Positions 1 to 64,000 of a stretch of DNA of 64,000 nt are shown here, piece after piece (positions within the stretch are counted from its first letter, which is position 1; each line of letters begins with the position of its first letter). The translations under genes and the position numbers were made by a program. The DNA is from Hyphobacterium sp. CCMP332 (GTDB lineage Bacteria > Pseudomonadota > Alphaproteobacteria > Caulobacterales > Maricaulaceae): positions 2,569,501 through 2,633,500 of the forward strand of contig NZ_CP058669.1 of the NCBI RefSeq assembly GCF_014323565.1, in the 5' to 3' direction. The notes under the pieces were generated by a model, which searched no databases, had not been told where the DNA came from, and saw only the letters and a program-made list of their open reading frames with translations.

Positions 1-126
1 TTCACCAATGCGATGGAAATGATGGGCGGTATCGGCTCGGTGATCTTCTCGGCCGTGATCTTCCTGTCCATTCTCGGCTATTTCTGGCTGGCGCGATGGG
101 CCAGCACCCGTGGCATTCTGCGTTAG
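1..126 (+). CDS. C-terminus of a membrane protein (partial)
   Basis: An open frame enters from the left edge and ends at TAG 124-126, giving 41 residues. About 25 of these form a hydrophobic segment (SVIFSAVIFLSILGYFWLA) followed by a short basic tail, so this is the last transmembrane helix of an integral membrane protein with a probably cytoplasmic C-terminus. The family cannot be told from this fragment. Its stop codon overlaps the stop of the convergent gene on the other strand. Confidence 0.5.
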   Translation, partial: FTNAMEMMGGIGSVIFSAVIFLSILGYFWLARWASTRGILR

Positions 127-380
127 CGCGTATTGCGCAACCGGCTGAGTCCGGCCAGCAGTCCACCGATGATCGTCCCGGCCAGACCGGCCTCGAGGCC
201 GAGATAGACGAAGGCTTCCCATGCGAACGGCTCGGTCGGGCGTACGGCTCCGAGGCCGACAATGATGGCGATGGCGCCGGCCAGGCCAATAGCGGCACCG
301 ATCAGCCCGCCCTTGAGAATACCGCGCGCGAGCGTCCGCCGCGGACGTTTTGCGTCTTGATTCTGGGTTGTGAAGGCCAT
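123..380 (-). CDS. small two-helix membrane protein, unknown function
   Basis: This 85-residue protein has a basic N-terminus (KRPRRTLARG) and two glycine-rich hydrophobic stretches at about residues 24-46 and 57-78. These look like a transmembrane hairpin with GxxxG-type packing (GLIGAAIGLAGA, GLAGTIIGGLLAG). I do not recognise the family. A purine-rich AGGAGGA ribosome-binding sequence lies just upstream of the ATG, which supports it as a real gene. It is convergent with the fragment at the window start, and the stops overlap. Confidence 0.5.
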   Translation of the reverse strand: MAFTTQNQDAKRPRRTLARGILKGGLIGAAIGLAGAIAIIVGLGAVRPTEPFAWEAFVYLGLEAGLAGTIIGGLLAGLSRLRNTR

Positions 381-464
381 TCCGTCCTCCTCTTCCGCTT
401 GAGAGGATAACGTTGCTTCGCGGCAGCAGGTTCCATCGGGGCGGCGGCGCGAATTGCCGCCGGG

Positions 465-917
465 TCAGTCCCGGGCCTTGTCGAAAACGGTCCTGAGCTT
501 GGTGAGAAACGGCAGGGCCGCCGCCGCCTCGTCCGCAGAGATGTTTTCGGCGATCGGCGCCAGTGCCGGGACCGCCATCATCAGTGCTTCATTTCTGCGG
601 GCGAGGCCCGCGGGCGTCAGGCTGACCTGCTTGCTGCGGCCATCGTCCGGGGCCGGTTCGACGCAAACATAACCCTTCGCTTCCATCCGTTTGACCGTAT
701 TGGTGATAGCGCCCTTGGTGACCTGCAATGCGCTGGCCAGCCGGGCCGGGCTCCAACCGCCGCCCAGGCGGGCGAGGTGATGTAGCAGAGTAAAGTGCGA
801 CAGCCGCATATCATCAGGCAGAACACGTTCAAAAGCAGTCGAGCTCAGCTGATGGATAATTCCGATCTCGGTGAGGACAGAAAACAGGTCATCCGGGGGG
901 GGAGGAGAATCGCTCAT
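465..917 (-). CDS. MarR-family transcriptional regulator
   Basis: This 150-residue protein has a typical MarR winged-helix layout. There is an N-terminal dimerisation helix, a helix-turn-helix around residues 55-85 (SPARLASALQVTKGAITNTV), and a wing containing the DGRSKQVSLTP strand-turn (DxRxxxVxLT is the family signature). It starts 9 bp after the stop of the nitroreductase gene, so the two are very likely one transcript. The palindrome upstream of that operon is the likely autoregulatory operator. The ligand is unknown; many MarR repressors paired with nitroreductases respond to quinones or nitroaromatics, but that is inference. Confidence 0.85.
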   Translation of the reverse strand: MSDSPPPPDDLFSVLTEIGIIHQLSSTAFERVLPDDMRLSHFTLLHHLARLGGGWSPARLASALQVTKGAITNTVKRMEAKGYVCVEPAPDDGRSKQVSLTPAGLARRNEALMMAVPALAPIAENISADEAAAALPFLTKLRTVFDKARD

Positions 918-926
918 CCGGCCAGC

Positions 927-2072
927 TTACGCGCTCTCACGCAATCGGGTCTCCAGCGGCCAGCGGGGCGCTTCAGATACCGGGCGGGCATATCCCAGAC
1001 GCGCGAGCATCTGTAGCGTCCCACCCTCGGGTGCGAGCCGCTGATGCACCTCGCGATACAGCTCGGCCATCTCCGGGTATTCCTGCAGGGACTGGCTCAT
1101 GGGCTGCATGGCCAGGCCGTCGCGAGTCGCGGACAGTGCCGCCCGCAGATAAGCTGCACCGGCATCAATCTGCTCCGCGCGGGTATTGCTGCTCGTTCGC
1201 ATCCAGAAGAACGCCATGGCGGTTTGCGACCAGCCTGCCTGCATGGACAGGCTTTCGCCAAAGGCGCGATGATCGGGATCAGCCATGGTTTCGGTCGTCA
1301 TGATGCCCGCTATTTGCAGCGCCTCCATCATGGCACCCGTAATGGCTATGCCGTCGGGATGGGCCTCGATCTGGCGGCGGCCGATCCGCATCACATCGAG
1401 GCTCTCCTGCCACGTCGCGGGGGTGATCTGCTCAACCCGGCTCGCCTCCTGACACAGGGACCGCAACGCATCGCGGCGCGCCCCGCTTGCGACAAAGCCC
1501 GTCGATAGACGGTCTCCAGCGGCTGTTTGCATGGCGGCCAGCGCTGTTTCCGGTACATCTCGTTCAGTGTCGTAGGGGTTTCGATTGGTGCGGCGGTCCG
1601 GAATGAAGGCAAATAGGGGGTCGGCCTCGCCGCCCGGCGTCAGGGACATGCGCGCGACGGGGCGCTGATCGAGACGCGGCTGAGGCTCGCCTTCCGGGAA
1701 AACCTCGACCTCTGCAGCAAAACCGTCTTCGGCGGCGGCCTGCCGGAATATTTCCAGAAAACACCCAAGCCCGATGGTGATCTGGCGATCAAAGGGGTCC
1801 GTCTCAGGGAGCCGCCTGTCCATATCGCAATACAGCACGGCCTCCGTCTCGCTGATCAGGTCGACGATCCAGGGCTGCCGGTTGTGCGGGTTCGGTGCCA
1901 GAACCGCCCAGGACAGGGCGCGCCGCATCGGGTCTGGATAGCTACCGGCATTGCGCCAGGGCGCTCGGGCTCCAACGGGCTCGCGGGTTAATACGAAGCC
2001 GGTTCCGGCAGCCGCCAGAATGACGGCCGAGCTGCCGAGAATTTGCAGAAAGCGGCGACGGGAAGATGTCAT
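927..2072 (-). CDS. Acg/nitroreductase-like FMN-dependent oxidoreductase, Tat-exported
   Basis: This 381-residue protein begins with a twin-arginine leader (SRRRFLQ followed by a hydrophobic stretch), so it is probably exported folded with its cofactor. The region around residue 55 (LAPNPHNRQPW) is the FMN-phosphate-binding N-terminal motif of the nitroreductase fold. Later segments (PDRRTNRNPYD, and QAGWSQTAMAFFWMRTSSN) match Acg-family proteins. It is the first gene of a two-gene operon with the MarR regulator. The reaction is unknown; NAD(P)H-dependent reduction or flavin sequestration are both possible for the family. The ATG directly precedes the Tat motif. Confidence 0.75.
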   Translation of the reverse strand: MTSSRRRFLQILGSSAVILAAAGTGFVLTREPVGARAPWRNAGSYPDPMRRALSWAVLAPNPHNRQPWIVDLISETEAVLYCDMDRRLPETDPFDRQITIGLGCFLEIFRQAAAEDGFAAEVEVFPEGEPQPRLDQRPVARMSLTPGGEADPLFAFIPDRRTNRNPYDTERDVPETALAAMQTAAGDRLSTGFVASGARRDALRSLCQEASRVEQITPATWQESLDVMRIGRRQIEAHPDGIAITGAMMEALQIAGIMTTETMADPDHRAFGESLSMQAGWSQTAMAFFWMRTSSNTRAEQIDAGAAYLRAALSATRDGLAMQPMSQSLQEYPEMAELYREVHQRLAPEGGTLQMLARLGYARPVSEAPRWPLETRLRESA

Positions 2073-2086
2073 ATCACACCTTTAAA

Positions 2087-2122
2087 GTTTAACGTTAAAC
2101 GATTATTGGTTTAACGCTCAAC
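2087..2122. promoter_or_regulatory. paired palindromic operator upstream of the nitroreductase-marR operon
   Basis: A perfect 14-bp palindrome GTTTAACGTTAAAC lies at 2087-2100. A related copy, GTTTAACGCTCAAC, lies at 2109-2122. The starts are 22 bp apart, about two helical turns, so two dimers could bind the same face. The site is just upstream of the nitroreductase ATG (2072) in an AT-rich patch, which is where an autoregulating MarR protein would bind. Binding itself is inferred. Confidence 0.6.
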
Positions 2123-2228
2123 TATTGTCAAGGCGCAGCGTTGAACCGGGGTAGAAGCGTGCCTAGATTGGCGTTACACGACAGCGAGTCGCAGACGTGT
2201 TCGTTTCATCCATTGCAGGAGCCGCCCC

Positions 2229-3629
2229 ATGTCCGAAGTCTATGATGTCGTCATTATCGGCGGTGGTCCCGGCGGCTATAACTGCGCCATCCGCGCCGGA
2301 CAGCTGGGGCTGAAGACGGCTTGCGTGGAAATGCGCGAGACGCTCGGCGGCACCTGCCTGAATGTCGGATGCATCCCGTCCAAGGCCTTGCTTCATTCAT
2401 CGGAATTGTATGAAGCCGCCGCGAAGGATTTCGAGGGGCTGGGCATCAAGGTGAACGGGCTGAGCTATGATCTGCCGAAGATGATGGAAGGCAAGGCCGA
2501 GGCCGTGAAGGGCCTCACCGAGGGTGTCGCCTTCCTTCTGAAGAAGAACAAGGTTGACCATATTCGCGGCAAGGGCCGGATTGCGGGCAAGGGGAAAGTC
2601 GAAGTCGACGGCCCCGACGGCAAGCAAACCCTTGAGACCAAAAACATCGTGATCGCGACAGGCTCGGAGGTGACGCCTCTGCCCGGCGTCGAGATTGACG
2701 AGGAGCGGATTGTTTCGTCCACCGGTGCACTGGAATTGAGCGAAGTGCCGAAAAAACTCGTCCTGATCGGGGCGGGCGTGATCGGCCTTGAGCTCGGCTC
2801 GGTCTGGCGCCGCCTGGGTGCCGAGGTGACGGTGGTTGAATATCTCGACCGCATTCTGCCCGGCATCGACAGCGAAATCGCCAAACAGGCCCAGCGCATT
2901 TTCAAGAAGCAGGGCTTTGCTTTCGAGCTGGCCCGCAAGGTGACCGGCATCGAGAAGACCGGGGACGGCCTGACCATTGCCACCGAGGCCGCCGATGGCG
3001 GCAAGGAGAAGTCCTTCGAGGCGGATGTCGCCATCGTCTGCATTGGCCGGCGGCCCTATACGAAAGGGCTCGGGCTGGAGAATGTCGGAATCGAGCCGGA
3101 CAAGCGCGGCTTCATTGCCAATGATCAGTTCCAGACCAGCGCCGAAGGCGTCTGGGTTGTGGGCGACTGTACCCACGGGCCCATGCTGGCGCACAAGGCC
3201 GAGGATGAAGGCACAGCCTGCGCCGAGCGCATCGCCGGCAAGGCCGGGCACGTCAATTACGGCGCCATTCCGGGCGTCGTCTATACCCACCCGGAAATTG
3301 CCTCGGTCGGCGCCACCGAAGAAAAGCTGAAGGAAGAGGGCCGCAAATACAAGACCGGCAAATTCTCCTTCATGGCCAATTCCCGGGCGCGGGCGAACCA
3401 TGAGACCGACGGCATGGTCAAGCTGCTGGCCGATGCCGAGACGGATGAATTGCTAGGGGCCCACATGATCGGCAAGGGTGTGGGAGAGATGATCGCCGAG
3501 CTTTGCCTGGCGCTGGAATTCCGGGCGTCGTCGGAAGACATAGCCCGCACCTCTCACCCGCACCCGACCATGACCGAAGCCATCCGGCAGGCGGCGATGG
3601 GCGTCGAGGGCTGGACGATGCAGGCGTAA
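2229..3629 (+). CDS. lpdA: dihydrolipoyl dehydrogenase (E3)
   Basis: This FAD/NAD flavoprotein re-oxidises dihydrolipoamide in 2-oxoacid dehydrogenase and glycine-cleavage complexes in the cytoplasm. The 466 residues match the usual length. An FAD-binding GGGPGGYNCA motif lies near residue 11. The redox disulphide is C43/C48 in GGTCLNVGCIPSK. A second Rossmann motif (GAGVIGLELGSVW) binds NAD. The C-terminal dimerisation domain ends with the catalytic His-Glu motif HPHPTMTEA. No E1/E2 genes are adjacent. A GGAG ribosome-binding site precedes ATG 2229. Confidence 0.97.
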   Translation: MSEVYDVVIIGGGPGGYNCAIRAGQLGLKTACVEMRETLGGTCLNVGCIPSKALLHSSELYEAAAKDFEGLGIKVNGLSYDLPKMMEGKAEAVKGLTEGVAFLLKKNKVDHIRGKGRIAGKGKVEVDGPDGKQTLETKNIVIATGSEVTPLPGVEIDEERIVSSTGALELSEVPKKLVLIGAGVIGLELGSVWRRLGAEVTVVEYLDRILPGIDSEIAKQAQRIFKKQGFAFELARKVTGIEKTGDGLTIATEAADGGKEKSFEADVAIVCIGRRPYTKGLGLENVGIEPDKRGFIANDQFQTSAEGVWVVGDCTHGPMLAHKAEDEGTACAERIAGKAGHVNYGAIPGVVYTHPEIASVGATEEKLKEEGRKYKTGKFSFMANSRARANHETDGMVKLLADAETDELLGAHMIGKGVGEMIAELCLALEFRASSEDIARTSHPHPTMTEAIRQAAMGVEGWTMQA

Positions 3630-3791
3630 AAAAAAACCCATTCTGACAAAAAGTTCAGAACGCGAATCAGCAAATCATGCTATAAACGCCCCCGTCAGGC
3701 TGGCGTTTGCGAGGCGTTCTGGTCTGTGTTCGGACAATGAGATTTTTCGGCGGCTATGTTGCAGGCCGCCTTGCTGTGCAGGATGTCGCCC

Positions 3792-4337
3792 ATGTTGGCT
3801 ATCAATGCAGAACGACTGAAACTGGTGGCGCTGGATGCGCGCCTGGCCGGTCTGCAATCGCGGGCGCCGGCGGCCTTTTTCGAGGCCTTGAATGTCATGT
3901 CCGAAGCCAGCTGGCCGCCGGACCTGATGGATCAGCCGGCCATGAATGCGTGCGAATTGAAGCTGACAGAACATCCCGGCACGGAAGGCTGGTATTTCTG
4001 GGCGTTCATCTGGCCGGACTTTATCGGCGGCATGGACCGCCTTGTCGGCGGCGGCGGGTTCAAGGGGCCTCCCGGCAAGGACGGCGTGGTTGAAATCGCC
4101 TATTCCATGCTGACCTCGTTTCGCGAACAGGGTCTGGCGACCGAAGCCGTCAATGCCCTCATCGACTGGGCCTTCTCCACGGGTCAGATCCGCGAAGTTA
4201 TCGCCGAGACCCTCCCGCATCTGATTGCGTCACAACGGGTTCTGGAAAAGACGGGATTCGTCGAGGCGGGCACGCGCGAGGAAGATGGCGTGACGATTGT
4301 CCGTTTCGCCCTGCAGCGCGAACGCGCCGCAGCCTAA
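3792..4337 (+). CDS. GNAT-family N-acetyltransferase (RimJ-like)
   Basis: This is a protein of about 181 residues with the GNAT fold. The acetyl-CoA-binding segment is the FREQGLATEAVNAL region (R-x-x-G-x-A motif), and the terminal strand-helix is SQRVLEKTGFVEAG, typical of RimJ/RimL-type enzymes. The start at 3792 is preferred over 3756 or 3783 because AGGA at 3780-3783 lies 8 bp upstream and the family normally begins a few residues before the LKLVAL strand. The substrate is unknown. It ends convergently with the regulator at 4334, with a 4-bp overlap. Confidence 0.75.
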   Translation: MLAINAERLKLVALDARLAGLQSRAPAAFFEALNVMSEASWPPDLMDQPAMNACELKLTEHPGTEGWYFWAFIWPDFIGGMDRLVGGGGFKGPPGKDGVVEIAYSMLTSFREQGLATEAVNALIDWAFSTGQIREVIAETLPHLIASQRVLEKTGFVEAGTREEDGVTIVRFALQRERAAA

Positions 4338-4636
4338 GCGCCGGTCAGCCGCCGCAATTCATCCAGATAGGTGATCCAGGCCTTGCGTCCCGCCGGGGTC
4401 AGCGCCAGCGTTGTGCGGGGGCGCCGTTTGACAAACCTTTTATCCACCGCGACGTAGCCCGCCTCTTCCAGCTTGCGCATGTGGACGGACAGATTTCCAT
4501 CCGACGCCCCGGTTTTCTCTTTCAGCTCGGTAAAACTCGCCGTGCTCACCGAAGAGAGATAGGCCATGATGCCCAGGCGCAATTTGCCGTGAATGACCTC
4601 GTCCAGCGCTGCGGCGTTGAACTCTGCATCACTCAT
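4334..4636 (-). CDS. winged-helix transcriptional regulator (small, ArsR/MarR-like)
   Basis: This 100-residue protein is almost entirely one winged helix-turn-helix. The recognition region is FTELKEKTGASDGNLSVHMRKLEEAGYV, followed by a basic wing (KRFVKRRPRTTLALTP). It resembles the small single-domain regulators that pair with a multi-pass membrane protein. The pairing is seen here: its start overlaps the end of the upstream membrane-protein gene by 8 bp, so the two are translationally coupled. It probably binds the inverted repeat at 5265-5281. Confidence 0.75.
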   Translation of the reverse strand: MSDAEFNAAALDEVIHGKLRLGIMAYLSSVSTASFTELKEKTGASDGNLSVHMRKLEEAGYVAVDKRFVKRRPRTTLALTPAGRKAWITYLDELRRLTGA

Positions 4637-5249
4637 GGCTGGACGCGGGCTCCTTGCCCATCAGCCGCATGCCGGGCACGACCGCCGCAAACAGAATGAT
4701 CGCTGCGATCAGAAGATAAAGCTCGGGCCGGCCGTAAAACGCTGGCGATAGAGCGGCTCCGGCAATCGACATCCAGGCCGGACCGTAAAGCCATTTTTCC
4801 GACGACAGCGCGGCTGTGACGGCAAAAGCGATGGAATAGCCAAACAGCGCAATCGTCAGGATGGAATCAAACAGGACCGGCGAGGCATCCAGCGCCGTCA
4901 CGGAAAACAGCACGCCCGCCAGATATAGGCCGATGCCGATGCCGACATATTGCCAGGCAACCCGGTATACGCGGTTCCCGATCGAGCCGATGCCGGGTTT
5001 GGTCGATAATCCGCGGGCGGCGACGAAATTGGCCAACAATCCGATGACGCCATAGGCCAGCCAGACGGCCCCCACATATTGGGGCTCTATCGGAATGACC
5101 TCCGCCAGGATCGACCAGTGCGCCACACACGCGATGACGGCAAGTCCGCCCCAAATCACCAGAAATCGCCCGCCGATCAGCGGCGCCTGCGCACCCGATT
5201 CCGCGACATTGCGCAGATAGTCCAGATCCGTATTGCTTGAGTCCGTCAT
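4629..5249 (-). CDS. multi-pass membrane protein, partner of a winged-helix regulator
   Basis: A protein of about 206 residues with roughly six hydrophobic segments, starting at about residue 25 (GRFLVIWGGLAVIACVAHW) and ending with a helix near the C-terminus (LYLLIAAIILFAAVVPGM). I do not recognise an enzymatic domain. The start at 5249 is chosen because GGAGG lies 5-6 bp upstream; the next in-frame ATG, four codons earlier, lies on the ribosome-binding site. It is co-transcribed with the downstream regulator and may act as its sensor or target. That is inference. Confidence 0.65.
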   Translation of the reverse strand: MTDSSNTDLDYLRNVAESGAQAPLIGGRFLVIWGGLAVIACVAHWSILAEVIPIEPQYVGAVWLAYGVIGLLANFVAARGLSTKPGIGSIGNRVYRVAWQYVGIGIGLYLAGVLFSVTALDASPVLFDSILTIALFGYSIAFAVTAALSSEKWLYGPAWMSIAGAALSPAFYGRPELYLLIAAIILFAAVVPGMRLMGKEPASSHE

Positions 5250-5264
5250 GACTTCCTCCAAAGA

Positions 5265-5281
5265 ACTTTGAAATACAAAGT
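5265..5281. promoter_or_regulatory. inverted repeat, candidate operator for the winged-helix regulator
   Basis: ACTTTG-AAATA-CAAAGT is a 17-bp dyad with 6-bp arms centred about 24 bp upstream of the membrane-protein start. Its position, at or just 5' of the ribosome-binding site, suits repression of the two-gene operon. The function is inferred from position and symmetry. Confidence 0.5.
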
Positions 5282-5469
5282 ATCAGATCTGGAGCAGGAA
5301 GCAAGAGGGGTGAAAAGCGCCGGGCGGACGGCGAGGAAAGGGTCGGCCAGGGCGAGTTTGAAAAAACGTCTGAAACGGCTGGAAATCCTGCTTTTCCGGG
5401 TGAAGCCGGGTAGAGAGCGAAGCGGCAGGGCGGGGCCAGGGGAAAGGGCAGATCAGGCCAATCCCGGTA

Positions 5470-6405
5470 TCAGCGCCGCCGGGCGCGTGGATGCGCAGCG
5501 GCATGAACGGCCGTCAGATGCGCGCCTTCGACGGCCGCATAGACCTGCGTGGTCGACAGGCTGGCATGTCCCAGCAATTCCTGGATCGTGCGCAGATCAC
5601 CGCCGCCTGCCAGAAGATGGGTGGCAAAGCTGTGCCGCAGCGCATGCGGCGTGGCGCTGGCGGGCAGGCCCAGCCGGGACCGCAGATTGACGACGAGCTC
5701 CTGCACGGCCCGTGCACCCAGTGCGCCGCCGCGTAAAGCGCGGAAGACCGGCTCGCCGGAATCCGGGCTGAACGGGCTGAGCGCGACATAGGCCGCCATC
5801 GCCTCGCGGACGGCCGGCAGGACCGGCACCAGCCGCGTTTTCTGGCCCTTGCCGGTCACGCGCAGGACATCGCCGAGTGGCAAGTCCTCCACCGTGATCG
5901 CCAGCGCTTCGCTGATCCGGAGGCCGCATCCATAGAGCATAAGCAGCACTGCTGCATCGCGGGCAGCGATCCAGTCGGGCATATCCCGCGCGCCGGTCTC
6001 GGCAATCATCTGCCGGGCGGCATCAGCGCTCACGGGCTTGGGCAGGCTGCGCGGCACTTTCGGCGTTTCGACGAGCCCGAGCGCGCTGCATTCGACGCCG
6101 CGGCGTTTTTCCAGATAGCGATAGAAGCTGCGCACCGAAGACAGGAACCGCGCGAGGGATCGCGCGGAGACACCATCGCGCCGCCGATCCGCCAGCCAGG
6201 CGCGAAAATCGGTGGCCTTCAGATCACCCAGATGTCGAAGAGTCAGGCGTGTCCCGCGATGGGCGAACTGGAAGTTCAGAAAGGCCGAGACATCCCGGCC
6301 ATAACTTTCAAGCGTTTTCGGGCTGTAACGCTTCTCGCCGGCCAGATAGCCCAGCCAGTCGTCCAATGCCGTATCGGCAGACGTGCTCAGGTCTCGCTCA
6401 GCCAT
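5470..6405 (-). CDS. xerC: tyrosine recombinase XerC
   Basis: XerC acts with XerD at dif to resolve chromosome dimers before division. The 311 residues match the family. An N-terminal SAM-like core-binding domain (about residues 15-100) is followed by the catalytic domain with R163 (GLRISEAL), K186 (TGKGQKTR), H254 and R257 (HALRHSF), H280 (LGHASLSTT) and nucleophile Y289. The set is complete, so it should be active. Its start overlaps the end of the DUF484 gene by 19 bp, the usual proteobacterial DUF484-xerC order. Confidence 0.95.
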   Translation of the reverse strand: MAERDLSTSADTALDDWLGYLAGEKRYSPKTLESYGRDVSAFLNFQFAHRGTRLTLRHLGDLKATDFRAWLADRRRDGVSARSLARFLSSVRSFYRYLEKRRGVECSALGLVETPKVPRSLPKPVSADAARQMIAETGARDMPDWIAARDAAVLLMLYGCGLRISEALAITVEDLPLGDVLRVTGKGQKTRLVPVLPAVREAMAAYVALSPFSPDSGEPVFRALRGGALGARAVQELVVNLRSRLGLPASATPHALRHSFATHLLAGGGDLRTIQELLGHASLSTTQVYAAVEGAHLTAVHAAAHPRARRR

Positions 6406-7124
6406 TTATCCATCAGGCGCTCGACGGCGCGGGCGACGAAATTCAGGATTTCCGTGCCCTGTCCGGTATGAAACTGGTCGGGTTCGGTTGCCGCCAGCGC
6501 CAGCAGCCCGGTGCGGCCCCCGGCCTCAATCCGGCAGAGGGCGTGACTGCCCATGTCTTCGCCATAGAGCGTGCGCGCGGTTCGTGGGGCACAGCCGCCG
6601 GTGAAGTCATTCTCGTCGCCCAACAGCTCGTCTGCCAGACCTTGCCCGCAGGCATGAATGGCTTCGGACACTATCATCGGCGTTGCGCCTTCAAGAAACA
6701 GGCGGACCTTTTCAACGCCCAGCGCGGCCGGGGCTTCCCAGGCGAGTTTGTAGTCCAGCTCGTCCAGACCGGCACATTCCATCAGCGACAGAACAAACAT
6801 CTGGGCCCGCGCCAGCAAAGCCAGATTATTGCGAGCATGATCCGCAATCGCCTGCTCGCGCCGCTTCAGCGCGCGAACCTCGTCCAGCAGCTTCTCGCGC
6901 ACCACAAAGCCCAGATCCGCCACACCCCTGGCAGCAGGTGCCGCTGCCAGATGCGACAGCAATTCGGTGTCTTCGCGAACCCAGTCGGGATTATTCATCA
7001 GCATCTGGCGCACCATGGCGCGATCCATCGCATCGGGCGCAGCGCCCGGCTGTGTCGTAAAATCTGTCAATGTCCCACCATCCGTTTTCGGATTTGTATT
7101 GAGGCCTTTATAGCCGACAGGCAT
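6387..7124 (-). CDS. DUF484 family protein
   Basis: DUF484 proteins have a helical N-terminus and a GAF-like C-terminal domain and are encoded directly upstream of xerC in many proteobacteria; their role is unknown. The N-terminal MVRQMLMNNPDWVRED segment (P-x-W at the end of a short helix) is characteristic. A coiled region (VREKLLDEVRALKRREQ) leads into the GAF-like half, which ends with FVARAVERLMDKWLSE. The start is uncertain: ATG 7154, ATG 7124 (weak GGAA upstream) and TTG 7070 are all in frame, and the first 40 residues look unconserved. Confidence 0.8.
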   Translation of the reverse strand: MPVGYKGLNTNPKTDGGTLTDFTTQPGAAPDAMDRAMVRQMLMNNPDWVREDTELLSHLAAAPAARGVADLGFVVREKLLDEVRALKRREQAIADHARNNLALLARAQMFVLSLMECAGLDELDYKLAWEAPAALGVEKVRLFLEGATPMIVSEAIHACGQGLADELLGDENDFTGGCAPRTARTLYGEDMGSHALCRIEAGGRTGLLALAATEPDQFHTGQGTEILNFVARAVERLMDKWLSET

Positions 7125-7188
7125 TGGCGTTCCGTAAACGCGGCAGAAGATCATTTGCAGAACCGATGCGAACTCCCACTATGGAGGT

Positions 7189-9378
7189 ATGAGTCGCACG
7201 CCCCCTCTCAAAGCCAAGGCCTCCATCCTGTTTCCCATGCCCTTGCCGGAACCGTTCGATTATGCGGTGCCGGACGGGATGGAGCTGCGTATCGGCGACC
7301 ATGTTCGCGCGCCGCTGGGCAAGCGCTCGGCGCGCGGCGTCGTCTGGGCGCTCTCGTCCGATGATGGCAGCCGCAATCTCAAAAGTGTCGAGAGCGTTTA
7401 TGAAGCCCCGCCCCTCTCGGAGGCGATGATCGAATTTGTAAACTGGTCAGCGCGATACCTGGTGCAATGGCCGGGGCTGGTCCTGCGCATGGTGTTACGC
7501 AGCGAGGATTCGCTCATGCCATCGCCCACCGAAATCCAGTTTGACGCGGCGGGAGACCTGCCCGCGCGCATGACCGAGGCGCGAACCCGTGTCATCGAGG
7601 CCGTCACCGAATATGGGCCGAATTCCGCGGCGGAACTGGCGCGTCTGGCCGGCGTGACGCCCGGCGTGGTGTCGGGGCTGGCCAAGGCCGGCGGTCTGGT
7701 GCGGATCGAGCGCCCGGCGGACCCGCCGTTCGATCCGCCGGATCCGGACGGGCCGGGCGTCGATCTGGTCCCGCAACAGGCCGAGGCCGCGGATCAGCTG
7801 AAACGCATGATTACTGCCGGCGGCTTTCAGGCGGCTTTGCTGGATGGCGTGACGGGTTCGGGCAAGACGGAAGTCTATTTCGAGGCCATAGCCCATTCGT
7901 TGCGCCGAGACCCGGATGCACAGATTCTCGTCCTTCTGCCCGAAATTGCCCTGACCCGCGCCGTGACCGCGCGATTTATATCGCGTTTTAACGCCGAACC
8001 GGCGCTTTGGCATTCCGATCAGGGTCACAAGGAACGCCGCCGAATCTGGCGGGAGGTCAATGAGAATCGCGCACGGATTGTCATTGGCGCGCGCTCGGCT
8101 CTGTTCCTGCCTTTCCAGAATCTGCGCCTTATCGTCGTCGATGAAGAACATGACGCGACCTACAAGCAGGGCGACGGATTGCATTATCAGGCGCGCGATC
8201 TGGCAGTCGTGCGGGCACGGGCCTCGCAAGCGCCCATCGTCATGGCGTCGGCCACGCCCTCGATTGAAAGCCTCGCGAATGCGCGGGCCGGGCGCTATGC
8301 CTATATCCAGCTTCCCGACCGCATCGGCAAAGCGGTTCTGCCCGAAATCACGACCATCGATCTTCGCGAGGAACCGAACCGGCCCGCGAGGGGGATGTGG
8401 CTTTCCAATCCTCTGGTCGAGGCGATGGCCGAGACGCTGGCGCGCAAGGAGCAGGTGCTTTTGTACCTGAATCGGCGAGGCTATGCGCCGCTCGTCCTGT
8501 GCCGCGATTGCGGACACAAGATGAAATCGCCCGCTGTCGACGCCTATCTGACAGAGCATCGTTATACAGGACGGCTGATCTGCCATCTCACCGGCTTTTC
8601 CATGCTGCGCCCCGACAAATGCCCGGAATGCGGGGCCATTGATTCCCTGACCAGTGTCGGGCCGGGCGTCGAGCGAGTGGCCGAAGAAGCCAGGGCGCGT
8701 TTTCCCGACGCGCGCATCGAAATCCTCTCCTCAGATACGGCTCACTCAGCCGAGAAATTGCTGGCGCTGATCGACCGCATGGAGCGCGGCGAGATTGATA
8801 TTCTCGTCGGCACACAGATTGCCGCCAAGGGCCATAACTTCCTCAACCTCACCCTCATTGGTGTCGTCGATGCCGATCTGGGTCTGGCCGGCGGCGACCC
8901 GCGCGCCGGCGAACGAACCTATCAGACGCTGGTTCAGGTCGCGGGGCGGGCGGGCCGGGCTGATCGTCCGGGCCGGGCCTTTCTGCAAACCCATGATCCG
9001 GAACATGATGCCATCGCCGCATTGGTCGCCGGTGACCGGGATCGCTTCATGGAAACCGAAACCATGGCCCGCGAACTGCTCGGCCTGCCGCCCTATGGCC
9101 GGCTCGCGGCGATTATCATTTCAGCCAGAGACCCCTCGCAAGCCGATGCGGTGGCGCGGGAATGGGCCCGCAAGGCGCCGAACGCCGACGGCATCCAGAT
9201 CTGGGGACCGGCCGAACCGCGCTATGGCATGGTCCGGGGCTGGCACCGGCGGCGCATGCTGATCCGCGCAGATCGGGATGTCGACCTTTCCGCCTGGCTC
9301 TGGGCCTGGAAGAAAAACATGAAACCGGTTTCATCGGTCCGCGTTACAATAGACATTGAACCCTACAGTTTTGTCTGA
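7189..9378 (+). CDS. priA: primosomal replication-restart helicase PriA
   Basis: PriA recognises stalled forks and reloads DnaB. The 729-residue protein has the N-terminal 3'-DNA-binding domain (PLPEPFDYAVPDG), a helicase core with Walker A GVTGSGKTE, a DEEHD box (VVDEEHDATYK), motif III SATPS, and the inserted zinc-binding region with paired Cys (CRDCGH, then CPECG). The C-terminal helicase motifs GTQIAAKGHNF and QVAGRAGRADRPG follow. Some zinc-module cysteines look replaced: the segment between CRDCGH and CPECG holds LICHLTGFSML, where CHYCG is usual. It is divergent from DUF484 and overlaps the 3' end of the solA-like gene by 16 bp. Confidence 0.95.
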   Translation: MSRTPPLKAKASILFPMPLPEPFDYAVPDGMELRIGDHVRAPLGKRSARGVVWALSSDDGSRNLKSVESVYEAPPLSEAMIEFVNWSARYLVQWPGLVLRMVLRSEDSLMPSPTEIQFDAAGDLPARMTEARTRVIEAVTEYGPNSAAELARLAGVTPGVVSGLAKAGGLVRIERPADPPFDPPDPDGPGVDLVPQQAEAADQLKRMITAGGFQAALLDGVTGSGKTEVYFEAIAHSLRRDPDAQILVLLPEIALTRAVTARFISRFNAEPALWHSDQGHKERRRIWREVNENRARIVIGARSALFLPFQNLRLIVVDEEHDATYKQGDGLHYQARDLAVVRARASQAPIVMASATPSIESLANARAGRYAYIQLPDRIGKAVLPEITTIDLREEPNRPARGMWLSNPLVEAMAETLARKEQVLLYLNRRGYAPLVLCRDCGHKMKSPAVDAYLTEHRYTGRLICHLTGFSMLRPDKCPECGAIDSLTSVGPGVERVAEEARARFPDARIEILSSDTAHSAEKLLALIDRMERGEIDILVGTQIAAKGHNFLNLTLIGVVDADLGLAGGDPRAGERTYQTLVQVAGRAGRADRPGRAFLQTHDPEHDAIAALVAGDRDRFMETETMARELLGLPPYGRLAAIIISARDPSQADAVAREWARKAPNADGIQIWGPAEPRYGMVRGWHRRRMLIRADRDVDLSAWLWAWKKNMKPVSSVRVTIDIEPYSFV

Positions 9379-10472
9379 CGCGCCAGCGTAAACGGCGAGA
9401 GATCGACCGGCGGCGGTAGATCCAGCGCCAGTGCCACAGCCGCTTCGCCGACCGCCGGCGCGAACTTGTAGCCATGGCCCGAACAGGCCGCGACCAGCAC
9501 CATGTCCGGAAGATCGGCAGCGTGATCAATCACGAATCGTCCATCTTCCGTGTTGGTGAAGCGGCAAACCTCGAACCGGTCCGGCGGCGGACAGTCCGGC
9601 AAGACAGCTTTCAGGCAGCCGGTCAGAATCCGGCGGTCTTCGGCATCCACCTCGCTGGACCCGCAATGCGACGGGCCGCGCTGCCGGCGATGATGGTAGA
9701 GACCGAGTTTCCATCGCCCCGGCTCGGCGGCCGGCAAGAGATAGACGCGCCGGCCATCATCCAGTTCGCGCTGGAAAGGCGGCACATCGCCGTCCGGCCC
9801 GTCAAAATAGCCCACAACCTGCCGCTCGACGGTCAGGACGTTCTGAAGGCCGGGATAAAAGCGGTCAGCCCAGGGTCCGGCGGCGTTGATCACGCGGCGG
9901 ACGCGCGAATCACCCTTATGGGTGCGGATCACAAATCCGTCTGTATCCGGCGTGACACTCAGAACCGGCGTTTCCCAGTTCAGGTCGGCACCGTTGTCCT
10001 GCGCCAGCCTGGCCATGGCCATATTGGCGCGGTCGCTCAACAGAACACCGCTCTCGCGAGACATGATGGCCGCACACGTGTCCGGAAGGTTCAGGGCGGG
10101 CCAGCATTCATTGACCGTCATCGCATCCATCAGAATACACGGGCGGTCATACATGTCGGCGCAGGCCTGCACTTCCCGAAGCAGCGCGGAGCCTTCGGCC
10201 GCGATATCCAGACCGCCGCGGGCTTCGAGCAGCGTTTCGCCGGCGTCCGCTTCGAGCATTCCCCAGAGCGCATAGCCGCGGTCAAGCAGCGGCATATAGA
10301 CCCGTCCTTCGCTGTAGAGGCCGCGAATCATCCGGGTTTCGCCATGGCTGGAGCCCTGGCGGTGATTCTGTGGGAACTGGTCAAAACCGATGATTCTGGC
10401 CCCGGCGCGGCTTGCCGCCCACGCACTGGCCAGGCCCATCGCGCCCAGACCGATTACCCCGATATCGTGCAT
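9363..10472 (-). CDS. solA: SolA-like N-methyl-amino-acid oxidase (FAD, DAO family)
   Basis: The protein of about 369 residues belongs to the monomeric sarcosine oxidase / N-methyltryptophan oxidase group, which oxidises N-methyl amines to aldehyde and H2O2. The N-terminal dinucleotide motif is VIGLGAMGLASAWAASRAG. GSSHGETRMIRGLYSEG follows the FAD-binding segment and is strongly conserved in the family. A C-terminal SGHGYKFAPAVGEAAVALAL segment carries the FAD-contacting region. The usual covalent flavin Cys (KxCxY context) is not obvious: the equivalent region reads VAACSGHGYKFAP. The start is set at MHDIGVIG rather than seven codons upstream. Confidence 0.75.
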   Translation of the reverse strand: MHDIGVIGLGAMGLASAWAASRAGARIIGFDQFPQNHRQGSSHGETRMIRGLYSEGRVYMPLLDRGYALWGMLEADAGETLLEARGGLDIAAEGSALLREVQACADMYDRPCILMDAMTVNECWPALNLPDTCAAIMSRESGVLLSDRANMAMARLAQDNGADLNWETPVLSVTPDTDGFVIRTHKGDSRVRRVINAAGPWADRFYPGLQNVLTVERQVVGYFDGPDGDVPPFQRELDDGRRVYLLPAAEPGRWKLGLYHHRRQRGPSHCGSSEVDAEDRRILTGCLKAVLPDCPPPDRFEVCRFTNTEDGRFVIDHAADLPDMVLVAACSGHGYKFAPAVGEAAVALALDLPPPVDLSPFTLARQTKL

Positions 10473-10728
10473 GCCACTCTCCCCATTGTGCATGCCGAAC
10501 GCCCCGCGGTCACTTTTCGTGCTTTTTCTGAAGCAATCAAGCCATGCCGATAATGACGCAAGCGGGTTGCCGCCTGATAGGCCCTATGCTAAGCGGGCGC
10601 GCAACTGGAGAAGCGCGCGTCTCAAGGGCGAAAGCGTGCTTCAGATTTCGCAATGTTCTCAAGTATTTGGCGGTTGATCAAATCGACGCGCAAATACAAT
10701 CAGCAAAGGCAGGCGACAGAACGGTCAG

Positions 10729-12823
<2,095 letters not shown>

Positions 12824-12845
12824 GGTCAGGGTTTAGGAGAGCCGC

Positions 12846-15196
<2,351 letters not shown>

Positions 15197-15217
15197 CTTC
15201 GCTTTCATATGAATTTG

Positions 15218-15246
15218 AAAAGGCCGGTCATCACGACCGGCCTTTT
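15218..15246 (+). terminator. intrinsic terminator after atpD
   Basis: A perfect 12-bp stem AAAAGGCCGGTC / GACCGGCCTTTT with a 5-nt loop begins 21 bp after the atpD stop and runs into further T residues (CTTT). It should end, or attenuate, the atpHAGD transcript before the downstream secreted-protein gene and atpC. Confidence 0.85.
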
Positions 15247-15295
15247 CTTTCGGGCGCTGACCCGCCAAACTCGCCGCCAGACCGGGGAGTCCTTT

Positions 15296-16063
15296 ATGAA
15301 ATTCATCGTCGCTGCCATCAGCCTGCTATTCGTCGCGGCCTCGCCGCCGCCACCACCCCCGCCGGCACCGGATGTCGCTCTCGGTGAGTTTGACGGTTAT
15401 GACGGCCCGGCGCTTTGGCGGGCCTGGCGGCGGGCGGCCTATGATGCCGCAGCCGATGGCGCGCTGGAGCGCTTTGAAGCCCACAATATCGATCAGCCAG
15501 GCGCGGCAATCGAAACCGAAGGTCCGCGCGGCCAGCGCGGTTCGCCTTTCTACTGGACGGAAGTCTTCCGTTTTGCTTTCAACGAAGTCTGCGGGAACGC
15601 TAATTGCCAATGGCGCTATCATCAGGTCAGCATTGAAGGCGAAACAACAGATTTTGATGTCATAGCCGAACGTCTGTTTGATGGTGCCGCTGCCGCTGCC
15701 TATCTCCGCTCGAACGGGCTGGAGCCCGGTCAGGATATAGGCGGGGAACACCGCGCCTTCGGACGGCAAGCCGAACTGGATGAAGCGGTGGCCGATCGCA
15801 TTGATCTGGTGACCCATCTGGAAAGCGATTGCGCCGCTGTCGCGCAATGGCAGCAACGTTATGACGGTCAAATGCCTCCGCCGGTCGTGACATCGGAGGG
15901 CGAAATACCGCCTCAGCCTCTTCCGCCCCTGCCGTTCAATGTCGCCATGCAGCTCGATATGCCCGGTTGGGCCGTGGGCTCCGATGCGCCCTGGGTGCGC
16001 CGCGAGGATAGCCGCGATCGCGCTCTATTGGATTTGCTGGGCGCTTTGCCGCCGAACTGCTGA
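15296..16063 (+). CDS. secreted protein of unknown function between atpD and atpC
   Basis: The protein has about 255 residues from ATG 15296 (an upstream in-frame ATG at 15209 would run through the terminator). A signal peptide (MKFIVAAISLLFVAA) is followed at once by a run of prolines (SPPPPPPPAPD). The mature part contains four scattered cysteines, including FNEVCGNANCQW and a C-terminal LPPNC, which suggests periplasmic disulphides, and a second proline-rich patch near residue 205. I do not recognise a family. Its position inside the ATP synthase gene order is unusual and is not explained by its sequence. Confidence 0.65.
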   Translation: MKFIVAAISLLFVAASPPPPPPPAPDVALGEFDGYDGPALWRAWRRAAYDAAADGALERFEAHNIDQPGAAIETEGPRGQRGSPFYWTEVFRFAFNEVCGNANCQWRYHQVSIEGETTDFDVIAERLFDGAAAAAYLRSNGLEPGQDIGGEHRAFGRQAELDEAVADRIDLVTHLESDCAAVAQWQQRYDGQMPPPVVTSEGEIPPQPLPPLPFNVAMQLDMPGWAVGSDAPWVRREDSRDRALLDLLGALPPNC

Positions 16064-16153
16064 GCTCAGCGCCGGCAGCGAGTGAAAACAATGCTCCACA
16101 AATCGCGCCGGGCCTGTTAAAGAGCGCCGCGAACGCACGAAGGATTCTCCGTC

Positions 16154-16555
16154 ATGGCTGACAAACTTCATTTTGACCTCGTTTCTCCCGAACGCCGCCT
16201 GTTCCAGGGCGATGTCGACATGGTGGTGGTCCCTGGCGAAGAGGGCGATTTCGGTGTCCTTCCGGGTCATGCGCCGGTGATGAGCGCGATCCGGTCCGGC
16301 GCGATTTCCGTCCATGACGGCTCCGATGTGCGCCGAACCTTCATTCATGGCGGTTTCGCCGAGGTCACGCCGGAAGGCCTGACCGTGCTCGCCGAGGAGG
16401 CCATCGATCTGGCGGCTGTTGATCGCGATCAACTGGCGAAGGACCTGACCGATGCGCGCGAGGATATCGGCCTCGCCCGCAATGATCTCGAACGCCAAGT
16501 CGCCGAAGCCAAACTTGCCAAGTTCGAGGCGCTGACCGAAGCGCTGAACGGCTGA
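16154..16555 (+). CDS. atpC: ATP synthase F1 subunit epsilon
   Basis: This 133-residue protein has the N-terminal beta-sandwich (LHFDLVSPERRLFQGDVDMVVVPGEEGDFGVLPGHAPVMSAI) that contacts the c-ring and a C-terminal helical hairpin (DLTDAREDIGLARNDLERQ). It is separated from atpD by a terminator and an unrelated gene, so it probably has its own promoter in the 90 bp upstream. A second, divergent C-terminal fragment of an epsilon subunit lies at 17091-17207. Confidence 0.95.
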   Translation: MADKLHFDLVSPERRLFQGDVDMVVVPGEEGDFGVLPGHAPVMSAIRSGAISVHDGSDVRRTFIHGGFAEVTPEGLTVLAEEAIDLAAVDRDQLAKDLTDAREDIGLARNDLERQVAEAKLAKFEALTEALNG

Positions 16556-16851
16556 TCGACTTTCTCATCTCTCTCGGCCTGACAGATTTCATCGGCTTTG
16601 CCGGCGTCGCCTGCGTCCTGTTTGCCTATTTCTGGCAACAGACAAGGGGCGTGAGCGATGATGACTGGCGCCATCCGGTCATCAATGGTGTGGGTGCTGT
16701 GCTCTTGCTGATCTCTTTGATCTACAAGCCCAACCCGGCCTCTATCGCGATTGAATTTTCATGGTTTGCAATCAGCCTGATCGGGCTCGTCAGGGCGCTG
16801 AAGAATCGTCAGCGCGCGAAAGCGGAAAACGCCTCCACCACTTCTTCATAG
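16552..16851 (+). CDS. small two- or three-helix membrane protein (CBU_0592-like), non-ATG start
   Basis: The open frame directly after atpC encodes LIDFLISLGLTDFIGFAGVACVLFAYFWQQ, then WRHPVINGVGAVLLLISLIYKP and FSWFAISLIGLVRAL. The pattern of an IGFxGVxxxLxAYF helix followed by a second and a third hydrophobic stretch matches small CBU_0592-type membrane proteins of unknown role. No ATG exists for the full frame. GTG 16651 would lose the first helix, so translation more likely starts at CTG 16552 or ATC 16555, coupled to the atpC stop. Its last 14 codons run into the rppH-derived repeat. Confidence 0.5.
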   Translation: MIDFLISLGLTDFIGFAGVACVLFAYFWQQTRGVSDDDWRHPVINGVGAVLLLISLIYKPNPASIAIEFSWFAISLIGLVRALKNRQRAKAENASTTSS

Positions 16852-17093
16852 ACGGCACGTTTCCAGTCGATGATGAGCGGCGGAATATTCGCCAGCTTCT
16901 CCCATCGCCATTCGGCAAATTCCTGTGGCGGGACAGCCGTCAGATCGAAATCCGCGTCGCGTCCGGTGAACCGGAAGGCAAACCAGCGCTGTTTCTGGCC
17001 TTTCCATTTATAGCGTTTCTGGTCGGGCCGCGGCGGCAGGCCAGGCGGAAAATCATAGGCAATCCAGTGATCGATCGCGCCGAGAAGCTCCAG
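16809..17093 (-). pseudogene. rppH: 3' fragment of rppH (duplicate)
   Basis: On the minus strand this encodes the last 93 or so residues of the Nudix hydrolase found intact at 19926-20417, from LELLGAIDHWIAYDFPPG to EAFSAFAR. It has its own stop (TGA) where the intact gene has TAG. It lacks the Nudix box, so it cannot be functional. Upstream it fuses out of context to the atpC remnant. It probably marks the original rppH 3' end next to its original neighbour. Confidence 0.85.
16811..17093. repeat. 283-bp direct repeat, copy A (rppH 3' end)
   Basis: This stretch matches 19928-20210 base for base except for one T/C difference that I could see (near 16987 versus 20104). The flanking bases diverge at once on both sides. 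The two copies are in the same orientation, 3117 bp apart, and bracket the AraC-amidohydrolase segment. Confidence 0.9.
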
Positions 17094-17207
17094 GAACTTA
17101 AGAATGCCCAGGAAGACCTTGGCGTCGCCAAATCCGATGTCGAAGTCAATCAGGCCCGCGAGCGCGTCGTCCGTCTTGAGGCTATGCGGAGTGCTGTCGC
17201 AAACTGA
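17091..17207 (+). pseudogene. atpC: C-terminal remnant of a second, divergent atpC
   Basis: In frame to TGA 17205-17207, the plus strand encodes LKNAQEDLGVAKSDVEVNQ followed by a charged helix ending EAMRSAVAN. It aligns without gaps to the C-terminal helix of the intact AtpC (LTDAREDIGLARNDLERQ...EALTEALNG): A-x-ED-x-G-x-A-x-x-D-x-E positions match, with about 12 of 37 identical and most others conservative. The N-terminal sandwich is absent. It is not a copy of the local gene but of a distant orthologue, so the DNA starting here came from the equivalent locus of another bacterium. Confidence 0.7.
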
Positions 17208-17242
17208 GCCGGCCCGCGCAGACTGACTAAATGAAGATTTTT

Positions 17243-18244
17243 CTATTCGGCCTTGCTGTCCGGAGCATGACAATGCGCCTTGCGCCAGGCGCTCGGCGTT
17301 TCGCCGGCCACATCGTTGAACGCCTTGTTGAAGTTGGAACGGGTCTGGAAGCCGCAATCGAGCATCAGCTCGACCAGCGGCCGGGCCGGATCTGCCTGAA
17401 TAAGGCGCTGGGCCTCAGCGATGCGCCAGCCATTGATCCAGCGGCTGACGCTGACCCCGAAGCGGTCATTGACAGTCTCCGACACCGTGCGCTGCGGCAG
17501 GCCGAGCTGGCGCGCGAGGCGCGCCACGGTTAGCTCTGCGTCGAGCCAAGGACGCGTCTGGGACATATGGACCTCAAGCCGTTCCTGGACCTGCTCGGAC
17601 CGTGCACCCCCGCGTTGGATCCGCGTCACAATCCAGCTCAAGGGACCGGTCTGGTTCAGGCTGGTCAGCACCAGATAGGCAAGGAAGAACAGGAAACCGG
17701 CCATCGTGAATACCAGGGCGCGTGACTGTCTCAGATTATCGCTTTCGGCCAGCTCGACCATGACGAGCCCATCGGCGAGTGCCATCAGGATGAGCCAGCC
17801 GCTCACCATGTATTTCCAGCGCCGAGCGGCGGGCAAGGCGGCCTTGATGTGGATCAGGCAGAGACCGCAATAGAGAACGAGGCTGAGAATGATGACCACG
17901 TCGAGATAGGCCCCGCTCCCGACAATTTGCCGTGCCAGGGCGAGGCCGGCCGGACCGGTGAGGTGGATCAGATCCCGCGCCGATGGCGTTTCGTCCGGCT
18001 GCGTGGTCGAGCGCAGATGCAGGTAGATGACCGGTGCAAGGGCCATCGCTAGGACCGGTCGCCACCAGACCAGTGGGTTACCGATCTCCATTACCGCCAG
18101 ACTCGTTAGTAGATGCTGGGTCGCAAACAAGGCAAATACCACGGCCAAAAGCCTGTGTGCCAGTTTCGGCTCCGATCGCAGATTGGCCAGAAAGACGGCC
18201 ATGATCGCCGAGAGTGCAGCGGAGATGTGGAGAACAGACAGCAT
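17243..18244 (-). CDS. membrane-anchored AraC-family transcriptional regulator
   Basis: This is a 333-residue protein. The N-terminal two thirds form about seven hydrophobic segments (residues 1-215), and the C-terminal ~100 residues form an AraC/XylS DNA-binding domain. Its two helix-turn-helix motifs are LTVARLARQLGLPQRTVSETVN and the ELMLDCGFQTRSNFNKAFNDVAG signature, then ETPSAWR. Such proteins usually sense a signal in or near the membrane. It is divergent from the amidohydrolase at 18369 with a 124-bp shared control region, so it is a likely regulator of that gene. It lies inside the acquired segment. Confidence 0.85.
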   Translation of the reverse strand: MLSVLHISAALSAIMAVFLANLRSEPKLAHRLLAVVFALFATQHLLTSLAVMEIGNPLVWWRPVLAMALAPVIYLHLRSTTQPDETPSARDLIHLTGPAGLALARQIVGSGAYLDVVIILSLVLYCGLCLIHIKAALPAARRWKYMVSGWLILMALADGLVMVELAESDNLRQSRALVFTMAGFLFFLAYLVLTSLNQTGPLSWIVTRIQRGGARSEQVQERLEVHMSQTRPWLDAELTVARLARQLGLPQRTVSETVNDRFGVSVSRWINGWRIAEAQRLIQADPARPLVELMLDCGFQTRSNFNKAFNDVAGETPSAWRKAHCHAPDSKAE

Positions 18245-18368
18245 CCAGACTTGATAAGGCGTCTCGGCCCCGTGGCCAAGATCACGTTTTGATCTGTCCT
18301 CAATCGCGTTTCAGGGCGCATGCGGGGCAAAACCCGGCTTTTCTGGCGTCACCGCAAAGGAGGCCCAA

Positions 18369-19892
18369 ATGACTCATCCGCTCGCCCGTTCCCTTTTTGC
18401 CATTGCTACTTTCCTCGGCCTGGCTCTGACCCAACCGGCATTTTCGCTGTCGGATTCCGATGTCGATCTCGTGATTCTGAACGCGACCCTGATCAGCCCC
18501 GAGCGGGCCACGCCGCTACAGGATGCCTGGGTGAGAGTGAGTGGCGACCGCATTATTGAGGTTGGCAGCGGAGCCATTGATGTGGGCTCTGCGCAAGTGA
18601 TTGACGCCAATCATGGATACCTGATCCCGGGTCTGATCGACAGTCATGTCCATCTCTATCATGCGACCGGATTGCGCGCCCGCTACACTGATGACCACGT
18701 CGCGCTCTACCGCGGCTATATGGAGCAACAGCCTCGCAGCTTCCTGTTCCACGGCTTCACCACCGTGATTGAACTCAATGCCGATGCGGAGACCAATGCC
18801 CGCTTCGAAGCTGCCCCGCTTCACCCCCATCTGGTCCATTGCGGCCAGGGGGTCGCACTGTCGGATGGCTTCATGGCGCTCGAACTCGAAGGCGTACCGA
18901 TTGGGGATGCCTATCCCGGCTATCTGATCGATCACTATGCAGGTGGCCTCATCCCTGACGGCGCAGACCCCGCGGCGCACACGCCTGAGGCCGTTGTGGC
19001 GTCAGTTGTCGATCAGGGCGGCCAATGCATCAAGCTCTACTACGAAGAGGCCCTGTGGTGGCCTGAAGGCGCGCCAGCCTTCCGTTTGCCCTCGGTAGCG
19101 ATCGTGCGTGACGTGGTTGCGGCAGCCCATGCGGCCGGCTTGCCGGTCCTGCTCCATGCGACCACGCCGGCTGGCTATGAGTTCGCCCTCCAGTCGGGTA
19201 TCGATATTCTGGCCCACGGCATGTGGGAATGGACCGGCCAGTCTTTCACCGACCCCCAGCCCTCCGCGCGCACTGCGGAAATAGCCTGGCGCGTTGCCCA
19301 TTCTCGCATTGCGGTGCAGCCGACCATTGAGACCATCCGAAATACGGCCAGCCTGTTTGACGCGTCCGTGCTAGCGGATACTGGCTGGGTCGATGCGGTG
19401 CCCGCGGCCTATCTCGACTATTTGCGCGGTGAGGCCCAGGTTCAGCGCGAGGATTTTATTGCCATGTTCGGCGCCACGACCGTCGAGGGGAGCGGCAGCG
19501 ATGATATGGGCGCCGCGCAATCGGCATTTCTGAACCGGTATGAAAACCTGCTTTCGGGGATGTATGCCGAAAATTCCCGCCTCCTGTTCGGCACCGACAC
19601 GGCCGTTGGCGGCTTCGGCTGGGCCTCCCCTCCTGGACTGGCAGGGTATTGGGAAATGCAGAACTGGGTCGATACTGGCATCACGCTCCAGTCCTTGTTC
19701 AGGGCGATGACGATCAATAATGCCGCTGCCTTTGGTCTGGGCAACGAGATTGGTACGATTGAGCCGGGGAAGCGCGCGGATCTCTTGATCCTCCGGTCCA
19801 GTCCGCTGCTTGATGTCGCGGCCTATAATCAGATCGATCGGGTAGTTCTGGCCGGCGAAGTGATCGAGCGGTCCAGCCTGTCCGCGCGCTAA
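18369..19892 (+). CDS. secreted metal-dependent amidohydrolase (imidazolonepropionase-like)
   Basis: The 507-residue protein has a signal peptide (ALARSLFAIATFLGLALTQPAFS-like N-terminus). The amidohydrolase TIM-barrel motifs are the metal-binding HxH in GLIDSHVHLYH near residue 95, a likely carbamylated/bridging Lys in GGQCIKLYYEEA, His in VLLHATTPAG and ILAHGMWEW, and the terminal Asp in LLFGTDTAVGG. The final strand EIGTIEPGKRADLLIL is typical of the family. The substrate is unknown; members hydrolyse peptides, lactams or organophosphates. An AGGAG ribosome-binding site precedes the start. It sits between the two rppH repeats. Confidence 0.85.
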   Translation: MTHPLARSLFAIATFLGLALTQPAFSLSDSDVDLVILNATLISPERATPLQDAWVRVSGDRIIEVGSGAIDVGSAQVIDANHGYLIPGLIDSHVHLYHATGLRARYTDDHVALYRGYMEQQPRSFLFHGFTTVIELNADAETNARFEAAPLHPHLVHCGQGVALSDGFMALELEGVPIGDAYPGYLIDHYAGGLIPDGADPAAHTPEAVVASVVDQGGQCIKLYYEEALWWPEGAPAFRLPSVAIVRDVVAAAHAAGLPVLLHATTPAGYEFALQSGIDILAHGMWEWTGQSFTDPQPSARTAEIAWRVAHSRIAVQPTIETIRNTASLFDASVLADTGWVDAVPAAYLDYLRGEAQVQREDFIAMFGATTVEGSGSDDMGAAQSAFLNRYENLLSGMYAENSRLLFGTDTAVGGFGWASPPGLAGYWEMQNWVDTGITLQSLFRAMTINNAAAFGLGNEIGTIEPGKRADLLILRSSPLLDVAAYNQIDRVVLAGEVIERSSLSAR

Positions 19893-19925
19893 ATGGAGGT
19901 TCCAGATCACCAGGCGCTCGAAAGC

Positions 19926-20417
19926 CTAGCGCGCGAAAGCGGAAAACGCCTCCACCACTTCTTCATAGACGGCACGTTTCCAGTCGATGATGAGCGGCGG
20001 AATATTCGCCAGCTTCTCCCATCGCCATTCGGCAAATTCCTGTGGCGGGACAGCCGTCAGATCGAAATCCGCGTCGCGTCCGGTGAACCGGAAGGCAAAC
20101 CAGCGCTGCTTCTGGCCTTTCCATTTATAGCGTTTCTGGTCGGGCCGCGGCGGCAGGCCAGGCGGAAAATCATAGGCAATCCAGTGATCGATCGCGCCGA
20201 GAAGCTCCAGCTGGTCCGGGCGCGCACCGGTTTCCTCATAGGCTTCGCGGCGGGCAGCCGCCTCGGCGTCTTCACCCTTATCCATGCCGCCTTGCGGGAA
20301 TTGCCAGATATGCGGGCCGTCGACATCCGCGCGGCGGCCAATCCAGACAAGGCCTTCGGCATTGAACAACACGACGCCGGCATTGGCCCGGTGTTGCGGA
20401 TAGGGGTCGTCCATCAA
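19926..20417 (-). CDS. rppH: RNA pyrophosphohydrolase (Nudix), intact copy
   Basis: RppH converts 5'-triphosphate or diphosphate RNA ends to monophosphate, triggering RNase E decay. The 163 residues have the N-terminal RANAGVVLFNAEGLVWIGRR strand, a complete Nudix box at residues ~43-65 (GGMDKGED, then REAYEETGA), and the family-specific PPGLPPRPDQKRYKWKGQKQRWFAFRF segment. The gene overlaps the end of yibQ by 4 bp (ATGA), as in other alphaproteobacteria. Its last 94 codons are the repeated segment, so the 3' end may have been rebuilt during the insertion. Confidence 0.93.
   Translation of the reverse strand: MMDDPYPQHRANAGVVLFNAEGLVWIGRRADVDGPHIWQFPQGGMDKGEDAEAAARREAYEETGARPDQLELLGAIDHWIAYDFPPGLPPRPDQKRYKWKGQKQRWFAFRFTGRDADFDLTAVPPQEFAEWRWEKLANIPPLIIDWKRAVYEEVVEAFSAFAR
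19928..20210. repeat. 283-bp direct repeat, copy B (within intact rppH)
   Basis: This is the second copy of the stretch at 16811-17093. It forms codons about 70-163 of the intact rppH. The base before the repeat differs (T here, C in copy A), which changes the rppH stop from TGA to TAG. Confidence 0.9.
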
Positions 20418-21601
20418 TGGCTGCTGGATGAAGCGGTTTGCGATCCACCGCGTTCGGCCTGTTGCCGCGCCATGACGGCTGACGGCGGGGCCAGGGCGTA
20501 GCCACGCGCCTCGAGCCCTTCGGCCCAGCGGGCGACCTGATCGACGGTCGAGCGATAGGCGAATCCCGCCCCGACCGCGCTGCCATTCTGAAGCGCGAGC
20601 GCTTCCAGTGTCAGCAGGCGGTCATCCACCGCAGAAGGTGAGGGGTCTTCATCCAGCACACGATCGGCTATCCCCCACCGCGCACCGGCATTGCCGCCAG
20701 CGGCTTCAATCGTCGACCGGCGGCCCGTACCGTCATGCAGGAAAGAGACGCCGCGTTCTTCCAGTGTGGCCATCAGATGGCCGAGCGCCGGTTCGGACGT
20801 CGAAAAGCGCGCGCCGAGATAATTCGTCATCGCGAAATAGCCGGTCGCCTGACTCATCAGCCAGTAGAGGCGGCGCGAATTTTCCGAATTCGGCGCATCG
20901 GCGAGCAGCGTGTGCGGGCCCGGATCATTATTGGGATAATCAAAGGGCTCCATCGGTACCTCGATCAGCACTTCATGTCCGGCCGCCCGCGCCTGGTCGA
21001 TCCAGCTTTGAAGATCGCGGGAATAGGGCGCAAAGCTGAGCGCGACTTCCGGCGGCAAGTCGTTGATGGCGGCCTCTGTCACGGCGCGGTTCAGCCCCAT
21101 CCCGCCAATCACCACGGCAATCATCGGCATGTTGGGATCGCCATGCCAGGGACGGGCATAAGCCTGATCCGGGCGGGTGCCATCCGGACCAATGGCCGGC
21201 AGAGGCCCGGACGGTCCCGGCGTTGTGAGGCCGGTCAGCGGTGCGGTCACCAGCGCGTTCGGATTGGTCTGCCCCGCATGTTGGGCTTCTGCGTGAGCCG
21301 GATCCGAGCCATCCACCGGGGGTGTGGCTTCAAAGGTTTCCGGAACGCCGGACAGCGATGGCTCGATCTCGGTATCCGGCGAAGTAAATTCGACCGGACG
21401 GCGGATGTCGGCGATTTGCACGTCCTGAAGGGCCGGCTCGGGAATGGGGGCGAGAGCTTGCCGGGCGACCGGCGGACGGCCCGCAGGATCGCCGAGAAAC
21501 GCAATCATCAACGCGCCAATGCCGAACAGCAGCGCGGCCCCCACCCCGGCGAGGGCAGGCGCTTTGAAGGCTTGTGTCGCGCTTGTTGTGTTTCCGCTCA
21601 T
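20414..21601 (-). CDS. divergent polysaccharide deacetylase family protein (YibQ-like)
   Basis: This 395-residue protein has an N-terminal membrane anchor (AGVGAALLFGIGALMIAFLG, residues ~17-36), a long Pro/Glu/Ala-rich linker to about residue 155, and a NodB-like barrel beginning MPMIAVVIGGMGLNRA. The barrel includes LSFAPYSRDLQSWIDQARAAGHEVLIEVPMEP, TGYFAMTNYLGARF and VSFLHDGTG. These match the divergent deacetylases encoded next to ctpA and envC. Several catalytic metal ligands of true NodB enzymes are not apparent. Its role is presumably in the cell wall; that is inferred from family and context. Confidence 0.85.
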   Translation of the reverse strand: MSGNTTSATQAFKAPALAGVGAALLFGIGALMIAFLGDPAGRPPVARQALAPIPEPALQDVQIADIRRPVEFTSPDTEIEPSLSGVPETFEATPPVDGSDPAHAEAQHAGQTNPNALVTAPLTGLTTPGPSGPLPAIGPDGTRPDQAYARPWHGDPNMPMIAVVIGGMGLNRAVTEAAINDLPPEVALSFAPYSRDLQSWIDQARAAGHEVLIEVPMEPFDYPNNDPGPHTLLADAPNSENSRRLYWLMSQATGYFAMTNYLGARFSTSEPALGHLMATLEERGVSFLHDGTGRRSTIEAAGGNAGARWGIADRVLDEDPSPSAVDDRLLTLEALALQNGSAVGAGFAYRSTVDQVARWAEGLEARGYALAPPSAVMARQQAERGGSQTASSSSH

Positions 21602-21716
21602 CTTTACCCGGCGTGTCGGCCTGTCAGTCCGACCGAATCAATTCGATCGGACCTCTGGCTGATTGCTGCCCGCTGCCGGGTAAGAAAGGGTTAAGACGGG
21701 CGGCTGGACGACCGTT

Positions 21717-23012
21717 CTATTGCAGTGCGGCCTGTTCCCGCTCGGCCAGGCCTGCCAGAATCTGCAAGGCCCGCTCCAGCTGGAAATCGGTACCTTCATA
21801 GTCTTCGGGCGGCTGCTCGATCGTTGCGAGGTTTTCCGCTTCCCGCTCTGTTCCGTCTTCATTCTGAAGAGCACCATCCAGCGCGGATTCGCTGTAGCGG
21901 GCTTCGGCGCTCTCCTCGATCGGGCGGAATGCCACGAGCCAGTCCGGCACAATACCGGTGGCCTGAATGGAGCGGCCCGACGGGGTGTAGTAACGGCCCG
22001 TGGTCAGGCGCAGACCGCCATCACGACCGCCGCGCAGCGGGATCAGCGTCTGAACCGAGCCCTTGCCGAAGCTGGTGCGGCCAACAAGCGTCGCACGCTC
22101 GCGGTCCTGCAGGGCACCCGCAACGATTTCCGACGCACTCGCGGACCCTTCATTGATCAGCACGACCACCGGGGCCCCATTGATCATATCACCCGGACGG
22201 GCGTTGAAACGCTGGTTCTCGCCCGGATTGCGATAGCGTGTGGTCACGATCTCGCCGCCATCGAGGAAGGTGTCGGTGACGCCGACAGCCTGATCCAGAA
22301 GGCCACCCGGATTGAAACGCAAATCGACAATGACGCCCGGAATCGTGCCACCGAAAGCGTCCCGCATTTCAGCAATCGCCTCATGCAGTGTTTCTGTCGT
22401 GTGTTCATTGAAACCGGCAATGCGCAGATAGCCGAAGCCCTCTTCCTCACGCCAGGCCACGGTGCGCAGCGGAATGATTTCGCGCACCAGATTCAGATCG
22501 AAATCCTCTTCGCCCTCACGGGCAACGGTGATGGTGACCGGCGCGCCCACAGGGCCGCGCATCAGATCAACGGCTTCATCTGTCGAGAATCCGATGATGG
22601 ACTCGCCATCAACGCCGATAATCTGATCGCCAGGCTGCAGTCCGGCACGGCCGGCGGGCGTGTCTTCATAGGGCGATACAATCGTGATGCGGTCATCGCG
22701 AACGGTAATTTCCATGCCGAGACCGCCATATTCGCCGCGCGTTGACACCTGCATGTCCTGGAAGCTGTCGGGAGAGAGATAGGAGGAGTGCGGGTCCAGA
22801 CTTTCCAGCATGCCTTCAATGGCCGCTTCGATCAGCGCCGCGTCATCGACATCGGTGACATAATCCGACTCAATCCGGGACAGGACATCGCCGAACAATT
22901 CGAGCTGGCGATAAGTGTCTTCGCGGGAATTGTCGAAGCCTTCTGCGGAAACCGCGAGAGCACCGGCGCCAAGAGCGAAAGCAATAGCTGCTGCAATGAA
23001 ATTCAAACGCAT
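21717..23012 (-). CDS. ctpA: carboxy-terminal processing protease (S41, PDZ)
   Basis: This 431-residue periplasmic serine protease has a signal peptide (MRLNFIAAAIAFALGAGALAVSA), an N-terminal helical region, and a PDZ domain near residues 90-165 (GGLGMEITVRDDRITIV, AGLQPGDQIIGVDGE). The catalytic domain has the Ser in INEGSASASEI and the Lys in GRTSFGKGSVQT. In the family it processes cell-wall hydrolases and other exported proteins. It lies between envC and yibQ, in the usual alphaproteobacterial order. Confidence 0.93.
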   Translation of the reverse strand: MRLNFIAAAIAFALGAGALAVSAEGFDNSREDTYRQLELFGDVLSRIESDYVTDVDDAALIEAAIEGMLESLDPHSSYLSPDSFQDMQVSTRGEYGGLGMEITVRDDRITIVSPYEDTPAGRAGLQPGDQIIGVDGESIIGFSTDEAVDLMRGPVGAPVTITVAREGEEDFDLNLVREIIPLRTVAWREEEGFGYLRIAGFNEHTTETLHEAIAEMRDAFGGTIPGVIVDLRFNPGGLLDQAVGVTDTFLDGGEIVTTRYRNPGENQRFNARPGDMINGAPVVVLINEGSASASEIVAGALQDRERATLVGRTSFGKGSVQTLIPLRGGRDGGLRLTTGRYYTPSGRSIQATGIVPDWLVAFRPIEESAEARYSESALDGALQNEDGTEREAENLATIEQPPEDYEGTDFQLERALQILAGLAEREQAALQ

Positions 23013-23043
23013 GATCTAACGAGTCCTTTTTATCTCGCCCGCA

Positions 23044-24264
23044 TTATCCGGATTGCGATCTGACCCTTAACCAGGGCTCGGGGTCAACCGCTGTTTCTCC
23101 GCGCCGGATCTCCAGATACAAATCCGGTGCCACTTCATCATTACCGGGCATCTCCCCGATGGGCTCGCCCGCCAGAACCGACTGACCCGCCTCGGCATAG
23201 ATGGAAGCTAGCCCAGCCAGCACAATATAGTAGTCATCGCCTGCACTCAGGATCAATAGTCCGTTATATGTATTAAATGACCCGGCGTATTCGATGCGCG
23301 CATCAAAGGGGGCGACAACCTGCCCTCCGGCGCGGGCACGAATCCGGATACCCTCCAGCGGTTCGTTATTCTCGTCATCCTGCCGGAAGCGCAGCACGAT
23401 CGGCCCTTCTACAGGCGGCCGCAGCTCTCCGCGGCTATCGGCAAAGCGCAGCGTTTCAATCGGTGCCATGGCCGCGCGGGCCACGACCAGACCATCCTCG
23501 GGACGCAAGGCCGGGGCCGGAATATCGTCACCGCGGATCAGCCGTCTTGGATTAAAGCGGGGTGAAATTTCCGTCATCCCGCGCAGGGTTTCGAGTAATT
23601 GCCGCAAGGTGCGCGCCTGTTCACCGGCTGTGGCGGCGACATCGGCCAGCCGTTCGGCATCTCCCCGGCGGCGCGCTTCCAGCTGCCGGCGTTCGGCCAA
23701 TAGCTGGCGGATCGTATCCTGGCGGGCACTCAGCTCCTGCTCGGTCGAGGCCAGATCCAGCCGCTCGGCTTCGACGGCCTCCCGCACGGCGCGTAAATTG
23801 TCGAGCTCCGCTGCGAGCGCGGCGGCCCGGTCCTGCAATTGAGGCGTGATGGCCGCCAGAAGGCTTGCGGCGCGCGCGGCTTCCTCGGCCTCGCCCGGAG
23901 AGGTCGCCAGCGCCGGCGGAGCCCCGCGTTCAATGCGTTGCAGGGCGGCGAGCACATCAATCAGCGCTTCCCGATCCGCCAGTAGCCGTTCCAGAATGGC
24001 ATCTTCCTGTGTGGTCAGCGTGTCAATGCGGCGTTCGATATCCAGCGCAGCCTGTTCGCTGCTGGAGACGCGATTGGCGGCATTCACCAGCCGGGTTTGC
24101 AGTTCGACAATCTCGGCAGCCAGGGCTTCGGCTTCCAGCCGCGCGGCTTCGGCGCGTTCTGCGGCCTCATCTTCCTCCTGTTCCAGACGCTCGATCTCCG
24201 CAGGATCCGGCGTCGGCGGATCGCCGGCCGTCTGGAGCGCGAGAATGAGGGCAGGAAGCCACAT
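23044..24264 (-). CDS. EnvC-like murein hydrolase activator with degenerate LytM domain
   Basis: The 406-residue protein has a short signal-like N-terminus (MWLPALILALQTAG), a long Ala/Glu/Arg-rich coiled coil (residues ~20-250) and a C-terminal LytM/M23 fold beginning RFRQDDENNEPLEGIRIRARAGGQVVAPFDARIEYAG. The zinc ligands of active M23 enzymes (HxxxD and HxH) are missing: the places read GIRIRARAG and DLYLEIRRG. It should therefore be an activator like EnvC, controlling amidases at the septum, rather than an enzyme. It lies 31 bp upstream of ctpA. Confidence 0.85.
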   Translation of the reverse strand: MWLPALILALQTAGDPPTPDPAEIERLEQEEDEAAERAEAARLEAEALAAEIVELQTRLVNAANRVSSSEQAALDIERRIDTLTTQEDAILERLLADREALIDVLAALQRIERGAPPALATSPGEAEEAARAASLLAAITPQLQDRAAALAAELDNLRAVREAVEAERLDLASTEQELSARQDTIRQLLAERRQLEARRRGDAERLADVAATAGEQARTLRQLLETLRGMTEISPRFNPRRLIRGDDIPAPALRPEDGLVVARAAMAPIETLRFADSRGELRPPVEGPIVLRFRQDDENNEPLEGIRIRARAGGQVVAPFDARIEYAGSFNTYNGLLILSAGDDYYIVLAGLASIYAEAGQSVLAGEPIGEMPGNDEVAPDLYLEIRRGETAVDPEPWLRVRSQSG

Positions 24265-24268
24265 GGCA

Positions 24269-24739
24269 TCAATCCCGGTGATACGGCGAGCCGGACAGGA
24301 TGGACACGGCCCGGTAGAGCTGCTCGGCCAGCATGGCCCGGACCAGCATGTGGGGCCAGACCGCTTTCCCGAATGACACTATCATATCCGGATTGGCAAA
24401 AACTGTCCGGTCCAGCCCGTCAGCGCCGCCGATCACGAAACAGGCGTCGCGAATACCGTCATCGCGCCAGCGCGCCAGTGCATCGGACAATTCGCGTGAC
24501 GACAGCGCCTTGCCCCGTTCATCCATCAGACAAACGGCGGCGCCATCGGGAATCTGAGCCGCAAGGGCTGATGATTCCGCCGCGCGGGATTTGAACGGCT
24601 TGGGATCAATCTCGGTCTCTGACAGTGGCCCCAGGGCGATTTGTGGCCCGCTGGCGCGTATGCGTTCGGCATAGCGCTGGATCAGTTCGCGTTCCGGGCC
24701 GGACTTCAGCCGCCCGGATGCGATAATCCGCAATTGCAT
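24269..24739 (-). CDS. rlmH: 23S rRNA pseudouridine-1915 N3-methyltransferase RlmH
   Basis: RlmH is a SPOUT methyltransferase that modifies m3-psi1915 in helix 69 of 23S rRNA on assembled ribosomes. The 156 residues match the family. The N-terminal LRIIASGRLKSGPERELIQRYAERI, the SAM-binding knot FVIGGADGL, and the C-terminal LVRAMLAEQLYRAVSILSGSPYHRD are all characteristic. It lies 6 bp from rsfS and 4 bp from envC, within the same operon. Confidence 0.95.
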   Translation of the reverse strand: MQLRIIASGRLKSGPERELIQRYAERIRASGPQIALGPLSETEIDPKPFKSRAAESSALAAQIPDGAAVCLMDERGKALSSRELSDALARWRDDGIRDACFVIGGADGLDRTVFANPDMIVSFGKAVWPHMLVRAMLAEQLYRAVSILSGSPYHRD

Positions 24740-24745
24740 GCGGGA

Positions 24746-25159
24746 TCAGCCTTCAGGCTTTTCAGGAGAATCCACCGACCACATGCGTTCCAGATTGTAG
24801 AAGGTGCGTACTTCCGGACGGAACAGATGAACCACGACATCGCCGGCATCAATCAACACCCAGTCGGCGGTCGCCAGTCCTTCGGCACGGGCCCGGCCAT
24901 GACCGGATTCCTTCAGCGCGCGGATCACATGATCCGCAATCGCACCGACATGCCGGTGCGAGCGTCCCGAAGCGATAATCATGAAGTCGGTGACCGATGA
25001 TTTTCCACGCAGATCGATGGAAATGATATCTTCCGCCTTGTCATCCTCCAGAAGGCCTGTGATGAGGCTTTCGAGGGCTTCGCTTGTGGCATCGCCGCCT
25101 TTGGCGATAACGGGGGCGGTTTCGGCGGTTTTGGCCGTCCGATCAGCTTGCGTGGTCAG
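24746..25159 (-). CDS. rsfS: ribosome silencing factor RsfS, likely CTG start
   Basis: RsfS binds L14 of the large subunit and blocks subunit joining under starvation. The frame encodes LESLITGLLEDDKAEDIISIDL, then GKSSVTDFMIIASGRSHRHVGAIAD and the family end DWVLIDAGDVVVHLFRPEVRTFYNLERMW. The only ATG (24982) falls inside the conserved TDFMIIASG motif and would remove the first third of the domain. The open frame continues upstream to TGA without another ATG or GTG in a useful place. A CTG at 25159 has AGGAG 7 bp upstream (25167-25171), giving 137 residues; this is the best start. Confidence 0.85.
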   Translation of the reverse strand: MTTQADRTAKTAETAPVIAKGGDATSEALESLITGLLEDDKAEDIISIDLRGKSSVTDFMIIASGRSHRHVGAIADHVIRALKESGHGRARAEGLATADWVLIDAGDVVVHLFRPEVRTFYNLERMWSVDSPEKPEG

Positions 25160-25206
25160 TGGTCTGCTCCTGCATGAATGTCTGAAAATTCAGCATAGCA
25201 CAGACT

Positions 25207-26187
25207 TTACGCACGTTCGAGCCAGTAGAGTGTGAAATAGCCGCGGGCATCACTCCAGTCCTGCTTGACCACCAGCCCGGCACTCGCCGCCAGCGCTGTA
25301 AAGCGCTCTATCGAGAATTTGTGGGAGTTCTCGGTATGAATCGTCTCGCCGGCTGACATGCGGAATGTCTGGCCCGATACGGAAAATTCCGTGTCGCGTT
25401 TGGCGACCAGATGCATCTCGACGCGCGCGGCATCGCTGGTCCAGACCGCCTTGTGGTCGAATGCATCGGTCTCGATCGTTCCGTTCAGCTCCCGGTTGAT
25501 GCGGGTCAGGAGGTTGAGATTGAAGGCGGCCGTCACACCGCTGGCATCATCATAGGCATTCTCGAGTATGTCGGCCGATTTGACGCGGTCGGCACCGATG
25601 AGCAGGGCATCTCCCGGCCGCAACCAGCCGCGGATCGTCTCCAGCAGCGCCTTGGCGCCGCCCGGCTCGAAATTTCCGATCGTCGAGCCCGGAAAGAAGA
25701 CCAGCCGCTTTCCATCCGGAATCGGCAGGTCTTCCAGGGGAACCGGTTGGGTAAAGTCCGCGCAGATCGCCCCGACCGACAGGCCGTCATATCGCGCGGC
25801 GAGGTCTTCACACGCAGAGATCAGATGCTCTTTCGAGATGTCGAGCCCGATATAGGCGGCCGCCCGGTCCAGCGCGTTGAGAAGCTTGTCGATCTTGACG
25901 CTGGAGCCGGAGCCCGGCTCGATCACGACTGCGCCGCTGCCGGCCTTGGCGGCAATTTCGCCGGCGATGGCATCCAGAATGCCAAGCTCGGTTCGGGTGA
26001 CGTAATAATCTTCGGTATCGGTGATGTCATCGAACAATGCCGACCCCCGCGCATCGTAAAAATGCTTGGGCGGGATGGATTTTTGTGGCCGGGACAGGCC
26101 CTCCAGCACGTCATCCTGAAAGCGGGATTTGGGCGGGTGCAGGTCGTTGAAGAAGGAAAGCGTGCCAGCATGGCTCGGCATAGTCAT
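25207..26187 (-). CDS. egtD: L-histidine N-alpha-methyltransferase (EgtD family)
   Basis: EgtD trimethylates histidine to hercynine, the first step of ergothioneine synthesis. The 326-residue protein matches the family in length and order: PKHFYDARGSALFDDITDTEDYYVTRTE at residues ~40-67, SAM-binding VIEPGSGSSVKIDKLL, FFPGSTIGNFEP, and C-terminal HTENSHKFS. The family also contains members of other specificity. No egtB is present in the window, so the pathway partner must be elsewhere if it exists. It lies between nadD and rsfS, which are usually adjacent, and looks like an insertion into that cluster. Confidence 0.85.
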   Translation of the reverse strand: MTMPSHAGTLSFFNDLHPPKSRFQDDVLEGLSRPQKSIPPKHFYDARGSALFDDITDTEDYYVTRTELGILDAIAGEIAAKAGSGAVVIEPGSGSSVKIDKLLNALDRAAAYIGLDISKEHLISACEDLAARYDGLSVGAICADFTQPVPLEDLPIPDGKRLVFFPGSTIGNFEPGGAKALLETIRGWLRPGDALLIGADRVKSADILENAYDDASGVTAAFNLNLLTRINRELNGTIETDAFDHKAVWTSDAARVEMHLVAKRDTEFSVSGQTFRMSAGETIHTENSHKFSIERFTALAASAGLVVKQDWSDARGYFTLYWLERA

Positions 26188-26220
26188 GAAAAAAGCTCGA
26201 TTGTGGCTGGCAGAACGGGG

Positions 26221-26864
26221 CTAGGTGTCGCGCATAAGCGACGAGGCCTCACTATGTAGGGGTTCAGTCAGATAGGTCCACCCCGGAGCCGGCTTCCGGG
26301 CGATCAGTTTGGCGTGAGTTTCCGTTACCCGGCTGGCGGCCATGCTTCGGGCTGCTGGCGACAGACGCGCCCGTATCGGATCCTGCGGCCGCGCGATGAT
26401 GGCAATGGGGGTCGACGCCGCGATCTCGCGCCAGCGCCGCCAGCGATGAAACTGTTTGAGATTGTCCGCACCCATGATCCAGACGAAGTGAACCTTGGGA
26501 TAGCGCCGGTGCAAGACGCTCAGGAGTTCTGCCGTGGTCCGGATGCCGGTGCGCAATTCGATATCGCTGATCACCATGCGAGGGCCGGTAGCGGCGTCCT
26601 CAACGCTTGCAAATCGCCGGGAGTAATCTCCGGCCAGATGTGATTTCAGCGGGTTTTGCGGCGAGACGATCCACCAGACCCGGTCCAGCCCCAATTGCTT
26701 GAGGGCTGTTTGCGCGACATGGCGGTGCCCGGCGTGAACGGGATCAAAACTGCCGCCAAACAGACCAATCGTCATGCCAGGCGCCAGCGCTTCGCTTTTG
26801 AGCAGCGATGCGCGGCGGCCGCGCCGTATGGCACCGGCAAAACGGACCGGGCGAGACTGCCGGT

Positions 26865-26868
<4 letters not shown>
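26221..26868 (-). CDS. nadD: nicotinate-nucleotide adenylyltransferase
   Basis: NadD makes deamido-NAD from nicotinate mononucleotide and ATP. The nucleotidyltransferase core starts at TIGLFGGSFDPVHAGHRHVA with the HxGH motif and includes WWIVSPQNPLK, FVWIMGADNLKQFHRWRRW and, near the end, S-x-x-R variants. The 215-residue frame carries about 30 extra basic N-terminal residues; an internal ATG just before TIGLFGG (about 26775) is an alternative start. The upstream ATG overlaps the obgE stop by 4 bp, which favours translational coupling. Confidence 0.93.
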
Positions 26869-27938
<1,070 letters not shown>

Positions 27939-27947
27939 CTACCTGTT

Positions 27948-28517
27948 TTACGCGTGCATGTGTAGCGCCATGTCTGCATGCGCGCTGGCAGCCATGCGTC
28001 CAATGGAAAAGACGTGCGAGCGTTTTCCGGTATCAGCGAAACCAAGCTTCTCCAGCACGCGGCCGGACGCCGGGTTTTCCAGAAAATACCCGGCCTGAAA
28101 GCGCGTGATGCCGTGCTCGCGTGCATAATCAAGCAGGCTGCGGCCCGCCTCGGTTGCGTATCCGTTTCCCCACATCTCGCAGCTCACCCAGTAGCCGAGC
28201 TCCCAGACGCCGCCGTCATGGGGATTGAGGCCGATGACGCCGATGCGCTCGCCATCCTCGCGCCGGATGATCAAGCGGACATGGTCGCCCCTGTTCTGCT
28301 CGGCTGCGCGCATCATCAGGATAAAACCTTCCACGAAAAGCGGCGGATTGGGCGACGGGATACGCCCTGTCATGCGGGCGATTTCAGGCCTCGAACTCGC
28401 ACGTGAGAGCCAGGGTGCATCGCCAGGCTCGAGCGGTCTTAGATTGAGCCGTTCCGTTTCGATCACGCCAAAGGGTTCCGTGAAGCAAACGCTGCGATTG
28501 GCTGGGATGTCCCTCAT
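27948..28517 (-). CDS. GNAT-family N-acetyltransferase (RimJ/RimL type)
   Basis: A protein of about 189 residues of the RimJ/RimL acetyltransferase type: TERLNLRPLEPGDAPWLSRASS near the start, then IGVIGLNPHDGGVWELGYWVSCEMWGNGYATEAGRSLLDYA with the acetyl-CoA-binding loop, and FLENPASGRVLEKLGFADTG. The start at 28517 (MRDIPANRS) is chosen because the longer frame from 28586 would read through the terminator hairpin of rpmA. It lies between rpmA and obgE; the substrate is unknown. Confidence 0.8.
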   Translation of the reverse strand: MRDIPANRSVCFTEPFGVIETERLNLRPLEPGDAPWLSRASSRPEIARMTGRIPSPNPPLFVEGFILMMRAAEQNRGDHVRLIIRREDGERIGVIGLNPHDGGVWELGYWVSCEMWGNGYATEAGRSLLDYAREHGITRFQAGYFLENPASGRVLEKLGFADTGKRSHVFSIGRMAASAHADMALHMHA

Positions 28518-28545
28518 GAGCGGGTCTCCGGCGGGGAAAAGAAAA

Positions 28546-28568
28546 GGGGAGGCGGAACCCGCCTCCCC
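28546..28568 (-). terminator. intrinsic terminator after rpmA
   Basis: A perfect 10-bp stem GGGGAGGCGG / CCGCCTCCCC with an AAC loop is followed on the minus strand by TTTTCTTTTC. It lies about 60 bp downstream of the rpmA stop, so it should end the rplU-rpmA transcript. Confidence 0.8.
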
Positions 28569-28630
28569 TGAATTCTTGTCAGCCACCGGTTCCGCCTGTT
28601 GGTGAGGCAGTCCGGGTCTGTCCGTCCGCC

Positions 28631-28897
28631 CTATTTGGCCTCTTCAGCCGCGACGACCGAACAGAACATCTTGCCGCCGGCTTTCTTGGCAAAAGCGACG
28701 CGGCCTTCGGTCAGCGCGAACAGGGTGTGATCCTTGCCCATGCCGACATTGTCGCCCGGATAGAATTTGGTGCCGCGCTGACGCACGATGATGTTGCCCG
28801 GAATGACCGCCTGGCCACCGGATTTCTTGACTCCAAGGCGCCGGCCTTCTGAGTCGCGTCCGTTACGGGATGAACCGCCAGCTTTTTTATGTGCCAT
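28631..28897 (-). CDS. rpmA: ribosomal protein bL27
   Basis: This 88-residue large-subunit protein has an N-terminus that reaches toward the peptidyl-transferase centre. It starts [20 protein letters not shown], the family hallmark without a cleavable leader, and continues with [28 protein letters not shown]. It lies 3 bp after the rplU stop, giving the conserved rplU-rpmA pair upstream of obgE. Confidence 0.98.
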
Positions 28898-28900
28898 GGA

Positions 28901-29449
28901 TTAGTCCTCCGACTTCTTCGCAGCCGGCTTCTTGGCTGCGGTGGATTTCTTCGGGGCAGCCTTCTTGGCGGCCGGCTTCTTGTCAGCCGCAGCTTTTGGC
29001 GCGGCCTTCTTGGCTGCAGGCTTGGCATCCGCCTTGGCCGCGGCCTTTTTCGGTGCCGCGGTCTTGGCGACAGGTGCGGTGTCGGCGGCAGCAGCTTTCT
29101 TCGGCGCAGCGGCTTTCTTGGCGGCCGGCTTGTCGCCCGGGGCCAGGATTTCCGAAATGCGCAGCTTGGAGAACCACTGACGATGACCGGCCTTGCGGCG
29201 GTAATTCTGACGGCGGCGCTTCTTGAAGACGATGATCTTCTTGCCACGGCCGTTTTCAACGAGCTCGGCCACAACCGAGGCACCGGTGATCATAGGTGCG
29301 CCGACGGTGACGCCCTTGTCGCCGCCCAGCATCAGCACGTTCTCGAGAACGATGCTGTCACCGGCTTCACCTTCAATTTTTTCGACGGAGATCTCGTCGC
29401 CCGGGGCGACGGTATACTGCTTGCCGCCAGTCTGAATGACTGCGAACAT
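28901..29449 (-). CDS. rplU: ribosomal protein bL21 with long Ala/Lys-rich C-terminal tail
   Basis: Residues 1-102 form a normal L21 ([27 protein letters not shown], then [29 protein letters not shown]). Beyond it the protein continues for about 80 residues composed almost only of Ala, Lys, Pro, Asp and Thr in repeats such as [12 protein letters not shown], like eukaryotic histone H1 tails. The family is usually about 103 residues, so the tail nearly doubles it. The tail stays in one open frame to the stop 3 bp before rpmA, which argues against frameshift. Shorter tails of this kind occur in other alphaproteobacteria. Confidence 0.93.
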
Positions 29450-29694
29450 GGTTTTTCCTTTCTACAACAGGACTTTATGCCTGTTCTTTTTCTTCCCCGC
29501 CTGTCCCGGCGGGCGTTGTTAACCGGCTTGAGGCCGCAATGAGCGCGGGACATACCCTTTCCGGGACGCAAATGTCAACGCGGAAAAGCGCATGGCTACG
29601 TGCAATATCCGGTTCGGCCCGGCTTTTTCCTCTCCCGAATACAGCGCCCCGCGATGCAGCGACAACCCTGTATGGATTCCGGTATTGCCTTACT

Positions 29695-29705
29695 GTGTAT
29701 TACAC
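29695..29705. promoter_or_regulatory. short dyad at the padR promoter, candidate operator
   Basis: GTGTA-T-TACAC lies 15 bp upstream of the padR ATG, next to a TATAGT sequence (29709-29714) that could be the -10 element. PadR proteins bind dyads of this general ATGT/ACAT kind and usually autoregulate. The assignment is inferred from position. Confidence 0.4.
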
Positions 29706-29720
29706 GGTATAGTGCGCCGT

Positions 29721-30068
29721 ATGGTAGAGACATCCGCTCCGTTTTCGAAACTTGAACTGGAATTGCGCCGCGGCGCGATCGTGCTGGCCGCGCTCTCGCA
29801 GCTGAAAACGGCCCAGTATGGCTATTCATTGCGGCAGGCGCTGGCGGCGCGCGGCATGGAAATAGAGGAAGGCACGCTCTACCCGCTGCTGCGGCGGCTG
29901 GAGGGGCAGGGCCTTTTGACCAGCGAATGGCAAATCAGGGACGGGCCACCCCGGCGCTATTACGTGCTGAGTGCGGATGGCGAGCAGCTTTATGCAAGAC
30001 TTTCAACATCCTGGCGCGCCTTGAGCGTGGTCATGGACGATCTCATCGACGACGGAGCGGGACAATGA
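29721..30068 (+). CDS. PadR-family transcriptional regulator
   Basis: The protein has about 115 residues from ATG 29721; the longer frame from 29592 has no family homology and crosses the promoter. The PadR winged helix is clear: LRRGAIVLAALSQLKTAQYGYSLRQAL, then IEEGTLYPLLRRLEGQGLLTSEW and GPPRRYYVLSADG, which is the family signature. The short C-terminal helix makes it a PadR-s2 type. Its stop overlaps the start of the following membrane protein (ATGA), so the two are co-translated. Confidence 0.9.
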   Translation: MVETSAPFSKLELELRRGAIVLAALSQLKTAQYGYSLRQALAARGMEIEEGTLYPLLRRLEGQGLLTSEWQIRDGPPRRYYVLSADGEQLYARLSTSWRALSVVMDDLIDDGAGQ

Positions 30069-31012
30069 AGGCTGATGAAATGATCGCGCGGTATGCGCAC
30101 GCTGTCGCGCAACGCCTGCCACAGGCCATGCGCGACGATGTCAGCGCAGAGCTGGAAGCTCTGTTGACCGAAGAGCTCGAGGCGAAATCTGCCGGCGGAA
30201 CGCCCGACGAGGCGGCCGCCCGCACCTTGCTGGCCAGGTTTGGCCCGCCGGCTGCCATGGCGTTGAATTATTACACACCCGCACCAGTGATTGACCCGCG
30301 CGACACACCGCTATTCGGAAAAATCGCGGCCATCTTTCTGACCGCGCTGGTGATTCTGGCGGTCAGCGTCGGCTTGTCAGATCCCGGCGCTGGCACCGAT
30401 CCAGAAATGACCGCCCGCCTCATTGATGAGACGGCGATGGCCGGTTTGAAATTCCTCGGCGCACTGCTGGTCGTTTTCTGGGGCATCGGTGCCCTGCGCC
30501 GCCGGATGCCGCCGGGCGCATGGTCACCGAAATCGCTGCCGCCCGTGCGCGATCCGGATGCTATCAACCGGCCGTTATACGCGCTCGCCACTGGTTTCTG
30601 GTCGGCAGGCCTTGCAGTGCTTGTTGCTGGACCGGCACAGGTGATGGATTTCGTCTCCGGCGGGGCGGCACCACCGGCGCTGCTGGAGGCCTTCGCCTAT
30701 GACAGCGTCTTCGCCGCGGAGCGGGCGCTGTTTCTCTGGTTGGCGCTGGGCTTCGCCATCGCTCTGACGGCCTGGCAGGCGATCGCGGGCCGCCGCTCGC
30801 GTACCGCTCGTCGCATCGATGCCGCCGCGACCCTGATTTTGTCTGCCATCCTGTTCCAGATCGCTCTCGCCGGCGACATCTTCGCCGCCGAGCCGGCCAA
30901 TCAGTATATGAAGCTGGCCATGGCCTTGTTCGGTGGCTGGGGCTTTATCGATAGCGGGTCCGCACTTCTTCGGGAGTGGCGGACAAGCCGCGCCCGGCCC
31001 GTCCCGGCTTAA
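30065..31012 (+). CDS. membrane protein with N-terminal PadR-partner domain
   Basis: A 315-residue protein. Residues 1-65 form a helical soluble domain (MIARYAHAVAQRLPQAMRDDVSAELEALLTEEL, then DEAAARTLLARFGPPAAMA) that resembles the HAAS-type domain found in proteins encoded beside PadR regulators. About six hydrophobic segments follow, from residue 83 onward. The 4-bp overlap with padR supports a functional pair in which the membrane protein answers to, or controls, PadR. The function is otherwise unknown. Confidence 0.7.
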   Translation: MKADEMIARYAHAVAQRLPQAMRDDVSAELEALLTEELEAKSAGGTPDEAAARTLLARFGPPAAMALNYYTPAPVIDPRDTPLFGKIAAIFLTALVILAVSVGLSDPGAGTDPEMTARLIDETAMAGLKFLGALLVVFWGIGALRRRMPPGAWSPKSLPPVRDPDAINRPLYALATGFWSAGLAVLVAGPAQVMDFVSGGAAPPALLEAFAYDSVFAAERALFLWLALGFAIALTAWQAIAGRRSRTARRIDAAATLILSAILFQIALAGDIFAAEPANQYMKLAMALFGGWGFIDSGSALLREWRTSRARPVPA

Positions 31013-31053
31013 TCCTGAAGCCCGGCAGCGGGCCAGGGGCAGCTGATTTCCCC

Positions 31054-31092
31054 TTTAAAGTGTGTCGCTGCGGAGAAGTGCCAGAGGGGTCG
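31054..31092 (+). repeat. duplicate of the tRNA-Ser leader and 5' end
   Basis: TTTAAAG followed by about 30 bp here matches the segment beginning at 31149 just before and inside tRNA-Ser, 95 bp further on, with only a few differences. It includes the first ~19 nt of the tRNA (GGAGAAGTGCCAGAGG from 31072), but the anticodon and T arms do not follow, so it is a truncated tRNA copy. Its downstream sequence is unrelated. Confidence 0.75.
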
Positions 31093-31166
31093 CCCCTCGT
31101 GCTGGCTTTTGCCAGCGCGATACCCTTGATTTTGATCGACCACTCGGCTTTAAAGCGTGTCCCTGC

Positions 31167-31256
31167 GGAGAGGTGCCAGAGTGGTCGATCGGGGCGGTCT
31201 CGAAAACCGTTGAGCGCGCGAGCGTTCCGAGGGTTCGAATCCCTCTCTCTCCGCCA
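31167..31256 (+). tRNA. tRNA-Ser (anticodon CGA)
   Basis: A 90-nt class II tRNA. The acceptor stem GGAGAGG pairs with TCTCTCC, with discriminator G and encoded CCA at 31254-31256. The anticodon loop CTCGAAA carries CGA, reading UCG. A long variable arm (GCGCGCGAGCGTTCC region) is typical of serine tRNA. The T arm is GAGGG-TTCGAAT-CCCTC. It borders a mobile-element zone, a common integration neighbourhood. Confidence 0.95.
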
Positions 31257-31422
31257 GCTATTCCTGTCTCATTCGGGTGTTCGCAAAGACGCGCCAAATA
31301 GCGCAGCGTTTCCGCGGGTTAGCGGCCCGTAGTGGAACTGTAGACGGTCGCAATTCCGGCCATTCCAGCCATTTTCTGCGCGTGTCTCTGTCCAGTGCAT
31401 CAGACGCTTCGGGAAGGGGTAA

Positions 31423-31579
31423 TTCCCTGCTGTCAGGGAAATTTACAGGGAATTCGAGCTGAAATGTGGTGCTCCGCCCGATGTTCGCACGCAAAATCAA
31501 TGACTTGTGGCTCTTCATCTGCAATCAGAGCAGGGAATTTTTTCAAGCGAGCAGGGAAATTGCGCCGGAGAGCAGGGAA
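31423..31579 (+). repeat. cluster of short CAGGGAA repeats between tRNA-Ser and the recombinase remnant
   Basis: CAGGGAA occurs at 31434, 31446, 31531, 31552 and 31573, with the inverted form TTCCCTG at 31423. Several copies extend to GAGCAGGGAAATT. The 344-bp gap 31257-31600 contains no supportable gene and is more AT-rich than its surroundings. Repeats of this type directly next to a serine recombinase gene could be its binding or crossover region, but that is inference. Confidence 0.5.
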
Positions 31580-31600
31580 ATCTCGGGGCTTATAGCCTTG

Positions 31601-32627
31601 TTACCGGAAGCCGAATTTTCGTTCCTGTTGGTCCCAATCAAAGGGGATTCCGGAGCGCACGATGCGTTCAAGACTGAGATCGGGCGGCTGGGTTCCGGTC
31701 AGGATCGCTTCCTGGATACGCGGTGACAGGAAGGCGAGATTGGCCCGCACGCGTATGAAGGCATCGGAGGTCTTTTCTGACCTGGCGATAGTGGCCGCTG
31801 AAACCCCGGCCTTCATCTGCTCAATCCATCGATGAGATTTGGCGAGCGTTGATACCAGGGTCGGGTCCGGGGCCGGCTTCATGTCACCGGCCACGATCCG
31901 GGTTTCGACACCGCGCCGGCGGGTCGCAAATGGCGTGGTCATGACCAAGGCGTTGTCGTCGATCTGATCGAGCGGTAAATTGAAACGCGCTGCCAGCGCT
32001 GCCTTGTCGAGGCGGATGTCCAGTTGCCCTGAGGCGATGGCCACCCGGTCGACCAGCAAGCAAAACTCGGCAGCGGATGTGCTCGAAGCCGAACCCCCAA
32101 GTTCTGCCGCCAGATCCGCGCTCGCACTAGCGGCGTCTTTCAATAATGTGCGTCGATTTCCGGCAGTGGTCAGATGGCTCCGAACCGCCTGGCCGATGGT
32201 TTCTTCAAGGGCGGGCGCAGGTAGACGCCAGGCGGAACCGTTGGTCGACGCCCCTCTGGACGTCGAAACATAATAGCGATGCGCCTTACCGGATTTCCCG
32301 CGTGTGTGGGTTGGTGTCAGACGGTTTCCATGCGCGTCAAACACGCGGCCCGACAGGGGTGATCGGGACCGCCCTGATGCTGACACGGTGCCGCGTGGTT
32401 TGCGACCATTGATGGTGAGCTTGTCCTGGACGCGGTCAAAGAGGTCTGGGTCGATGATGGCATCGTGCTGGCCTGGATAGACATTATCTCGGTGGCGGAC
32501 CATGCCTGCATAGATCGGGTTGGTGAGGATGAAATGGATCTGGCCGCGCCGTAGTGGCTCACCACCATAGGTGACCCCGCTCTTGAACTGGCGGGGCTTG
32601 GACAGAATTCCTGCCTCGAGCGGGTGT
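31601..32627 (-). pseudogene. large serine recombinase, C-terminal part only
   Basis: The minus-strand frame encodes LRRGQIHFILTNPIYAGMVRHRDN and IIDPDLFDRVQDKL, the recombinase-domain end of large serine recombinases. It continues with HTRGKSGKAHRYYVSTSRG (zinc-ribbon region without clear cysteines) and a ~200-residue C-terminal region. The catalytic N-terminal resolvase domain with the active Ser is missing: the frame is open up to 32627, where the IS1111 element begins. The insertion therefore cut the gene. It is probably the integrase of an element once placed near tRNA-Ser. Confidence 0.75.
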
Positions 32628-32647
32628 TGTCATGTGTGGACGGCCCC

Positions 32648-32900
32648 CGTTTAGCAAGGGTTGATTTGGGTGACTTTTGATCATTGCGGGTTGCGGTCAT
32701 GTGTCCGGCCTATTGACGCGGTAGCGATGACCGCTGGCCCTGATGAAGTCCGCGTGCTGAGATCCCTCTCAGAGGATCGAGCTCTTACGCCCTGACAACG
32801 CCTCGGGTTTTCCTCAGCTGCGGCCCCGTTTGATCATCATCACTTACATCTGCCCTCGCATCTCTTCAGCGGTGCCGTGTGGGCTACCGCATGCTCTGTT
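32648..32900 (-). ncRNA. candidate IS1111 seek/bridge RNA region, copy 1
   Basis: This 253-bp stretch between the transposase stop and the subterminal repeat has no supportable ORF. It can form stems: GCGGTCAT at 32693-32700 pairs with ATGACCGC at 32727-32734, and GATCCCTCT at 32761 can pair with AGAGGATC at 32771 with one bulged base. In IS1111-group elements the guide RNA is encoded on the 3' side of the transposase, which is the case here. The RNA itself is inferred; its ends are unknown. Confidence 0.5.
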
Positions 32901-33923
32901 TCACACCATTGCAGGTGCCCGATAGGTCTCGCCGCGTGCCAGCACCGCCCAGGCGATGCGCGCGGTCTTGTTGGCCATCGCCACAGTGGCTACGCGTGCC
33001 GGCTTGCGCTCCAGCAGACGCCTGACCCAGTTGCCCGTTGCCGACGTGTTGGTGCCAACGCGCCGGATGACCGAGGTCGCCCCCACCACAAGAAGCCTGC
33101 GCAGATATCCATCGCCCATCTTTGATATGCACCCCAGACGGTCCTTACCACCCGACGAGTTCTGGCGTGGCACCAGCCCAAGGAAGGCGGCGAACTGGCG
33201 TCCGGACTTGAACACCGATGGGTCGGGTATGCTCGCGGACAGTGCGGTCGCCGTGATCAGGCCTACGCCAGGTATGGTCTCCAGTCGCTGACTGGTTTCA
33301 TCTTCGCGGTGCCAGGCCATGAGCCGACGCTCCAGTGCACGGATCTCAGCCGCCAGATTATCGAGCTGGGCCATCAGGCTGCTCAGGGCCGAGCGAGCGA
33401 TGTCTGGCAAGCCGGGCATCTCCTCATCGCGCATCGCTTCGAGCAGAGCGGCCAGCTTGTGTGGACCCTGCGCTGTGATGATGCCGAACTCGGCCAGATG
33501 GCCGCGGATCGCATTGAGCACCATGGTGCGTTGGCGCATCAGGAGATCGCGCGTCCGGTGCAGCATCATCACACCCTGGCGCTGCGCACTCTTGACCGGA
33601 ACAAATCGCATGGTGGGCCGCGTCACCGCCTCGCAGATCGCCTCAGCATCAGCCACATCATTCTTCTGACGCTTGACGTAGGGCTTCACATAGGCCGGCG
33701 GGATCATCTTCACCTTATGGCCCAATGCGCCGATCTCGCGGGCCCAGAAATGGGCTGTGGCGCAAGCTTCCAGCCCGACCAGGCAGGGTGGCAGGTCGCG
33801 CAGGAAATCCAGAACGCCATTCCGGCGCAGTTTCTTGCGGAACAGGACTTCACCATGCGCGTCAACGCCGTGAAGCTGAAAAACAGATTTGGCCAGATCA
33901 ATGCCGATTGTTGTAAGAGTCAT
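32901..33923 (-). CDS. IS110/IS1111-family transposase (DEDD), copy 1
   Basis: From MTLTTIGIDLAKSVFQLHGVD the protein has 340 residues. The RuvC-like DEDD domain is shown by D8 (IGIDLAK), E near residue 48 (LVGLEACATAHFWAR) and the KNDVADAEAI motif (D-x-x-D). The C-terminal Transposase_20 domain is IPGVGLITATALSASI and FKSGRQFAAFLGLVPRQNSSGGKDRLG, with a Ser-containing SKMGDGYLRRLLV segment. Such enzymes move circular intermediates guided by an element-encoded RNA. All key residues are present, so it is probably active. An upstream ATG at 34007 lies in the element end and is less likely. Confidence 0.93.
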   Translation of the reverse strand: MTLTTIGIDLAKSVFQLHGVDAHGEVLFRKKLRRNGVLDFLRDLPPCLVGLEACATAHFWAREIGALGHKVKMIPPAYVKPYVKRQKNDVADAEAICEAVTRPTMRFVPVKSAQRQGVMMLHRTRDLLMRQRTMVLNAIRGHLAEFGIITAQGPHKLAALLEAMRDEEMPGLPDIARSALSSLMAQLDNLAAEIRALERRLMAWHREDETSQRLETIPGVGLITATALSASIPDPSVFKSGRQFAAFLGLVPRQNSSGGKDRLGCISKMGDGYLRRLLVVGATSVIRRVGTNTSATGNWVRRLLERKPARVATVAMANKTARIAWAVLARGETYRAPAMV

Positions 33924-34051
33924 CGTGGACGGTTCCTTCCGTTGCTGCTGTCTAACAGCTCCAGCATGGCACATTGCGATGCCGTAGGTCGGGGCCGTCC
34001 ACCCCATCAGAAGAAACCCCTCGTTAGCGGATTGCCCAATATTTTTGCCGA

Positions 34052-34750
34052 ATGAGAAATCCGTTCCGCTATTTCAAGACGTCACCTGAAGTGATCCGAC
34101 TGGCTGTGATGATGTACGTCCGGTTCCCGTTGTCGCTACGGAATGTTGAAGACCTGCTGCATGAGCGTGGCATCGATGTTTGTCATGAGACGGTGCGCTT
34201 CTGGTGGAACCGGTTCGGCCCAATGTTTGCCGGAGAAATCCGCCGGAAGCGGGCGGACCGCCTTCGCGCCTGGCCGCAGTGGCAATGGCATCTGGACGAG
34301 GTATTTGTGAAGATAAATGGCGAGATGCACTACTTGTGGCGCGCCGTTGACCACGAAGGTGAAGTGCTCGAGGCCTATGTGACGAAACGCCGGAATCGTA
34401 AAGCAGCACTACGTTTTCTGCGGAAAGCGATGAAACGATACGGTCGTCCAGAAGTCATTGTTACCGATCGGCTGAAGTCCTATCGGGCGGCCATGAAGAC
34501 CATCGGAAACGAAAGTAAACATGATGTCGGGAGGTGGCTCAACAATCGGGCCGAGAACTCGCATTTACCGCTACGAAGGCGCGAGCGAGCCATGCTCCGG
34601 TTCCGACGAATGCAAAGTCTCCAGAAATTCGCCGCCGTCCATTCCTCCGTCCACAATCACTTCAATCTCGAACGCCACATCAATGACCGGAACTGGTTCA
34701 AAGAGAACCGGCAAATCGCCCTGACCGAATGGCGGCAGCTTGCCGCCTAA
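34052..34750 (+). CDS. IS6-family transposase
   Basis: A 232-residue transposase of the IS6/IS26 type. It begins FRYFKTSPEVIRLAVMMYVRFPLSLRNVEDLLHERGIDV (helix-turn-helix) and continues ETVRFWWNRFGPMFA. The DDE core follows: D in WHLDEVFVKINGEMHYLWRAVD, D in VIVTDRLKSYRAAM, E in NNRAENSHLPLRRRERAM. It is full length and looks intact. No terminal inverted repeats could be fixed with confidence, since the left side is cut close to the IS1111 copy 1 end. Confidence 0.9.
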   Translation: MRNPFRYFKTSPEVIRLAVMMYVRFPLSLRNVEDLLHERGIDVCHETVRFWWNRFGPMFAGEIRRKRADRLRAWPQWQWHLDEVFVKINGEMHYLWRAVDHEGEVLEAYVTKRRNRKAALRFLRKAMKRYGRPEVIVTDRLKSYRAAMKTIGNESKHDVGRWLNNRAENSHLPLRRRERAMLRFRRMQSLQKFAAVHSSVHNHFNLERHINDRNWFKENRQIALTEWRQLAA

Positions 34751-35043
34751 ACCGACGAAACCTGCCAGTCTGAGACCAGTTCGCTTTGGTCTGACAACAC
34801 CAGTCAAAGAATTCGGTAAAAGTGTATTCCAAGCCGAAAAGGCTAGCGTGAAAGCAACGAGAGTGCCTATGAGGAGCAAAAGGCCGATAGAGTGATTGCG
34901 GACTGCTACAATGAACCGGCGTAGAATCATAATCATGCCTCTTTGGGGCAAGGCTCGTCCGGTTGCGCGGCGCAAAGCCATTGCGAACGAAAGTCATAAC
35001 GTAGACTTTTGCCATTTCTAGCGTTTTTATTTGTCGAGGGGGC
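34751..35043. other. non-coding remainder of the IS6 unit
   Basis: This 293-bp segment between the IS6 transposase stop and the second IS1111 copy has no supportable gene on either strand. It is more AT-rich than the chromosome and ends with TTTATTTGTCGAGGGGG directly at the IS1111 end. It may contain the IS6 right end plus older flanking DNA. Confidence 0.4.
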
Positions 35044-35063
35044 TGTCATGTGTGGACGGCCCC

Positions 35064-35316
35064 CGTTTAGCAAGGGTTGATTTGGGTGACTTTTGATCAT
35101 TGCGGGTTGCGGTCATGTGTCCGGCCTATTGACGCGGTAGCGATGACCGCTGGCCCTGATGAAGTCCGCGTGCTGAGATCCCTCTCAGAGGATCGAGCTC
35201 TTACGCCCTGACAACGCCTCGGGTTTTCCTCAGCTGCGGCCCCGTTTGATCATCATCACTTACATCTGCCCTCGCATCTCTTCAGCGGTGCCGTGTGGGC
35301 TACCGCATGCTCTGTT
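35064..35316 (-). ncRNA. candidate IS1111 seek/bridge RNA region, copy 2
   Basis: Same sequence and same predicted stems as the segment downstream of the copy 1 transposase. If the RNA acts in trans, copy 2 could still supply guide RNA although its transposase is broken. Inferred from element architecture only. Confidence 0.45.
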
Positions 35317-36338
35317 TCACACCATTGCAGGTGCCCGATAGGTCTCGCCGCGTGCCAGCACCGCCCAGGCGATGCGCGCGGTCTTGTTGGCCATCGCCAC
35401 AGTGGCTACGCGTGCCGGCTTGCGCTCCAGCAGACGCCTGACCCAGTTGCCCGTTGCCGACGTGTTGGTGCCAACGCGCCGGATGACCGAGGTCGCCCCC
35501 ACCACAAGAAGCCTGCGCAGATATCCATCGCCCATCTTTGATATGCACCCCAGACGGTCCTTACCACCCGACGAGTTCTGGCGTGGCACCAGCCCAAGGA
35601 AGGCGGCGAACTGGCGTCCGGACTTGAACACCGATGGGTCGGGTATGCTCGCGGACAGTGCGGTCGCCGTGATCAGGCCTACGCCAGGTATGGTCTCCAG
35701 TCGCTGACTGGTTTCATCTTCGCGGTGCCAGGCCATGAGCCGACGCTCCAGTGCACGGATCTCAGCCGCCAGATTATCGAGCTGGGCCATCAGGCTGCTC
35801 AGGGCCGAGCGAGCGATGTCTGGCAAGCCGGGCATCTCCTCATCGCGCATCGCTTCGAGCAGAGCGGCCAGCTTGTGTGGACCCTGCGCTGTGATGATGC
35901 CGAACTCGGCCAGATGGCCGCGGATCGCATTGAGCACCATGGTGCGTTGGCGCATCAGGAGATCGCGCGTCCGGTGCAGCATCATCACACCCTGGCGCTG
36001 CGCACTCTTGACCGGAACAAATCGCATGGTGGGCCGCGTCACCGCCTCGCAGATCGCCTCAGCATCAGCCACATCATTCTTCTGACGCTTGACGTAGGGC
36101 TTCACATAGGCCGGCGGGATCATCTTCACCTTATGGCCCAATGCGCCGATCTCGCGGGCCCAGAAATGGGCTGTGGCGCAGCTTCCAGCCCGACCAGGCA
36201 GGGTGGCAGGTCGCGCAGGAAATCCAGAACGCCATTCCGGCGCAGTTTCTTGCGGAACAGGACTTCACCATGCGCGTCAACGCCGTGAAGCTGAAAAACA
36301 GATTTGGCCAGATCAATGCCGATTGTTGTAAGAGTCAT
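35317..36338 (-). pseudogene. IS1111 transposase copy 2, broken by a one-base deletion
   Basis: Identical to the copy 1 protein up to VGLEA; there the one-base deletion changes frame so that the 5' part reads into a short wrong tail. The remaining 274 residues are open from an internal ATG at 36141. The catalytic D-x-x-D and C-terminal domains are in the second part, without the first catalytic Asp. It is presumably inactive unless complemented by copy 1. Confidence 0.88.
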
Positions 36339-36426
36339 CGTGGACGGTTCCTTCCGTTGCTGCTGTCTAACAGCTCCAGCATGGCACATTGCGATGCCGT
36401 AGGTCGGGGCCGTCCACCCCATCAGA

Positions 36427-36838
36427 GGAAACTCGGTGTTAGCGGGTTGGGCGATATTTTCGCCGGATGAACAAGAACTCATTTCTCTATTTCAAGACGT
36501 CGCCAGAGGTCATCCGATTGGCGGTCATGATGTATGTGCGCTTTCCGCTCTCGTTACGAAACGTCGAAGACCTGTGACCTGCGCCCCTTGGCTCCCTCGT
36601 TTATTTCGAGAGTCTGAGCCGCGAGACAGTGCGCTTCTGGTGGAACCGGTTTGGGCCGATGTTTGCCGCAGAGATCCGCAGAAAGCGCGCCGATCGGAGG
36701 CGCGCCTGAAACGCATTGTTCTGTCCGCGCTCTGGCCGCGCCGCCCCGTCCCGAAGTTATTCGGGCCGGAATCACCCGAGGTCATTCGCCTGGCGGTGGC
36801 GAAGTATGTCCGGTTTCCGCCGTCGCCTGCGTACTGAC
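36427..36838 (+). pseudogene. decayed IS6-family transposase fragments
   Basis: From ATG 36467 a frame encodes FLYFKTSPEVIRLAVMMYVRFPLSLRNVEDL and stops at TGA 36575-36577. It is the same N-terminus as the intact IS6 transposase, about 40 bp from the IS1111 end just as in the first unit. After ~45 unrelated bases a second piece (RETVRFWWNRFGPMFAAEIRRKRADRR) ends at a stop near 36710. A third piece (ESPEVIRLAVAKYVRFPPSPAY) follows at about 36770-36838 and is again the N-terminal region, so at least two different IS6 copies are represented. None is functional. Confidence 0.75.
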
Positions 36839-36967
36839 GATGGCCTGCTTCACGAAATGTTCGCGATTGTCTGACGCCACCTGCTGACAGGAAAGTTCAA
36901 GCCAGAACGTCGGAGATCCCTGTCTCCGGTCCGGGAAACCACAAAATCCTTATTGGAAGAGAAAAAT

Positions 36968-36995
36968 GAGGCTGGAACCGGAAGGTCCCAGCCTC
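36968..36995 (-). terminator. intrinsic terminator of the PPC-protease gene
   Basis: A 12-bp stem GAGGCTGGAACC / GGTCCCAGCCTC with one mismatch and a GGAA loop is followed on the minus strand by ATTTTTC. It lies 12 bp beyond the stop of the gene at 37008. Confidence 0.75.
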
Positions 36996-37007
36996 CTTGA
37001 CGCGCTG

Positions 37008-39260
37008 TTATTCCTCGTCCTCGTCATGGCCCGGAATGATGAAGTGCCGGTCGCTGAACGCGAAGGCGGCGGTTGGCATTGCGCCGCTCGCCGGCGTGAG
37101 GGCCAGCTGGAAGCGCTCGCCGCTGCACTCACCCGGGGCGGGCGGCATGGCCGTATTCATCACCATGAGGCCGAGATGCTCCCATCCGGCGGGATCGACG
37201 GTCCCGGACTGTCCCAGCGGGATGACGTGAATATTCCCGCCGCGCTGACCAAGTGCGAACAGGTTGATGTCGGCTCCCCGGCTAACGTTAATGGTTGTGG
37301 CTTGTGGCAAATCGAGCGCGAAAAAATTGACGCCCAATTGTTCCAGAAGCCCCTTGCTTCCGGCCGGGCCGGTGGCGCTGATCGTACCGGAGACTTCGAC
37401 CGTGCGATTGAAAACCGGTGCCAGATCATAATCCAGCGCATAATTCTGGGCACGCCAGCGGATAACGGCTTCGTTCAGGCTTGAGCCTTCTTCCCGCAGG
37501 GCGGCGTCCATTGTCTCCAGACCATCCAGATGCACCGTATTTTCCCAGAAGCGGACGATCATCTCATTGCCATGGACATCGGCGATCGACTGCAAAAGGG
37601 TCCACTGTCCGTAATCCAGGCCTTCATCCGATGTGCTCCAGCACCGGCCCGGACGCGAAAAATCGGACGCGACATAATCGGTGGCATCCTGATCGACATC
37701 AACGGTCACGGTCTCGATCCACGAAGCGGTGGATTCATAAAGCCAGTCGAGCCCTTCGGTTGAGTCATACGCGTACTGGACGATGTGGTTCAGCTCGTGC
37801 GTGGCGGTTGCCCGGATCAGGCTGGACGGTCCGGCATCGCCCAGACCGGCAAAATCATTATCAATGACAAACACGGCGCGGGACGCGGTTTCCTCGCGGG
37901 CGTCGGCTGTCCATGGGTTGTCAAAAACCGTCTCGACCGGGCGGGCAAAGCCGAGCACGCCGCCCGCCTCGGTGATGAAGGCGCGGAAAACACCCTCATC
38001 ATCGCGAATGGGTTCGGCGAAACCGATGGCGATCTGGGCATCAAGACTTTCCTGCAAGGCCGCACCGACTTCATTCGCATAGGCTTCGGACGAGGCATCT
38101 TCGCCTTCCAGCGTATAGAAGACGATGAAATCGTCCGTCCGGATTGAAAGGACTTCGCCGCTGAGCGAGATATTCTCGCGCAAGGCCCGCAATTCATCGA
38201 CAATGACCGCATTCACAAGCGACAGCACAAGGCTGTATTCGCCAGACGAATTGCCGCCACGATAGCGTTCCATGCTGACAGTGTACTGCCCGCCTTCTTC
38301 GACGGTCAGCGCGATCGCCGAATTGAGCGATCCGTCGCCGCGGTCATCATTGAGCGCGACCGGTTGCCCGTCCGGGCCCAGCAGCCGCAGCACCGGATCA
38401 AGATCTCCCGACAACGCATCGGCCAGAACCAGCAGCGTCTGCCCGGCGTCCAGCGAGACCGGGTATTCCTGCGATGGCTGGTTGTCGTCGATTACGCCAG
38501 TATGGCGGGCGAGTTCCGTGCCCTCTATGGCCGTAAAATCATACGGCAGCTCGGCTTCGGGATCGATGGCCGCCGAGATCATGACATCGCCGACATCTGC
38601 TCCGGAATAGGAGCCAAGCACCAGCTGATAGCGGCCGGTCTGATTGACTTGCAGAAGAATGCGGGAATTCAGCGTGCCACCTTCGCGGCTGTCATCATTT
38701 TGCGCAGCGATACTGCCCGTCGGCGAACGCAGCTCCAGCGTCGTATCGACATTGGGGCTGATTGCGTAGGTGTCGGCAACGAGAATATCGCCTTCGGTCA
38801 GGTTCAGGTTGACCGAATGAGTGGGGCTGCCGCTGTTCAGTGTGACAACTTCCTGGGTAAGAATTTGTGCCGCATCCGACAGGCCGAAATCCACACCATC
38901 CGTGACGTGCAGCTCAAATGCACCAAAGCTGCCGCCATACCCGGTCACCGATGCCGTATAGACGCCCGGTGACGGGGGCTGGAAAATGATCTGCGATTGC
39001 AGCCCGCCGCCAGCGTAGTCGTCGTTTTCCGCCAGAATCTGGCCATTGGCCCCGCTGACGCGCAGGACGGTATCGAAATTGGTATCGGAGACAGTCGTCA
39101 GCGTGACCAGGCCGCCATCGGAAAGGTCGATCTGGAAGTCAACGCTCGGCTGGGTCTGGCTGACCTCGCCCGGCCGGACGTCGTCCTGTGCGTCTTGCGC
39201 AAATGCCGACGCCGTTGCGCAGGCCAGAATAAGTGAAAGAGCCCCGTAACGCATGAACAT
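37008..39260 (-). CDS. secreted PPC-repeat protein with HExxH metalloprotease-like domain
   Basis: A 750-residue protein with a signal peptide (LSLILACATASAFA). The N-terminal half has three PPC-type beta-sandwich repeats, each marked by an NDD turn (LAENDDYAGGGLQSQIIFQ, IAAQNDDSREGGTLNSRILLQ, VALNDDRGDGSLNSAIALT). A catalytic-looking domain follows with HELNH at residues 488-492 and a downstream Glu in WLYESTASWIE, the arrangement of gluzincin metallopeptidases. The C-terminus adds another beta domain and an acidic end. It probably acts outside the cytoplasmic membrane; the substrate is unknown. It stands alone, with its own terminator. Confidence 0.7.
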   Translation of the reverse strand: MFMRYGALSLILACATASAFAQDAQDDVRPGEVSQTQPSVDFQIDLSDGGLVTLTTVSDTNFDTVLRVSGANGQILAENDDYAGGGLQSQIIFQPPSPGVYTASVTGYGGSFGAFELHVTDGVDFGLSDAAQILTQEVVTLNSGSPTHSVNLNLTEGDILVADTYAISPNVDTTLELRSPTGSIAAQNDDSREGGTLNSRILLQVNQTGRYQLVLGSYSGADVGDVMISAAIDPEAELPYDFTAIEGTELARHTGVIDDNQPSQEYPVSLDAGQTLLVLADALSGDLDPVLRLLGPDGQPVALNDDRGDGSLNSAIALTVEEGGQYTVSMERYRGGNSSGEYSLVLSLVNAVIVDELRALRENISLSGEVLSIRTDDFIVFYTLEGEDASSEAYANEVGAALQESLDAQIAIGFAEPIRDDEGVFRAFITEAGGVLGFARPVETVFDNPWTADAREETASRAVFVIDNDFAGLGDAGPSSLIRATATHELNHIVQYAYDSTEGLDWLYESTASWIETVTVDVDQDATDYVASDFSRPGRCWSTSDEGLDYGQWTLLQSIADVHGNEMIVRFWENTVHLDGLETMDAALREEGSSLNEAVIRWRAQNYALDYDLAPVFNRTVEVSGTISATGPAGSKGLLEQLGVNFFALDLPQATTINVSRGADINLFALGQRGGNIHVIPLGQSGTVDPAGWEHLGLMVMNTAMPPAPGECSGERFQLALTPASGAMPTAAFAFSDRHFIIPGHDEDEE

Positions 39261-39397
39261 CCCCTATCGCTGTCTAGTCTGGTGCTTTTGATGGCAGAGG
39301 GCATAGCCATGCCGTTAGGCGACTGCAAGACGCAAATGTTCCGCAGTGGCCCAAATCCGGCTCCAGCCCACAGCGTTTGCCGGCGTCTGCCGAGCCG

Positions 39398-41650
39398 CTA
39401 CGAGCGACCGGGTTTTGGGCCTTTGCGTTTCACCCGTTTGAAGGATTGTTGCCCGTCATCATAGCTGGCGCGATGTAGTTTGGGCTTGCCCTTGGATTTG
39501 AATTTTGACGGGCTGCCACCTGGCTTGGGCGCGGCATTTCCCGCAGCCGGACGCGCGTCCGGGCTGTCAGCTTTTCTGAAGTGACTTTTTCCGGCGAAAG
39601 GTGGTTTCGGCTTGTCCGGATTCGCGCGGAATTTTGGCTTGGCGCCATAGGCCTTGCGGGGCCGTTGCTCTGCCGGACCGGCCTCGGCCTGTTCGTCGCG
39701 GCGGCGCGGCGGGCCATCATCGGGGTTATAGCGCGGCGCGGTCGGTGAAGCGGGCCTGGCCCGTTTCTCTTCAGCCCCCGGCTTGCGGAAAGGCTTGTCA
39801 TCGCGTGCTTTTGCCGGGCGCGCGCCTTGCGGACGTTCCGCCCGCTCCGGGCGTTCCGTACGTTCCGGCCGAACTGCGCGAGCGGGACGCGCCACGGGTT
39901 CAGGCCGTTCCGCCGGACGGGCGGGGCGCTCGACATCATCTGCCCGCTTTGCCGGGCGAGCCGGGCGGTCCATTGCCTCGGGTCGCGCCTCGGTCCGGGG
40001 CTCGAATTTCCGCTTCGGGCGTTCTTCGCGGACCCGGTTTTGCGGCTTGTTGGTCGGCGCATTGGCGGGATGAATGTAGATCGAGCCTTCTGCCCCGCCG
40101 GAGGCTTTGACATGCGCGGCGAAACGCTCGGCATGATCGGCGGCAATTTCAAACAGGGTTTCAGTATCGCCAATCTCGATGGCGCCGACCTCGTTGCGGG
40201 TGACATCGCCCATGCGGCAAATCATCGGCAGGAGCCAGCGCGGTTCGGCGCGCTGATTGCGTCCGGCCGTCAGTTTGAACCAGGCACCGCCCACAAAGGG
40301 CTCGCGGCGGGCGGTCTTGGTGCGTTCGCCGGCGGCAGGCATCACCATCAGGTCTTCGGCCGACGGCGTCGAGGATTGCATCCGGTGGAGGAAAGCGGCC
40401 GCGATTTTCTCGGGGCTGTGCAGGGCCAGCAATTCGCGTGCCTCGCTCAGCGCCTCTTCATCATAATCCTGATGCAGGCTCGGATCGTTCAGCAACCGCT
40501 CGCGATCCTTTGCCTTGATATCGTTCAGGCTGGGCGCTTCGCCCCATTCCGCTTCGATATGGGCGCCGCGCAGAAGGCGGTTCATGCGGCCGCGCTGGTT
40601 TTGCGGAACAATCATGACGCAGACACCTTGCTGGCCCGCCCGCCCTGTCCGGCCGGAGCGGTGTTTCAATACATCGCTATTGGTTGGCAAATCGGAATGG
40701 ACCACCAGCTCCAGCCCCGGCAGGTCCAGACCACGCGCCGCGACATCCGTTGCAATGCAGACCCGGGCGCGGCCATCGCGCAGGGCTTGCAGGGCATGGG
40801 TGCGCTCTTTCTGGGACAGCTCACCGGACAGCGCAACGGCGGCAAAACCGCGATTGCCAAGTCGGGCAGACAGGCGGTTCACACCTTCGCGGGTGGCGCA
40901 GAAAACGATGGCGCGTTCGGCTTCATAAAAGCGCAGCACATTGATCAGGGCATTCTCGCGATCCGCCGGAGCCACGCTCAGCGCGCGGTATTCGATATCG
41001 GCGTGCTGCTGGCGCTCGCTGACCGTCGACAGCCGGACGGCATTGGTCTGATAGCGCCGCGCAATATCGGCGATGGATTTCGGCACGGTCGCGGAAAAGA
41101 GCAGAGTGCGACGGTCGTCCGGCGCGCCTTCGAGGATGAATTCCAGATCTTCGCGGAAGCCGAAATCGAGCATCTCATCGGCTTCGTCGAGCACCACGGC
41201 GCGCAAGGACGACATGTCCAGGGATTTGCGTTCGATGTGATCGCGCAAGCGGCCGGGTGTGCCAACGACAATGTGGCAACCGCGTTCCAGCGCCTTGCGT
41301 TCCGAGCGGGCATCCATCCCGCCCACGCAGGACACGATGCGCGCACCGGCTTCGCCATAGAGCCAGAGCAATTCACGCTGAACCTGAAGTGCCAGTTCGC
41401 GCGTCGGCGCGACCACGAGGGCCAGTGGGGCGGCGGCATGGTCAAACCGGTCGTCGTCGCCAAGCAGGGTCGGCGCAATGGCAAGGCCGAACGCCACGGT
41501 TTTTCCGGAGCCGGTCTGGGCGGAAACAAGAAGGTCGGCGCCAGCGGCCTCGTCGGTGAGGACGGCCTCCTGGACTTCGGTCATTTTGGTATAGCCCTTG
41601 CCTTCAAGAGCGCGCGCCAATGCCGGCGCGATACGGGAATTCATGGTCAT
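39398..41650 (-). CDS. DEAD-box RNA helicase with DbpA-like domain and basic tail
   Basis: About 750 residues. The helicase core has Q-motif context (YTKMTEVQEAVL), Walker A SAQTGSGKT, PTRELALQV, DEAD (VVLDEADEMLDFGF), SAT and the C-terminal HRSGRTGRAGQQG. A DbpA/CsdA-like RNA-binding fold follows (residues ~470-560, RNQRAEPRWLLPMICRMGDVTRNEVGAIEIGD). The last ~190 residues are a disordered Arg/Pro/Glu-rich tail rich in RPERTERPERAERP-like repeats. It resembles DeaD/CsdA, which acts in ribosome assembly and mRNA unfolding. The start is placed at 41650; the longer frame to 41824 has no homology. Confidence 0.9.
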   Translation of the reverse strand: MTMNSRIAPALARALEGKGYTKMTEVQEAVLTDEAAGADLLVSAQTGSGKTVAFGLAIAPTLLGDDDRFDHAAAPLALVVAPTRELALQVQRELLWLYGEAGARIVSCVGGMDARSERKALERGCHIVVGTPGRLRDHIERKSLDMSSLRAVVLDEADEMLDFGFREDLEFILEGAPDDRRTLLFSATVPKSIADIARRYQTNAVRLSTVSERQQHADIEYRALSVAPADRENALINVLRFYEAERAIVFCATREGVNRLSARLGNRGFAAVALSGELSQKERTHALQALRDGRARVCIATDVAARGLDLPGLELVVHSDLPTNSDVLKHRSGRTGRAGQQGVCVMIVPQNQRGRMNRLLRGAHIEAEWGEAPSLNDIKAKDRERLLNDPSLHQDYDEEALSEARELLALHSPEKIAAAFLHRMQSSTPSAEDLMVMPAAGERTKTARREPFVGGAWFKLTAGRNQRAEPRWLLPMICRMGDVTRNEVGAIEIGDTETLFEIAADHAERFAAHVKASGGAEGSIYIHPANAPTNKPQNRVREERPKRKFEPRTEARPEAMDRPARPAKRADDVERPARPAERPEPVARPARAVRPERTERPERAERPQGARPAKARDDKPFRKPGAEEKRARPASPTAPRYNPDDGPPRRRDEQAEAGPAEQRPRKAYGAKPKFRANPDKPKPPFAGKSHFRKADSPDARPAAGNAAPKPGGSPSKFKSKGKPKLHRASYDDGQQSFKRVKRKGPKPGRS

Positions 41651-41904
41651 GACGGGTATTTTTCCAAATGGGCGCAAGGCTTTGATCCGCTCTGGATCAA
41701 GGCTCCGGTGTGTTATCAAAGTGCGCTTATCAAGCGTCACCCCATACCGAAGCTTTTCCGCGCCGGGCGCGTCTAGCATACTCCTATCCGAAACGCGATA
41801 GGGTGTCGTCGCCTGGACAGACACATTGCCCGTGCGGGCGCGGCAGGCTTGCCAAACCGATTGATGGGCTTAGCTTCGGCCTGAAATGACCGGGAGAGAC
41901 GCTG

Positions 41905-42987
41905 ATGAAAAACTGGGCAATGGAAATCGAGAAGGCGGCGATACCGGTCGCGGGTCTGGTGGACGTACCCCCGCGGGAGCTGACCGATGGTGAGGCGCGG
42001 CTCGGCATCGACGTTTTTGCCCTGACCGCGAACAATATTACCTATGCGGCATTCGGTGACGCCATGCGGTATTGGGACTTTTTTCCGGCGGCGGGCGAGG
42101 GGAAGGGCCGTTTGCCGGTCTGGGGATTTGCCGAAGTGTCCGAAAGCCGGTGTCCAGACCTGCCGGTCGGGGAGCGCATCTATGGATATTTCCCGGCAGC
42201 TTCGGAATTGATTGTTTCGCCGGCAAAGGTCTCACGCGCCGGTTTTGTCGATGCCAGCGATCACCGGGCGCATCTGCCGCCCGCCTATAATCGCTATGTC
42301 CGGTGCAGCGGCGATGCCAGCTATGACCGGGAAATGGAAGCGGAACAGATGGTGCTCCAGCCGCTTTATCTGACAGGTTGGCTGCTGGCCCGCTATCTGC
42401 GGGAGGAAAAGGCCGTCGGGGCCAGCCGCGTTTATCTGACCAGCGCGTCCAGCAAAACGGCGATCGGCATGGCGAGTTGCCTGCGCGATTCTCCCGTTGC
42501 CGGCGTGAAGATTTGCGCGCTGACCTCCGCCGGTTCACGCGATTTTGTCGACGGTTTGAACCTGTATGATGAAGTGCATCTCTATTCCGATATTGATCGT
42601 ATGCCGGCGTCACGGCCATCCGTGATGGTGGATTTCGCCGGAGACGCATCGGTGAACCGCGATTTTCACACGCGCTTCGCCGACCAGCTGAAGGCGAATA
42701 TCCGCGTGGGCGGGGCCCATTGGGAGCAAAGTGCCCCGGCAAGGAATCTACCCGGGCCAAAGCCGGATTTCTTTTTCGCGCCAGACCATCTCGAAAAAGC
42801 GCGAGAGGCGTTGGGGTCTGGCGGCTTTATGGCCGCCTATGGCGAAGACTGGATGGCCTTCGCCCGATCGGCCCGGGCCTGGCTTCAGTTTCGCGAATTC
42901 AGCGGCGCGAACGCTTGTCTGGAAATCTATAACGGCCTGATCTCTGGCGACGCCATGGCGCGCGATGGTCTCACGATCCGGGTATGA
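41905..42987 (+). CDS. DUF2855 family protein
   Basis: A 360-residue protein. It has an N-terminal alcohol-dehydrogenase-like barrel (LTANNITYAAFGDAMRYWDFFPA is the family hallmark) and a Rossmann-like half (VYLTSASSKTAIGMASCL) but lacks the glycine pattern and zinc ligands of classical MDR enzymes. DUF2855 members are uncharacterised MDR-like proteins. It is divergent from the DEAD-box helicase and ends at a bidirectional terminator. Confidence 0.8.
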   Translation: MKNWAMEIEKAAIPVAGLVDVPPRELTDGEARLGIDVFALTANNITYAAFGDAMRYWDFFPAAGEGKGRLPVWGFAEVSESRCPDLPVGERIYGYFPAASELIVSPAKVSRAGFVDASDHRAHLPPAYNRYVRCSGDASYDREMEAEQMVLQPLYLTGWLLARYLREEKAVGASRVYLTSASSKTAIGMASCLRDSPVAGVKICALTSAGSRDFVDGLNLYDEVHLYSDIDRMPASRPSVMVDFAGDASVNRDFHTRFADQLKANIRVGGAHWEQSAPARNLPGPKPDFFFAPDHLEKAREALGSGGFMAAYGEDWMAFARSARAWLQFREFSGANACLEIYNGLISGDAMARDGLTIRV

Positions 42988-42990
42988 AAA

Positions 42991-43013
42991 AGCCGCCGGG
43001 ATAACCGGCGGCT
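42991..43013. terminator. bidirectional terminator between convergent genes
   Basis: AGCCGCCGG / CCGGCGGCT with a 5-nt loop, with A residues before and TTTC after. It serves the DUF2855 gene on plus and the small lipoprotein gene on minus. A 12-bp tandem repeat (AAACATTTATGC twice, 43017-43040) follows. Confidence 0.75.
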
Positions 43014-43048
43014 TTCAAACATTTATGCAAACATTTATGCGGGCTGAT

Positions 43049-43345
43049 CTAGCCGCCGAAACCACGGTCCGGTCCGGCACCGGCCGCATTGCCGCGATCC
43101 AGAGCATCATGGCCTTCCTGGGCGTCACGTTCCATTTGTTCCCATTCCTCGTCGGTCCGGCAAACGCGGTTTCCGAGGCGGGATCCCGTCTGGCGAATGG
43201 TGCGGCACCGCAGTCCGCCCTCTTCGGCGGTCCGGGTTTCCTCCGCCCGTTGTTCTTGCACGACGGCCTGTTCTTCAGCCGTCATCGTGGTGCAGGCGGC
43301 AAGTGTAAGCGGCAGAACCGCGAGAAGCGAAATGGTACGAAACAT
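43049..43345 (-). CDS. small lipoprotein
   Basis: A 98-residue protein with a lipoprotein signal (MFRTISLLAVLPLTLAAC; the lipobox is LAAC, lipidated Cys at 18). The mature part is Glu/Arg-rich and includes two further cysteines in LRCRTIRQTGSRLGNRVCR. The R-x-T-G-S-R-L-x-x-R-x-C pattern recurs in small alphaproteobacterial lipoproteins of unknown function. It lacks Asp at +2, so it would be sorted to the outer membrane by the enterobacterial rule. Confidence 0.7.
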   Translation of the reverse strand: MFRTISLLAVLPLTLAACTTMTAEEQAVVQEQRAEETRTAEEGGLRCRTIRQTGSRLGNRVCRTDEEWEQMERDAQEGHDALDRGNAAGAGPDRGFGG

Positions 43346-43455
43346 GATGATCCCCGAAAAAACTTGTATTTGAACCTAACCCGGTGAGGTCCGGTGTCCA
43401 TTCCCCGGCGCATGAAACTTCCGTAATCATTTGCGAGAGCCTCGCAAAAGCAAAA

Positions 43456-43479
43456 GCGCCCGCCGGTGAGGGCGGGCGC
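43456..43479 (-). terminator. intrinsic terminator of the curlin-like gene
   Basis: GCGCCCGCC / GGCGGGCGC stem with a 6-nt loop, followed on the minus strand by TTTTGCTTTTG. It lies 24 bp beyond the stop at 43503. Confidence 0.8.
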
Positions 43480-43502
43480 AATGCTCGGAGTGGGTCGTCG
43501 GC

Positions 43503-44018
43503 TTAGTGATCGCCCTGGATGATCAGGGTGACATTACCGCTGCCGCGTTGACGCAGCGCGCCACTATTACCATTGCCGACCTGGATGATGGCACCGGCAT
43601 TATTGTTGCCGGCCTGATCCGTTACGGCCGAATTGTTCGAGCCCATCTGATAGATGCCGGACAGATTGTTATTCCCGGTTTGAACCGCAGTGGCCCCGTT
43701 ATTGTAGCCCTGCTGGCCAATGACGGCATCGTTGCGGCGGCCATACTGATCGACATAGGCGTCATTATAGCTGCCTTGCTGGGCGACGGTCGTGCCGTTA
43801 TGGCTGCCGTCCTGCATGATCAGGATGTGCTGGCGATAGCCGTCCTGGCGAAGCGAGGCGCTGTTGCGCGAGCCGTACTGACGGCCGGCCACTTCATTCT
43901 GAACGCCATACTGGTTCACGCGAACCTCGTTACGGCGCGATTGTGCATCAGCAGCGCCGGCCATGCTGACAACGGAAGCGGCGACAAATGCGCCTGCGAT
44001 CAAGGTGCGAAGTTTCAT
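43503..44018 (-). CDS. curlin-like amyloid subunit
   Basis: A 171-residue secreted protein with a signal peptide ending ADAQ. The mature part is made of curlin-type repeats of about 19-22 residues with regularly spaced Gln, Gly and Asn (VNQYGVQNEVAGRQYGSRN, AYVDQYGRRNDAVIGQQGYN, IYQMGSNNSAVTDQAGNNN). This X-Q-X-G-X-X-N-X-A pattern builds a beta-helical functional amyloid. It ends LIIQGDH. It is probably an extracellular fibre subunit or nucleator (CsgA/CsgB-like). Export by a CsgG pore would be expected, but no csgG is in the window. Confidence 0.8.
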   Translation of the reverse strand: MKLRTLIAGAFVAASVVSMAGAADAQSRRNEVRVNQYGVQNEVAGRQYGSRNSASLRQDGYRQHILIMQDGSHNGTTVAQQGSYNDAYVDQYGRRNDAVIGQQGYNNGATAVQTGNNNLSGIYQMGSNNSAVTDQAGNNNAGAIIQVGNGNSGALRQRGSGNVTLIIQGDH

Positions 44019-44154
44019 TTCAAGTCTCCTGTCAAACGGGCCGGTGCGGAATTGCTTGACCGGCTATGTCTCCTGTCTAGAGGAACCGGTATGAGGCGAT
44101 CCTGAGCGCCGTATTCATGATCAATTCAGCTACCGGGTTGATCCACAAAAGAAA

Positions 44155-44178
44155 ACGCCCGGCGCGGTGGCCGGGCGT
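44155..44178 (-). terminator. intrinsic terminator of the CsgH-like gene
   Basis: ACGCCCGGC / GCCGGGCGT stem with a 6-nt loop, followed on the minus strand by TTTTCTTTTG, 22 bp beyond the stop at 44201. The curlin-like gene and this gene thus have separate terminators. Confidence 0.8.
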
Positions 44179-44200
44179 GAGTGCCTCAGGAGAGAGAGGG

Positions 44201-44725
44201 CTAGTAGTTGAAGCGCGAAAAGTTCAGCCGCTGTGTATTGAGCGGCAGATAGGCCCGGCCGCGCTGCGGTGTCGCTGGCATGGCCTGCTGATTGATGCCA
44301 TCCTGACAGACTAGGCGGCCGGCATTGTCATAAACCCGCAATTCTGCGGCGACCGATACATCGACACCATAGGCGCCTTCATTCAGACGCTCATCCTGCG
44401 GGCGGACGCCATGAGGGGCTTCCGGTCCATAACGCGCAGGACCGCGATACATCGTCGTCAGATAATTCCGCGACAGGGTAGACATATAGCGGCTGGGGCG
44501 GACCTGGCCGGATTGCGACATGTCGAGATAACCCGTCGGCGTGATCTGATAGGCCGTCATTTCCCAATGGCCGGGACGGTCTGCAGCAGCGCTGGCGGTC
44601 AGAAATCCGCTGCCATCGCCAGAGTGACGCACATCAAGTGCGCAATTGGCGGCCGAGGCAGTTCCGGCCGTGATCGCGGCCAGTGCAGCGGCGGAGACCA
44701 GAAGTTTCGTTGTAATGCGTGACAT
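44201..44725 (-). CDS. CsgH-like curli accessory protein
   Basis: The protein has about 174 residues from ATG 44725, with a signal peptide (KLLVSAAALAAITAGTASA). The mature N-terminal part has a C-x-L-x-V start, alternating strands (GFLTASAAADRPGHWEMTAYQI) and LDMSQSGQV, comparable to the strand and INQGG region of alphaproteobacterial CsgH, which keeps curlin from aggregating in the periplasm. It extends about 80 residues beyond that domain with no recognised feature. The neighbouring curlin-like gene supports the call. Medium certainty. Confidence 0.6.
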   Translation of the reverse strand: MSRITTKLLVSAAALAAITAGTASAANCALDVRHSGDGSGFLTASAAADRPGHWEMTAYQITPTGYLDMSQSGQVRPSRYMSTLSRNYLTTMYRGPARYGPEAPHGVRPQDERLNEGAYGVDVSVAAELRVYDNAGRLVCQDGINQQAMPATPQRGRAYLPLNTQRLNFSRFNY

Positions 44726-44920
44726 GACAGGCTCCTTTCGTGTTGGCGTGATCAAGTCGATGGCCAACATGCCTATTCCTGCCTGACCGGGATGTGAGGC
44801 TTGCGTTCACTTTCAATTCAGACGGCCACAACCACGGTCAGTGACAGTCGCCCGGCTGGAAATGAACAGCGTTTACTTTACTGTTCCTGGTGTCGCAAAG
44901 GCCGTCAGGGGGAGTGAAAA

Positions 44921-46177
44921 TTGGGCAAGATCGATCCGTTATATCAGGCAAAGTCATGGGGGGACCGGGCCGCCAATCTCGATATTCTGGCGGATCTGCG
45001 CGCCAATGATCCATATTACTTCAATCGGAAAGAGGGCTATGTCGATCTCTGGCACATCACCCGCCATGCCGATATTTTCGAGGTGGAGAAGCATTCCGAC
45101 AGCTTCATTGTCGCGCCGCGCATGGTGCTGATGCCGACCGAGCGGGAGGAAAAGCTCAGGGAATTCACCGGCGGCACGGTGCACATCATCAAGAGCCTCG
45201 TTTCCATCGACAAGCCGGAACACCCGCCCTTGCGCATGCTTACGCAAGGCTGGTTCATGCCGAAGAATCTCGCCCGCCTGCAGGGCGCGATGGATGCCTC
45301 GGCGGAAACCGCGCTGGAACGTCTGGCCGCTGCGGGGGGCGTCTGCGATTTTGCTCAGGATATTGCACTCGAATACCCCTTGCGGGTCATCATGGCGGCG
45401 ATGGGTATCCCGTCAGAAGATTATCCGAAAATGCTGAAACTGACGCAGGAATTGTTTTCGCCTGAAGACCCTGACGTCTCGGCTGACGGAAAAACACAGG
45501 AGGAGGTGACGGCCGGAATCATCAACACCTTCCTGGAGTTTCACGCCTATTTCACGGCGCTCACCGCGGACCGCAAGGCCAGCCCCCGCGACGATCTGGC
45601 CAGCGTCATTGCCAATGCGGAAATCGATGGCGAACCCATCGGCGAGGCTGAACAGCTGGGCTATTACATCATCACCGCCACAGCCGGGCATGATACGACG
45701 AGCTTCTCGCTTTCCGAAGCCATCTGGCATCTGGCGCAGAACCCGGACGTGCTGGCCGAGCTGAAGGCCAATCCGGATGAGATGTCGAAAAAGATTGTGG
45801 AGGAGTCCATTCGTCTCGCTTCGCCGGTGCGTCACTTCCTGCGAACGGCAACCGAAGACATCAGGATCGGCGACAAGCAATTCTATAAAGGCGATACGCT
45901 GATGCTGTGGTTCCCGTCCGGCAGCCGTGATGAAGCCGTTTTTGATGATCCGGACACGTTTAATCCGCATCGGGACATGTCGACCCGCCACGCTTCATTC
46001 GGGCATGGCGCGCATATCTGTCTCGGCATGCATCTGGCCCGGCAGGAAAATGCCGCCTTCCTCAAACAGCTGGCAGGCCGCGTAAAATCCATAGAGCTGA
46101 CCGGCGAGCCGGAATTCAATCATTCGCACTTTGTCGGCGGCATCAAGCATCTGCCGGTGAAGATGGAGCTGGAATAG
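44921..46177 (+). CDS. cytochrome P450
   Basis: A 418-residue soluble P450. The I-helix oxygen-activation motif is AGHDTTSFS, the ExxR motif is EESIR, and the heme-binding loop is FGHGAHICLG with Cys367 as thiolate ligand. The conserved HxxxR motif before the middle (HPPLRMLTQGWF) is also present. Translation starts at TTG 44921 with a purine-rich AGGGGGA upstream; no better ATG exists. No ferredoxin partner is adjacent. The substrate is unknown (alkane, terpene, fatty acid or sterol are all possible for bacterial P450s of this length). Confidence 0.92.
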   Translation: MGKIDPLYQAKSWGDRAANLDILADLRANDPYYFNRKEGYVDLWHITRHADIFEVEKHSDSFIVAPRMVLMPTEREEKLREFTGGTVHIIKSLVSIDKPEHPPLRMLTQGWFMPKNLARLQGAMDASAETALERLAAAGGVCDFAQDIALEYPLRVIMAAMGIPSEDYPKMLKLTQELFSPEDPDVSADGKTQEEVTAGIINTFLEFHAYFTALTADRKASPRDDLASVIANAEIDGEPIGEAEQLGYYIITATAGHDTTSFSLSEAIWHLAQNPDVLAELKANPDEMSKKIVEESIRLASPVRHFLRTATEDIRIGDKQFYKGDTLMLWFPSGSRDEAVFDDPDTFNPHRDMSTRHASFGHGAHICLGMHLARQENAAFLKQLAGRVKSIELTGEPEFNHSHFVGGIKHLPVKMELE

Positions 46178-46187
46178 CGCCGGAGCA

Positions 46188-47801
46188 TCAACGCCAATCG
46201 GCTGTTTGGCCAATGGGTTCCAATCCCTCTCGGCACAGCCAGCGGGAACGGTTCTGACGCCCCGGATTAGCGTTCCAGCCGGTAATATCCGGTCGCACCA
46301 GGTCAAAATTGACGGGCACGGTCAAAGGCGCATGCGGCACTTCTTCCAGGAGGATTTCTTCTGCTGCGCCAAACAGGCGTTGCCTTTCGGCGGCGTCGCC
46401 TGTGGACAGCCCGGCCTCGATCAGGGCGTCATAGTCCGGATGCGTCCAGCGGCTGTAATTGATCTCTCCGGCCCGGCCCTCCCACATCAGAAGCGAGGCA
46501 TAGGGATCGCCATATTCCGGCGTCCAGCCATTATTGCCGAAGGTGAAGTCACCGGCCCGCATGGCGGCATAGTGAAATTGCGCATCGCCCACACTGATAT
46601 CGACAGAGACCCATGGCGCGATCAAGGCCCAGTCCTGCTGAAGCACGGGCGCGATCCGCTGTTGGGACGGCGTGTGCTGATAGACCACGTCCAGCGGGTT
46701 TTCGGGCCCGTATCCGGCCTCGATCAGCAGCGTTCTGGCACGTTCCCGCCGCGTTTCCATGTCATCGTCGGCATAGGACAATCGCAAGCCCGGCGCCGCA
46801 TTCGGCACCGCTTCCGAAATCATCCGGAAACTCGGATTGGAGGCACCATTCAGCACTTCATTGGCGATAAAGCGCCGGTCAATCGCCATCGAAAAGGCCT
46901 GCCGCACGCGTACATCCGTAAACGGGCCAGCTGCCGTGTTGAAAAGAATGTCCTCGGCCGTATAGCTGGCGGATTCGCGAACCAGATCGCCGTGCTGCTG
47001 ACGCAGCATGGTGATGTTCGACCCCTCGATGTCGGTATGAAGGTCGAGCTCCCGTGTCCGGACCATGCGTTCGCCAGTGACGCGGTCGGACACAGGATAA
47101 TAATAGACGGTATCAAAACAGACCTGGTTGGCCTCGAAGAATTCCGGATTAGCTGTCAATTCGATGAAATTGTTCGTTCGCCACTGCGACAGAATATAGG
47201 GTCCATTCGTGACGATATTTTCGGGTTGAATCCAGGCATCGCCATGAATGTTGTAAACATGGCGGGGCAGCGGGTAACTGTTATTGACAAGAAAATCCTC
47301 CAGATGTGGCATCGGATAGGCCAGTCGTATTTCCAGAGTCTGATCATCCAGCGCTTCAACACCGAGCGCTTCCGGCGGCAGAGAACCGGAAATGACCTCC
47401 GTACCGTTCTCGAAAACAAAGTATTTGGAGCTGTTTTCATTGAGTGTCGCTGGCGCCGCCGCCCGCTGCATTCCGGCAGCTACATCATGGGCCGTCACCG
47501 GAGCCCCGTCTGACCACCGGCTTTCGCGCAGCGTAAATCGCCAGGTCAGCCCGTCGTCCGAAGTCTCGGCGTGCGTCACCAGTCCGGGTATGGTGTCGCC
47601 AATTTCATCCGCGACATAGAGACCGGAAAACATGTCCATGATGATCGCAAATTCGATATTCAGAACCGTCTTTTGCGGGTCCAGCGTCAGCGGTTCGCCG
47701 TCATTACCGCGATGGAGTGTGCGGGTGTCGTCTGTGCCGCCACTGCATGCGACCAGAAAGGCCGCGGCAAATGCGCTCGTAAGCCCAAGCATTCTTGACA
47801 T
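46188..47801 (-). CDS. peptide ABC transporter substrate-binding lipoprotein (OppA type)
   Basis: About 537 residues from ATG 47801. The lipoprotein signal MSRMLGLTSAFAAAFLVAC is followed by GNDGEPLTLDPQKTVLNIEFAIIMDMFSGLYV, the start of SBP family 5, and by PWVSVDISVGDAQFHYAAMRAGDFTFGNNGWTPEYGDPYASL, typical of OppA. It binds oligopeptides in the periplasm for import, by family. No permease or ATPase genes are next to it, so it is an orphan in this window. The longer frame to 47987 is not supported. Confidence 0.9.
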   Translation of the reverse strand: MSRMLGLTSAFAAAFLVACSGGTDDTRTLHRGNDGEPLTLDPQKTVLNIEFAIIMDMFSGLYVADEIGDTIPGLVTHAETSDDGLTWRFTLRESRWSDGAPVTAHDVAAGMQRAAAPATLNENSSKYFVFENGTEVISGSLPPEALGVEALDDQTLEIRLAYPMPHLEDFLVNNSYPLPRHVYNIHGDAWIQPENIVTNGPYILSQWRTNNFIELTANPEFFEANQVCFDTVYYYPVSDRVTGERMVRTRELDLHTDIEGSNITMLRQQHGDLVRESASYTAEDILFNTAAGPFTDVRVRQAFSMAIDRRFIANEVLNGASNPSFRMISEAVPNAAPGLRLSYADDDMETRRERARTLLIEAGYGPENPLDVVYQHTPSQQRIAPVLQQDWALIAPWVSVDISVGDAQFHYAAMRAGDFTFGNNGWTPEYGDPYASLLMWEGRAGEINYSRWTHPDYDALIEAGLSTGDAAERQRLFGAAEEILLEEVPHAPLTVPVNFDLVRPDITGWNANPGRQNRSRWLCREGLEPIGQTADWR

Positions 47802-47872
47802 GATTTGATCCCCCTCCATCACCCTGATCAGGATGACGGGTGGGGTCAAGCGAAAGCCGCTCGGGTGAACAA

Positions 47873-48799
47873 TTAAGTCGCGCTTGCCAAAACCCCATCC
47901 AGCCATTTGCGGGCCCGGCGATTGGCCGTCCGGCCTTCCGGCACCAGCGGCTGGAAAATCGGGAAGACATGCCACAGCCCGGACCATACCTCGCAGGCGA
48001 CGTCAACATTCGCGGCATCGAGGCGGTCAAACAGCCGTGTTGTGTCATCCAGCAGGACTTCATCCGACCCGGTCTGGATCAGGGTCGGAGGGAAGCCGTC
48101 AAAATCGCCAAACAGCGGTGAGACGCGCGGGTCTGCCAAATCCATATCGCCGCCATAAAGCGGTGCCGCTTCCTGCAGCCATTCCGCCTGCAACAGCGGA
48201 TCGACGGCATTATTGGTAAAGGCATTCGCGCCGCTGACGGTCAGATCACACCAGGGCGAATAGAGAATGAGCGCATCCGGCAGAGCCTCGCCCAATGCCT
48301 TCAGGCGCTGTGTCAGGGCCAGGGCGAGCCCGCCGCCCGCCGAATCTCCCGCCACAACGACCGGGCCGTCCATGCCCTTGCGCATGTCGCGATAGGCGGC
48401 GAGGCAATCATCGACCGCCGCGGGGCAGGGATGTTCGGGGGCGAGACGGTAATCCGGGGCGCGGGTTTTCATGTTCAACGCCGCGGCCAGCCGCGAGATG
48501 AAGGGGCGGTGGCTGAAGGCGGACCCCCGGCAATAGCCGCCGCCATGCAGATAGAGCAGCTGTCCGTCTCGCGGCGCTTTGGGCCCGAAGACAAGTGTGC
48601 GCAGACCGGCCAGTTGGACATCGGCATAGACCACGGACCTGTCCATCGGAATACGCTTCCCGGCAGAAGCCATGATCTTGCGGCCCACCTCCATGTCGAC
48701 CTCCGGGCTCAACCCCTGCGAGGCCCGGCGCGCCATGCGGCGACCGAGAGCGGTACGGATTTTCAGGCCAAAGCGTGGTGGAATGGTCTCGAAATTCAT
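47873..48799 (-). CDS. alpha/beta hydrolase (hormone-sensitive-lipase type esterase)
   Basis: A 308-residue cytoplasmic esterase. The oxyanion-hole motif is LYLHGGGYCRGSA near residue 84. The nucleophile is Ser in VVAGDSAGGGLALAL. The acid is Asp in LIQTGSDEVLLDD, and the His is in VWSGLWHVFPIF. These define the HSL family (family IV). The substrate is unknown, short-chain esters by family. It may form a unit with the peptide-binding lipoprotein 71 bp downstream. Confidence 0.88.
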   Translation of the reverse strand: MNFETIPPRFGLKIRTALGRRMARRASQGLSPEVDMEVGRKIMASAGKRIPMDRSVVYADVQLAGLRTLVFGPKAPRDGQLLYLHGGGYCRGSAFSHRPFISRLAAALNMKTRAPDYRLAPEHPCPAAVDDCLAAYRDMRKGMDGPVVVAGDSAGGGLALALTQRLKALGEALPDALILYSPWCDLTVSGANAFTNNAVDPLLQAEWLQEAAPLYGGDMDLADPRVSPLFGDFDGFPPTLIQTGSDEVLLDDTTRLFDRLDAANVDVACEVWSGLWHVFPIFQPLVPEGRTANRRARKWLDGVLASAT

Positions 48800-48890
48800 G
48801 GCCTCTGCCTGCTTTCTTTCGGATTTGTCACTTGCCGGACTTTAGGCTGCTCCTAACTTCCTTCACAACAAAGACTTTGGGGAGGTTCAC

Positions 48891-50408
48891 ATGCTTGTTC
48901 GCTTGATCGCGGGTTTTGCCGCATCTCTTTCGCTCGGCGCCGCCAGTCAGGCTGCGGATATTGTATTTCAGTCCGCCGATTTGCCCGAGGCCGGAATCCT
49001 CGTGATTCCGGTTGGCAGTGATTTGGACATTCCGGAATCGGCACTAACGCCGGATGATGCCGCCTACATGTCTCGGGCCCTTTCGGCCGCGGATTTTAAC
49101 GGCGAAGCCGGGACCATGACAACGCTCTATGCGGTCGGCCCGTTCGACCGGATTATTGCTGTTGGCACGAACGGTCTCGACCGGGCCGCCGCCGAGACCC
49201 TCGGCGGAGAACTCATCAATCTCTCTCGCAGCGAGGAAACCGCCCTGTCAGTGCTCTGGCCGAATACAATGGGCGAACCGGTGGCCCTCAGCATCGCACT
49301 CGGGGCGGGGCTCGGCGGATACCGGTTCGACCGCTATCTGTCGGATGCCCCGGACTATGAGCCGGTATTGAATTTTCATGTCGCCGACCCTGACGGCATG
49401 AGGGCGGCCTTCGACGCCAGTCATGCGCCAATTATCGAGGCGACCGCCTTCGCCCGGGACATGATCAACGCACCGGGAAATGAAGTCTATCCGGAAGTAT
49501 TCGTCGAACGCACTCGAGCAGCCTTTGCCGGCGAGCGCAATGTCAACATCCGCGTGCTCGATGTTGCCGCGATGGAGGCGCTGGGAATGGGCGCCATTCT
49601 CGGCGTTGGGCAAGGATCTGCACGGCCACCCCGTCTGTTGATCGTCGAATATACCGGAGGTGAAAGCGGCACTGCGCCGATCGCTTTTGTCGGCAAGGGC
49701 GTCACATTCGATACGGGCGGCATCTCGATAAAGGGCAATGACGGCATGTGGCGTATGAAATACGATCTCGCCGGAGCGTCAGCCTCGGTGGCCGCCGTGC
49801 TCGCATTGGCGCGCCGCGATGCTGGCGTCAACGCCATCGCCGTCGCGCCGCTGGTCGAAAACATGCCCTCGGGCACGGCCCAGCGGCCCGGCGATATCGT
49901 CACAACCATCTCGGGCCAGACCATCGAGATATTCTCCACCGATGCTGAAGGCCGTCTGATCCTTGCGGACGCGGTTCGCTACACCCAGGATCAGTACAGT
50001 CCGTCCCTGATGATTGACATCGCCACACTGACCGGCTCCGTGCGGGTGGCGCTGGGTCAGGAATATGCCGGCCTGTTCTCGCGCCATGATGATGTGGCGC
50101 AGCAAGTCCTTGAGGCAGGTGAATCCGTGGGTGAGGGGCTCTGGCGCTTGCCGTTGCATCCCTCCTATGCCGAGGATATCCGGTCGCCGGTCGCGGATAT
50201 CCGCAATACAGGCGGCGATGGCGCCGGGGCCGGTATCGGCGCACAGGTCATCGGAACATTCGTGGATGAAACAACACGATGGGCCCATATCGACATGGCA
50301 AGTGTCGGCTGGGCATTTTCCTCGACACCGACCACACCCGAGGGCGGCGTTGGATGGGGCGTTCGTCTGTTTGATGCCATTGCCCGTCAGGAAGAGGCCC
50401 GCGACTAG
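48891..50408 (+). CDS. secreted leucyl aminopeptidase (M17)
   Basis: A 505-residue M17 metallopeptidase with a signal peptide (LVRLIAGFAASLSLGAASQA), unlike cytoplasmic PepA. Metal and active-site motifs are FVGKGVTFDTGGISIKG (Lys, Asp), MKYDLAGA, LVENMPSGTAQRPGDI and STDAEGRLILADA (normally NTDAEGRL). The N-terminal macrodomain is present but diverged. It would remove N-terminal residues from peptides in the periplasm. It is divergent from the esterase with about 90 bp between, and is followed by a terminator. Confidence 0.9.
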   Translation: MLVRLIAGFAASLSLGAASQAADIVFQSADLPEAGILVIPVGSDLDIPESALTPDDAAYMSRALSAADFNGEAGTMTTLYAVGPFDRIIAVGTNGLDRAAAETLGGELINLSRSEETALSVLWPNTMGEPVALSIALGAGLGGYRFDRYLSDAPDYEPVLNFHVADPDGMRAAFDASHAPIIEATAFARDMINAPGNEVYPEVFVERTRAAFAGERNVNIRVLDVAAMEALGMGAILGVGQGSARPPRLLIVEYTGGESGTAPIAFVGKGVTFDTGGISIKGNDGMWRMKYDLAGASASVAAVLALARRDAGVNAIAVAPLVENMPSGTAQRPGDIVTTISGQTIEIFSTDAEGRLILADAVRYTQDQYSPSLMIDIATLTGSVRVALGQEYAGLFSRHDDVAQQVLEAGESVGEGLWRLPLHPSYAEDIRSPVADIRNTGGDGAGAGIGAQVIGTFVDETTRWAHIDMASVGWAFSSTPTTPEGGVGWGVRLFDAIARQEEARD

Positions 50409-50437
50409 TATTCGCTGCCAAAACTTTCTAAATCGGC

Positions 50438-50464
50438 AAGCCGCGCTGTACAGCAGCGCGGCTT
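50438..50464 (+). terminator. intrinsic terminator after the M17 aminopeptidase
   Basis: AAGCCGCGCT / AGCGCGGCTT stem with a 7-nt loop followed by GTTCTCGT, 29 bp beyond the stop at 50408 and 60 bp before ileS. Confidence 0.65.
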
Positions 50465-50524
50465 GTTCTCGTCTGCAAAGAGTGGAATCAAGCCCGCTTC
50501 AGCCCTTACCCAACGGTATTCACA

Positions 50525-53500
50525 ATGACACAGAAATTTCCCTCGCTTCCATCGCCCCTGTCCCTGCCGGCGATCGATACGGAAATTCTGGGATTCTGGG
50601 ATCAGGACAGGACATTCGAAGCGTCGGTGTCCGAGCGGCCCGAACATGACCAGTTTGTCTTTTATGACGGACCGCCCTTCGCCAACGGTCTGCCGCACTA
50701 TGGCCATTTGCTCACCGGTTTCGTGAAGGATGTGATCCCGCGCTATCAGACGATGAAGGGCAAGCGCGTCGAGCGTCGCTTTGGCTGGGATACCCATGGT
50801 CTGCCGGCCGAACTGGCCGCTGAAAAGGAAATCGGCGTCTCCGGCCGCAAGGCGGTGCTCGATCTCGGTATCGACAAGTTCAACGATGCCTGCCGCACGG
50901 CGGTCCTGCGCTATACCGAGGACTGGGAGGAATATATCCGCCGGTCCGCGCGCTGGGTCGACATGGAGAATGACTACAAGACGCTGGACGTCTCCTTCAT
51001 GGAGAGCTGCATCTGGGCGTTCAAGCAGCTTTACGACAAGGGTCTGGTCTACAAGGATTATCGCGTCGTTCCCTATAGCTGGGCGGTGGAATCACCGCTG
51101 TCGAACTTCGAAACCCGGCTGGACAATTCCTATCGCATGCGCACCGACCCGGCGGTCACGGCCGCCTTCCCGCTGACTGATGGCACCGGCCTGCTTGCAG
51201 ACGCGCGCGTCCTGATCTGGACGACGACACCTTGGACCCTGCCGTCCAACCTCGCTATCGCGGTTGGCGAGGACATCACCTATGCGGTGATGGGCAATGG
51301 CACCGACAAGCTTGTCCTGTCGGCCAATGGTCTGGAGAAATACAAGAAAGAGCTGGAAGGCTATGAAAAGCTGGGCGAGGTCAAAGGCACTGAGCTGAAA
51401 GGCCTGCATTATACGCCGCCCTTTGATTATTTCATCACCCAGGAAAACGCCTTCCAGGTGCTGTCGGGCGATTTCGTCGTCGATGAGGACGGCACGGCGA
51501 TCGTGCACATGGCACCGGGTTTTGGCGAAGACGATTTGCGCGCCTGCAAGGAGGCCGGCATCGGCGTCGTCGTGCCGGTCGATCATACCGGCAAATACAC
51601 GAGCGCCATCCCAGATTATGAAGGCATGCTGGTGTTTGATGCCAACAAGCCGATCACCCAGCGCCTGAAGGATGAGGGCAAGCTCATCCGCCATGACACG
51701 ATCGATCACAATTATCCGCATTGCTGGCGCACGGACGAACCGCTCATCTACAAGGCCGTCGAGTCCTGGTATCTGGAAGTCTCGAAATTCCGCGAGCGCA
51801 TGGTCGAACTGAACCAGCAGATCGACTGGACACCGTCACATGTGAAGGACGGCCTGTTCGGCAACTGGCTCGCCAATGCGCAGGACTGGAATATCTCCCG
51901 TTCGCGTTTCTGGGGCACGCCGATCCCGGTCTGGGTGTCGGACAATCCGAATTATCCGAGGGTCGATGTCTATGGCTCGATCGCGGAATTGCAGGCCGAT
52001 TTCGGCACCGAAGTGACCGACCTTCACCGGCCCTATGTCGATGATCTGGTCCGTCCGAATCCGGATGACCCGTCCGGCAAATCCATGATGCGCCGCGTCG
52101 AGGATGTCTTCGATTGCTGGTTTGAATCCGGCTCGATGCCGTATGCCGCCGTGCATTATCCGTTCGAGAACAAGGACTGGTTCGAGACCAATTTCCCGGC
52201 GGATTTCATTGTGGAATATGTCGCCCAGACGCGCGGCTGGTTCTACACGCTGATGGTGCTGGGCACGATGCTGTTCGATAGCCCGCCCTTCAAATCGGCC
52301 ATCTGCCACGGCGTTGTTCTGGACGAAAACCGTCAGAAACTGTCCAAACGCCTGCGCAATTATCCCGACCCGCTCGAATTCTTCGACGATTACGGCTCGG
52401 ATGTGATGCGCTGGTTCCTGATCTCTTCACCGGTTCTGACCGGTGGCGATCTTCTGGTGCCGAAGGAAGGCCGCGAAGTCGCCGCCGTTCAGCGCGAGGC
52501 GATCTCGCCGCTCTTGAACGCCTATGCCTTCTTCTCGCTCTATGCGAATCTGGAGACACGCACCCCGCAGCTCGTCACCAAAGCCGACGATGCGCTGGAC
52601 AAATACATCCTCACCAAGACGGGCGAGCTGGCCGCGGTCGTGGCCGAGCGTCTCGATGCCTATGACGTGCCGGGCGCTTGCCGCGAAACCAAGGCTTTCA
52701 TGGATGCGCTGACAAACTGGTATATCCGCCGCTCCCGCGCCCGTTTCTGGGGCAGCGAGGATGCGCAGGCTCAGGCCGCAGCGTTTGATACGCTTTACAC
52801 CGTGCTGGTGCGGGTTTCGCAAATCGTCGCGCCGTTGATGCCGATCGTCGCCGAGAAGCTCTACAAGAGCCTAACAGGCGAGCGCTCCGTTCACCTGACG
52901 GAATGGCCGACCGCCGACCTCTTCCCGCAAGACCATGACATGGTCGCGGCGATGGATCGCGTGCGCGAAGCCTGTTCAGCCACCCTGGCCGTGCGCGAAC
53001 GCTTCCGTCTGCGCGTCCGCCTGCCGCTCAAATCGCTGGTGGTGGCGCACCCGGAAGCCATGAGCCTTCAGCCCTATGCCGGCCTGATTGCCGATGAGGT
53101 AAATGTCCGCGACGTGATTTTTGCCGAGGACCTCGCAAACTACGGCGAGCTTCAGATGAAAGTAAATCCGGTCATCGGCCGCCGCCTTGGCGCGAAAATG
53201 AAAGACGTCATGATGGCCTCGCGTCAGGGTGAGTTTACGCTCAATGATGACGGCACCGCTGTCGTCGCCGGCGAGACGCTGGGCGAAGGCGATTTCGAAA
53301 TGCGCCTTGAAAGCGCCGAAGGCACCGCCGCCGAACCCTTCGACAAGATTGGCGCGGCCGTGCTCGATGTGTCAGTCGATGCTGATCAGGAAAGCGAAGG
53401 CCTCGCCCGCGACCTCATCCGTGCGGTCCAAACCGCACGCAAGGAAGCCGATCTCGATGTCTCCGACCGGATTGTTCTGGGCGTCGAGGGCGATGAGGTG

Positions 53501-53731
53501 CTTGCCGCCGCCATTACCACGCATGGCGAGATGATCAAGTCGGAAACGCTGGCGGTCGAATTGTTACCGAGAATTCACGCAAATCCGGCCACGCCGCCAC
53601 AACTACCCGATGGCTTTATGGGGTTTCAGATGTCGCCGGGCACAGGGGGGGCTGGGGGAAATCAACCCTTTTTCACCGAAGCCAAGCTGACGGGCCACGT
53701 CGTGAAGGTGTCGGTGCAGAAGGCCGGTTAA
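50525..53731 (+). CDS. ileS: isoleucyl-tRNA synthetase, eukaryote-like (type 2)
   Basis: The 1068-residue class I synthetase charges tRNA-Ile. The signature HIGH motif is HYGH (GLPHYGHLLTGFVKD, around residues 57-61), preceded by YDGPPFANG. The KMSKS loop is KLSKR at residues 605-609 (KLSKRLRNYPDP). The editing domain lies in between, with IVHMAPGFGEDD. Length, the NYPDP context and the late DALTNWYIRRSRARFW anticodon-domain motif indicate the IleRS2 type shared with eukaryotes, which lacks the C-terminal zinc finger of the usual bacterial form and is commonly resistant to mupirocin. Resistance here is inference. Confidence 0.95.
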   Translation: MTQKFPSLPSPLSLPAIDTEILGFWDQDRTFEASVSERPEHDQFVFYDGPPFANGLPHYGHLLTGFVKDVIPRYQTMKGKRVERRFGWDTHGLPAELAAEKEIGVSGRKAVLDLGIDKFNDACRTAVLRYTEDWEEYIRRSARWVDMENDYKTLDVSFMESCIWAFKQLYDKGLVYKDYRVVPYSWAVESPLSNFETRLDNSYRMRTDPAVTAAFPLTDGTGLLADARVLIWTTTPWTLPSNLAIAVGEDITYAVMGNGTDKLVLSANGLEKYKKELEGYEKLGEVKGTELKGLHYTPPFDYFITQENAFQVLSGDFVVDEDGTAIVHMAPGFGEDDLRACKEAGIGVVVPVDHTGKYTSAIPDYEGMLVFDANKPITQRLKDEGKLIRHDTIDHNYPHCWRTDEPLIYKAVESWYLEVSKFRERMVELNQQIDWTPSHVKDGLFGNWLANAQDWNISRSRFWGTPIPVWVSDNPNYPRVDVYGSIAELQADFGTEVTDLHRPYVDDLVRPNPDDPSGKSMMRRVEDVFDCWFESGSMPYAAVHYPFENKDWFETNFPADFIVEYVAQTRGWFYTLMVLGTMLFDSPPFKSAICHGVVLDENRQKLSKRLRNYPDPLEFFDDYGSDVMRWFLISSPVLTGGDLLVPKEGREVAAVQREAISPLLNAYAFFSLYANLETRTPQLVTKADDALDKYILTKTGELAAVVAERLDAYDVPGACRETKAFMDALTNWYIRRSRARFWGSEDAQAQAAAFDTLYTVLVRVSQIVAPLMPIVAEKLYKSLTGERSVHLTEWPTADLFPQDHDMVAAMDRVREACSATLAVRERFRLRVRLPLKSLVVAHPEAMSLQPYAGLIADEVNVRDVIFAEDLANYGELQMKVNPVIGRRLGAKMKDVMMASRQGEFTLNDDGTAVVAGETLGEGDFEMRLESAEGTAAEPFDKIGAAVLDVSVDADQESEGLARDLIRAVQTARKEADLDVSDRIVLGVEGDEVLAAAITTHGEMIKSETLAVELLPRIHANPATPPQLPDGFMGFQMSPGTGGAGGNQPFFTEAKLTGHVVKVSVQKAG

Positions 53732-53753
53732 CACCTCGTCCGGTCACGCAGAC

Positions 53754-53777
53754 GCCTCCCCTGTAAACAGGGGAGGC
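53754..53777 (+). terminator. hairpin after ileS
   Basis: A perfect 10-bp stem GCCTCCCCTG / CAGGGGAGGC with a TAAA loop lies 23 bp after the ileS stop. There is no T-tract, so it may stabilise the 3' end or act with Rho rather than be a classical terminator. The remaining ~135 bp to the next gene hold no supportable feature. Confidence 0.5.
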
Positions 53778-53914
53778 CGAAGCACGCACAAACACCCAAC
53801 ACAAAAACCGGGTCCCTCGGGCTCGCCTGTCCTCTACCCTGATCGGGGAAGCCGAGGGTCCATCTCTAAAGAACTGGATGGATCCCCGGATCAAGTCCGG
53901 GGACCGCGGGAATG

Positions 53915-54784
53915 TTATGAGCCAGACGCCCTCGTCATTTCCTGTATCGCCAGCAGCCCTTCAACCGACGCTTCGCCTTTCTCGGCTGACAGGTCTGCCG
54001 TCGCGCGGGCGAGCGCGGCATAGAGCGCGGCAAGGTCCGCGTCCGCGGCCGCCAGTTTTTCCAGATGCCGCGACACCGTCTCTGCATCGCCGCGCGCGAC
54101 AGGCCCGGTCAGGGCTGCCGCCGGGCCGCGCTCCAGCACGGCCTCCAGCGTGTCACGCAGAATCGGACCGGTGATGGCGAGGCCATCCGCGCGGGAAATC
54201 CGGGCGTGCACAAATGTCTCCAGCCCGGCATGGATGAGTGTCGGCAGATGGTTGGCCATGAAAACAATCGCCGTGTGATAGAGCGTCCGGTCGACATCTT
54301 CGGGCAAAGACAGCGTTTGCGCGCCGATCGCCTGGAAGGCAGCGGCGAGTTCGGTCCGCGCAGACGCCTCGCCGTCCAGCGTCACCATTGTTCCGGCAAA
54401 TGTCGCCACCGACCGGTCCGGGTCAGCGAACGCCTTGACCGGATGGGCGCAGACACAACGGACCGGCAGACCCGCCAGAGATGAAAAAGCCTCAAGCCCG
54501 CGCGCACCGGAGGTATGGGCGATGATCGTCCCGGGCTTGAGATCACACAGGGCAAGACGCGCCAGCGCGCTTTCAAGCTCCGGGTCAGGAACCGGGACCA
54601 GAATGATATCGGCGTCTGCCGGATCGCCATTCGCCTGGCCTGCACCGATAAAGGCGGCGGCGCCCTGCGCGGTCTCGTCGCGTCGCGTAATGACGGCGCC
54701 GATCTCGAAGACCTGCGCCGCGTAAAACAGTCTCGCCAGCGTCCGCCCGACCTTGCCGGGGCCGATGATGGCGAGGCGTTTCAT
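53915..54784 (-). CDS. Rossmann-like / DUF2520 protein
   Basis: A 289-residue protein. The N-terminal nucleotide-binding domain is shown by LAIIGPGKVGRTLARLFYAA, then DADIILVPVPDPELESAL and GTIIAHTSGARGLEAF. The C-terminal DUF2520 helical domain has RTLYHTAIVFMANHLPTLIHAGLETF with a conserved His-Asn arrangement. The layout resembles 6-phosphogluconate dehydrogenase or F420-dependent NADP reductases, so a small-molecule dehydrogenase is likely. Its start overlaps the hisS stop by one base, so the two are co-transcribed. Confidence 0.85.
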   Translation of the reverse strand: MKRLAIIGPGKVGRTLARLFYAAQVFEIGAVITRRDETAQGAAAFIGAGQANGDPADADIILVPVPDPELESALARLALCDLKPGTIIAHTSGARGLEAFSSLAGLPVRCVCAHPVKAFADPDRSVATFAGTMVTLDGEASARTELAAAFQAIGAQTLSLPEDVDRTLYHTAIVFMANHLPTLIHAGLETFVHARISRADGLAITGPILRDTLEAVLERGPAAALTGPVARGDAETVSRHLEKLAAADADLAALYAALARATADLSAEKGEASVEGLLAIQEMTRASGS

Positions 54785-56139
54785 CAGCCCTTGAGCCGCG
54801 CGGGCAGCCAGCTCGCCGGGTCAGCCAATTGAGGTGCGAGTCGAGCATCAATATCCTCAACCTCGTGTTCACCAGCAGTTGCGTGACCAAATTGAAGCCA
54901 GAGGTAACGAATACGTTTTTTAAGGGCGTATTTTCGTTGTTTATCTAAGCTTGCCTCACGGTGAAAAACTTCAACATTAATTCCGCGTTGGCGCATCATA
55001 TTGGCCAATTGGTCTAACTTGATGGCATCGCTTTGTTCTGGCCGGGCGATCAGAACATCTGTCGGGGAGGCGCGTTCGCCGGTGATGACGCCTTCTTTCA
55101 CTAGCTTGGCGAAAAGACGCGTCAGGCCGATGGAGATACCCACGCCCGGCAGGTCGCGATTGATATAGGCGCCGACCAGATCCGCATAGCGGCCCCCGGC
55201 GCAGATCGTGGAATATTCGGGATAATCAATCAGCTGCACTTCATAGACAACGCCGGTATAGTAATCGAGCCCGCGTGCAATCGCGAGATTGGCTTCCACC
55301 ACGCTCTCGCCGGTATCCGCTGCATTTAATCGGTCCATGACCGTCGTGAGTTCGGCCAGACCTTCTTCAAACAGCTCGTTCTCGACGCCTAGCTTGCGGG
55401 CCTCCTTGGCAAAACCGTTATCGGTCGAGCGGATTTGCGCCAGAGCCAGACAGGCTTTGGCGGTTTCGGCTGGAAGGCCCAGCTCCTCTACGAGGGTGCG
55501 TTCGATCTCGCCCGCCGGCAGTTTGTCGATCTTGTCGACGACGCGGATGACGTCTCCGGCATTTTCAATGCCCAGCCCTTCATAGAAGCCGACGAGGATT
55601 TTCCGGTTGTTCAGCATGAAGCGGACAGGGCCGGCGCCCACAGCGTTCAGCGCGTGCAGGGCGATCAGCGGAATCTCTGCGTCGAAATCGTGCGAAATCT
55701 CGTCCTGATCGATGACATCGACATCGCATTGCAGGAATTCGCGGAAACGCCCCTCTTGCGGGCGCTCGCCGCGCCAGACCCGCTGGATCTGGTAGCGTTT
55801 GAACGGGAAGGTCAGTTTATTGAAATGCTGGGCCACATAGCGGGCCGTTGGCACGGTCAGGTCAAAGTGCAGAGCGAGGCGCGCGCCCTTATCCTCTCCC
55901 TCCGCGTTCAAGCGTTGCAGCCCGTAGATTTCCTTGTCGACGTCCCCGCCCTTGGCAGCCAGGGTCTCGACCTCCTCTACAGACGGCGTTTCGATATTCA
56001 CATAGCCATAGCGCTCGAACGTCTCGCGGATGGTATCAATCCAGCGCAGCTCCGCCCGGCGTATTTCGGGCGTGTATTCCGGAAAGCCGCTTATCGGTTT
56101 GGGTTTCAGAATTTTTCGCTTTTGCATTTTTGACGTCAC
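54784..56139 (-). CDS. hisS: histidyl-tRNA synthetase
   Basis: A 451-residue class II synthetase. Motif 2 is QRVWRGERPQEGRFREFLQCDVD, the HisA motif is ARGLDYYTGVVYEV, and motif 3 is VGISIGLTRLFAKL. The catalytic domain is followed by a ~95-residue anticodon-binding domain (TDVLIARPEQSDAIKLDQLANMMRQRGINVEVFHREASLDKQRKYALKKRIRYLWLQFG). The DNA for that last domain (54841-55020) is only about 43% GC, against more than 60% around it. The gene faces tRNA-His 115 bp away. The start ATG at 56139 has a second ATG four codons in. Confidence 0.95.
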   Translation of the reverse strand: MTSKMQKRKILKPKPISGFPEYTPEIRRAELRWIDTIRETFERYGYVNIETPSVEEVETLAAKGGDVDKEIYGLQRLNAEGEDKGARLALHFDLTVPTARYVAQHFNKLTFPFKRYQIQRVWRGERPQEGRFREFLQCDVDVIDQDEISHDFDAEIPLIALHALNAVGAGPVRFMLNNRKILVGFYEGLGIENAGDVIRVVDKIDKLPAGEIERTLVEELGLPAETAKACLALAQIRSTDNGFAKEARKLGVENELFEEGLAELTTVMDRLNAADTGESVVEANLAIARGLDYYTGVVYEVQLIDYPEYSTICAGGRYADLVGAYINRDLPGVGISIGLTRLFAKLVKEGVITGERASPTDVLIARPEQSDAIKLDQLANMMRQRGINVEVFHREASLDKQRKYALKKRIRYLWLQFGHATAGEHEVEDIDARLAPQLADPASWLPARLKG

Positions 56140-56253
56140 TTACCCATGTAATACATATGAAGGCGGCGATAGCCTCGGAAGGGCCTGTCTGTCCACTCCT
56201 TGGCATGCTTGACGCGGCATACAGGCCTTCTATAACCCGCGTCCTTGGTTTGT

Positions 56254-56330
56254 GGCGGCTGTAGCTCAGCTGGTAGAGCACTCGGTTGTGATCCGAGCGG
56301 TCGCGGGTTCAAGCCCCGTCAGTCGCCCCA
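56254..56330 (+). tRNA. tRNA-His (anticodon GTG) with encoded G-1 and C73
   Basis: The acceptor stem GCGGCTG (56255-56261) pairs with CAGTCGC (56320-56326). C73 at 56327 and G-1 at 56254 can form the extra G-1:C73 pair, followed by encoded CCA 56328-56330. The anticodon stem is CTCGG/CCGAG with loop TTGTGAT (GTG at 56288-56290). It is divergent from hisS and lies 7 bp from the 3' end of uup. Confidence 0.96.
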
Positions 56331-56337
56331 TTTCCTC

Positions 56338-58152
56338 TTATCCGTTTTCGGCTTCGATTTCTTCCCGCAGGGCTTCCAGCTCCAGCCACTGGTTTTCCTT
56401 GGCGTCCAGCTCGTCCTGCGCGGCCGCCAGTTGTTTCGAGGCAGCGGCAAACCGGTCCGGATTCTTGGTGAACAGGTCCGGCGCGGCGAGTTCGGCTTCC
56501 AGCTTTGCGATTGCGTTGGTCAGTTTGTCGATCTCGCCGGGCAGGCGCTCCAGCGCATACTTGTCCTTGTTCGCCATTTTCCGCTTATCGGCTTTCGGAA
56601 CGGAGGAAGATGTGCCGGATTTTGGTGCAGAGGTGGACTTCGCCGCCTTGCGCGCCGCCACATCCGCGCCGCGCTGAGCCATCATGTCGGAATAGCCGCC
56701 GGCATAGATCTGCCACTTGCCATTGCCTTCCGGTGCGACCACGCGCTGGGCGATGCGGTCAAGAAAATCCCGGTCGTGGGTGATGAGGATCACTGTGCCG
56801 TCATAACTGGCGATGAAGTCTTCCAGAAGATCCAGTGTCTCCAGATCGAGATCATTCGTCGGTTCATCCAGCACCATCAGATTGGAGGGCCGCGCCAGCG
56901 AGCGTGCCAGCAGGAGCCGGGCCTTCTCGCCGCCCGAGAGGGTGCGAACGGGCGTCCGGGCCTGTTCCGGGCGGAACAGGAAGTCCTTCATATAGGCCAT
57001 GACATGTTTGGTCTGGCCGCCGACCTCGATCATGTCGCCGCCGGGCGAGAGAGCGTCTTTCACCGACCATTCCGGATCGAGCACGGCGCGGTGCTGGTCC
57101 AGCGTGGCGATTTCCAGATTGGTGCCGAGCCGAATCTCGCCACTATCGGGTTCGATCTTGCCGATCAGCAGATTGAGCAGCGTGGTTTTCCCCGCGCCAT
57201 TGGGGCCGAGCAGACCAATGCGCTCGCCACGATCAATCTGGATCGAGAAGTCCCTGACAATCGGCGTCTCGCCCCAGCTTTTGTTCAGCCCCTTCGCCTC
57301 GACCACTCGCTTTCCGGACTTGCCGGCATCGGTCTGCTCGATATTGGCGAGGCCGACACTTTTCTCGTAATTGCGGCGCTTGTCCTTGAGGTCGCCGAGC
57401 TCGCGCATGCGGCGGACATTGCGCTTGCGGCGGGCGGTCACGCCATATCGCACCCAGTGTTCCTCGCGGGCAATCTCGCGGGAAAGCTTGTGTTGTTCCG
57501 CGGCTTCTTTCTCGAGCAGGTCGTCGCGCCAGTCCTCGAAGGCAGCAAACCCCTTGTTCAATTCCTGTGTTGCGCCCCGGTCCAGCCAGACGGTCTTGCG
57601 CGACAGATTGGACAGGAAACGCCGGTCGTGACTGATCAGGACGAAGGCGGAGTTGCCGGACTTCAGCTCGCCTTCCAGCCATTCAATTGCTGGCAGATCG
57701 AGATGGTTGGTCGGTTCGTCGAGAAGCAAGAGGTCCGGGGCCGGGGCCAGGGCGCGGGCGAGGGCGGCCCGGCGACGCTCGCCGCCCGAGAGGGTAGCCG
57801 TGGTTTCGTCGCCGGTCAGACCCAGCGAGTTAAGATAGTAAAGCGCCCGGTGTTCATCATCGCCTGGTGTCAGCCCGGCCCGGACATAATCCAGCACGGT
57901 CGGCCAGCTGCTCAGGTCCGGATCCTGTTCCAGATAACGTACGGTCGCGCCCGGATGCAGGAAGCGGTCTCCGCTATCGGCCTCGACCAGACCGGCTGCG
58001 ATTTTCAGGAAGGTTGATTTGCCCGAACCATTGCGCCCGACCAGACAGATGCGGTCGCCCTCTGCCACAGTCAGATTGGCCTCGCGCAGAAGCGGCGTGA
58101 CCCCGAAGGTCAGCGAGGTATTTTGCAGGGTCAGGAGTGGCGGATTGGCCAT
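56338..58152 (-). CDS. uup: ABC-F ATPase Uup
   Basis: A 604-residue soluble protein with two ABC ATPase domains and no membrane segments. Walker A motifs are GRNGSGKST and GPNGAGKTT, signatures LSGGERRRAALARAL and LSGGEKARLLLARSL, Walker B LLLLDEPTNHLD and LMVLDEPTNDLD. Between them is the basic ABC-F linker (REEHWVRYGVTARRKRNVRRM). The C-terminal ~95 residues form a Lys/Glu-rich coiled coil (KDKYALERLPGEIDKLTNAIAKLEAEL) that is typical of Uup, which acts on ribosomes and branched DNA. Confidence 0.92.
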   Translation of the reverse strand: MANPPLLTLQNTSLTFGVTPLLREANLTVAEGDRICLVGRNGSGKSTFLKIAAGLVEADSGDRFLHPGATVRYLEQDPDLSSWPTVLDYVRAGLTPGDDEHRALYYLNSLGLTGDETTATLSGGERRRAALARALAPAPDLLLLDEPTNHLDLPAIEWLEGELKSGNSAFVLISHDRRFLSNLSRKTVWLDRGATQELNKGFAAFEDWRDDLLEKEAAEQHKLSREIAREEHWVRYGVTARRKRNVRRMRELGDLKDKRRNYEKSVGLANIEQTDAGKSGKRVVEAKGLNKSWGETPIVRDFSIQIDRGERIGLLGPNGAGKTTLLNLLIGKIEPDSGEIRLGTNLEIATLDQHRAVLDPEWSVKDALSPGGDMIEVGGQTKHVMAYMKDFLFRPEQARTPVRTLSGGEKARLLLARSLARPSNLMVLDEPTNDLDLETLDLLEDFIASYDGTVILITHDRDFLDRIAQRVVAPEGNGKWQIYAGGYSDMMAQRGADVAARKAAKSTSAPKSGTSSSVPKADKRKMANKDKYALERLPGEIDKLTNAIAKLEAELAAPDLFTKNPDRFAAASKQLAAAQDELDAKENQWLELEALREEIEAENG

Positions 58153-58158
58153 GCCGGG

Positions 58159-58977
58159 CTAGACGCCTTCTCCAGCGAAGGCTTTCTCGATCACGAACTG
58201 CGCCGGCGCCGCGTTCGAGCCCTCGGTAAATCCCTTGTCCAGCATGATCTGCTTGAGGTCGCGCAGCATGGCGTCGGAGCCACAAATCATCACCCGGTCA
58301 GTGGCGGGATCCAGGGCGGGGCGTCCGATGACAGAGGCCAGCTCGCCATTATGGATGAGATCGGTAATGCGGCCGCGCTGATCCTGTGTTTCATCCCGCG
58401 TGGTCGAGGTGAAGTGGATCAGGCGGTCCCCCACCAGTTCGCCCACCAGAGGATCCTTGCGGATATCCTCGACCAGCTGCTTGCCGTATTCCAGCTCGGC
58501 ACCCGTCCGGCAGGTATGGGTCAGGATGACTTCCTTGAATTTCTCATAGGTTTCCGGCTCGCGGATGATGCTGGCAAAAGGTGCAATGCCGGTTCCGGTC
58601 GAGAACAGATAGAGATGATCACCTGGTACCAGCGCATCATGAACCAGCGTGCCGGTCGGTTTCTTGCCCAGAAGGACGCCATCGCCGACCTCGATATGCT
58701 GGAGTTCGGTCGTCAGCTTTCCGCCCGGCGCCTTGATGGAATAGAATTCCAGCTCTTCATCCCAGGTCGGGCTGCAGATGGAATAGGCGCGCAGGACCGG
58801 CTTTCCGTCAATCATCAGGCCGATCATGATGAATTCGCCGGCCCGGAAGCGGAAGGCGGCCGGGCGCGTGATCCGGAAGGAAAACAGCGTATCTGTCCAG
58901 TGTTTGACGGCCGTCACCCGCTCGACCGTGCAGGTCTTCGGCGGCGTATAATCATCGGTCAGGATATTGTCGAACAT
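58159..58977 (-). CDS. fpr: ferredoxin--NADP reductase
   Basis: The 272-residue flavoprotein transfers electrons between NADPH and ferredoxin or flavodoxin. The FAD-binding motif is VLRAYSICSP (R-x-Y-S). The pyrophosphate loop follows in GKLTTELQHIEVGDGVLLGKKPTGTL. The NADP-binding side has LFSTGTGIAPFASIIREPETYEKF and VMICGSDAMLRDLKQIM, and the protein ends with FVIEKAFAGEGV as in alphaproteobacterial Fpr. The gene is 6 bp upstream of uup in the same direction. Confidence 0.93.
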   Translation of the reverse strand: MFDNILTDDYTPPKTCTVERVTAVKHWTDTLFSFRITRPAAFRFRAGEFIMIGLMIDGKPVLRAYSICSPTWDEELEFYSIKAPGGKLTTELQHIEVGDGVLLGKKPTGTLVHDALVPGDHLYLFSTGTGIAPFASIIREPETYEKFKEVILTHTCRTGAELEYGKQLVEDIRKDPLVGELVGDRLIHFTSTTRDETQDQRGRITDLIHNGELASVIGRPALDPATDRVMICGSDAMLRDLKQIMLDKGFTEGSNAAPAQFVIEKAFAGEGV

Positions 58978-59106
58978 GGCGGCGATCCGGCGGCTCGGTT
59001 GAACGTGCCGGTCTCTTAGCCCGCCTTGCCGCCAATTGCACGGGGACGCGCTGTCACAGCTTCAGACCCGCCGACTCACGACTCTCATTGACTCTTCTTT
59101 GTTATG

Positions 59107-59121
59107 GAACAAAACTAGAAC
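59107..59121 (+). promoter_or_regulatory. LexA box of the imuA-imuB-dnaE2 operon
   Basis: GAAC-N7-GAAC (GAAC at 59107-59110 and 59118-59121) matches exactly the direct-repeat LexA site known from alphaproteobacteria. It lies just before the imuA start, so LexA binding would block transcription initiation or clearance of this SOS operon. Confidence 0.85.
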
Positions 59122-59123
59122 AA

Positions 59124-59861
59124 ATGATCAGAAAGAGAGGTCTTCAAAGCCTCGTGCGGCCCGCATCCGGGCTGCGCGATGAGGCCGCATCTCCCGCCTT
59201 CCCCTTCGGGCTGGCGCGCGTGGGCGTGCATGAAATCGCTGAAACCGCCTATGGCGATGCGGGCGCGGCGGCGGGATTTGCGCTTTCGGCGCTGAAAACC
59301 GCCCGGCCCGGTATCTGGCTGTGGATCCGCGAGCGCGCCCTGATCATGGATCAGGGGCGGGTTACCGGGCTGGGCGCGGCGGCCTTCGGCCTCGACCCGT
59401 CGCGCTTTGTGTTTGTCGACGCCGCGTCATCTATGGAGGCCCTGATGGCGACCGAGGAAGGCATAAGGTCCGGTGCGGTGTCCACCGTCATCACCGAAGC
59501 CAGAAGCGCCAGTTTTACCGCAACACGGCGCCTGATCCTTGCCAGCGAGTCCAGCGGCACTCCGGCGCTTCTGCTCTTGCCACACAATCGTCAGGGTGCG
59601 ACCGCTGCCCATGCCCGCTGGCGGATATCGCCCGCGCCGTCTGCGCCCAACCTGTTCGACGCCCGCGCGCCCGGCTCCCCCCGCTGGATCGCCCGGCTGG
59701 AACGCTGCCGCACCGCCCCCGGACAGGCGGGCCGCCAATTTGATCTGGAGTTTGATGATGAGACGCTATGCCTGCGTCTGGTTTCCGGACTGGTCGATGG
59801 ACCGGCTGCGGCGCGCCCGGCGCGGCCAGCCGATATCCTGCCATTCCGAAAAGCCGGATGA
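59124..59861 (+). CDS. imuA: SOS mutasome protein ImuA
   Basis: About 245 residues of the RecA/SulA-like ImuA family, which helps the error-prone polymerase DnaE2 with ImuB. Recognisable segments are FGLARVGVHEIAETAYGDAGAAAGFALSAL, PGIWLWIRERALIMDQGRVTGLGAAAFGLDPSRFVFV, and [58 protein letters not shown]. The start is uncertain, since TTG 59088 and ATG 59124 both flank the LexA box. Its last ~105 bp overlap imuB in another frame. Confidence 0.88.
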   Translation: MIRKRGLQSLVRPASGLRDEAASPAFPFGLARVGVHEIAETAYGDAGAAAGFALSALKTARPGIWLWIRERALIMDQGRVTGLGAAAFGLDPSRFVFVDAASSMEALMATEEGIRSGAVSTVITEARSASFTATRRLILASESSGTPALLLLPHNRQGATAAHARWRISPAPSAPNLFDARAPGSPRWIARLERCRTAPGQAGRQFDLEFDDETLCLRLVSGLVDGPAAARPARPADILPFRKAG

Positions 59862-61335
59862 GCTCCCTTTCATTCTGACCGAGCAGGGCGTGACGGGTCT
59901 GCGCGTGGCGGCGGCGAATGCGTCCGCCACCCGCCTGGGTATTGGTCCGGGCCTGCGGTTCGCCGATGCCAGATCCCGCGCTCCGGATGTGCAGGCCGAA
60001 CCGGTTGATCGCGGGGCCGATGCCGCAGCGCTGGAAGCGCTGGGCCTGTGGGCGACACGCTGGACGCCCCTGTCGGCGGTAGACGGGATCGACGCCCTGC
60101 GGCTGGACATTACCGGCTGCGCCCGTTTTTTCGGCGGCGAGGGCGCGCTCCTCAACGACATTGGGGAACGCATGGCCGAGGGCGGCCTGTCCTGCCGGAT
60201 TGGGGCCGGGCCGACACCGGGGGCCGCCTGGGCACTCGCGCGCCATGGCGCGAGCCGGGTCAATGTCTGCCGCAGTGATCACCCGGTTGAGGAGGCCTTG
60301 AAGGACCTGCCGGTGACGGGTCTGCGCCTGACCGAAAATGCCGAGCGCCTCCTGCGCCGTTTCGGGCTGACCCGGATCGGCCAGCTTTATCCCGTTGACC
60401 GTACGGCTCTGGCGCGCCGTTTTGCTTCGAAAGAGGCGGCCAATGCGGTCCGCTTCCGGCTTGATCAGGCGCTGGGGCTTTATGCCGAACCTCTGGTGCC
60501 CTTGCGTCCACCGCCGGATTATGCGGCGCGGCGCTCTTTCGTCGAACCGTTGATTTCCGGGGAAGGGATTACCGCTGCACTGGAAGGCCTCGCTGAAACC
60601 CTGTGTGACCACCTTGAACAGGATGGGTGTGGCGCGCGCGATTTCACCCTGACGGCGTTCCGTTCGAACGGCTCGGCCAGTTTTGTCTCCCTGTCGACTG
60701 CCCGGCCGGTGCGTGATGCCGCCCACATCCTCCGCCTCTTCCGGGACCGGATTGAAAGGATTGATCCCGGTTTCGGGATTGACCTTCTGGCGCTGACCGC
60801 CGCCCGGCCCGACACGCTGGAAACCGAGGCCCGGCCCCTTTCGGCGGATCTGGCACCCGGCCCGGTCGACCGTGTGGCGCTCGCTGCTCTGGCGGATCGG
60901 CTGACAGCGCGGCTGGGGGAGGGAAGTGTCCGCATGCCGCGGGCCATTGCCAGCCATGATCCGGCCCGTGCCGAAGCGCTCGCCGTGTTCGAAGGGCAGG
61001 AAGAAGACTGGGATGACGCCGTCCTCGCTCCGCGCAGCGATCGCCCGGCCCGCCTTCTGGAGCGACCCGAAGCGGTCGATGTGCTGGCGGAAGTGCCCGA
61101 TGGTCCGCCCGTCCGTTTCATCTGGCGGCGCGTGCCAAGGCGGGTGAAGCGCGCCGATGGCCCGGAACGCATTGCCCCGGAATGGTGGCGTACTTTCAAT
61201 GCCGAGGCCCGGGCGCGGGATTATTACCGCATAGAGGATGAGGAGGGCCGCCGCTACTGGGTCTTCCGCGAAGGCCTGTATCAGGATGGCCGGGGCGGTC
61301 CGCCACGCTGGTTTGTGCACGCGCTGTTTGCATGA
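59755..61335 (+). CDS. imuB: Y-family-like mutasome protein ImuB
   Basis: About 526 residues from tandem ATGs at 59755/59758. The N-terminal [19 protein letters not shown] replaces the Y-polymerase start. The palm, thumb and little-finger regions follow ([66 protein letters not shown]). Catalytic acidic residues of active Y polymerases are not all present, as usual for ImuB, which works as the beta-clamp-bound hub. The C-terminus ([34 protein letters not shown]) is the DUF6504-type domain. It overlaps dnaE2 by 4 bp (ATGA). Confidence 0.92.
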
Positions 61336-64000
61336 CGGACTATGCCGAGCTTCAGGTGACGACCAATTTTTCCTTTCTGCGCGGGGCCTCCCATGCGGAA
61401 GAACTGGTCCTGCAGGCGCGCGCCTCGGGCCTGTCGGCCATCGGGATTTGTGACCGCAATACGCTGGCCGGTGTCGTGCGCGCCCATCTGGCGGCAAAGG
61501 AGCACGGCCTCAAACTGCTGGTGGGATGCCGGCTCGATCTCGTCTGCGGACTTAGCCTCATCTGCTATCCCACAGACCGGGCCGCCTATGGCCGTCTCTC
61601 CACCCTCCTCTCCCATGGCAAGATGGGGACAACAAAAAAGGGCGAGTGCCATATCACGCTGGAAGATGTAGCGGCGCACGCTGAAGGACAAATTCTCATC
61701 GCCGTGCCGCCACGGCGCGTGGATGAGGCATTTGAAGCCCGGCTGAGCGGGCTTTCAAGGCTCTGGCCCGGGCGCTGTTATCTGGCGGTGAGTTTCCGGC
61801 ATGGCGGCCGCAACCGGGAACAGATTGCCCGGCTGATGGCGCTGGGCGAGCGCACCGCCACGCCCGGTGTGGCGACCAATGACGTCCTCTATCACATCCC
61901 CCACCGGCGGCCCTTGCAGGACGTGCTGACCTGTATCCGCGAAGGCGTGACCATCGAGACCGCCGGTTTCCGGCTGGAGGCCAATGCCGAGCGCTATATC
62001 AAACACCCGGCGGAAATGGCGCGGCTTTTTGCCGGCCATGAGGCCGCGCTTTATCGCACCATGGAAATCACCAACCGCTGCCGGTTTTCGCTGGACGAGC
62101 TGGCCTATCATTATCCCGATGAGCCGGTCCCGCCGGGTACGACAGCGCAAAGACATCTGGAGCATCTGACGCGTGAAGGGGCGAAGGAACGCTATCCCGG
62201 GGGCGTGCCGCAGCGCGTGCAATCCGCCATAGACAAGGAGCTCGCCCTGATCGAGGCGCTCGATTACGCGACCTATTTCCTGACCGTGAATGATATTGTG
62301 GCCTGGGCGCGGGCCCAGGACATTCTGTGTCAGGGCCGGGGGTCGGCGGCCAATTCCGCGGTCTGTTTCTGCCTCGGCATTACCAGTGTCGATCCGGATA
62401 AATCCAGCCTCCTGTTTGAACGCTTCATGTCGAAGGAGCGCCGCGAGCCGCCCGATATCGACGTTGATTTCGAGCATGAGCGCCGGGAAGAAGTGATCCA
62501 GTATGTCTATCGCCGCTATGGCCGCCACCGGGCCGCCCTGACCGCCACCGTCATCTCCTACCGCCCGCGTTCGGCGGTGCGTGAAGTCACCAAGGCGCTG
62601 GGTCTGTCGGAAGATGTCGGCGCGGCGATGGCGGGTACGGTCTGGGGCAGTTGGGGCCGGGAGGTCTCTGACAAGCGCATTGCCGAAGCCGGTCTGGATC
62701 CGGCCAACCCGATGATCCGCCGGGCGATCCGGTTGACCACCGAGCTGATCGGTTTTCCGCGTCACCTTTCCCAGCATGTGGGTGGTTTCGTTCTGACCCA
62801 GGGGCCGCTGATCGAGACCGTTCCCATCGGCAATGCGGCGATGGATGACCGCACTTTCATCGAATGGGACAAGGACGATATCGACGCGCTCGGCATCATG
62901 AAGGTGGATGTGCTGGCGCTGGGCATGCTGACCTGTATCCGCAAGGGCTTTGACCTGATCGCCCTGCATGGCGGGCCGCACTATGATCTGGCCAGCGTGC
63001 CGCCGGAGGACGTTGAGACCTATGACATGCTGTGTGCGGCGGATTCCGTCGGCGTCTTCCAGGTCGAGAGCCGGGCGCAGATGCACATGCTGCCGCGTCT
63101 CAAGCCGCGCAAATTCTATGATCTGGTGATCGAGGTGGCGATTGTCCGTCCGGGTCCCATTCAGGGCGATATGGTGCATCCCTATCTGCGCCGCCGCAAT
63201 GGTCTGGAGCCGACGGTCTTTCCTTCGCCCTCACCCGATCACGGCCCGGCCGACGAGCTGGAACAGATACTGGGCCGCACAAAGGGCGTCCCCCTGTTCC
63301 AGGAACAGGCCATGCAGATCGCCATTGATGCCGCGAAATTCACGCCCGACGAGGCCAATGGTCTGCGCCGCGCCATGGCCACCTTCCGCAAGGTCGGCAC
63401 AATCCAGCATTACGAGGAAAAGATGGTGAATGGCATGGTCGAGCGCGGCTATGACGCGGACTTTGCCAAGCGCTGTTTTGATCAGGTGAAGGGGTTTGGC
63501 GAATATGGCTTCCCGGAAAGCCATGCCGCCAGCTTTGCCCTGCTGGTCTATGTCTCGTCCTGGATGAAATGCCACCGGCCGGACGCTTTTGCCGCCGCCA
63601 TCCTCAATTCCCAGCCCATGGGATTTTACGCGCCCGCCCAACTGGTGCGGGATGCCCGCGACCATGATGTCGAAGTGCGCGATGTGGACATCAATCATTC
63701 CGATTGGGATTGCACGCTGGAACCGGCCCGGCAGGGTCCCTGGCCATGTGCGGTCCGGCTGGGCATGCGCCTCGTTGACGGGCTCGGCCGGGACGAGGCC
63801 GAACGCCTGATGCAGGCGCGGGGCGCCGGTTATGAGGACCCCGCCGCGATCCGGCGCCGGGCGGGTTTGCGCCGCGCCCCTCTGGAGGCGCTTGCCGCTG
63901 CGGATGCGTTCCGCTCGGCAGGCCTCGACCGGCGGCAGGCGCTGTGGTCGGTCCGGGGGGAGAGCAGGGATATGGCCTTGCCGCTCTTTGCCGTGGCCGA
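61332..64000 (+). CDS. dnaE2: error-prone DNA polymerase DnaE2 (ImuC), 3' end outside the window
   Basis: The frame from ATG 61332 (overlapping the imuB stop as ATGA) stays open to the window edge, about 889 codons of a protein normally near 1050-1100. The N-terminal PHP domain starts [23 protein letters not shown]. Polymerase motifs are [36 protein letters not shown] (catalytic Asp pair) and [59 protein letters not shown] is also diagnostic. It performs mutagenic translesion synthesis under SOS control. Confidence 0.95.

What the first reader, a model, noticed from the sequence alone, without database searches (positions are those of the whole stretch)
16811..20210. Acquired AraC-amidohydrolase segment bracketed by two almost identical copies of the rppH 3' end
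A 283-bp stretch is repeated at 16811-17093 and 19928-20210 with one visible mismatch. Copy A is a dead 3' fragment of rppH; copy B is part of the intact gene. The rppH stop is TGA in copy A and TAG in copy B, so the copy B end looks like a replacement that restored the gene when foreign DNA arrived. Between them are a membrane AraC regulator and a secreted amidohydrolase that have no place in the usual atpC-rppH neighbourhood. No transposase, integrase or tRNA is involved. This looks like single-ended homologous recombination, or a Campbell-type insertion, that duplicated the target.
Basis: partly seen in the sequence, partly recalled or inferred. Interest (0 to 1): 0.78.

Follow-up and report, generated by a model that had tools for sequence, protein, structure and literature searches.

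The report
Duplicated gene end scars horizontal gain
A bacterium appears to have picked up two genes from a related genus at the matching chromosomal site, and the joining event duplicated the end of a neighbouring gene, so that two overlapping native genes both survived; it is a clear natural example of a known kind of DNA integration accident.

Summary
The insert (atpC tail - araC - amidohydrolase - up to the rppH stop) is colinear, at 69.5% nt identity, with the same interval of Maricaulis salignorans, another genus of the family, where the order is atpC-araC-amidohydrolase-rppH. None of 7 held congeners has the AraC gene; 5 of 7 have a small membrane-protein gene between atpC and rppH. So foreign DNA from the allelic locus was joined inside rppH (J1, after base 17093) and at the rppH stop (J2, 19926-19937). 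The duplication kept alive two native convergent genes that overlap by 43 bp: the membrane gene ends in copy A, rppH in copy B with a donor-like TAG. Both copies look recipient-type throughout, against a plain one-step Campbell insertion of the foreign fragment; a second, within-species step, a crossover at the stop itself, or later conversion is needed. Known mechanism class, unusually legible scar; moderate interest.

The parts
16154..16555 (+). native atpC (133 aa)
   Evidence: ATP-synt_DE_N 4e-28; 87-92% aa identity to 4 congeners
16552..16851 (+). native small membrane-protein ORF ('mem', membrane character judged by eye), stop TAG 16849-16851, start codon uncertain; its last codons overlap copy A
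   Evidence: 80-84% aa identity in 4 congeners at the same place; differences concentrated in codon position 3 (e.g. 16/8/36 against L057); only weak Pfam hits below cut-off
16811..17093 (-). repeat copy A: recipient-type rppH 3' end (stop TGA, complement 16809-16811), no 5' part
17091..17207 (+). foreign atpC 3' tail: 38 codons starting with the CAG shared with copy A (17091-17093), foreign for certain from 17094, stop 17205-17207
   Evidence: 74% aa identity to the M. salignorans atpC tail; resident and congener atpC ends clearly different
17091..17094 (.). junction J1: base 283 of the repeated rppH end joined to donor atpC; CAG possibly shared, longer imperfect match with some Maricaulis atpC genes
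17243..18244 (-). foreign AraC-type regulator, 333 aa, HTH_18 at the C terminus, hydrophobic N-terminal half (by eye)
   Evidence: HTH_18 1.6e-18; 63% aa identity to G103 = M. salignorans; not found in 7 of 7 congeners at E up to 1e-20
18369..19892 (+). foreign amidohydrolase, 507 aa, apparent signal peptide (by eye)
   Evidence: Amidohydro_1 1.9e-22; sister to M. salignorans in tree, SH-aLRT 99; H93, H95, K222, H263, H283 and D410 invariant in 6 sequences
19926..19937 (.). junction J2 at the rppH stop: CTAGCGCGCGAA as in M. salignorans; its last 10 bp AGCGCGCGAA are shared with the recipient-type end in copy A
19928..20210 (-). repeat copy B: 3' part of intact rppH
19926..20417 (-). intact rppH (NUDIX hydrolase, 163 aa), recipient type, donor-like TAG stop
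   Evidence: NUDIX 1.5e-26; 83-88% aa identity to 4 congeners; per 40-bp block 68-97% nt identity to 4 congeners, 42-82% to 5 Maricaulis

Best explanation
Duplicative, one-ended integration of DNA from the allelic locus of another genus. The recipient had atpC-mem-rppH, with mem and rppH convergent and overlapping by 43 bp. A fragment of ultimately Maricaulis-like origin (broken inside atpC, running through araC and amidohydrolase to rppH) became attached on the rppH side at the homologous position, and its broken atpC end was joined illegitimately 283 bp inside rppH. Because the right arm starts again at the rppH stop, 283 bp were duplicated, so mem keeps its end in copy A and rppH its end in copy B. 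Shown: donor-type colinearity, junction positions, recipient-type copies, preserved overlapping genes. Inferred: the order of steps and the recombination machinery. I lean to two steps: first a conspecific strain took the donor segment as a replacement (anchor in the atp genes, joint at the rppH stop); then a fragment of that strain's DNA, now with recipient-type rppH, integrated in this strain by a single crossover or one-ended joining. The confidence given is for the general claim; I put the two-step version at about 0.4 and list the one-step versions as rivals, so their odds lie partly inside the 0.8.
For: Donor-type arrangement atpC-araC(-)-amidohydrolase(+)-rppH(-) in G103 = NZ_FNHG01000001.1 M. 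salignorans, colinear with window 17091-20411 at 69.5% nt. Foreign atpC tail beside J1. Amidohydrolase tree of 24 rows: sister to M. salignorans, SH-aLRT 99. AraC in 0 of 7 congeners, 5 of 19 Maricaulis genomes at E up to 1e-30. atpC-mem-rppH in 5 of 7 congeners (L003-L006, L016). Copies 282/283 identical and recipient-type. At J2 10 bp shared with the M. salignorans rppH end. Precedent: in E. coli 56 of 60 recombinant clones gave the PCR product diagnostic of a duplication, and 14 sequenced ones had 109-950 bp duplicated, attributed to a single crossover with a shortened, re-ligated molecule (PMC3240628; passages, discussion section).
Against: The actual donor is not in hand (nearest is 75% aa identical in the amidohydrolase), so junction homologies are estimated from relatives. 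No conspecific genome was available to show the intermediate of the two-step version. The similarity before J1 is strong only for some Maricaulis atpC genes (background windows scoring as well, of 4020: L055 and L140 2, L053 6, L145 31, L144 64, L143 79; but L052, the nearest relative, 649, and L054, L056, L138, L139, L141 827 to 3703). In the last 40 bp of rppH the recipient type is least clear (0.68-0.78 to congeners, 0.53-0.68 to Maricaulis). The recipient's comEC is split over two frames, so competence of this strain today is doubtful.
Confidence: 0.8

Rival explanations
1. One-step Campbell insertion: a circularised Maricaulis-like fragment (atpC tail ... amidohydrolase - 283 bp of its own rppH) integrated by one crossover in rppH, later smoothed by gene conversion.
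For: Gives exactly this order of parts and a 283-bp duplication; E. coli precedent for such products (PMC3240628).
Against: Donor rppH should leave a foreign tract in copy A towards J1 and in copy B towards the stop; both copies look recipient-type and are 282/283 identical. Conversion in both copies would be needed.
Confidence: 0.15
2. One-step homology-facilitated illegitimate recombination, for example between sister chromosomes, with the crossover lying in the 10 bp shared at the rppH stop and the other end joined at J1.
For: Needs no conversion; 10-bp shared patch at J2, some short similarity at J1; PMC3240628 states that 3-10 bp of micro-homology are usual at the illegitimate joint (passage).
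Against: The usual product carries a deletion, not a duplication (PMC3240628); the homologous anchor would be only about 10 bp, since resident and Maricaulis rppH are 42-82% alike per 40-bp block.
Confidence: 0.3
3. Capture of a foreign fragment at a long staggered break, filled in and ligated, so that the repeat is a target-site duplication.
For: Would also duplicate the target without a mobile element (general reasoning, no call).
Against: No Ku match at E up to 0.001 in this genome or 4 relatives; does not explain why the fragment comes from the same atpC-rppH locus, nor why J2 falls on the homologous rppH stop.
Confidence: 0.05
4. Assembly artefact or contamination.
For: No reads could be examined here.
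Against: Donor-type and recipient rppH share no 283-bp repeat that could mislead an assembler (42-82% per 40-bp block); the genome is one contig, 99.63% complete and 0.23% contaminated; the insert differs from its nearest held relative by 25% (amidohydrolase) and 37% (AraC) of amino acids.
Confidence: 0.03

Closest known systems
Single crossover of a shortened, re-ligated linear molecule (E. coli lacZ system, PMC3240628; passages and discussion section seen)
   Same: Insertion with a direct duplication of the homologous end, 109-950 bp there, 283 bp here
   Different: There an engineered plasmid-lacZ system; here a natural scar whose insert comes ultimately from another genus
Homology-facilitated illegitimate recombination, HFIR (as described in PMC3240628 and PMC5361080, passages seen; the 2002 Acinetobacter and pneumococcus papers are not held)
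   Same: One end attached at homology, the other joined illegitimately at short similarity; no mobile element
   Different: Duplication instead of the usual deletion; a homologous anchor cannot be shown because both copies are recipient-type
Vibrio cholerae T6SS effector-immunity arrays (PMC5361080; passages seen)
   Same: Allelic-locus cassettes added beside resident genes with remnants kept, explained there by an HFIR-like process
   Different: There the resident effector is displaced; here no gene is lost and 283 bp are duplicated
Transformation-made merodiploids in Streptococcus pneumoniae (PMC3784515; passages seen)
   Same: Donor-directed unequal joining between sister chromatids gives duplications
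   Different: Duplications of about 100-900 kb there

Membership tests
Homology-facilitated illegitimate recombination | Incoming DNA homologous to the recipient at one end | tested here: inconclusive
   Donor-type interval is the allelic one and ends at rppH, but only about 10 bp of shared sequence at J2 is visible
Homology-facilitated illegitimate recombination | Illegitimate joint with little or no homology at the other end | tested here: met
   J1 joins rppH to atpC; CAG plus, for some relatives, an imperfect longer match
Homology-facilitated illegitimate recombination | Deletion of recipient DNA (the general product according to PMC3240628) | tested here: not met
   atpC, mem and rppH all present and open as in congeners; 283 bp duplicated instead
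Single crossover of re-ligated linear DNA (Campbell type) | Insert flanked by direct repeats of the homologous target | tested here: met
   283 bp, 282 identical
Single crossover of re-ligated linear DNA (Campbell type) | Copies are donor/recipient hybrids | tested here: not met
   No evident Maricaulis-type tract in either copy; fits only if the immediate donor was conspecific or after conversion
Transposon or integrative element | Transposase or integrase within the insert | tested here: not met
   Only atpC tail, araC and amidohydrolase between the copies; no tRNA within 9 kb

The most novel reading that the evidence does not exclude
Duplicating integrations are a selected route of gene gain at sites where two convergent genes overlap: a plain insertion there breaks one gene, whereas one that repeats the overlap keeps both, so such short direct repeats would be a recognisable class of transfer scars without mobile elements. 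The atpC-rppH interval of this family would be one such hotspot.
Probability: 0.15. Interest if true: 0.6.

Novelty: new member of a known kind. Interest (0 to 1): 0.4.

Why it matters
Gene gain without mobile elements is often inferred from trees alone. Here both junctions, a donor-type locus, the recipient-type locus and the duplicated target can all be read, so the mechanism can be reasoned about base by base. It also shows how a duplication lets foreign genes enter a site where two native genes overlap.

Tried and rejected
Closer donor: two genome-contig scans; with the AraC query 26 stretches matched a pattern but none encoded a relative, the amidohydrolase alignment gave 47 loci, none closer than M. 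salignorans at 75%. Foreign composition: GC of the insert's parts (0.57-0.62) does not stand out from the window (0.614), so composition is no evidence. Using the mismatch to tell which copy is older: 3 of 4 congeners carry T and 1 of 4 C at the site, undecided. Ku-dependent end joining: no Ku. Gene transfer agent as carrier: GTA_TIM not found in this genome though present in 4 of 4 relatives searched; comEC split over two frames, DprA present; the carrier remains open. J1 similarity test: the first script stopped with an error after printing 8 of 12 genes; a changed test was then run on 12 of 12 with mixed outcome, told above. The amidohydrolase was not searched in each of the 7 congeners; it gave no match in the loci around rppH of four of them, and G003 had none in the genome. 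Literature, listings only: one-ended integration and related terms and overlap duplication (0 papers for one wording); this is no proof that the idea is unpublished.

Full report
Observation. Such a repeat is far beyond chance; the 7 other direct-repeat families reported in the same 7 kb are 20-28 nt at 71-86%.

Across and right of the end of copy A the + strand reads QELKNAQEDLGVAKSDVEVNQARERVVRLEAMRSAVAN (17091-17204) and stops at 17205-17207. This is an atpC C-terminus, but not of the resident atpC: it is 74% identical to the atpC tail of G103. Left of copy A, between atpC and rppH, lies a small frame that looks membrane-bound by eye (16552-16851), found at 80-84% identity in the same place in four congeners, with differences mostly at third codon positions. 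In copy A it overlaps the rppH end by 43 bp (16809-16851), and the ungapped alignment shows the same two stop positions in the four congeners.

Recipient state. Of 7 congeners held (two of them only 69% and 88% complete), none has the AraC gene at E up to 1e-20. In 5 of 7 atpC, mem and rppH stand together; in the other 2 atpC is not within 1.5 kb of rppH (L012, L017). Flanks of the insert are recipient-type: 80-85% nt identity to four congeners over 0.7-1.1 kb on either side, rppH included.

Donor state. In an even draw of 299 genomes of the order, the AraC at E up to 1e-30 was found in this genome and in 4 others, all of one genus, g9; the amidohydrolase at 1e-60 in 12 of 299, this genome included. 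There the order is atpC(+)-araC(-)-amidohydrolase(+)-rppH(-), and the window aligns colinearly from 17091 to 20411 at 69.5%. Within g9, 5 of 19 genomes carry the AraC and rppH was found in 18 of 19. One of these lies at a contig end (G157). Of the 17 others, 5 have atpC next to rppH (matched ends 73-93 bp apart; L015, L117, L122, L123, L129), 5 have araC and amidohydrolase (G103, G138, G166, G201, G313), 1 keeps fragments of both (G070), 1 shows the amidohydrolase at a contig start (G309), and 5 hold other material of about 1.1-3.3 kb (G118, G311, G108, G312, G310). In G166 the pair is in the other order. So the atpC-rppH interval is variable in this genus. The contents of the last five were only partly read and not searched for integrases.

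The amidohydrolase tree (24 rows, quick method, SH-aLRT only) puts the window protein beside M. salignorans with 99, then a Maricaulis MAG with 95. Of the 28 loci examined (L064 and L091 are the same place), 11 show an AraC match near the amidohydrolase, six of them with no atpC in the stretch held, so the two genes tend to go together; that the regulator controls the enzyme is inference.

Junctions. J2: copy B reads CCTAGCGCGCGAA at the rppH stop, M. salignorans ACTAGCGCGCGAA, recipient-type copy A GTCAGCGCGCGAA. The TAG is as in M. salignorans; the 10 bp AGCGCGCGAA are common to all three. J1: the last rppH bases CTCCAG run into GAACTTAAG; CAG is present at this atpC codon in 7 of the 10 Maricaulis genes in which located it. 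The 36 bp before J1 resemble the corresponding atpC stretch of some Maricaulis unusually well (L055 and L140: 2 of 4020 background windows as good; L053: 6; L145: 31; L144: 64; L143: 79) but not of six others, M. salignorans included (649 to 3703 of 4020). Since twelve genes were tried, not all independent, and the true donor is unknown, I treat this as suggestive of micro-homology, not as shown.

Mechanism. An account must give (a) same-locus origin, (b) J2 at the homologous rppH stop, (c) J1 illegitimate, (d) a duplication rather than a deletion, (e) no evident foreign rppH tract. Block-wise identity of rppH is mostly higher to congeners than to Maricaulis, the first 40 bp at the stop being the least clear (0.68-0.78 against 0.53-0.68). 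A one-step Campbell insertion explains a-d but not e, unless conversion followed. A one-step one-ended integration with the crossover in the last 10 bp explains all but has a tiny anchor. Two steps, replacement first in a conspecific strain and then a within-species single crossover with a shortened, re-ligated molecule, explain all, and the lone mismatch is then ordinary strain variation; the cost is an extra event and an unseen intermediate. I rank the two-step version first, not decisively. The E. coli study is a close laboratory precedent: 56 of 60 clones gave the PCR product diagnostic of a duplication, 14 sequenced ones had 109-950 bp (PMC3240628, passages, discussion).

Consequence. The duplication is what lets both overlapping native genes survive: mem ends in copy A, rppH in copy B. 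An insertion without duplication of at least the 43-bp overlap would have truncated or altered one of them (reasoning from the sequence). Whether selection picked this product is untested.

Carrier. DprA is present, the ComEC gene is split over two frames in this genome, the gene-transfer-agent marker GTA_TIM is not found here but is in G003, G006, G103 and G166, and Ku is not found in any of the five. How the DNA entered is therefore open.

Verdict. It is a natural member of a known class of events, unusually well preserved.

Noticed in passing
window 31601-36708: Two near-identical stretches about 2.4 kb apart (300 nt at 99%, 291 nt at 96%, 86 nt at 83%) whose ORFs look like IS110-type and IS6-type transposases, beside an ORF (31601-32503) that looks like a serine recombinase end (names judged by eye, not by a search).
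   Followed up: partly
G000:C1:896334-897168 (L135): comEC is split over two reading frames in this genome but open in congener G003: a real lesion or an indel error.
   Followed up: partly
whole genome G000: The gene transfer agent marker GTA_TIM is not found here although G003, G006, G103 and G166 have it.
   Followed up: no
L144 3219-3673 (G070, Maricaulis): Fragments of araC and amidohydrolase between atpC and rppH, a sign that the pair also decays at this site.
   Followed up: partly
L138-L141, L143 (Maricaulis): The atpC-rppH interval holds various other material, e.g. an alpha/beta-hydrolase-like ORF (by eye) in G118 and G310 (L116, L119): a small insertion hotspot between convergent core genes.
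   Followed up: partly
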